IMG/VR virus record: IMGVR_UViG_3300008108_000346 | Span: 1 to 24,576 of that record | DNA: 24,576 nucleotides | Strand: one strand, 5' to 3' | From: a virus | Shown here: piece by piece, positions 1 through 24,576 of the stretch | How the letters are laid out: the number at the start of each line of letters is the position of its first letter | Numbering within the stretch: position 1 is the first letter of the stretch | Notes under the pieces: model-generated | What the model was told of the DNA's origin: nothing | The model's input: only the letters and a program-made list of their open reading frames with translations | Database searches by the model: none | Made by a program: the position numbers and the translations under genes

Positions 1-2898
1 ACCATATTGGCCATAATATCTTGATACTGCTTGTATAAACTTTTCATTACTTGTAGCATCAAGTACTACATTATATACATACTTATTAAGAATAGGATCA
101 TTGCTTAAATTAAGTTGTGTTGCAACTTGAGATAATGTAGTTAAAGCAGGATCAAAGAAAAATGAACCTGTATTACCTTTAAGATCAACAACTCTCAAAT
201 ACGAAAATGGAACAATTTCTTTAAATTGGAAGAACGCTGGTGTATCCCCGGTTATTGCAGTGAGATCCCACCACAAATGATAAGTATCATTCCAATTCCC
301 GGTGTTAAGGTTATCCCAATAATATGGACCTACAAAACTAGTATTTCCATTGTCCTGATAATTTAATAGTCTAAAGTTTGGAGAAACTCCTAAGCCAAAT
401 GTATTTAAGATTGCATTAACTCTATCAAGAGAATCATATAAACTTGGTGTTTCTTCATCCCATGTCACGCTTGGTTCAATAGGAAGGTTCCACATGGAAC
501 CATAATCTTCCCATTTCCACTTACCTTCATTTTGCCAAGTATATTCATACTTTCTAGCCTGATACCAGCCAGAATATTCTACTTCTTTACTATCTATACA
601 TATTGCATCTGACTTAACAATAGATGATATGTTATTATACATATCAAATAATTTCATTTCAACATTATATGTACCAACATACGGTAAAGTTATTGGTAAA
701 CTGTTGTAAATGTTTATGGGTCCTCTGATTGTAAAAAAGTATTCAGGTGATGTTTCAGTTTCTTCTTTAAATATAGTCCATTCAATTTCACTAAAGTTCG
801 ATCTTTGGATTGAATTCCAAGTATATAGAATTTCACCAGGATTATCAAACTTAAAGAATACGGCTCCACTTACCGGTGTACGAATAACCTCAACCTGAAT
901 ATTTTGTGTGTTACTTCCATAGAGTCTTATTGCTGTACCGGAAGCCAATGTTACTTGACTAATATCAAAGAATAGCCAAGGAGTCACAAAATTGTTCTTT
1001 AGGTTTACCAACTGGTTATAGAGAGCAGTGGTTACTGTATTATCAGTATCACCAGGCTGAACGATATATGATGCTTGAGAACCTGTCACAGGATCATATA
1101 TTCTAAATTCATCACCAACATTGGCACCCTGTGGATCAAAATCAAATGTATGAAATGTATTTGCATTTGATACCTGGTTCCATGTCATTTCAATGTTATC
1201 CCAAGTTAAGTTGCCAAATGAAGTATTTTCTAATACCACCAATGCACCAACAGGAATTCCTGGTTTATCGGCTAGCGCAGTTACAGTACTAGGAGAATAC
1301 CTTGTAAAGTAAGAAGCATATACATTTGCAATATCATTAATAGTAAAAATCTGAGCACCAAAAGGAGCTCCTAAAATACTATTAGGATCAGGGCCAATTG
1401 GTGGAGCCGGTAATGGATCACCATTATTATAAGGTCCTAACACTAAGTTTCTATATGTCTGTACTCCTGAACTATTGCCTAACGGATTACCACCGCCTGT
1501 GGCATATGCTAATAGTGGAGCAACATAAGCATTACAAAAGTTAACTATTGCATTACCTACAATCCCTTCTTGCTGATAACAAAAATCTGCAAAGTTTCTT
1601 AGGTCTTCTAAATATGTACAACCATCAGGACTAACCTTAAAGTCGGCCGCTATACCTACTTGAATATTTCTTTTATCGTTTCTACTTATTGTATTAGTTA
1701 ATTCAGCTAATCCAAAAAAGTCAGCCTCACCAGTAATGTCTTTAATGTGAGCATTAAGTGGCAGAAATTCTTTTTCTAATTTTTTCTTTAATCCAAAAAG
1801 CTTAATAAGAACCTCTTCCAATGTATAATCAAATACTTCTTCTGTTTGTGGGAGATCGTCTTCATCATAAAAGCCATTCTTAACCTGATTAATCTTATAG
1901 ATAAGACTAAACATACTGGTCTTCCTAAAGTTTTTATTAGGAAGTGTAATTGTCATATCATTATAGTTAACCTCAGGATCAAAAAGATTTATGGCGTTAG
2001 ATTGAATATACTTTCCATATCTAGGAGATGACTTATTAATGTTTTTCCAAAATTCCTTTACTTGTAAATTGTTATATCCAAAAAAGTTAATTGCATTAAT
2101 AAGACCTTTATATGAACCAATGAAAGGGTAAATGTTATGACCTTCCATCATAAGTTCCTTTCTCTTTCGGTTTAACTCAATAAAGTCCGGTCTCTGTTCA
2201 TAGATATTAGTATCTCTAAAGATATGAGTATCATTGAGAGCAATACTATATCCAAAGTTTTCTGTCATTGTTCTAAGACGTTCATCTTCACCTATAGTTT
2301 CTCCAAAGACAGTTAATTTTGCAACGGTTGTACCGGTACATTCATCCCTAATGATAAGAGTTCTTTTAAAGGTATCTTCTTCATCCGAGTTTATAGTAAA
2401 GTTAATTTGAAGAACTTGTGGTCTAATTTCAGATGTTACAATATAATCTTGAGAATCTACAAACTGCCCAGGATCATAATCCAAAGGAATTGCTATTTGA
2501 TCATACTTAACTAACGGCGGACCTGCAACCTCTATGCTTAATGCTGAGTTTGTGCCTGTTACAAAATTCTCATCAAATTGAAATAAGAAGATTGCCTCGG
2601 GGTCTGTGGTTTCCCATTCTGCTAACCAATCACAACTTCCAGTATTACCTTGACCAGTAAAACCAGTTTGACCAGTAACAGGGTGAGGATCGTATGAATG
2701 AGGATATCCAAATTTCTTAAGACCTGTTGAAGAATCTATAAATTCTTGAAGAATAAATAGTTGACCTACCTCAAATAATCCAGTGGATACTTGTGGCAAG
2801 TAAACATTTCCAGTCCAAATATCATTAGTTTGATCGTAATCAAAGTTATAATATTTTCCATTCTTATCAAAAAAGTATATGTGACTCCAACGATTCAT
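1..2898 (-). CDS. Large baseplate wedge/structural protein, gp7 position, C-terminus outside window
   Basis: The frame is open from an ATG at 2898 to the left edge: 966 codons and no stop, so the C-terminus is missing. I see no recognisable enzymatic motif. The protein is rich in aromatic residues, Asn, Thr and Gly, as large virion proteins are. It starts MNRWSHIYFFDKNGKYYNFD, has a Lys/Glu-rich stretch around residues 200-300, and continues as beta-rich, Trp-rich sequence (for example WKWEDYGSMWNLP). It lies directly after gp6 and an 89-residue protein. In T4 the gene after gp6 is gp7, a protein of about 1030 residues that forms the outer wedge, so position and size both fit a gp7-equivalent. 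No sequence motif proves this, and a generic large tail protein is the alternative. The start is one base after the preceding stop, which implies translational coupling. Confidence 0.7.
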   Translation of the reverse strand, partial: MNRWSHIYFFDKNGKYYNFDYDQTNDIWTGNVYLPQVSTGLFEVGQLFILQEFIDSSTGLKKFGYPHSYDPHPVTGQTGFTGQGNTGSCDWLAEWETTDPEAIFLFQFDENFVTGTNSALSIEVAGPPLVKYDQIAIPLDYDPGQFVDSQDYIVTSEIRPQVLQINFTINSDEEDTFKRTLIIRDECTGTTVAKLTVFGETIGEDERLRTMTENFGYSIALNDTHIFRDTNIYEQRPDFIELNRKRKELMMEGHNIYPFIGSYKGLINAINFFGYNNLQVKEFWKNINKSSPRYGKYIQSNAINLFDPEVNYNDMTITLPNKNFRKTSMFSLIYKINQVKNGFYDEDDLPQTEEVFDYTLEEVLIKLFGLKKKLEKEFLPLNAHIKDITGEADFFGLAELTNTISRNDKRNIQVGIAADFKVSPDGCTYLEDLRNFADFCYQQEGIVGNAIVNFCNAYVAPLLAYATGGGNPLGNSSGVQTYRNLVLGPYNNGDPLPAPPIGPDPNSILGAPFGAQIFTINDIANVYASYFTRYSPSTVTALADKPGIPVGALVVLENTSFGNLTWDNIEMTWNQVSNANTFHTFDFDPQGANVGDEFRIYDPVTGSQASYIVQPGDTDNTVTTALYNQLVNLKNNFVTPWLFFDISQVTLASGTAIRLYGSNTQNIQVEVIRTPVSGAVFFKFDNPGEILYTWNSIQRSNFSEIEWTIFKEETETSPEYFFTIRGPINIYNSLPITLPYVGTYNVEMKLFDMYNNISSIVKSDAICIDSKEVEYSGWYQARKYEYTWQNEGKWKWEDYGSMWNLPIEPSVTWDEETPSLYDSLDRVNAILNTFGLGVSPNFRLLNYQDNGNTSFVGPYYWDNLNTGNWNDTYHLWWDLTAITGDTPAFFQFKEIVPFSYLRVVDLKGNTGSFFFDPALTTLSQVATQLNLSNDPILNKYVYNVVLDATSNEKFIQAVSRYYGQYG

Positions 2899-2899
2899 A

Positions 2900-3169
2900 T
2901 TAGTTTATTTTTTGATAGTCTTTAGGTACTGCAAAATTATAATAGATTCTTAGAAACTTTACCTTATTTATAAAGAACACCATTATAGGTTGGAGATGTT
3001 CAAGAATAAATTTTGACAGCCTTTCGTTTTGGAACATATAAGGGGATAATGATTTAACCATTAACTTTTCTTCATAATCAAATCCAGTGTTTTTCAACTC
3101 CCACCCTTCCTCATATGCAATTTTATAAGGACTTTCAAATCCTCTTCTCTTCTCGGTTAACTGATTCAT
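2900..3169 (-). CDS. Small hypothetical protein between gp6-like and gp7-like genes
   Basis: This 89-residue protein is not recognised. It is charged in the first half (EKRRGFESPYKIAYEEGWEL) and hydrophobic/aromatic in the second half (MVFFINKVKFLRIYYNF), ending in a basic tail. There is no clear signal peptide or full transmembrane helix. Its ATG overlaps the gp6-like stop in a TAATG arrangement, and its own stop lies one base before the start of the giant downstream gene, so it is translated as part of the wedge operon. A small baseplate component or assembly factor is plausible from position only. Confidence 0.6.
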   Translation of the reverse strand: MNQLTEKRRGFESPYKIAYEEGWELKNTGFDYEEKLMVKSLSPYMFQNERLSKFILEHLQPIMVFFINKVKFLRIYYNFAVPKDYQKIN

Positions 3170-5025
3170 TATAAATTCTTAATTACTTTTTGTGTTGTAT
3201 TATCCAGTAATCTTCCGGTATTAGTTGATCTTGAATTATTACCCGTTGCAATAGTAGTTCCTCTATTTCTCTTAAGCTTATCAAATCTTTCCTGTTGTGT
3301 CTTATTATAAAGATTATCAGCTGTAACATTTTTAAAGAATACATTAAGTGATCCTATACCATTTTTAATAGGAATTTCTTCAAAATATGTTCCGTTACGA
3401 TCTTCCCATCCACCTCTTATTACAACTATGTCGCCTGATTCTATTACAATATCACCAAATTCATCTAATCCTAATTGAGGATCTTCTCCTTCAATTAATA
3501 CGATCTTTTTATTTTCAATTAAAACCTTTTGGTCTGTTGCTGGATCAATTCCATATACCGGAACAAAATAGAAACCATCTCTAATGGCTTTTTCATTTTC
3601 TTCAGATATAAAGAATAGATTAACTGAATCGATGCCAGGAATATCTTCTATCAATGAAATTAAGTCAGATCTAGGAATGCGATCTCTTCTATTAACTTTT
3701 AAGAAATAATCATTTAGGGTGCTTCTTATTGCTGTTACTAATTGATCTTTATCATAACCTTCAATCCAACGAGTAACCACATTAATAGCATACTTCTTTA
3801 CAATAGGATCATCTATTCTAACCTCGGCGGTAACAACTTGTCGACCACTCTTATTTAAGATTTCAATCACTTGATCCTTTTCATCCTGTGTTAAAGTAAA
3901 TTCTTCGAGTGCTACATTAAAATAATCCTTATCGCTTGTTATTTTCTTATTAATGTCAGGAATGAGAAAAAGATATACGATGTTATCATCATTAATATAT
4001 TTGTCGTCCTTTGTATTATATGCATCTATAAAAGAAAAGAAATCATACTTACTTAAATAGTAAATGTAATTATTAGGATTTGCTAAAACAAATGAATTAC
4101 TTTGATACGGAGCAATAAGTCGTGTAAATGAAGGGTCTTCACTATTAGAACCAAAATTAGGATTTCTAACAATGTTTAATGAAAGGGCTTCATTTAGGTC
4201 AACCTCCTGTCCTAGATAATCAGTACCTGGATCAACAAATTTAATATCAAGATTTTTTCCACCGATATTTCCAGCGGATCCTCTAGTCTTTACATAAGTA
4301 ACAACGATTAATGATCCTAACGGCGGAGGATATCCAAATTGCTTATTTCCAAAAAAGATACTTAATCCACCGTTAACACTAGTCTTACACATAAAGTTTT
4401 TATGACCAGGTCCCATATCATAAAGAGAATCAACTTTCTTCCATATTTCACCATCAACTGTTAATGTAACCATGTATTGATCGGTCGGTTCTTTTGTAGT
4501 TAAGTTATAACTTTGCAAAGGATCTCCACTTCCCGTAAAGGTTTGTGAATCAATTTCGCCTTGAATTAATTCTACATTAATGAATTGTTTATTTGTTTTC
4601 TCAAGTCTTATAAAGTCACTATCAAATTTAATAAAATAGGTTAATCCATTTTGGCCAATTTCAAGTTTGGCACCATTTAATATTTGTACATAATCACCAC
4701 TGAAGAGATTTCCTGCCCTTGTATTTAGTCTTAATCCAATTACACCACTAGCAGAAATACCTCTGGTAGGATCATGACCAGTTAATCTAGAAAGACCATA
4801 AATGGATTCAATATTTCTTGCTCTATAAATATTAAGTTCTGTTGCAACAGATTCAATGTAATAAAAAATCATCTCACCTAAGTTTGCAACAACAGTTAAA
4901 AGTTGCCCAAATGGTGATGCGGGGGTAAACACCTCATTTGCCTGATCATATGTTCTCTGAAGAAACTCAAACGAGTCATAGAATAACTCCTTTGCCTTTA
5001 ATCTTGTTTTACTAAAGAATGACAT
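3169..5025 (-). CDS. Baseplate wedge protein, gp6-like (baseplate J family)
   Basis: The 618 residues compare with about 660 for T4 gp6, the wedge component that forms the inner ring of the baseplate around the hub. The N-terminus is helical and carries phrases typical of the family (ASPFGQLLTVVANLGEMIFYYI, residues about 36-57). A beta-rich centre includes GSGDPLQSYNL and GGLSIFFGNKQFGYPP. Later segments resemble baseplate J proteins (VRIDDPIVKKYAINVVTRW, then SDLISLIEDIPGIDSVNLFF). It directly follows a gp25-like gene, the same 25-6 order as in T4 and many contractile tails, which strengthens the call. The leader AAAATATTATAGTA has no Shine-Dalgarno. The stop overlaps the next ATG. Confidence 0.85.
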   Translation of the reverse strand: MSFFSKTRLKAKELFYDSFEFLQRTYDQANEVFTPASPFGQLLTVVANLGEMIFYYIESVATELNIYRARNIESIYGLSRLTGHDPTRGISASGVIGLRLNTRAGNLFSGDYVQILNGAKLEIGQNGLTYFIKFDSDFIRLEKTNKQFINVELIQGEIDSQTFTGSGDPLQSYNLTTKEPTDQYMVTLTVDGEIWKKVDSLYDMGPGHKNFMCKTSVNGGLSIFFGNKQFGYPPPLGSLIVVTYVKTRGSAGNIGGKNLDIKFVDPGTDYLGQEVDLNEALSLNIVRNPNFGSNSEDPSFTRLIAPYQSNSFVLANPNNYIYYLSKYDFFSFIDAYNTKDDKYINDDNIVYLFLIPDINKKITSDKDYFNVALEEFTLTQDEKDQVIEILNKSGRQVVTAEVRIDDPIVKKYAINVVTRWIEGYDKDQLVTAIRSTLNDYFLKVNRRDRIPRSDLISLIEDIPGIDSVNLFFISEENEKAIRDGFYFVPVYGIDPATDQKVLIENKKIVLIEGEDPQLGLDEFGDIVIESGDIVVIRGGWEDRNGTYFEEIPIKNGIGSLNVFFKNVTADNLYNKTQQERFDKLKRNRGTTIATGNNSRSTNTGRLLDNTTQKVIKNL

Positions 5026-5039
5026 TTACTATAATATTT

Positions 5040-5402
5040 TTAGAAAAGTGCTCCAATTACTCGCTGTTCATTTATAAAGATATCAACCAAAGCGCCGTTT
5101 CTTCCTTCTGCTTCGAAAAAAGATACTCTAACATCAATACCATATTTTGCATCATCTACAAGACAATAGGATTGGATCTGACTTTCTATTCTCTGCTGAA
5201 TTACCGCTTCGTTTAATACAATTGAAAAAAGCATATCTTCAAGGTTACATCCAAATTCGGAAACACCTAAAACATCGCCTCTTCTTGTAAATAAAACATT
5301 TTCTATTTTCAAGATAAGTTGAGATATACCATCCGTTACGTCAATTGTATTTGACGTATATTTGTTTTCGGCTGGGCCTCTACTATAAATATCATTGATC
5401 AT
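5040..5402 (-). CDS. Baseplate wedge protein, gp25-like (gpW/lysozyme-like fold)
   Basis: The 120 residues are close to T4 gp25 (132). This is the small wedge protein that joins the inner baseplate to the sheath and primes sheath assembly. The family core is visible at residues about 24-60: an amphipathic helix (GISQLILKIENVLFT), then RRGDVLGVSEFGCNLEDMLF, matching the usual pattern of helix, T..GER, FG..L..LLF. A second helix with alternating charges (NEAVIQQRIESQIQSY, 64-79) and C-terminal strands complete the fold. It starts at an ATG 14 bases after a small hairpin and 17 bases after an AATATATA element. The gp6-like gene follows after 14 bases. Confidence 0.88.
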   Translation of the reverse strand: MINDIYSRGPAENKYTSNTIDVTDGISQLILKIENVLFTRRGDVLGVSEFGCNLEDMLFSIVLNEAVIQQRIESQIQSYCLVDDAKYGIDVRVSFFEAEGRNGALVDIFINEQRVIGALF

Positions 5403-5403
5403 A

Positions 5404-5430
5404 GAGAATATTCTTTTAATATATATTCTC
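5404..5430. promoter_or_regulatory. Inverted repeat abutting the gp25-like start codon
   Basis: GAGAATAT (5404-5411) and ATATTCTC (5423-5430) are perfect 8-base inverted arms around an 11-base AT loop. The repeat begins two bases before the gp25-like ATG on the transcribed strand and contains the AATATATA element in its far arm. It could be an operator, or a weak hairpin that limits ribosome access. The stem is mostly A/T, so RNA stability would be low. Confidence 0.35.
5420..5428 (-). promoter_or_regulatory. Putative phage promoter core, GAATATATA, before gp25-like gene
   Basis: Minus-strand GAATATATA lies 17 bases upstream of the gp25-like ATG. It is one of seven near-identical elements placed 14-31 bases before starts that follow an intergenic gap. 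No shared -35 element is visible. Promoter function is inferred from recurrence and placement. Confidence 0.45.
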
Positions 5431-5459
5431 TTAAAAATTTACCGGTCTTATATTATAAA

Positions 5460-6302
5460 TTAACCTGTGTAGAAGTAATCAACCCCTTCATCGCCTTTGA
5501 TCTCTTCAATAATAGCATCAATTTCATCCTTACCTTCAGTAGCAATCATATCATAGTTTATAGTAATGTTACCGGGTAGATTAAACGAGAAGGTACCTAA
5601 TATTCTAGCTAATTGCATCTTTGCCTTAGCAATACAATATCTGATAAACATTTCATCCTGGAATAATGCACAATCTGGAATTGTATTATAAACCTGGAAT
5701 ATACATGCATGTGTAGGAAGTTCTCCTTGGAATCTAAACTTATGAGTTAACCTATTGTATGAATATGATATTTGTGGCAATAGAACCTGTCTGGCAGTAT
5801 CAATAAAGCTAGAGTTAATTACATAATACATTAAGTTCTCCGAACCGATACCGGCACCGTATGTATCTGAATAGATAAATTTATCAATTGAAAAGTCAGA
5901 GTCACCTGCAGAAAATGAACGGTTACCAAATCCACCATCTTCACCACCAAACCCATTCCACTCAAATACATTATTAACAGAGAAAACGGTTGAAGGCATT
6001 GGAACGACACCTCTTGTGCTATTTACATTTGAACTTGATAGTGTATCGCTAGAATCATCAATGCCTTTATTAAAGCTAGGTTTATTCCAAGCAGTTGCAG
6101 GTAATGCAATATACATTTCCTCAACACTATCTTCATATATTTTATAAAAATAGTCCTTTGCTCTATTTATGATTCTTGCCAATTCATTTTTAGGAACCGT
6201 AAAAGGAATCTGACAACCTATTGTTAAGTCATCATTAATCTCCTTAATGAGAGCATCTAAACATGCTTGTGAACTAGGATCGTTACAGTTTACATAAGCC
6301 AT
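5460..6302 (-). CDS. Putative virion structural protein (neck/tail type), function not assigned
   Basis: The protein has 280 residues. Near the N-terminus (about 32-68) it has VPKNELARIINRAKDYFYKI followed by a conserved-looking EEMYIALP. The middle is Gly/Ser/Asn-rich and probably surface-exposed (NGFGGEDGGFGNRSF, about 116-130). The C-terminal part (about 225-270) is YCIAKAKMQLARILGTFSFN, then a LPG turn, TINYDMIATEGKDEIDAIIE and an acidic tail. A helical ends/beta middle layout like this is common in phage neck and tail structural proteins, but I cannot name the family. It sits between the amidoligase-like gene (5 bases away) and the gp25-like gene. Placement with wedge genes supports a virion role. 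Confidence 0.7.
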   Translation of the reverse strand: MAYVNCNDPSSQACLDALIKEINDDLTIGCQIPFTVPKNELARIINRAKDYFYKIYEDSVEEMYIALPATAWNKPSFNKGIDDSSDTLSSSNVNSTRGVVPMPSTVFSVNNVFEWNGFGGEDGGFGNRSFSAGDSDFSIDKFIYSDTYGAGIGSENLMYYVINSSFIDTARQVLLPQISYSYNRLTHKFRFQGELPTHACIFQVYNTIPDCALFQDEMFIRYCIAKAKMQLARILGTFSFNLPGNITINYDMIATEGKDEIDAIIEEIKGDEGVDYFYTG

Positions 6303-6307
6303 ATTCT

Positions 6308-7606
6308 TTAATCAATTTTTTCTACTTCTATGATTTCGGTTGAATCTGAAAACATTGCAAATTTGGTAGCTCTACCTTGTCTAAAAATGCCACCTTCCAT
6401 TTCGCCGCTGAATACTCCTCTGTGTCCAAAAACATAACAGTTATCAACTATAACATTTCGACTTACATATGAATCTTCAACTTTACAGCCAGTTACAGTA
6501 CTTCCACCAAATACATTTGATTCGAATAGAGAAGCATCATGGATTTCAGAATCAAAAATATCACAGCCCTTTATGTTTCCTTTTACTTTACATTCAACGA
6601 TATCTACACCAGTAATTTCAAAACATCTTTTAAGATCTGCGTCTTTAATCTGTATTCTTCCTGTATCGGAATCATAGTTAATTAATCCGCTATCCATATC
6701 AGCCTTAGTTAAAAGCTCAAATACTTTTTCTCTAATCTTAGGATAGTACATTTCAACAATCTGTTTTGCAGATTGAAGATCAACCATTAATTTAATATTA
6801 GGAAAGATCTCCTTAAACTTTTCGTATGTTTTATATGATTGTACAACCCCTCTATGCTTTTCAAGAACAAGATTTAGTTTCTTAATGTCGTCAGGACTGT
6901 ATGCAGGATTATCAAGAGTTTCAAATAATGAAGTTATAAAATGCTCCATCATAGATAAAATTGTGGAATATTTCTTTTCATAATCAGCTCCACCTAAGTA
7001 ACGAAATTCAATGTATCCTTTTGGAATCTTTGTAAAATTTATTCCATAATACTTTTCATTTACAAACATATAGTTCTTCCATAATGCTCTTTCCGGTGAA
7101 GGTTGTGTCATTCCACTAAGAGGTATGATAAACTTAATGGACTTAGCATACACCGAATCTTTCCTATTTGGAAATGCTTCATATACTTTATCCTCATTAA
7201 AGTTAAGTACAAATTTACCAATATCTAATTTTGTCATATTAGCAACAGGACCTAACTTCTTACCATCAAATGAAATGTTAACATGTATTGAACACCTATC
7301 ATTAGTAGAACCGTTCTCTCTTATCCACTTTAGCATTTTTGCAAGGATTAGTTTAGATTCAACAAATGGTAACGAACCGGTTACTAGTTCAATCATACCA
7401 GTTCCACCTGAGTTATCGGGTTCCATTTTAAAGACATCCCCCGATGGAGCAAAATCACTATGGGCCTTTTCCTCTATTCGGATCTTCTTATTAAGAGTAT
7501 TTGCTATACTATCCTTTGCCTTTTGAATATCTTCATTTGCAAAGAATTCAAATTCAAATCCTATGTTAGAAGAATAGATTGCATTAAGTTGTTCGTTAGA
7601 ATACAT
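6308..7606 (-). CDS. Amidoligase-fold protein (GCS2/glutamine-synthetase-like) with C-terminal pentapeptide-repeat helix
   Basis: The 432 residues carry a set of motifs matching the Amidoligase_2 family, which uses ATP to join carboxyl and amino groups. They are IGFEFEFF (15-22, the E.E metal-binding strand), GTGMIELVTGSLPF (68-81, with E73), CSIHVNIS (105-112, with H108) and GYIEFRYLGG (197-206, with E200 and R202). The first His of the usual HVH motif is Ile here, so catalysis is likely but not certain. After a helical linker (about 215-330) comes a run of five-residue repeats (about 348-395, pattern [S/A/C]x[I/L/V]xx) expected to fold as a right-handed quadrilateral beta-helix. Such enzymes are known to modify proteins or make small peptides. 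Here the substrate may be a virion protein, the cell wall or a defence target. It sits inside the tail operon, between a possible internal head protein and wedge genes, with its own AATATATA element. Confidence 0.7.
   Translation of the reverse strand: MYSNEQLNAIYSSNIGFEFEFFANEDIQKAKDSIANTLNKKIRIEEKAHSDFAPSGDVFKMEPDNSGGTGMIELVTGSLPFVESKLILAKMLKWIRENGSTNDRCSIHVNISFDGKKLGPVANMTKLDIGKFVLNFNEDKVYEAFPNRKDSVYAKSIKFIIPLSGMTQPSPERALWKNYMFVNEKYYGINFTKIPKGYIEFRYLGGADYEKKYSTILSMMEHFITSLFETLDNPAYSPDDIKKLNLVLEKHRGVVQSYKTYEKFKEIFPNIKLMVDLQSAKQIVEMYYPKIREKVFELLTKADMDSGLINYDSDTGRIQIKDADLKRCFEITGVDIVECKVKGNIKGCDIFDSEIHDASLFESNVFGGSTVTGCKVEDSYVSRNVIVDNCYVFGHRGVFSGEMEGGIFRQGRATKFAMFSDSTEIIEVEKID
6422..6565 (-). 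repeat. Pentapeptide-like repeats inside amidoligase-like gene
   Basis: The encoded residues about 348-395 parse as CDIFD, SEIHD, ASLFE, SNVFG, (G)STVTG, CKVED, SYVSR, NVIVD, NCYVF. Each has a small residue two before a central Ile/Leu/Val. This is a degenerate pentapeptide-repeat signature. The DNA itself is not repetitive, so the repeats are old or under protein-level selection. Confidence 0.6.
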
Positions 7607-7623
7607 TCACTATCTAATTTGTT

Positions 7624-7632
7624 TATATATTC
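7624..7632 (-). promoter_or_regulatory. Putative phage promoter core, GAATATATA, before amidoligase-like gene
   Basis: Minus-strand GAATATATA sits 17 bases upstream of the ATG at 7606, the same spacing as for the gp25-like gene. It lies within the 51-base gap after the small internal-protein candidate. Function is inferred from recurrence. Confidence 0.45.
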
Positions 7633-7657
7633 TAATAACCTGACAGTTAGTCGGTAA

Positions 7658-8065
7658 TTATAAGGGTCCGTTCATCAAGAACTTAATAGTTGCCCATATT
7701 TCATTATCCAATTGGGAAGCAGTTATTCTTGCGGCTTTTGGATAATCGCCAGCCCAAACTTTATTACCTTTATCATCATATAGAACCCAATCTAAAGTAC
7801 CTTCATATTGGCTCGGATGAATTTCCAATTCACCTCTTTTAGGTAAATCCTTAATATCTTTATGATCTTCCCCCTTAAATGCTTTAAATGAACTAGGAAC
7901 AGATTTATCTCCTTTGAAAACCTTAATATGCGTTGCAGTTCTTTCCTTCGTTTTCCAACCGTTGTTCTCTAAGTCAGAAAGAAAATCTTTCCATGAAGAT
8001 TTATCATAAGACTTATTTGCCTCATTAACCAAGAACTCGTTATATTTAAGTAGACGATTTTTCAT
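7658..8065 (-). CDS. Small protein with T4 capsid-targeting-like N-terminus, possible internal/injected protein
   Basis: The protein has 135 residues. Its N-terminus, MKNRLLKYNEFLVNEA, closely resembles the capsid-targeting sequence of T4 internal proteins (MKTYQEFIAE followed by A), which the prohead protease gp21 cuts after a hydrophobic-X-Glu site. Here the equivalent cut would fall after E15. The rest is hydrophilic: WKDFLSDLENNGWKTKERTA (25-44), then HIKVFKGDK, a beta-like stretch LDWVLYDDKGNKVWAGDY (90-107), and a C-terminal helix. The GW...ER..TH.KVF part faintly recalls HicA-type RNA-binding proteins, but this is too weak to call. If the N-terminal reading is right, the protein is packaged in the head and delivered with the DNA. 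It lies between the S1-like and amidoligase-like genes with its own AATATATA element. A soluble early or late protein of unknown role is the alternative. Confidence 0.6.
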   Translation of the reverse strand: MKNRLLKYNEFLVNEANKSYDKSSWKDFLSDLENNGWKTKERTATHIKVFKGDKSVPSSFKAFKGEDHKDIKDLPKRGELEIHPSQYEGTLDWVLYDDKGNKVWAGDYPKAARITASQLDNEIWATIKFLMNGPL

Positions 8066-8086
8066 AATTTATTATGATATTTAATC

Positions 8087-8095
8087 TATATATTC
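8087..8095 (-). promoter_or_regulatory. Putative phage promoter core, GAATATATA, before capsid-targeting-like gene
   Basis: Minus-strand GAATATATA lies 21 bases upstream of the ATG at 8065. It occupies part of the 35-base gap directly after the S1-like stop. Confidence 0.45.
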
Positions 8096-8100
8096 TACAA

Positions 8101-9255
8101 CTAGTCAGTTAATGCCATTGCAATCTTTCTATCAGTAGGACTGATACTTAAAATCTTAACAGTAATCTTATCACCACGATTTAGTTCAGTATCCTTCATT
8201 TTGGTCTTATGTATTAAACCACTAATTCCCTTTTCTAATTCAACAAAGGCTCCGTATTTGGTAACCTTAGTTACGGTTCCTAATGTAACCATCATAGGTT
8301 TATACTTATCAGATGCACCATCCCATAAATCTTCACGTGGCCCCTGCTGGGTTAATATGATCTTTTTATCAGAGATGATTTCTTGTACCCAGAATGATAT
8401 TGGATCACCTGGCTTAATACCTTCGCGTTGGAATAATTCTCGAGTCTTATCATCAAGCACAGTATCTGGAATTAAACCGGTTAAGCAACTATTAAATTCA
8501 GCAAATATACCAAATTTAGTTGTACCTGTTACAAATCCTGTAATTGGCTCTTTAATATTTTCTTGGAGATCATCAAGGGCGGTTGGAATAAGAGTCTTAA
8601 GATATGCTCGATGAGATACAATAATTGTATTTTTTTCATCAGAGAATGAAATTGGCATAACTATAAGTTCTTGGCCAATCAAGGATTCAAAATTATGTAA
8701 TTTATTTAATCCCGCTAATGATCCTGGCATAAAGCATTTAATTCCACCTACTTCAACCCAATAGCCTCCATGTATAAGTTCTGTAATTTTACCAGTAAAT
8801 GCAACAGTTTTATCACCAATTGAATTCATTATCTCATTGGTCTTAACCTCATCTATTGCATCAGAGATAGATGCAGAAACCATACCATGGGCACCGGGTT
8901 TAACTTTAACATTAACAATCATACCAACTGTTAATTGTTCAAGAATAGATTTAGGTTCTTTAAGAAGAGAGCACGTTGCGGTATATTTTGTACCAATATC
9001 AATTAACGCGCTTACCTTATTCCCTTCTTTATCTTTTGTAATTGAAATGATTATACCTTCAGTAGTATACGATTGTCTTGTTTCACATAACCTAAGTTGG
9101 TCTTCAACAGATTCCATTAAACCGTATTGGGCTAATGCTTCAACTACGTAAGGTTCTGTGCTTAATATTTTTGTTCCTTTAGGTACTCTAACTTTAAATG
9201 TTTTTGTGTCAAACGGGTCATCGCTTACGCGGATCGTAATTTCTTGTTCAATCAT
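8101..9255 (-). CDS. Ribosomal protein S1-like RNA-binding protein with four S1 repeats
   Basis: The 384 residues hold four S1 (OB-fold) repeats at about 62-131, 152-216, 237-302 and 322-383. The last is textbook: LGTVTKVTKYGAFVELEKGI, SGLIHKTKM, RGDKITVKILSISPTDRKIA. The second (GKITELIHGGYWVEVGGIKC, FMPGSLA) and third (GFVTGTTKFGIFAEF) are also clear, and the first is more diverged. Bacterial S1 has six repeats and about 550-600 residues. This is a shortened version with its own N-terminal segment of about 60 residues instead of the usual ribosome-docking repeats. S1 brings mRNAs with weak or absent Shine-Dalgarno sequences to the 30S subunit, so a phage copy may favour phage messages. It may instead protect or anneal RNA. 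It is preceded by an AATATATA element and a TATAAATA box, and sits in the tail operon after the spike genes. The call as an S1-domain protein is secure; the role is inference. Confidence 0.9.
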   Translation of the reverse strand: MIEQEITIRVSDDPFDTKTFKVRVPKGTKILSTEPYVVEALAQYGLMESVEDQLRLCETRQSYTTEGIIISITKDKEGNKVSALIDIGTKYTATCSLLKEPKSILEQLTVGMIVNVKVKPGAHGMVSASISDAIDEVKTNEIMNSIGDKTVAFTGKITELIHGGYWVEVGGIKCFMPGSLAGLNKLHNFESLIGQELIVMPISFSDEKNTIIVSHRAYLKTLIPTALDDLQENIKEPITGFVTGTTKFGIFAEFNSCLTGLIPDTVLDDKTRELFQREGIKPGDPISFWVQEIISDKKIILTQQGPREDLWDGASDKYKPMMVTLGTVTKVTKYGAFVELEKGISGLIHKTKMKDTELNRGDKITVKILSISPTDRKIAMALTD

Positions 9256-9286
9256 TGTTTTTTTATTTAGAAGATTATCTATAGAT

Positions 9287-9294
9287 TATATATT
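9287..9294 (-). promoter_or_regulatory. Putative phage promoter core, AATATATA, before S1-like gene
   Basis: Minus-strand AATATATA lies 31 bases upstream of the S1-like ATG in an 83-base gap, the second longest of the window. It is one of seven related elements. Confidence 0.4.
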
Positions 9295-9310
9295 ACTCTT
9301 GTCAAACTAT

Positions 9311-9318
9311 TATTTATA
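9311..9318 (-). promoter_or_regulatory. TATAAATA box (T4-late-promoter-like) before S1-like gene
   Basis: Minus-strand TATAAATA is identical to the T4 late promoter consensus and lies 55 bases upstream of the S1-like ATG. Transcription would start a few bases downstream and give a leader of about 45-50 nucleotides. The string is also likely by chance in AT-rich DNA; another copy falls inside a coding region near 2965. No late sigma factor gene is visible here. Confidence 0.35.
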
Positions 9319-9338
9319 CCTAGCAAGATAGGATTTGT

Positions 9339-9629
9339 TTAAATAATAATTGCAGGTGGAGATGGTACTGTTGTAGCTCCTAACACCGGACCCGTAGGCC
9401 CAACAGATGAAACTACTTGTCCTGGCGGAATTGTAATAGTTGCAGATTTGATGTAAACATCAATTGCAGGAGTTGCTATATTAGCAAATACTTTGGCCGC
9501 GGCCTTTCTTGCCTTATCTGCAACATCAGTTCCTTGGGGGCTATTTGCAATAGTTTCGGCAAATACAAACATTGCTTTATCAAAAGCCTGTTCTAATGCA
9601 ACATTTAATGTAACTGGTACTAATGGCAT
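9339..9629 (-). CDS. Small hypothetical protein following the tail spike gene
   Basis: The protein has 96 residues. It begins MPLVPVTLNVALEQAFDKAM, continues as an Ala-rich helical region (about 10-55), and ends in a Pro/Gly/Val-rich tail (IPPGQVVSSVGPTGPVLGAT, then PSPP). There is no signal peptide. Small proteins of this layout often follow the spike gene in contractile-tail clusters, but I cannot give a family name or function. A tip-associated or assembly role is possible from position. The gene is separated from the spike stop by only three bases and ends before the gap that precedes the S1-like gene. Confidence 0.65.
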   Translation of the reverse strand: MPLVPVTLNVALEQAFDKAMFVFAETIANSPQGTDVADKARKAAAKVFANIATPAIDVYIKSATITIPPGQVVSSVGPTGPVLGATTVPSPPAIII

Positions 9630-9632
9630 ATC

Positions 9633-10523
9633 TTATTTTGTTTTAACTTGTTTCTTACTTAAGTGTTGAGCAGGTGTCATTGGAACTATAGGTGGACTTG
9701 TAGGAGCACCTAAATTGCCAATATGGGTATGCTGATTAAATAGCTTTAAGAATGAATCTCCTAATACTAATTTTTCACTTGCCCCTTGGCCTAACTCAAT
9801 GGATGTTGAATGATTAACAATCATGTTTTCGCATTTAATGATTGCATCTTTACAATTGATCTCTGTATTATCGGTACTATTAATTATGAACTTTGCAGAA
9901 TGAGTAAATGTAATGTTACCGTCATTTAGCATAACTATTTTATCACCATTGGCATTAATGATTTCAACCGAATTATCTGGCTTAATATTAACGGTAGTTG
10001 GACCTGTTGCTGTTGTATAGTCCATCATTAAACCCTTTTCTTCAGTAAAGAAAACCTTAATACTTTCACCTTCTCTTTCATTTGTAACTTCTTCATTACC
10101 GCCACCTGTTAATCCAAATGCAGTATCATAAATAAGTACATGTGAATTTTGATAAGATGCCTGTATCTCTGCTTTTACTTCGTCAGATGGATAAAGACTC
10201 TCATGATATACTGGAGAATAATAACTACCACTATCAAATGTAACTCTTAGAATAGTTCCTAGTTTAGGAATAGAAAATGTACCGCTTCCACTATTACTAC
10301 CACCTGATGAACTTACAGAAGGCCTGGCCCAAGGTAAAGCTTCTTTAGGTAAAACAAAATCACTAGTAGGATCTGCTGGGTCAATTCTTTGGTCCATCTT
10401 ACCATATACCCTAATACGACAACGGCCTTCAAATAGTTCATCTACATTATCCTCAACTATTCCTACCCATTGTGTACCTGTTAAATTATCGGCTCTTAAT
10501 TCTTTAGTAGTTAGTCTTCCCAT
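9633..10523 (-). CDS. Central baseplate spike, gp5/gpV-like, without lysozyme domain
   Basis: The protein has 296 residues. The N-terminal OB-fold (about 18-108) shows WVGIVEDNVDELFEGRCRIR followed by VYGKM, then IPKLGTILRVTFDSGSYYSP, the standard gp5/gpV/VgrG pattern. Residues about 155-247 are short alternating strands with Asn/Asp turns (INANGDKIVMLNDGNITFTH, then FIINSTDNTEINCKD), fitting a triple-stranded beta-helix needle. The C-terminus has FNQHTHIGNLGAPTSPP (262-278). Its H265-x-H267 resembles the iron-binding HxH motif at the tip of P2 gpV-type spikes. T4 gp5 has a lysozyme domain between OB-fold and helix; here there is none. The protein pierces the outer membrane at contraction. 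It starts in a TAATG overlap with the preceding gene, placing it with the hub genes. Confidence 0.85.
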   Translation of the reverse strand: MGRLTTKELRADNLTGTQWVGIVEDNVDELFEGRCRIRVYGKMDQRIDPADPTSDFVLPKEALPWARPSVSSSGGSNSGSGTFSIPKLGTILRVTFDSGSYYSPVYHESLYPSDEVKAEIQASYQNSHVLIYDTAFGLTGGGNEEVTNEREGESIKVFFTEEKGLMMDYTTATGPTTVNIKPDNSVEIINANGDKIVMLNDGNITFTHSAKFIINSTDNTEINCKDAIIKCENMIVNHSTSIELGQGASEKLVLGDSFLKLFNQHTHIGNLGAPTSPPIVPMTPAQHLSKKQVKTK

Positions 10524-11860
10524 TATCCAAATACATTTGTAGGTTCAAGCGGTGGCGGCCCGGAAGGACCAGGGCCAAAAAGATTAGTAGAATCTAAAGG
10601 ACCTCCTTCAACTTCACCTTGCCCAAGAAATAGATTTTCAGAAGGTAAAGAAACCGGTATAGCTAAAGGATCACCTAACGGATTATCACCTAATGCTGGA
10701 CCAGAAGGCGTACGTTCTCTAAATGCATTAACTATTGCTCTACCCGCACCGGCTGCAGCTGCAGCCAATGCGCCTGGATTAGATAATGCAGCAAAAACCT
10801 GATTTCTTAATCCAAATGCATTTCCTAAAAGTAAACCTTGCACCCTTGCAGCTGCGGCTTGTCTTGCTCTTTCTATTGCAGAGTTTGCTGCATTTTGTGC
10901 AGCTTCTCTTGCTGCATCTCTAACAGCATCGCCTATTCCTCCACTACCGCGACTAGCAGTAGAATCAGATACAGTCTTATCGTACCCAGAGAAAAGACCC
11001 TCTATACTAAGTCTTCTATAACTCCATTTCATTGATGTTGAAGCCATTTCAATACTAGCACCGGCAGCGCCGGCATTTGCAACTTTTTCAAATATTTTAC
11101 CAGTTTCACTTATATTCCACATACAATCAGAAAACTTAAATGTCATTCTTGATGTATTACTATTTAGAAAACGATCTACATCGGTTTGTGGTAAAGGATC
11201 GCCGCCTCTTAAACTACCAATTTTATCCAACCACGAAATGGTTGACTTAAAATTTCTTATTTCATATACATCTACATAAACATCAAAATACATAAGATTT
11301 CTTGGAAGAACAAATCTGTTATATGCATTATCAAGAACTGCGGCTTTATAAAGATTAAAAATAGCAGATATCTTAAGATCAATAGCTTCCAAACAGCCTA
11401 TAGCAATTCCTTCATCATCAGTCGATCCATTGAAAGGATCTATCATATTATTTGACTTTGTCCATGCATCACTTAATCCTTCTATTGTTTGCCAATAATA
11501 AGGACGAGTATTATTTACTTCAAATAATCCTTGAACAAATGCTCTTAAATACTGGGCTCTTTGCTTTTGGCCAACCTGTACAAGATATCCAAGTGCAGAT
11601 TCCCCAGCAGGTATATTTGGGCTTTCGTCAAACGGATCACCTACAGTAGAACCGTTGAATAAGGGGGTTGTTATATCAAACCTTAAAGAAAACCCTAAAT
11701 AGGTTGGATCATCTAAACTCGTGACACCGTTTCCACCTCCGCTAACCGATGATTGCGGGGTAACAAATCTCTTGATAATATCCGCATTAGCAGAACTAGT
11801 TCTTCTAAAAGGATTAATCGCTGGATCATTAAGTGGACTATATAAATTTGACTCGGCCAT
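10523..11860 (-). CDS. Tail/baseplate structural protein with C-terminal NLFG-type repeats
   Basis: The protein has 445 residues. Residues about 50-280 form a folded region with YLVQVGQKQRAQYLRAFVQG, LPRNLMYFDVYVDVYEIRNF and SRMTFKFSDCMWNISETGKI. These alternating strands would suit a tail-tube-like or tube-initiator (gp48/gp54) fold, but I cannot prove this. Residues about 305-385 are strongly Ala-rich and probably helical (RDAAREAAQNAANSAIERAR). The last 40 residues are Pro/Gly-rich and carry SENLFLG, STNLFGPG and a terminal PTNVFG. The gene lies between the hub (14-base gap) and the spike (TAATG overlap), so it is almost certainly a virion component of the hub or tube base. The leader is purely A/T (AATAAATAAAATAA). 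Confidence 0.7.
   Translation of the reverse strand: MAESNLYSPLNDPAINPFRRTSSANADIIKRFVTPQSSVSGGGNGVTSLDDPTYLGFSLRFDITTPLFNGSTVGDPFDESPNIPAGESALGYLVQVGQKQRAQYLRAFVQGLFEVNNTRPYYWQTIEGLSDAWTKSNNMIDPFNGSTDDEGIAIGCLEAIDLKISAIFNLYKAAVLDNAYNRFVLPRNLMYFDVYVDVYEIRNFKSTISWLDKIGSLRGGDPLPQTDVDRFLNSNTSRMTFKFSDCMWNISETGKIFEKVANAGAAGASIEMASTSMKWSYRRLSIEGLFSGYDKTVSDSTASRGSGGIGDAVRDAAREAAQNAANSAIERARQAAAARVQGLLLGNAFGLRNQVFAALSNPGALAAAAAGAGRAIVNAFRERTPSGPALGDNPLGDPLAIPVSLPSENLFLGQGEVEGGPLDSTNLFGPGPSGPPPLEPTNVFG
10526..10645 (-). repeat. Three spaced NLFG-type motifs at the C-terminus of the structural protein
   Basis: Encoded residues 406-445 contain SENLFLG, STNLFG and PTNVFG. Their Asn residues (409, 426, 442) are 16-17 residues apart, separated by Gly/Pro/Glu-rich linkers. 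The last motif is the exact C-terminus. This looks like a repeated short binding motif in a disordered tail. Confidence 0.55.
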
Positions 11861-11874
11861 TTATTTTATTTATT

Positions 11875-13374
11875 TTAGGTTGAAGGTACTATTTCTCGTC
11901 TTCTTAAATGTACCCTTTGCCTAATTGGTCCAGGTTCTGTTAAAAAATAATCAATACCAGTAATGACATAAAAACCTGACAAGAATTCATTTATAACGCC
12001 AGTTTGCGATGATGCATCGTTACCAACCCCTTCAGGAGTTTCCGCTCTTCTTTGTGTTCCACTTGGTACATTTTCATCATTACTTGGTGCCAATAACACA
12101 TCCTTTACTGGTTGAGCAAATTCCCAAATCTGACAATAAATTCTAGAATATCTTGTAAGAGCAGGATTAACCATATCAAGTTCTAACACCATTCCAAATT
12201 TTTCAATTTCTGCATTGTTTTGAAAATTAAGAATTGCACTATAATAAAAATTAGGATGAACATTATCACCTTGCGTTCCGAGATATTTATATTTAACCTG
12301 TTCTGTTCTAGGACCTTCTGGTACAAGGTTACCACTTTCATCAGGAACTAATCTCCCCTTTGTTGCAGGTATCATACCTGGTACTTCACTGACAATAGGA
12401 TCAACAAATTCACTTATAAATTTCTTTTCAGTAAGATCCCAGTATTGAGTATATCTTTTATAACCATTATCTTTACTTATTTGACCACTCTTATTGATTT
12501 GTTGATATGTAGATATGTATCTTGATGTTCCTGATGCCTGTATTACATTAGTTAAAACATTAGGAGAATCGTATTCGGCTGCTTCAGGAGAACCTCCACC
12601 GAACGTATCACCTGAGTTCTGTGAATATGTTAAAGATGCCTCTAGGTCCTGATCTGTTACATCAAACAAACGATTAGCTTCAACTAAAGTTAAATTATAA
12701 TAAGGATCTATATATGAATTAAAAAAAGAATTTTCATCAAGATATGAATTTGCAGTAATGTCACGTATGAATTTTTCAGCGGTGTCGTATGGATTAGTCC
12801 ATACCTGTTCATCTGCCGTATCTTCTACATTTGAAGCAAATCCTAGTTTTAATTTTTCTCCTATTTTTAATAGAGCATTCCAACTAGTAGAATTATAATA
12901 TTCAACATTCTCAGTAAAAAGATTAGGAATATTCATTCTCCCATCAACCAACAACTGTGGGGATTGATTGGTTGATCCACCTCCACCTATTGGCTTAATA
13001 TCTTCAATAGTAAAATCTATTCTTATTGGTTTAAATGTAGTTTCCTCACCAGCAGATCTTATATAAAGTTGAATGATATCTCCATCTGTAGGGTAATGTC
13101 TTGCTGTAAATAATCCATCTTCATCATAAAATGTAAATCTACATGTTGGATAAAAACCAGTACAATCAAGAGTAAATGATTCAAGCCGACCATCACCAAT
13201 ATCGTATTGATTAATTCTTATCTGCGGTATAATATTAAGAAACTTAGAAGGTGGTTCTTTAATAGCATCTCCGCCTGAATTTGCTGTACCGCTTTCAACA
13301 TCAGTAATTTTCAATTCATCCAGCACTATCGTAGGTTCAAGTATACTTAATATGTTTCTTTCAACTGCTGACAT
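11875..13374 (-). CDS. Baseplate hub protein, gp27/gpD-like
   Basis: The protein has 499 residues. Residues about 45-125 show the first barrel of hub proteins: FLNIIPQIRINQYDIGDGRL, FYPTCRFTFYDEDGLFTARH, PTDGDIIQLYIRSAGEETTF and RIDFTIEDIKP. Residues about 165-235 have the helical insertion SWNALLKIGEKLKLGFASNV, then PYDTAEKFIRDITANSYLDE, typical of gp27/gpD proteins. The C-terminus returns to beta structure (FYVITGIDYFLTEPGPIRQR). T4 gp27 is 391 residues; this one has a longer insert at about 245-390. The hub forms the trimeric platform that holds the spike and connects to the tube. It is TAATG-coupled to the LysM/gp53-like gene and upstream of the spike, which fits. I am fairly sure of the role, less of the exact orthology. 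Confidence 0.75.
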   Translation of the reverse strand: MSAVERNILSILEPTIVLDELKITDVESGTANSGGDAIKEPPSKFLNIIPQIRINQYDIGDGRLESFTLDCTGFYPTCRFTFYDEDGLFTARHYPTDGDIIQLYIRSAGEETTFKPIRIDFTIEDIKPIGGGGSTNQSPQLLVDGRMNIPNLFTENVEYYNSTSWNALLKIGEKLKLGFASNVEDTADEQVWTNPYDTAEKFIRDITANSYLDENSFFNSYIDPYYNLTLVEANRLFDVTDQDLEASLTYSQNSGDTFGGGSPEAAEYDSPNVLTNVIQASGTSRYISTYQQINKSGQISKDNGYKRYTQYWDLTEKKFISEFVDPIVSEVPGMIPATKGRLVPDESGNLVPEGPRTEQVKYKYLGTQGDNVHPNFYYSAILNFQNNAEIEKFGMVLELDMVNPALTRYSRIYCQIWEFAQPVKDVLLAPSNDENVPSGTQRRAETPEGVGNDASSQTGVINEFLSGFYVITGIDYFLTEPGPIRQRVHLRRREIVPST

Positions 13375-13943
13375 TATGGATTGTTGTTTGTTATTTTACT
13401 TCCAGGCACATATGTAGTTCCTCTTGATGGTAAATTTGCACCTAATAAAATTTCACCTCCTTCATAAACTTTAGCAGCAGATCCAGGTTGTAACATATTA
13501 GGAGGTAAAGGTGTCTTTACCCCAGCTGGGCTTTCTTGGGCCTTCTTTGCAAGTCTTTGTATTCTTGATTGATCCTTTTCGGATTGTCTGCCTGTATCAA
13601 TATACGGTTGTTGTGGAGTTGTTGGTCTAGATGCAGGATTAGGCCTTTGATAAACCAGATCAGGTCTATTAAGATTAGGAATAAAAATAACATCACCTTC
13701 TTGTATACTAAACGGATTAAAGATATTATTTACAATACAAATAGCATCTATGTATTCCCCATTACCAAAATAGATTTCTGATATCTTATCGATGCGACCT
13801 GCTTGATCGGGCATAACATAATGCAATGCCTTTACACCTAAGCCGGGATCATAAATAAATGATGGAGCCGTTAAGTCAAAATAAAACTCACCAGTTCTTT
13901 CATCAACTAATTTATTCTTTAATGCTAATGATCTTATATTCAT
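13374..13943 (-). CDS. LysM-like baseplate wedge protein, gp53-like
   Basis: The 189 residues are near the length of T4 gp53 (196). A LysM-type module spans about 41-91: LHYVMPDQAGRIDKISEIYF, GNGEYIDAICIVNNIFNPF, SIQEGDVIFIPNL. The pattern of Y.V...GR.D.IS..YFG, then N...NPFSI..GD.I.IP, is the one found in gp53 and in small tail LysM proteins. The remaining C-terminal 95 residues are Pro/Gln/Asn-rich and probably extended (PASRPTTPQQPYIDTGRQ). In T4, gp53 joins neighbouring wedges. The order 53-like, hub, spike also recalls the T4 arrangement 53-5. The stop overlaps the hub ATG. The alternative is a LysM tail protein of the Mu/P2 type. Confidence 0.7.
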   Translation of the reverse strand: MNIRSLALKNKLVDERTGEFYFDLTAPSFIYDPGLGVKALHYVMPDQAGRIDKISEIYFGNGEYIDAICIVNNIFNPFSIQEGDVIFIPNLNRPDLVYQRPNPASRPTTPQQPYIDTGRQSEKDQSRIQRLAKKAQESPAGVKTPLPPNMLQPGSAAKVYEGGEILLGANLPSRGTTYVPGSKITNNNP

Positions 13944-13955
13944 CTCTATCTTTTT

Positions 13956-15776
13956 TTATGAGTCAATAAACAGAGACACCACATTCTCTACATATTGAGA
14001 ATCGGCATCGGTAAATAGGCTATTCTTAGAGTTATTTTTTGCTTTACTCCCATCAATGTTTCCTATTTGGTTATTATTCATGCTACCTGCCTGAGCACCT
14101 GATTGAGTACTTTGTAGACTAACAGTTCCCGCCTTTACAGATCCATAGGTTGCAATATCTACACCTCTTAAGTTTAGAATATCTTTTACACCAGCGGCAG
14201 ATGCATATATTCTACCCCTACCACCATTAAACATATTTTCAATATCCCCCTTATCCCTAGGCTTACCATGCTTTAGATCAATTTCAAATTTAGCCTCCAT
14301 TGGAAAATCATCATAACCTAAACCTTGCCCTAATGTCATAGTAGCATTATCACAATACATATTACCCATCATTACGATTGGATTAAGTGGATTACCAACC
14401 GTTAAATGCCAATCACCGGTAGGGTCACCACTAATGAATGCCTTTGTTGCTGTCATGCCTGGTACAGATCCAACGTTGTCTGATAAGAAGCCTCCTAATA
14501 GATTTCCTAAAAGAGTTTTACCTACCTTAAGTCCACCCTTAATAAAACTTTCTAAGTCAAAGTTTCCATTAGAATCTCCAAAGCCTGCCTTAAACCCACG
14601 CTCCACATCCCCAACAACAGAACCAATATAACCAGCAAAATCGCCGTTTCTTAATTTTGATGGGTCACCAAACTGACTTGCAACAAAACCACCAGCCCCA
14701 TAATATCTGTGACCCCCACCAAAGAACTGCCCATTATTAGTTGACATAGTTAACATATTACTTATGATATCAATCATTGCAATTTTAGGATTAACATAAT
14801 TCAATGACTTTAACTCATATTCAAAATTAAGCTTAATATCATTTGTAAACTTAATCCCTCTGTCCCTAACATTAGTCTTATTAACTACGTTAACGGGCCC
14901 AATCACAAAATTTGCATATGTTGTACTAAATCGGTCTACACCATCTGCATACTGTTGGCGTCTAAATTTTGTACCCGCGGTTACACCCTTTAATGTATCT
15001 AATGCAGCCTGCCCAACAACACCTCTCTTTTGATAAAAAGGCTGTTGTGTATAACCACCATCAGTTGCCTGAACACTTTCCATTTCGGTTGTTACCTCTT
15101 TAAATTCTAGCCCATATGAAAACTTTAGTATGTCATCGAGTTTATTACCCGTAGTCTCTCCCAAATATGTAACAGCAGTAACCCCAGCTACTTGAGTGCC
15201 CGGTACGGATTCATTTGCAACTGGAATGGTAGCCCCATTTGCATCTGTCCCACCGCCGCTTGCCGTTTGTAGAGTAATATCAAAAATGTTATCATTCACA
15301 GGTGTTGGAAATCTTCTTAATGTAACTAGATGATTTACCGGTATTTGTTTATAATATTTTAAGTACAAAAAGTCTTGATATTTATATGCTATCTTAGGAT
15401 AATGTGTATCAAAGAATTCAACAATTTTTGCAATAGATACATTATGAGCATCCTCACCTCCCATTAAAGGATTATCCGGACCATCAAGAAAATAACTAAA
15501 AGGTAATCCACCAGTTAAACCACCATACATACCTCTAAAGTTAAATAGAGCATATTCATTAAAAATAGATCTAGGAACTGGCGCATCCATACCTTTTGCA
15601 ACAGTATATGCATCAGGCTCAAATCTTTTACTATAAAAAGTTTGTCCAACAGAATCGGCAACATCAGAAGCAAAACCGACTGATTCTCCGCCAAAAACTC
15701 CTAAAGGTACAGCATTATTAGAATTAGGCCCGGTTGGGAGAGCACTATTAAGATTTGATATAATTTCCCTAGCCAC
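13956..15776 (-). CDS. Large tail/baseplate structural protein, GTG start
   Basis: The protein has 606 residues and is not identified by name. The N-terminal 130 residues are Gly/Pro/Phe-rich with MYGGLTGGLPFSYFLDGPDN. Then come YLKYYKQIPVNHLVTLRRFP (about 143-162), a helical LNFEYELKSLNYVNPKIAMI (about 319-338) and a glycine-rich GGGHRYYGAGGF. Near the C-terminus is a distinctive block, GDWHLTVGNPLNPIVMMGNM, then LGYDDFPMEAKFEIDLKHGK and MFNGGRGRIYASA, which looks conserved. It directly precedes the gp53-like and hub genes, so a baseplate or tail-tube-end role is likely. The start must be GTG: an in-frame TGA lies three codons upstream and the next ATG is more than 60 codons in. An AATATATA element is 19 bases upstream. 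Confidence 0.7.
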   Translation of the reverse strand: MAREIISNLNSALPTGPNSNNAVPLGVFGGESVGFASDVADSVGQTFYSKRFEPDAYTVAKGMDAPVPRSIFNEYALFNFRGMYGGLTGGLPFSYFLDGPDNPLMGGEDAHNVSIAKIVEFFDTHYPKIAYKYQDFLYLKYYKQIPVNHLVTLRRFPTPVNDNIFDITLQTASGGGTDANGATIPVANESVPGTQVAGVTAVTYLGETTGNKLDDILKFSYGLEFKEVTTEMESVQATDGGYTQQPFYQKRGVVGQAALDTLKGVTAGTKFRRQQYADGVDRFSTTYANFVIGPVNVVNKTNVRDRGIKFTNDIKLNFEYELKSLNYVNPKIAMIDIISNMLTMSTNNGQFFGGGHRYYGAGGFVASQFGDPSKLRNGDFAGYIGSVVGDVERGFKAGFGDSNGNFDLESFIKGGLKVGKTLLGNLLGGFLSDNVGSVPGMTATKAFISGDPTGDWHLTVGNPLNPIVMMGNMYCDNATMTLGQGLGYDDFPMEAKFEIDLKHGKPRDKGDIENMFNGGRGRIYASAAGVKDILNLRGVDIATYGSVKAGTVSLQSTQSGAQAGSMNNNQIGNIDGSKAKNNSKNSLFTDADSQYVENVVSLFIDS

Positions 15777-15795
15777 AATGTATCACTATTTTTAC

Positions 15796-15803
15796 TATAT
15801 ATT
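15796..15803 (-). promoter_or_regulatory. Putative phage promoter core, AATATATA, before large tail protein
   Basis: Minus-strand AATATATA, preceded by an A, ends 19 bases upstream of the GTG at 15776 and overlaps the stop of the preceding gene. It would start the tail block. Confidence 0.45.
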
Positions 15804-16366
15804 TAATTAAGGCTGGTTAGATACTTATTAATATCAAATTGAAACCTTTCAAATCGGTCTGACCATCCTTTTTTAAACCTAATGTCAAATTCTTGTGTAC
15901 TATCTAGAGAAAATACACCATTAAGAAATGGTCTAACCGCCGATTCTCTAATTTCTTTAAGATTTTTTGATATGATGTAAAACTGAACTCTTTCAAATAA
16001 TTGTCCAAGATCAACTTTAGTTTTTGAACACATAACAGATTCAACAATAACATAGAATCTTTCAGCATCATGTTGATTAAATCTTTCCTCTAAAGAACGG
16101 GTTGTCTTAAAGTCTTCCTTCTTAAGTGGCATTTTTCTAGCACGATTATCAAATTCATATCTAAAATTCATATCAAAGAAATATGACTTTAAGAATTTCA
16201 TATTATCGTACATCTTAATGATCTTAATCTTATACAAAGGATTTACCGGATCCCATGCAGTATCAATGATTAAGCCTTTTACTGGCAATAGAACATTTGG
16301 TCTGTTGTGAGATGACAACAGGCAATAGACAATCTGCCCTTTAGTAAATATTCTATGAGCTTTCAT
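15803..16366 (-). CDS. Hypothetical protein, basic and aromatic
   Basis: This 187-residue protein is not recognised. It opens with a small beta-like domain (FTKGQIVYCLLSSHNRPNVL, then LYKIKIIKMYDNMKFLKSYF; about 7-65) and continues with helical, strongly charged sequence (KKEDFKTTRSLEERFNQHDA, about 82-101; FDIRFKKGWSDRFERFQFDI, about 159-178). The net charge appears positive, so nucleic-acid contact is possible but unsupported by a motif. Its ATG overlaps the stop of the 132-residue gene (TAATG). It ends the small-gene block before the tail genes. Confidence 0.6.
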   Translation of the reverse strand: MKAHRIFTKGQIVYCLLSSHNRPNVLLPVKGLIIDTAWDPVNPLYKIKIIKMYDNMKFLKSYFFDMNFRYEFDNRARKMPLKKEDFKTTRSLEERFNQHDAERFYVIVESVMCSKTKVDLGQLFERVQFYIISKNLKEIRESAVRPFLNGVFSLDSTQEFDIRFKKGWSDRFERFQFDINKYLTSLN

Positions 16367-16764
16367 TAATAATCAATTTCAAACGGAATGATATCACAAA
16401 AGAGTCTTTTCATACCGTTTAATTGGACTTCAGATGTATGATAAATCTTAAACTCTATATCACGATCCGTTAATGTCTTTACATATGATTGAATACCTTC
16501 TATAACATCTTTCTCTATACTACCTAGTACATAGTAAATATTCATGGTTGAATTTCTACCAACAGCAGTTTGGAGCTGTCTCATTAGGTATGAAGATACT
16601 ACTGCATCCGATGGTTCGGATTGAAAGTAATCATTTTTTGCTAGCTTATTATATATGTCAATGTAATTAATACACTCAATGTTACGAGGTATCGAATCTA
16701 TGAACCCCTTAATCTTTACTGCATCTTTTGAGTAAACAAAATAAAATTCTAAGACTTCTTGCAT
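16366..16764 (-). CDS. Hypothetical protein with alternating alpha/beta pattern
   Basis: This 132-residue protein is not recognised. Strand-like segments (VLEFYFVYS, MNIYYVLGSI, IEFKIYHTSEV) alternate with helices (KIKGFIDSIP, YLMRQLQTAV, IEGIQSYVKTL), giving a compact alpha/beta layout. I see no P-loop, Cys cluster or catalytic signature. Its ATG lies 16 bases inside the end of the preceding gene and its stop overlaps the next ATG, so the genes are translationally coupled. Confidence 0.6.
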   Translation of the reverse strand: MQEVLEFYFVYSKDAVKIKGFIDSIPRNIECINYIDIYNKLAKNDYFQSEPSDAVVSSYLMRQLQTAVGRNSTMNIYYVLGSIEKDVIEGIQSYVKTLTDRDIEFKIYHTSEVQLNGMKRLFCDIIPFEIDY

Positions 16765-17078
16765 TCTTTAAGGGATTGAAGCTCTGCTTCAAGCTCTTTT
16801 ATTTTAGATTCAAGTTCCTTTTCAGATGGTTCAAAATGGCTGCCCCATTCGGTTCTGATTGTTATAACATCTTTACTAAACTTATTACCCAGATTCATTC
16901 CTAAATCCTCGCATAAGTCAAAAAAGAATCTCATAATGTATTGATGTCTATCATCGTCTTGTTTAGAGTCTTCATAAACCTCAGTTGAGGTCCATTGTTC
17001 TCTACCGCCGCCATGATTATCGTCAATGACTCTTTTTATAACACCGTTACCGGCTGGCTCTAAAACTATCTTAACCAT
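16749..17078 (-). CDS. Hypothetical protein with C-terminal coiled coil
   Basis: This 109-residue protein is not recognised. A Gly/His/Asp-rich N-terminal part (IDDNHGGGREQWTSTEVYED) is followed by a mixed helix (HQYIMRFFFDLCEDLGMNLG). The C-terminal heptad-like helix EKELESKIKELEAELQSLKE (about 85-104) should form a coiled coil and an oligomer. The gene overlaps both neighbours, by 8 bases upstream and 16 bases downstream. Confidence 0.6.
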   Translation of the reverse strand: MVKIVLEPAGNGVIKRVIDDNHGGGREQWTSTEVYEDSKQDDDRHQYIMRFFFDLCEDLGMNLGNKFSKDVITIRTEWGSHFEPSEKELESKIKELEAELQSLKECKKS

Positions 17079-17445
17079 TTGATCTGCTTAATAATCCTTG
17101 GTGAACTTCTTTCATTATTTTTCTGGCAACCTTTTTATCAGTTTTCCATGTTTCCATATCTCTTATTGTTAAGATTGCATTAGCTTCTCTTAACTGCTCG
17201 ATCTCGGAGTCATTATAACCCATCTCTCTCCATGATGAAATTAGCTTAGCCTCAATTGCTTCAAGTTGTTCTCCGATAGATTTTTCCATACGATCTTTAT
17301 TGGCCTCAAATATTTCCTTTCCGGCTTTAATCGTGTTAGTTGTAAATTCACACCATTTGCTAAAAGGTAATTTACTTTTCATCTTTAAGATTCCTTGATA
17401 TTTCATCGCGGCTCTACGTTCTCTTCTTGTAGGTATGTTATTCAT
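17071..17445 (-). CDS. Hypothetical helical protein
   Basis: This 124-residue protein is not recognised. It begins MNNIPTRRERRAAMKYQGIL, very basic, then helical, amphipathic sequence (AGKEIFEANKDRMEKSIGEQ; YNDSEIEQLREANAILTIRD) to a basic C-terminus. I chose the ATG at 17445 because it follows the A/T leader AATAAAATAAACATT and an AATATATA element. A GTG at 17493 would add 16 residues that read like translated leader (ILAHQIQIIYNKINI) and would overlap the previous stop. The stop runs 8 bases into the next gene. A small scaffold or assembly factor would fit the helical, charged make-up, but there is no direct support. Confidence 0.6.
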   Translation of the reverse strand: MNNIPTRRERRAAMKYQGILKMKSKLPFSKWCEFTTNTIKAGKEIFEANKDRMEKSIGEQLEAIEAKLISSWREMGYNDSEIEQLREANAILTIRDMETWKTDKKVARKIMKEVHQGLLSRSNG

Positions 17446-17459
17446 AATGTTTATTTTAT

Positions 17460-17467
17460 TATATATT
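17460..17467 (-). promoter_or_regulatory. Putative phage promoter core, AATATATA, before helical protein gene
   Basis: Minus-strand AATATATA (preceded by GAT) lies 14 bases upstream of the chosen ATG at 17445. It supports that start over the upstream GTG. Confidence 0.4.
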
Positions 17468-17489
17468 ATCTGGATTTGATGTGCTAAAA

Positions 17490-17981
17490 TCACATATATC
17501 TCTCCTCTATTAAGGAGTATACACTATCTTTGATAGCTTCTTTAACTCGTTCATCCCTTATTTGATCTTCTATAAACGAGCGGAGTTCTTTTATTACTTC
17601 GTCTTCTTCAAAAGAAACACTCATAATGTCAAAAACATTCTTTTTAGGAACTGTTATTTGTAAGGATAGAGTTAGACTAACTTCATCAGCATTTTTTTGC
17701 TTATCAAAAAGAATTCTGATTGGGCTTTTTTGCTGAGGAGAAGATTCTCGTTTTCTTTGTACGCTAGGTACTTCTGAAGTAGCCGAATCAAAATCTAGTA
17801 CAGGATCATATGATCCAATAGGAATCATAAACTCGTTAATCAATGATGAAGATATTCTAGCGCCACTTTCAAAAGTAGTCCACTCAGAATCAGTACCCTT
17901 TACAGTTTCAACATTTCCTATCTTGTCACCCTTTATCCACTGAAGTTTTATAGGCTCTATTGTTTCTGTACTACTATCCAT
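17490..17981 (-). CDS. Hypothetical acidic protein
   Basis: This 163-residue protein is not recognised. The first half has short strands (IKLQWIKGDKIGNVETVKGT, about 11-30) and a possible disordered Ser/Gln/Lys linker (SVQRKRESSPQQKSP, about 73-87). A beta segment (EVSLTLSLQITVP, 99-111) is followed by an acidic C-terminal helix (FEEDEVIKELRSFIEDQIRD, about 123-142). No catalytic motif is visible. It directly follows the fibre gene (34-base gap) and may be a virion or fibre-assembly protein by position only. Confidence 0.6.
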   Translation of the reverse strand: MDSSTETIEPIKLQWIKGDKIGNVETVKGTDSEWTTFESGARISSSLINEFMIPIGSYDPVLDFDSATSEVPSVQRKRESSPQQKSPIRILFDKQKNADEVSLTLSLQITVPKKNVFDIMSVSFEEDEVIKELRSFIEDQIRDERVKEAIKDSVYSLIEERYM

Positions 17982-18015
17982 AGTTTATTTTTTATATGAA
18001 ACAAAAAGAAATTGT

Positions 18016-19797
18016 TTAAATTAAGTCTCCGGATAGATACCACTCTTCCGATGGTCCTTTGATTAATAAAACAGAAGAACCTGTTTGCGCAATAGTGTCC
18101 AAACCGCCAGCCCCGATAAGTCCACCTGGGGAATATACTTGAACCGCTGGGGTGGCAAGAATAAATTGAACTCCACCTGCACCTTTTCTTATAAACTGCA
18201 TTTGAGTCCCGGCAGTAATAAATGGCTGTGAAGCCGCAAGAGGTATGGTAACCGTAGCAGGCGCGCCGTTATTTGCAGGCACAACACTCCCGTTTCCTGC
18301 AGAAGTAAGTCCAACACTGCCACTAATTCCAGTGACCATACCCCATGTCATTGACCCAGATGGTCCTTGCGAACCAGTAGCACCGTTATTACCCTGTGGA
18401 CCAGTAGCACCACTGGCACCGGTTGCCCCGCTCCCAGTTACACCTTGTGAACCGGTTGCTCCATTAAATCCCTGTGGGCCGGTTGCTCCAGTTGCACCTA
18501 AACCGGTTGCACCAGCAAACCCTAGCGATCCTTTTTGCGCGTATGATATAGAAGTAGTAAAAGGTGAAATTGAGTTAACTAATCCGCTTGATATAATCTC
18601 GGTTACACTAAACTGAAATATTCCAATACCAGACGTAACACTGTTAACCACGTAAACACCAAAGTTATTTGGTGCATCACTTGAAGTTAAAGTAATAGTA
18701 TCACCTGCCTGTATAGTAGAAAGCCATGCGCCACCATTTACGATAGATCGGCCAACAATAACAGTTTGATTTATCTCTATTGATGTTGCACCAACAAAAG
18801 AAGGGTATGTGTTTAATGTCCATGTACCTGACGTAACTGCTGTAGCCGCAGCAATCCATCTTAATGCATTTGATCCATCGGCTCCAGCAGGCCCGCTTGC
18901 ACCCGTAAAACCAGCAGAACCAGTTGCCCCTGTTGCACCACTACCTGTTGCACCAGTAAAGCCGGCCCCACCCTGAGGACCTTGAGGCCCTTGTGCCCCT
19001 GAAGAAGATAAAGTAACATTTCTCCATGCTCCAGCTGAAGAGTTCCACTGAAGAATATCGTTATTTACCGGCGCGGTTGGATATTCAACATCAACGAGTT
19101 TATCAAGAGTAGGGGCTCCACCGTTTAAGTTTTCTAATTCTATAAGACCTTCATCAAGGCTATATTCAACATTATCATTTACAGGATCAAATGCAACTGT
19201 AAGAGCTGGGCTACTAACAGGGCCTACATCAAATCCTCTAAATGTTAAATCCGTGCCGCTCATCCCGGCATAAACATCAACCCCACTACCAATGTTTTGG
19301 CCATTATTAATTTCGCCAGTTGAACCTAGATTAATAATTCTAATTGAATTTGTTGTTGTATCATACTGTAGACTAGTACCAGATCCAGCAACAAGATTAA
19401 GATATGAGTCTGGGTTTGTTGAAAGTAAAAGTCCATCATTTGCGGTTTGCCATGAACCTATTGCCCCTGTATAATTAACGCGTATTCTACCAAAACCGTT
19501 TGCAGCTGCTAAAGTAACATCACCAGTTCCAACTCCACCAACAAGATCCCACTCATTAGTATCAAATATACTTTGTGTGGTTCTTTGATTAGCCCTCCAC
19601 CATACAAGAGTTTCGGTAGGACCACCAGTAGGACCAGTAACCTGGACAGGATGATAAACAATGTTTCCTTCATCATATACCCTATTGGAAACCCAAGGGT
19701 TTGCAACCATCTTAAAGTTATTATCAACTTCAAAATTTAGAAGCTCTCGTTTAATCTCAGTTCTAAATAAGATATATTCTTGTAAATTAAAAGGCAT
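18016..19797 (-). CDS. Collagen-like tail or head fibre protein
   Basis: The protein has 593 residues. Residues about 33-88 ([18 protein letters not shown], then [11 protein letters not shown] and NEWDLVGG) resemble a carbohydrate-binding CBM5/12-type module: W, Y..GNIV, W.A, W..VG. A phrase common in fibres follows at about 231-262 ([26 protein letters not shown]). There are two Gly-X-Y collagen-like blocks, about 267-309 and 422-482. They are separated by a beta domain of about 110 residues, and the end is a globular domain (about 483-593) that is the probable trimerising tip. This is a virion fibre, probably for host or surface-polysaccharide binding. The collagen blocks suggest a trimeric, flexible rod. 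It stands just before the small-gene block, and the leader is A-rich without Shine-Dalgarno. Confidence 0.85.
18352..18534 (-). repeat. Collagen-like Gly-X-Y block 2
   Basis: It encodes residues about 422-482, rich in GATG, GPQG and GSQG triplets. The underlying DNA is an imperfect tandem of 9-base units (minus-strand GGTGCAACC-like words). Confidence 0.8.
18871..18999 (-). repeat. Collagen-like Gly-X-Y block 1
   Basis: It encodes residues about 267-309 ([20 protein letters not shown] and onward). Related nine-base words also occur in block 2, so recombination between the blocks could change fibre length. Confidence 0.8.
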
Positions 19798-19823
19798 TTT
19801 AGTAAATTCTTTTTTTATTTATT

Positions 19824-20399
19824 CTATACAGGTGGTGACTTGGTAATAGTTTCATTATTGTATGGAAAAGAGTTATTTCCGTACTCTGATAAAAGTGAAT
19901 TTCTTAGAGAATTAAGATACCACGTGTTTCTGCTCCAACCTGGTACTGCATAAAGTTGTGAATAAATTCCAGTAATGTAAATAATCCGGATCTCATTATA
20001 GAATGCTACATATTCAGCAATACCTTGTCTGATAAAAGATGTCTGTCTATTTACAAAAATTGATCTCTGCTGATTTCTTTGAATATCATATGAAGATCCT
20101 GCGGTTAAAGTAAATGATCCTGTCACATCACCTACAGAATATTGTGTTGGAAAATCATAGAGATCGCTACCTAAAGAAAAAGATTGTAGATAACATAAAC
20201 TACCGAGTGATGATGTATCAACTATCCCATATGCCTGTTCAAAATACTGGGACATTTCACCTAATGATGCAAATGTCATAAACTCCCTGGTAGTTCTATC
20301 ATAGAAGCCAACGACTATATTTGTAGCATATAGTCTTGCTTTTTTAAGATACTCTAAAAAGTCTAATGATACTTTAAATGACAGGGCTTCAACTAACAA
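19824..20399 (-). CDS. Hypothetical, probably structural protein, TTG start
   Basis: This 191-residue protein is not recognised. The N-terminal part is mixed alpha/beta (FKVSLDFLEYLKKARLYATN, then IVVGFYDRTTREFMTFASLG). Later come beta-like, Tyr/Ser-rich segments (LYDFPTQYSVGDVTGSFTLT, then IRIIYITGIYSQLYAVPGWS), typical of virion proteins. No ATG occurs before residue 41, and the upstream frame closes within 12 codons. The TTG at 20399 is therefore the likeliest start, with an AATATATA element 18 bases upstream. It is followed after 26 bases by the fibre gene, so a fibre-related or neck role is plausible but unproven. Confidence 0.6.
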   Translation of the reverse strand: MLVEALSFKVSLDFLEYLKKARLYATNIVVGFYDRTTREFMTFASLGEMSQYFEQAYGIVDTSSLGSLCYLQSFSLGSDLYDFPTQYSVGDVTGSFTLTAGSSYDIQRNQQRSIFVNRQTSFIRQGIAEYVAFYNEIRIIYITGIYSQLYAVPGWSRNTWYLNSLRNSLLSEYGNNSFPYNNETITKSPPV

Positions 20400-20417
20400 T
20401 GGAAATATACTTTTTTG

Positions 20418-20426
20418 TATATATTC
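20418..20426 (-). promoter_or_regulatory. Putative phage promoter core, GAATATATA, before TTG-start gene
   Basis: Minus-strand GAATATATA, 18 bases upstream of the TTG start, overlaps the stop of the dCMP deaminase gene. It may mark the switch from metabolism genes to structural genes. Confidence 0.45.
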
Positions 20427-20898
20427 ACAGTTTTATTGTTGGGTAATCTTTTATTAGTCTTTCAAAATTGCCACTTGTAATATTACACTTTTCAAAGATA
20501 GTAAGATGAGAAGTATCCCGGTATTCATCAATCCAATAAACATGTTTAAATCCTGCATTTACCAGGATCTTGGTACACATCTTACATGGTGAAAGTGTTA
20601 AAAGAACAATGTATTTTTCCGGATCGTATTCCTTAAACTTGGCAATCATATTTACCTCGGCATGAATAAATCCGCTTTCTCCCGGTGTGAGAGATTCTTC
20701 TTCTGTACCAGTTTCATCATTAACTCCGGCTCCACTATAAGAGCCATTATAGCCAAAGCTAGCAATTTTACTAAAGTCCTTTCTCAATGCCATACATGCA
20801 ACCTTCGTGGTTGATGAATTTGAAAGTTCTTTAATGTTAAGTAAAACCTTCTTAAATGTATTAAGCTTTATTCGAAGCCTTCGAACTGAGGTATCCAT
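20425..20898 (-). CDS. Deoxycytidylate (dCMP) deaminase
   Basis: The protein has 157 residues. The zinc-binding cytidine/deoxycytidylate deaminase signature is complete: HAE at 79-81 (H79 ligand, E81 proton shuttle) and PCKMC at 104-108 (C105, C108 ligands). FGYNGSYSGAG (48-58) precedes it, as in dCMP deaminases. The enzyme converts dCMP to dUMP, feeding thymidylate synthesis for phage DNA. It is shorter than T4 dCMP deaminase (193), lacking some N-terminal and loop sequence. A ComE-type or nucleoside deaminase is a less likely alternative. The ATG overlaps the HAD gene by 31 bases, an unusually long overlap, so the two are expressed together. Confidence 0.88.
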   Translation of the reverse strand: MDTSVRRLRIKLNTFKKVLLNIKELSNSSTTKVACMALRKDFSKIASFGYNGSYSGAGVNDETGTEEESLTPGESGFIHAEVNMIAKFKEYDPEKYIVLLTLSPCKMCTKILVNAGFKHVYWIDEYRDTSHLTIFEKCNITSGNFERLIKDYPTIKL

Positions 20899-21449
20899 TT
20901 TTTCTTAATTAAATTGGCATCCATTGAAATGCCAGGCGTCTCTTTTGCAAATTCTTTTGCAATTGCAATATTCTCCTCGTCATCATCGAAGAACCTAAAA
21001 TCAGTAAAACCCATTTCGTGGAATTTTTCAAATGCAGCAAGTTTCTTTTCTGCAGTTGTTCCACGAAAACCTAATGACGGATCATTGACAGCATAAATGT
21101 AACTAGGGTTAATCTTAATCCCATTATGTGAAAGAAAATCTATGATCAAATTGGAATCATCCCTGGCGGTAATGATTCCTACTGGCTTACCCTTTGAAAT
21201 AGTTCTTCTTAAGATATCAAAGACCCATTCAATAATCTTACCGGCTTTAAGAATTTCCAGATTTTGAAAATCTGAAAAGTCCATCTTATCTCCTCTTCTT
21301 TTCTTAAAGGTATTGAATTCTTGTGGTGTAAGCTCTGCAGAATAACCAGTCTTAGGGTTAACCACCTTGATTTTACTCTTGGTGACAACCAAAGTATCAT
21401 CTACATCGAATATAGTGATACTTGACCTGTATGATTCTTTAATGTTCAT
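20868..21449 (-). CDS. HAD-family phosphatase
   Basis: The protein has 193 residues. All HAD motifs are visible: FDVDDTL at 14-20 (nucleophile D15, acid D17), IITARDD at 92-98 (T94), K135/K136 in TTAEKK, and FFDDDEEN at 153-160. This phage type resembles the 3'-phosphatase half of polynucleotide kinase and phage acid phosphatases, so end repair of nucleic acid or nucleotide dephosphorylation is likely. There is no kinase domain. The DNA ligase is the preceding gene (60-base gap), which would suit a repair pair. The start ATG at 21449 follows GATAAATAATATAT. The substrate cannot be read from sequence. Confidence 0.85.
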   Translation of the reverse strand: MNIKESYRSSITIFDVDDTLVVTKSKIKVVNPKTGYSAELTPQEFNTFKKRRGDKMDFSDFQNLEILKAGKIIEWVFDILRRTISKGKPVGIITARDDSNLIIDFLSHNGIKINPSYIYAVNDPSLGFRGTTAEKKLAAFEKFHEMGFTDFRFFDDDEENIAIAKEFAKETPGISMDANLIKKKWIPQFEGFE

Positions 21450-21509
21450 ATATATTATTTATCTCTGCATTATCTTTTTCACACTAGAGGTAAGATCAGG
21501 TGAGACTGG

Positions 21510-22814
21510 TTAACAATCGCGGCCATTCTGATATATGTGTTTAACTACAGGGAATCTTAATGAATAACCACCCATCTGATTTTGAGTTTCTTCAAAGTAT
21601 TGAATGGTTACGGTCTTACCGACTAATTCATTATGGCGGTTAAGGTAATATTCCCTCTGCTCCTTTGAGAAACCAGATCCTACTGATACTCGGTAACCTT
21701 TATGTTCAATAATAATACTGCTCAGACATTCCTTTTCTACCTGTTGGCCATTCTCTGTCCAACGAATTGTGCCATTCACACATTCTAACACCGTGTACTC
21801 GTTATCATGGAATTTCTTGACCTTAAGGAGGTTATGAGAACGGGTACCTTCATAAGGAATGTTTTTACGAACCATGATACCTTCATATCCATTGATCTCG
21901 GCATCCTTAGCCATTTCGGTAAACTGTTCCTCGGTTTTGATTAGAACTTGTTTAACGATACTCAATGTTTGAAATTCCTGGAAAATGATTTCCTTAATAG
22001 GCTTACGGGTAAGGCGGTCAGATAAATCAGTAGTACCACCATGATTATCAAATTCCTCGATAATCAGACAGTCAAATACCAGGAACTTAGGATTCTTAAT
22101 GGTATGATCCTTACGGCGGATTTCCTTCATAATACCTTGGAAGTCTTCGGCACCATTGTCATTAACCATACAGACTTCTCCATCTAGGATAAAGTTACCT
22201 GGAATTCTTTTTACATCTTCAGCGATACGGCCTAGAGTTTCAAATTCCTTACCGTTCCTTGAATAAAAGGTTACTGAATTACCTTCCTTACGGCAGATAC
22301 AACGGACTCCATCTAGTTTACGAGAACCGTACCATGATTCCTTTTCAAAATTCACACGGTTCGGATTGTAAGGGTGCGCGAGTGCCACCTTAAAGATAGG
22401 AATGATATTAGGATGTACCTTAAGTACCGATGTAATAGAGGCACCCATACGAAGGTCTCTATCTAAGATGTAATGAATAAGTTTTTGTTGATCGGTCGGA
22501 AGTTCATTTACGAAAGTGTTAACCGCCTGGATAGCAGCATGCCCGGTTAAATTGTTTTCTGCCAAATCATCCAATAGTTGGAATAGGTCAGTGTACAGAT
22601 TTTCTGGTGCAGTTAAGTGAGAATTCTTTTGAAGAACTCTGGTATGAACTCCATACTTCTTAAAAGGATTGTAAGTATACTGAAAGACCTTCTTTAGAAA
22701 ATCATTATCAGCATGTTTACGAATAGTTGCAATCTTATGATTACCAGACGATGATTCGTTCATTTCATCTAGGAAGGATTGCAGATAGTTAAGGTTTTGT
22801 TTCAGTTTATCCAT
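21510..22814 (-). CDS. ATP-dependent DNA ligase
   Basis: The protein has 434 residues. The nucleotidyltransferase motifs are in order: KLDG at 166-169 (K166 takes AMP), YSRNG (184-188), FILDGEV (208-214), FDCLII (247-252), EGIMVRK (311-317) and LLKVKKF (329-335). An OB-fold follows with SLRFPVVKHI near the end (418-427). Residues 1-155 form the helical DNA-binding domain (HYILDRDLRMGASITSVLKV). T4 ligase is 487 residues, so this is a compact relative. It seals nicks during replication and repair. The gene looks richer in GC than its neighbours and uses mostly CGN arginine codons, whereas nearby genes use many AGA codons. That could mean recent acquisition or strong expression. A 148-base gap lies upstream. 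Confidence 0.95.
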   Translation of the reverse strand: MDKLKQNLNYLQSFLDEMNESSSGNHKIATIRKHADNDFLKKVFQYTYNPFKKYGVHTRVLQKNSHLTAPENLYTDLFQLLDDLAENNLTGHAAIQAVNTFVNELPTDQQKLIHYILDRDLRMGASITSVLKVHPNIIPIFKVALAHPYNPNRVNFEKESWYGSRKLDGVRCICRKEGNSVTFYSRNGKEFETLGRIAEDVKRIPGNFILDGEVCMVNDNGAEDFQGIMKEIRRKDHTIKNPKFLVFDCLIIEEFDNHGGTTDLSDRLTRKPIKEIIFQEFQTLSIVKQVLIKTEEQFTEMAKDAEINGYEGIMVRKNIPYEGTRSHNLLKVKKFHDNEYTVLECVNGTIRWTENGQQVEKECLSSIIIEHKGYRVSVGSGFSKEQREYYLNRHNELVGKTVTIQYFEETQNQMGGYSLRFPVVKHIYQNGRDC

Positions 22815-22962
22815 ATCCGTTTAATTTTATATAAATATAAAACAAATTTTTGGGATTTGAAAATTTTTCTCTAACTTTTTTCTCCAAAAATGAAAAAAGT
22901 TATTAACAATTAGATTCTTCTATAGATCTCATGATGTACATTACGGTCAGTAAACATTGTAT
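22815..22962. other. Largest intergenic gap, upstream of ligase, with inverted repeat
   Basis: This 148-base gap contains no gene that I can support. A perfect 11-base inverted repeat (22872-22882 and 22892-22902) has arms TAACTTTTTTC and GAAAAAAGTTA and a 9-base loop. On the minus strand it lies between the previous stop and the ligase ATG. The stem is AT-rich with few G/C pairs, so a strong terminator is doubtful. The 40 bases before the ligase ATG are very A/T-rich (TTTATATTTATATAAAA) and may hold a promoter. Confidence 0.5.
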
Positions 22963-23499
22963 TTAATGTAAATTCCGATTGTGCATTATGATTTTTTCAA
23001 ATGGCCAAAACCACATAGTTTTACAATCAACCTGATCATGTATCTTTTTAACATCAGCAAGTATAGATTCATAATCAGCAGTTTCATAATGATCTAAAAG
23101 AAGTACATCGCAAGAACCTTTATATTCAGATGCATCCATACAGATAACTTCTACCCGAGGATCTTTAAGAAATGCAGACTTATTCTTTTTATGATAATCA
23201 ATTACTTCTTTACTTCTTTCAATGATTGTTAATTTTGTAACCTCAGGTTTTGTTAAGATCCAATTTTCCCTAACGCCAAATCCCATACCGGTAACCGTTA
23301 CGTGGCCCTTTGCTAACATATAGTGGGAGAACAGTTCATATGCTTCAAGGTGCGAATTCAAATCATATGCCATCCACTGTTCACCGTTTACATATAGGTA
23401 CATATAACCCGGTTCTTTTTCTCGTATTTCAAATATACCTTTAGACCAATTCTCTAGTTTAGGTGGCGTGTAATTGAAGTGTTTTAATAAACTTAACAT
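22963..23499 (-). CDS. Spermidine-synthase-like / class I methyltransferase-fold protein
   Basis: The protein has 178 residues. After a small N-terminal beta part (about 20-45) comes a Rossmann core: VTVTGMGFGVRENWIL (67-82, the glycine-rich cofactor loop), TIIERSKEVI (91-100, with E94 closing strand 2), VEVICMDASEYKG (116-128) and DVLLLDHYE (131-139). The layout matches spermidine synthase-like proteins and small SAM methyltransferases. The lack of an obvious target-recognition domain leaves the substrate open: DNA, protein or a small molecule. It follows the 83-residue protein with three bases between, and precedes the large gap before the ligase. The C-terminus (WFWPFEKIIMHNRNLH) is short compared with full spermidine synthases (about 280). 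Confidence 0.75.
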   Translation of the reverse strand: MLSLLKHFNYTPPKLENWSKGIFEIREKEPGYMYLYVNGEQWMAYDLNSHLEAYELFSHYMLAKGHVTVTGMGFGVRENWILTKPEVTKLTIIERSKEVIDYHKKNKSAFLKDPRVEVICMDASEYKGSCDVLLLDHYETADYESILADVKKIHDQVDCKTMWFWPFEKIIMHNRNLH

Positions 23500-23502
23500 A
23501 TT

Positions 23503-23754
23503 TTAATTTTGATTTTCTTTTAATAATGTTTGTACTTTTTTAATTTCATTACATTTTTCATACTGTTCCTTTTCCTCAAAGTAGACTATTAATCTATCTA
23601 AACTCTGTATTCTCTGTAATGTAGAAACATCACTATATGATAAAATATCATGAGGAAATGATACTACTATATTATAGCATAGATTCATATAATCATCATA
23701 ACCTAGCTTTTCTAAATTTTCTAAGATATATCGTAAATACTTATTGTCTTCCAT
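23503..23754 (-). CDS. Small hypothetical helical protein
   Basis: This 83-residue protein is not recognised. It appears helical and charged throughout: YLRYILENLEKLGYDDYMNL, then RLIVYFEEKEQYEKCNEIKK. One Cys lies near the middle (LCYNIVV) and one near the end. It starts 14 bases inside the DnaJ-like gene, so translation is coupled. A small regulator or partner of the co-chaperone is possible from position only. Confidence 0.6.
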   Translation of the reverse strand: MEDNKYLRYILENLEKLGYDDYMNLCYNIVVSFPHDILSYSDVSTLQRIQSLDRLIVYFEEKEQYEKCNEIKKVQTLLKENQN

Positions 23755-24559
23755 CTATTGATTTTTTAATCTGTGATAGCAATTCTCTTTCACTATCAGT
23801 TAATGACTTAGGTAATTCAACAAGGATATTAATATAAAGATCTCCACACGCATCATTTTGATTATAAAGAGGAAATCCTTTCCCTTGTATTCTAAGGAGA
23901 GTACCATTTTGTGTATTTGGTGGGATTGTAAAGCTTATCTTTTTATCAAAGATATCAATGATACCTTTTCCACCTAACATAGCATCAAATACATCAACGC
24001 GGTGAATTTTATGAAGACCTCGATTATCAATCATATAATCTGAATGGTCTCCAACAACCACAGTAAGAATTAAATCACCATGCAGTTCTTCTGTTAATCC
24101 TCTCTGCCCTAATCCTTTTAGTCTAAGTCTTTGTCCATTTCTTATACCTCGTGGTATTGTAACCGAAATAGGTTTCATACCTATTCTCATCTCACGGTTC
24201 ACACCATAGTAGGCATCCTCAAGACTAATTTGAATTTGTGTCTTTATGTCTTGACCTTTTCCATTATCAGCCCAACCATATCTATTGTTGAACATTCCAC
24301 TAAAGCCTTGATTCTTTAAAAAATCTTCAAAGAATTGCTCATCAAATCCACCGCCTGCAAATCTTGATTGAGCATTCCACTGGGCTTTCTTTTTTGGATC
24401 ACTTAAGATTTCATATGCCTCGGCAATTTCCTTAAACTTAGTATCGTCTCCTTTAGTGCGATCAGGGTGATGTTCTTTTGCTAATGTACGATATGCTTTT
24501 TTAATATCATCATCCGTAGCTGTTTGGGGAATTCCTAATATTTTATATGGGTCTATCAT
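23741..24559 (-). CDS. DnaJ/CbpA-type co-chaperone without zinc finger
   Basis: The protein has 272 residues. The J domain (about 3-63) has KILGI, a helix with KKAYRTLAKEHHPD (HPD at 31-33, needed to stimulate DnaK ATPase) and YEILSDP. A Gly/Phe stretch (RFAGGGFDEQFFEDF, about 66-80) is followed directly by the two C-terminal peptide-binding barrels (about 100-250; IPRGIRNGQRLRLKGLGQRG, then FTIPPNTQNGTLLRIQGKGF). The four CxxCxGxG zinc motifs of DnaJ are missing, so it is CbpA-like. It would recruit host DnaK for folding of phage proteins or complex disassembly. I use the ATG at 24559; a TTG two codons upstream is also open. A J-protein carried by a phage is known in large phages. Confidence 0.92.
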   Translation of the reverse strand: MIDPYKILGIPQTATDDDIKKAYRTLAKEHHPDRTKGDDTKFKEIAEAYEILSDPKKKAQWNAQSRFAGGGFDEQFFEDFLKNQGFSGMFNNRYGWADNGKGQDIKTQIQISLEDAYYGVNREMRIGMKPISVTIPRGIRNGQRLRLKGLGQRGLTEELHGDLILTVVVGDHSDYMIDNRGLHKIHRVDVFDAMLGGKGIIDIFDKKISFTIPPNTQNGTLLRIQGKGFPLYNQNDACGDLYINILVELPKSLTDSERELLSQIKKSIDGRQ

Positions 24560-24576
24560 TTCCAAAATATTTGAAG

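Follow-up and report, generated by a model that had tools for sequence, protein, structure and literature searches.

Comparison of a viral DNA stretch of 24,576 nucleotides (the window; IMG/VR record IMGVR_UViG_3300008108_000346, positions 1 to 24,576) with related contigs points, as the probable explanation of the locus as a whole, to a conserved late pair of S1-like and amidoligase-like genes in a T4-like tail region which also captures genes for head-packaged cargo. According to this comparison, the pair consists of old, vertically inherited core late genes under strong purifying selection, which are not cargo. The gene for a 135-aa protein located between them is, by the same comparison, a recent insertion of about 450 bp bringing its own AATATATA element, and the N-terminus of its product looks like a T4 capsid-targeting signal with nearly the core of IPII and IPIII.

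The phages concerned probably represent a large group of huge phages with Bacteroidota hosts. This host assignment is based on the nearest named relatives of the tail proteins, which are phages of Prevotella, Tenacibaculum, Chryseobacterium, and Flavobacterium, besides uncultured huge phages, and on the mahaphages, which are predicted to infect Bacteroidetes (PMC7162821).

Gene organization of the locus

According to the original prediction, the S1-like, the 135-aa, and the amidoligase-like genes form a separately promoted island within the baseplate operon (Table 1). The three minus-strand ORFs are real, with upstream gaps of 83 bp (S1), 35 bp (135-aa gene), and 51 bp (amidoligase), each containing AATATATA, and the predicted promoter-like element of its own is thus present for each gene. 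Both enzyme and domain assignments held as well, with a Pfam S1 match (E 3e-21) and a Pfam Amidoligase_2 match (E 7.6e-5; 23.1 bits, just over the cut-off of 22). The delimitation of the island did not hold. Structural neighbors had been described as uniformly tightly coupled, but gaps of 57 bp and 26 bp were found for gp25 and g606, respectively. At the downstream end, where a boundary had been placed, just 5 bp separate the amidoligase gene from the neck-type gene, which has no AATATATA of its own. A homologue of this neck-type gene in Chryseobacterium phage MA9V-2 is annotated as neck protein. Finally, AATATATA, taken as the mark of the island, also precedes gp25, g606, and many other late genes. 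Since gp25 and g606 share both gap and element, neither feature singles out the three genes.

Table 1. Features of the locus, with positions in the window
Feature	Position	Strand	Remarks
gp25-like baseplate wedge gene (flank)	5040-5402	minus	Profile matches
Element before gp25-like gene	5420-5427	minus	48/48 distinct relatives, mostly 24-28 nt spacing
Neck-type gene, head-tail adaptor Ad2-like	5460-6302	minus	phrog_211, E 3.5e-12
Amidoligase_2-like gene	6308-7606	minus	432 aa; GS-like N-terminal domain and C-terminal beta-helix
Late-promoter-like element of amidoligase gene	7624-7631	minus	Found in 39/40 distinct relatives; distance to ATG mostly exactly 24 nt
Insertion	7643-8112	minus	Imperfect direct repeats at its ends: TTAACTGACTAGTTGT (8097-8112), TTACCGACTAACTGT (7643-7657)
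Lineage-specific inserted gene (135 aa)	7658-8065	minus	Capsid-targeting-like N-terminus
Tag-coding stretch, candidate capsid-targeting sequence MKNRLLKYNEFLVNEA	8018-8065	minus	V-N-E/A cleavage-like site
Late-promoter-like element of inserted 135-aa gene	8087-8094	minus	28 nt before ATG
S1-like gene	8101-9255	minus	ORF of 384 aa, Pfam S1 match
Late-promoter-like element of S1 gene	9287-9294	minus	43/47 distinct relatives have ATATATA, at a distance of 35-40 nt from ATG
Baseplate spike/hub gene (other flank)	9633-10523	minus	phrog_430, E 4.5e-14
g606 tail gene	13956-15776		AATATATA element before gene
Element before g606 tail gene	15796-15803	minus	36/37 distinct relatives

Conservation of the S1-like and amidoligase-like genes

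Relatives were gathered using the S1 protein, the amidoligase protein, and the amidoligase profile, which yielded about 80 related contigs with identities of 53 to 100%. In all 75 loci reaching the S1-like gene it lies directly upstream of the amidoligase gene (75/75), and the order amidoligase, neck-type gene, gp25, and gp6 was found in 80/80 loci. Even LR756500 (462 kb) retains the order spike, S1, amidoligase, neck, gp25, and gp6, with additional genes interspersed. In both genes synonymous changes far outnumber amino-acid changes; omega values against close relatives were 0.02–0.03 for the amidoligase and 0.06 for S1, comparable to gp6.

This distribution bears on the original prediction that the three genes make up one cargo cassette. 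That all of them arrived together, separately promoted and acting jointly, is highly improbable: they are adjacent and each has a gap with AATATATA, but the middle gene is nearly always missing while S1 and amidoligase are always present, and gp25 and g606 carry the same element in nearly all relatives. Among the relatives the 135-aa gene turned up in just two contigs, themselves near-identical; in close relatives its site is empty, and the proposed co-occurrence broke down for this unlinked gene. Supporting evidence for a joint function of the three genes was not found. The idea of cargo survived in part, as the 135-aa gene looks like inserted cargo with a leader, but S1 and amidoligase are core genes whose products are without the capsid-targeting-like tag.

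Another possible reading, to which we give only limited credence, is that S1 and amidoligase are core genes unrelated to tail or late functions, which became fixed here and hitchhike on late expression. In its favor, neither a fusion nor a tag connects the two proteins to virion parts, and mahaphages have both genes with S1 far from the tail genes. It is opposed by the strict adjacency of the two genes and their own conserved elements across all relatives, and by the position of the amidoligase gene in LR756502 and LR756504, where baseplate or neck genes are within about 2–10 kb of it. The missing linkage of S1 to tail genes, seen in mahaphages and Lak phages, counts against the main explanation.

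Properties of the S1-like and amidoligase-like proteins

Residues 49–382 of the S1-like protein align to residues 8–346 of bS1 (E 3.6e-31), colinear with domains 1–4, the ribosome-docking domains D1–D2 included. Against the NCBIfam rpsA models the protein scored 136.7 bits, far under the cut-offs of 524 and 577. In G019, a relative of 181 kb, Shine-Dalgarno sites were detected for 5 of 210 genes, compared to 20 in a control interval. This scarcity fits the association described in PMC7162821, according to which huge phages with S1 rarely have Shine-Dalgarno sites.

In the AlphaFold2 model of the amidoligase-like protein (pLDDT 79.4), the N-terminal domain is GS-like, with part of it modeled at low confidence, and the C-terminal domain (approximately residues 301–432, bases 6311–6706) is a confidently modeled beta-helix. 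Foldseek matches were glutamine synthetases (at a low TM-score of 0.25), pentapeptide-repeat proteins, and phage amidoligases. Reading the GS-like site gave E18, E20, E62, E73, H108, N110, E200, and R202 as likely catalytic residues. All eight are present in the window protein and retained in 55 of 59 distinct amidoligase proteins; L204 is altered at N110 only, while the catalytic residues are lost in L170, L203, and L215. These three form a clade adjoining that of the window, with an omega of 0.21–0.28 vs. 0.02–0.03, and still retain a full-length amidoligase gene, which suggests that catalysis is not always needed.

The late-promoter-like element

By number alone, AATATATA is not over-represented in the window: 9 copies were counted where 5.1 are expected, and 9 of 100 shuffled sequences reached that count. 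The non-randomness lies in its placement, by gene, across distinct relatives. Besides the five genes listed in Table 1, further copies in the window lie at 20418, 21449, and 17460, and ATATATA was found upstream of g96 in 19/25 distinct relatives. Before S1 the element is usually longer in the relatives, i.e. ATATATAATCTATA. Upstream of the neck-type gene ATATATA occurred in 0/53 distinct relatives.

In G019, ATATATA within 18–45 nt before the start codon was counted for 21/65 genes of structural blocks vs. 4/145 elsewhere (p 7e-9, a value to be taken as indicative since the blocks were drawn after the gene list had been seen). Among the genes of this relative are also those for a portal, for a protease and a capsid protein, both T4-type, and for a late sigma factor like gp55 of T4 (phrog_234, E 4.8e-14). 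Late promoters of T4 are AT-only octamers, TATAAATA, and depend on gp55. We infer that AATATATA represents a late promoter of the gp55 type, as in the relatives the element is concentrated before late genes and a late sigma factor is encoded; sigma factor and protease genes were seen in relatives, the window's own contig being too short to show either. Read in this way, AATATATA would lead to expression of S1 and amidoligase together with the virion genes. A literature search revealed no paper joining a late promoter with Bacteroidetes phages.

A second interpretation is kept because the element stands at a narrowly fixed distance from the start codon (mostly 24 nt for the amidoligase, 24–28 nt for gp25). 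In it, AATATATA is an AU-rich leader signal for translation initiation, perhaps read by the S1 protein of the phage, and not a promoter. The rarity of Shine-Dalgarno sites would agree with this, and S1 proteins bind AU-rich leaders. We nevertheless consider it unlikely. Tightly coupled genes, which also need translation, are without the element: upstream of 13 other tail-region genes ATATATA was found in 0 of up to 56 distinct relatives each. Concentration of the element in structural blocks, the encoded gp55-type sigma factor, and the similar octamer of T4 late promoters also speak for a promoter.

A recent insertion between S1 and amidoligase

The 135-aa gene is confined to the IMG/VR contigs L009 and L010. 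In L011–L015 the site is empty, with flanking S1 and amidoligase proteins 93–98% identical to those of the window. The distance from S1 to amidoligase, measured from end to start of the matches, is 497 bp in the window vs. 43 bp at the empty site. In the alignment to L011, 446 bp of the window remain unaligned and the flanks overlap by 8 bp. The downstream repeat TTACCGACTAACTGT matches the end of the S1 gene at the empty site of L012. As with a moron, one gene together with a promoter-like element of its own is missing from close relatives whose flanks are intact.

Other genes occupy the same junction elsewhere: a methyltransferase-like gene in L146 and L045 and an LRR-like gene in L203 (labels from reading of the sequences, with no profile match), and a small gene in L213. 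In L030 a 137-aa gene with a similar leader, MKNMYIKKFDQFNRLNENA, is inserted at the element between spike and g96; relatedness of its product to the 135-aa protein was not detectable by sequence. Homologues of the 135-aa protein were found neither in phages (E up to 1) nor in plasmids (E up to 0.1), and the search of IMG/VR gave nothing beyond the two near-identical contigs. A match in a Bacteroidia MAG covering 28 residues was weak and not trusted, and a HicA-like match (E 0.055) was below the cut-off and is not claimed. The single-sequence AlphaFold model (pLDDT 51) was too poor for a fold search.

The capsid-targeting-like leader

The 135-aa protein opens with MKNRLLKYNEFLVNEA, which matches the core regex at residue 8. 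T4 IPII and IPIII begin with MKTYQEFIAE, in which YQEFIAE is the capsid-targeting core, and for IPIII the first ten residues suffice for packaging into the T4 head (PMC9026906). The sequence YNEFLVNE of the 135-aa protein fits a loose version of this core with one extra residue between F and E compared to T4 and LR756500.

In LR756500, 22 proteins carry YxxF[LI]xE with spacing identical to T4 ipII and ipIII. The tag core was detected near the N-terminus of 24 proteins, where its frequency in internal stretches predicts 2.5 (p 5.5e-16), and a second pattern built on an MK[YF]I-type start was found in 34 proteins. Tagged genes are concentrated in the interval from S1 to gp25 (7/22 genes vs. 17/638, p 4e-6); both p-values are indicative, as the regex was chosen after the array in LR756500 had been seen and several tagged LRR proteins are paralogues. 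The bodies behind the tag are varied and include leucine-rich repeats and a polynucleotide (PNK) 3′-phosphatase. LR756500 also encodes a T4-type prohead protease (PF03420, E 2.3e-12), a family over the cut-off in G019 as well.

The shared N-terminus could instead be another signal, e.g. for membrane or compartment targeting, given that the 135-aa tag matches the core imperfectly and that tagged genes also include conserved proteins. The identical spacing to IPII and IPIII, the sufficiency of the IPIII leader, and the gp21-type protease encoded by LR756500 and G019 make such a signal rather improbable.

Proposed role of the locus

Taken together, the locus would be a late-transcribed part of a huge-phage tail operon resembling that of T4. 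AATATATA, acting as gp55-type promoter, would switch on S1 and amidoligase alongside the virion genes. The S1 protein, an equivalent of domains 1–4 of bS1, might help 30S subunits to load late mRNAs with short, AU-rich leaders free of Shine-Dalgarno sites, while the amidoligase might perform a late protein or peptide modification. The 135-aa protein would enter the prohead via its N-terminal tag, be trimmed by the gp21-type protease of the phage, and be delivered into the next cell as are the internal proteins of T4. Gaps in the tail operon would serve as landing spots for tagged genes. Extending this, one may think of a modular head-delivery arsenal in which dozens of unrelated proteins with one T4-like leader are captured singly at late-promoter elements of the tail operon, beside an S1 dedicated to the translation of late mRNAs poor in leader sequence; we regard this wider version as doubtful.

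If the reading of the tag is true, it provides a sequence handle for proteins that enter the cell together with the DNA of these huge phages and cannot be guessed from annotation. S1 and amidoligase would be two conserved late genes with a testable role in virion production, and a candidate late-promoter motif is offered for phages for which the literature search found none described. The parts are ordinary, since T4-like cargo with capsid-targeting sequences, phage S1 proteins, amidoligases, and late promoters each belong to a known kind; the combination and the hotspot of tagged genes appear new to us.

Comparison with known systems

The T4 proteins IPI–IPIII and Alt, which are processed by gp21, resemble the tagged proteins in having unrelated bodies behind a short N-terminal leader with a Y-x-x-F-[ILV]-x-E core, in being accessory and non-conserved, and in the gp21-family prohead protease encoded with them. 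In contrast to T4, the phages studied here are huge and probably infect Bacteroidota, and a single genome has dozens of genes with the putative tag, several of them in tail-operon gaps with late-promoter-like elements. With T4 late promoters, AATATATA shares the AT-only octamer upstream of late genes and the gp55-type sigma factor encoded in a relative, but its sequence differs, and a longer form of this candidate promoter is conserved before S1.

Like bS1 and the S1-domain proteins that Al-Shayeb et al. 2020 (PMC7162821) describe from huge phages, the S1-like protein combines four S1 domains with genes free of Shine-Dalgarno sites. Unlike bS1 it has no D5–D6 and scores far below the rpsA cut-offs, and it is fixed in the tail operon with a late-type element, a feature absent from the consulted passages of that paper. 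Members of Amidoligase_2 (PF12224), e.g. that of Agrobacterium phage Atu_ph07, share the GS-like N-terminal fold and the E-x-E, H-x-N, and E-x-R motifs, whereas the fused C-terminal beta-helix and a clade devoid of catalytic residues set the present proteins apart. The inserted gene, finally, resembles phage morons as one gene with its own promoter-like element placed between conserved genes, but its product looks head-targeted and its site is a late-promoter-like gap, as opposed to expression from a lysogen.

Elements and start codons

The late-promoter-like element preceding the S1-like gene has, in most relatives, the form ATATATAATCTATA, which is longer than the other elements, and it is located 35-40 nt from the start codon, compared with about 24 nt for the others. 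An ORF of the window that was called with a GTG start contains AATATATA. In its counterpart in the 181-kb relative G019, the element stands 21 nt upstream of the ATG of that gene, and therefore a downstream ATG is probably the true start.

Inserted genes and leaders

Between the S1-like and amidoligase-like genes, related loci carry other inserts: a candidate methyltransferase-like gene (L146), a candidate LRR-like gene (L203), both read from sequence, or a 58-aa gene (L213). The amidoligase of L170, L203 and L215, which form one clade sister to that of the window, is full-length, yet lacks the likely catalytic residues. In locus L030, the late-promoter-like element preceding the tail-region gene g96 is the site of another insertion, a 137-aa gene whose leader resembles the tag; in the relatives L019 and L020 this site is empty. 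An MK[YF]I-type leader is common to 34 proteins of the 462-kb phage genome LR756500, including LRR proteins and a PNK 3'-phosphatase.

Positions of elements, ORFs and leader proteins
Feature	Sequence	Position
S1 element	window	9280-9294
ORF called with GTG start	window	17071-17493
AATATATA inside this ORF	window	17460
ATG, probable true start	window	17445
Inserted 137-aa gene	L030	6237-6732 (locus positions)
MK[YF]I-type leader proteins	LR756500	L104 (= 300000-345000); 11.7-17.0 kb, 180-202 kb, 312.9-323.4 kb, 455 kb
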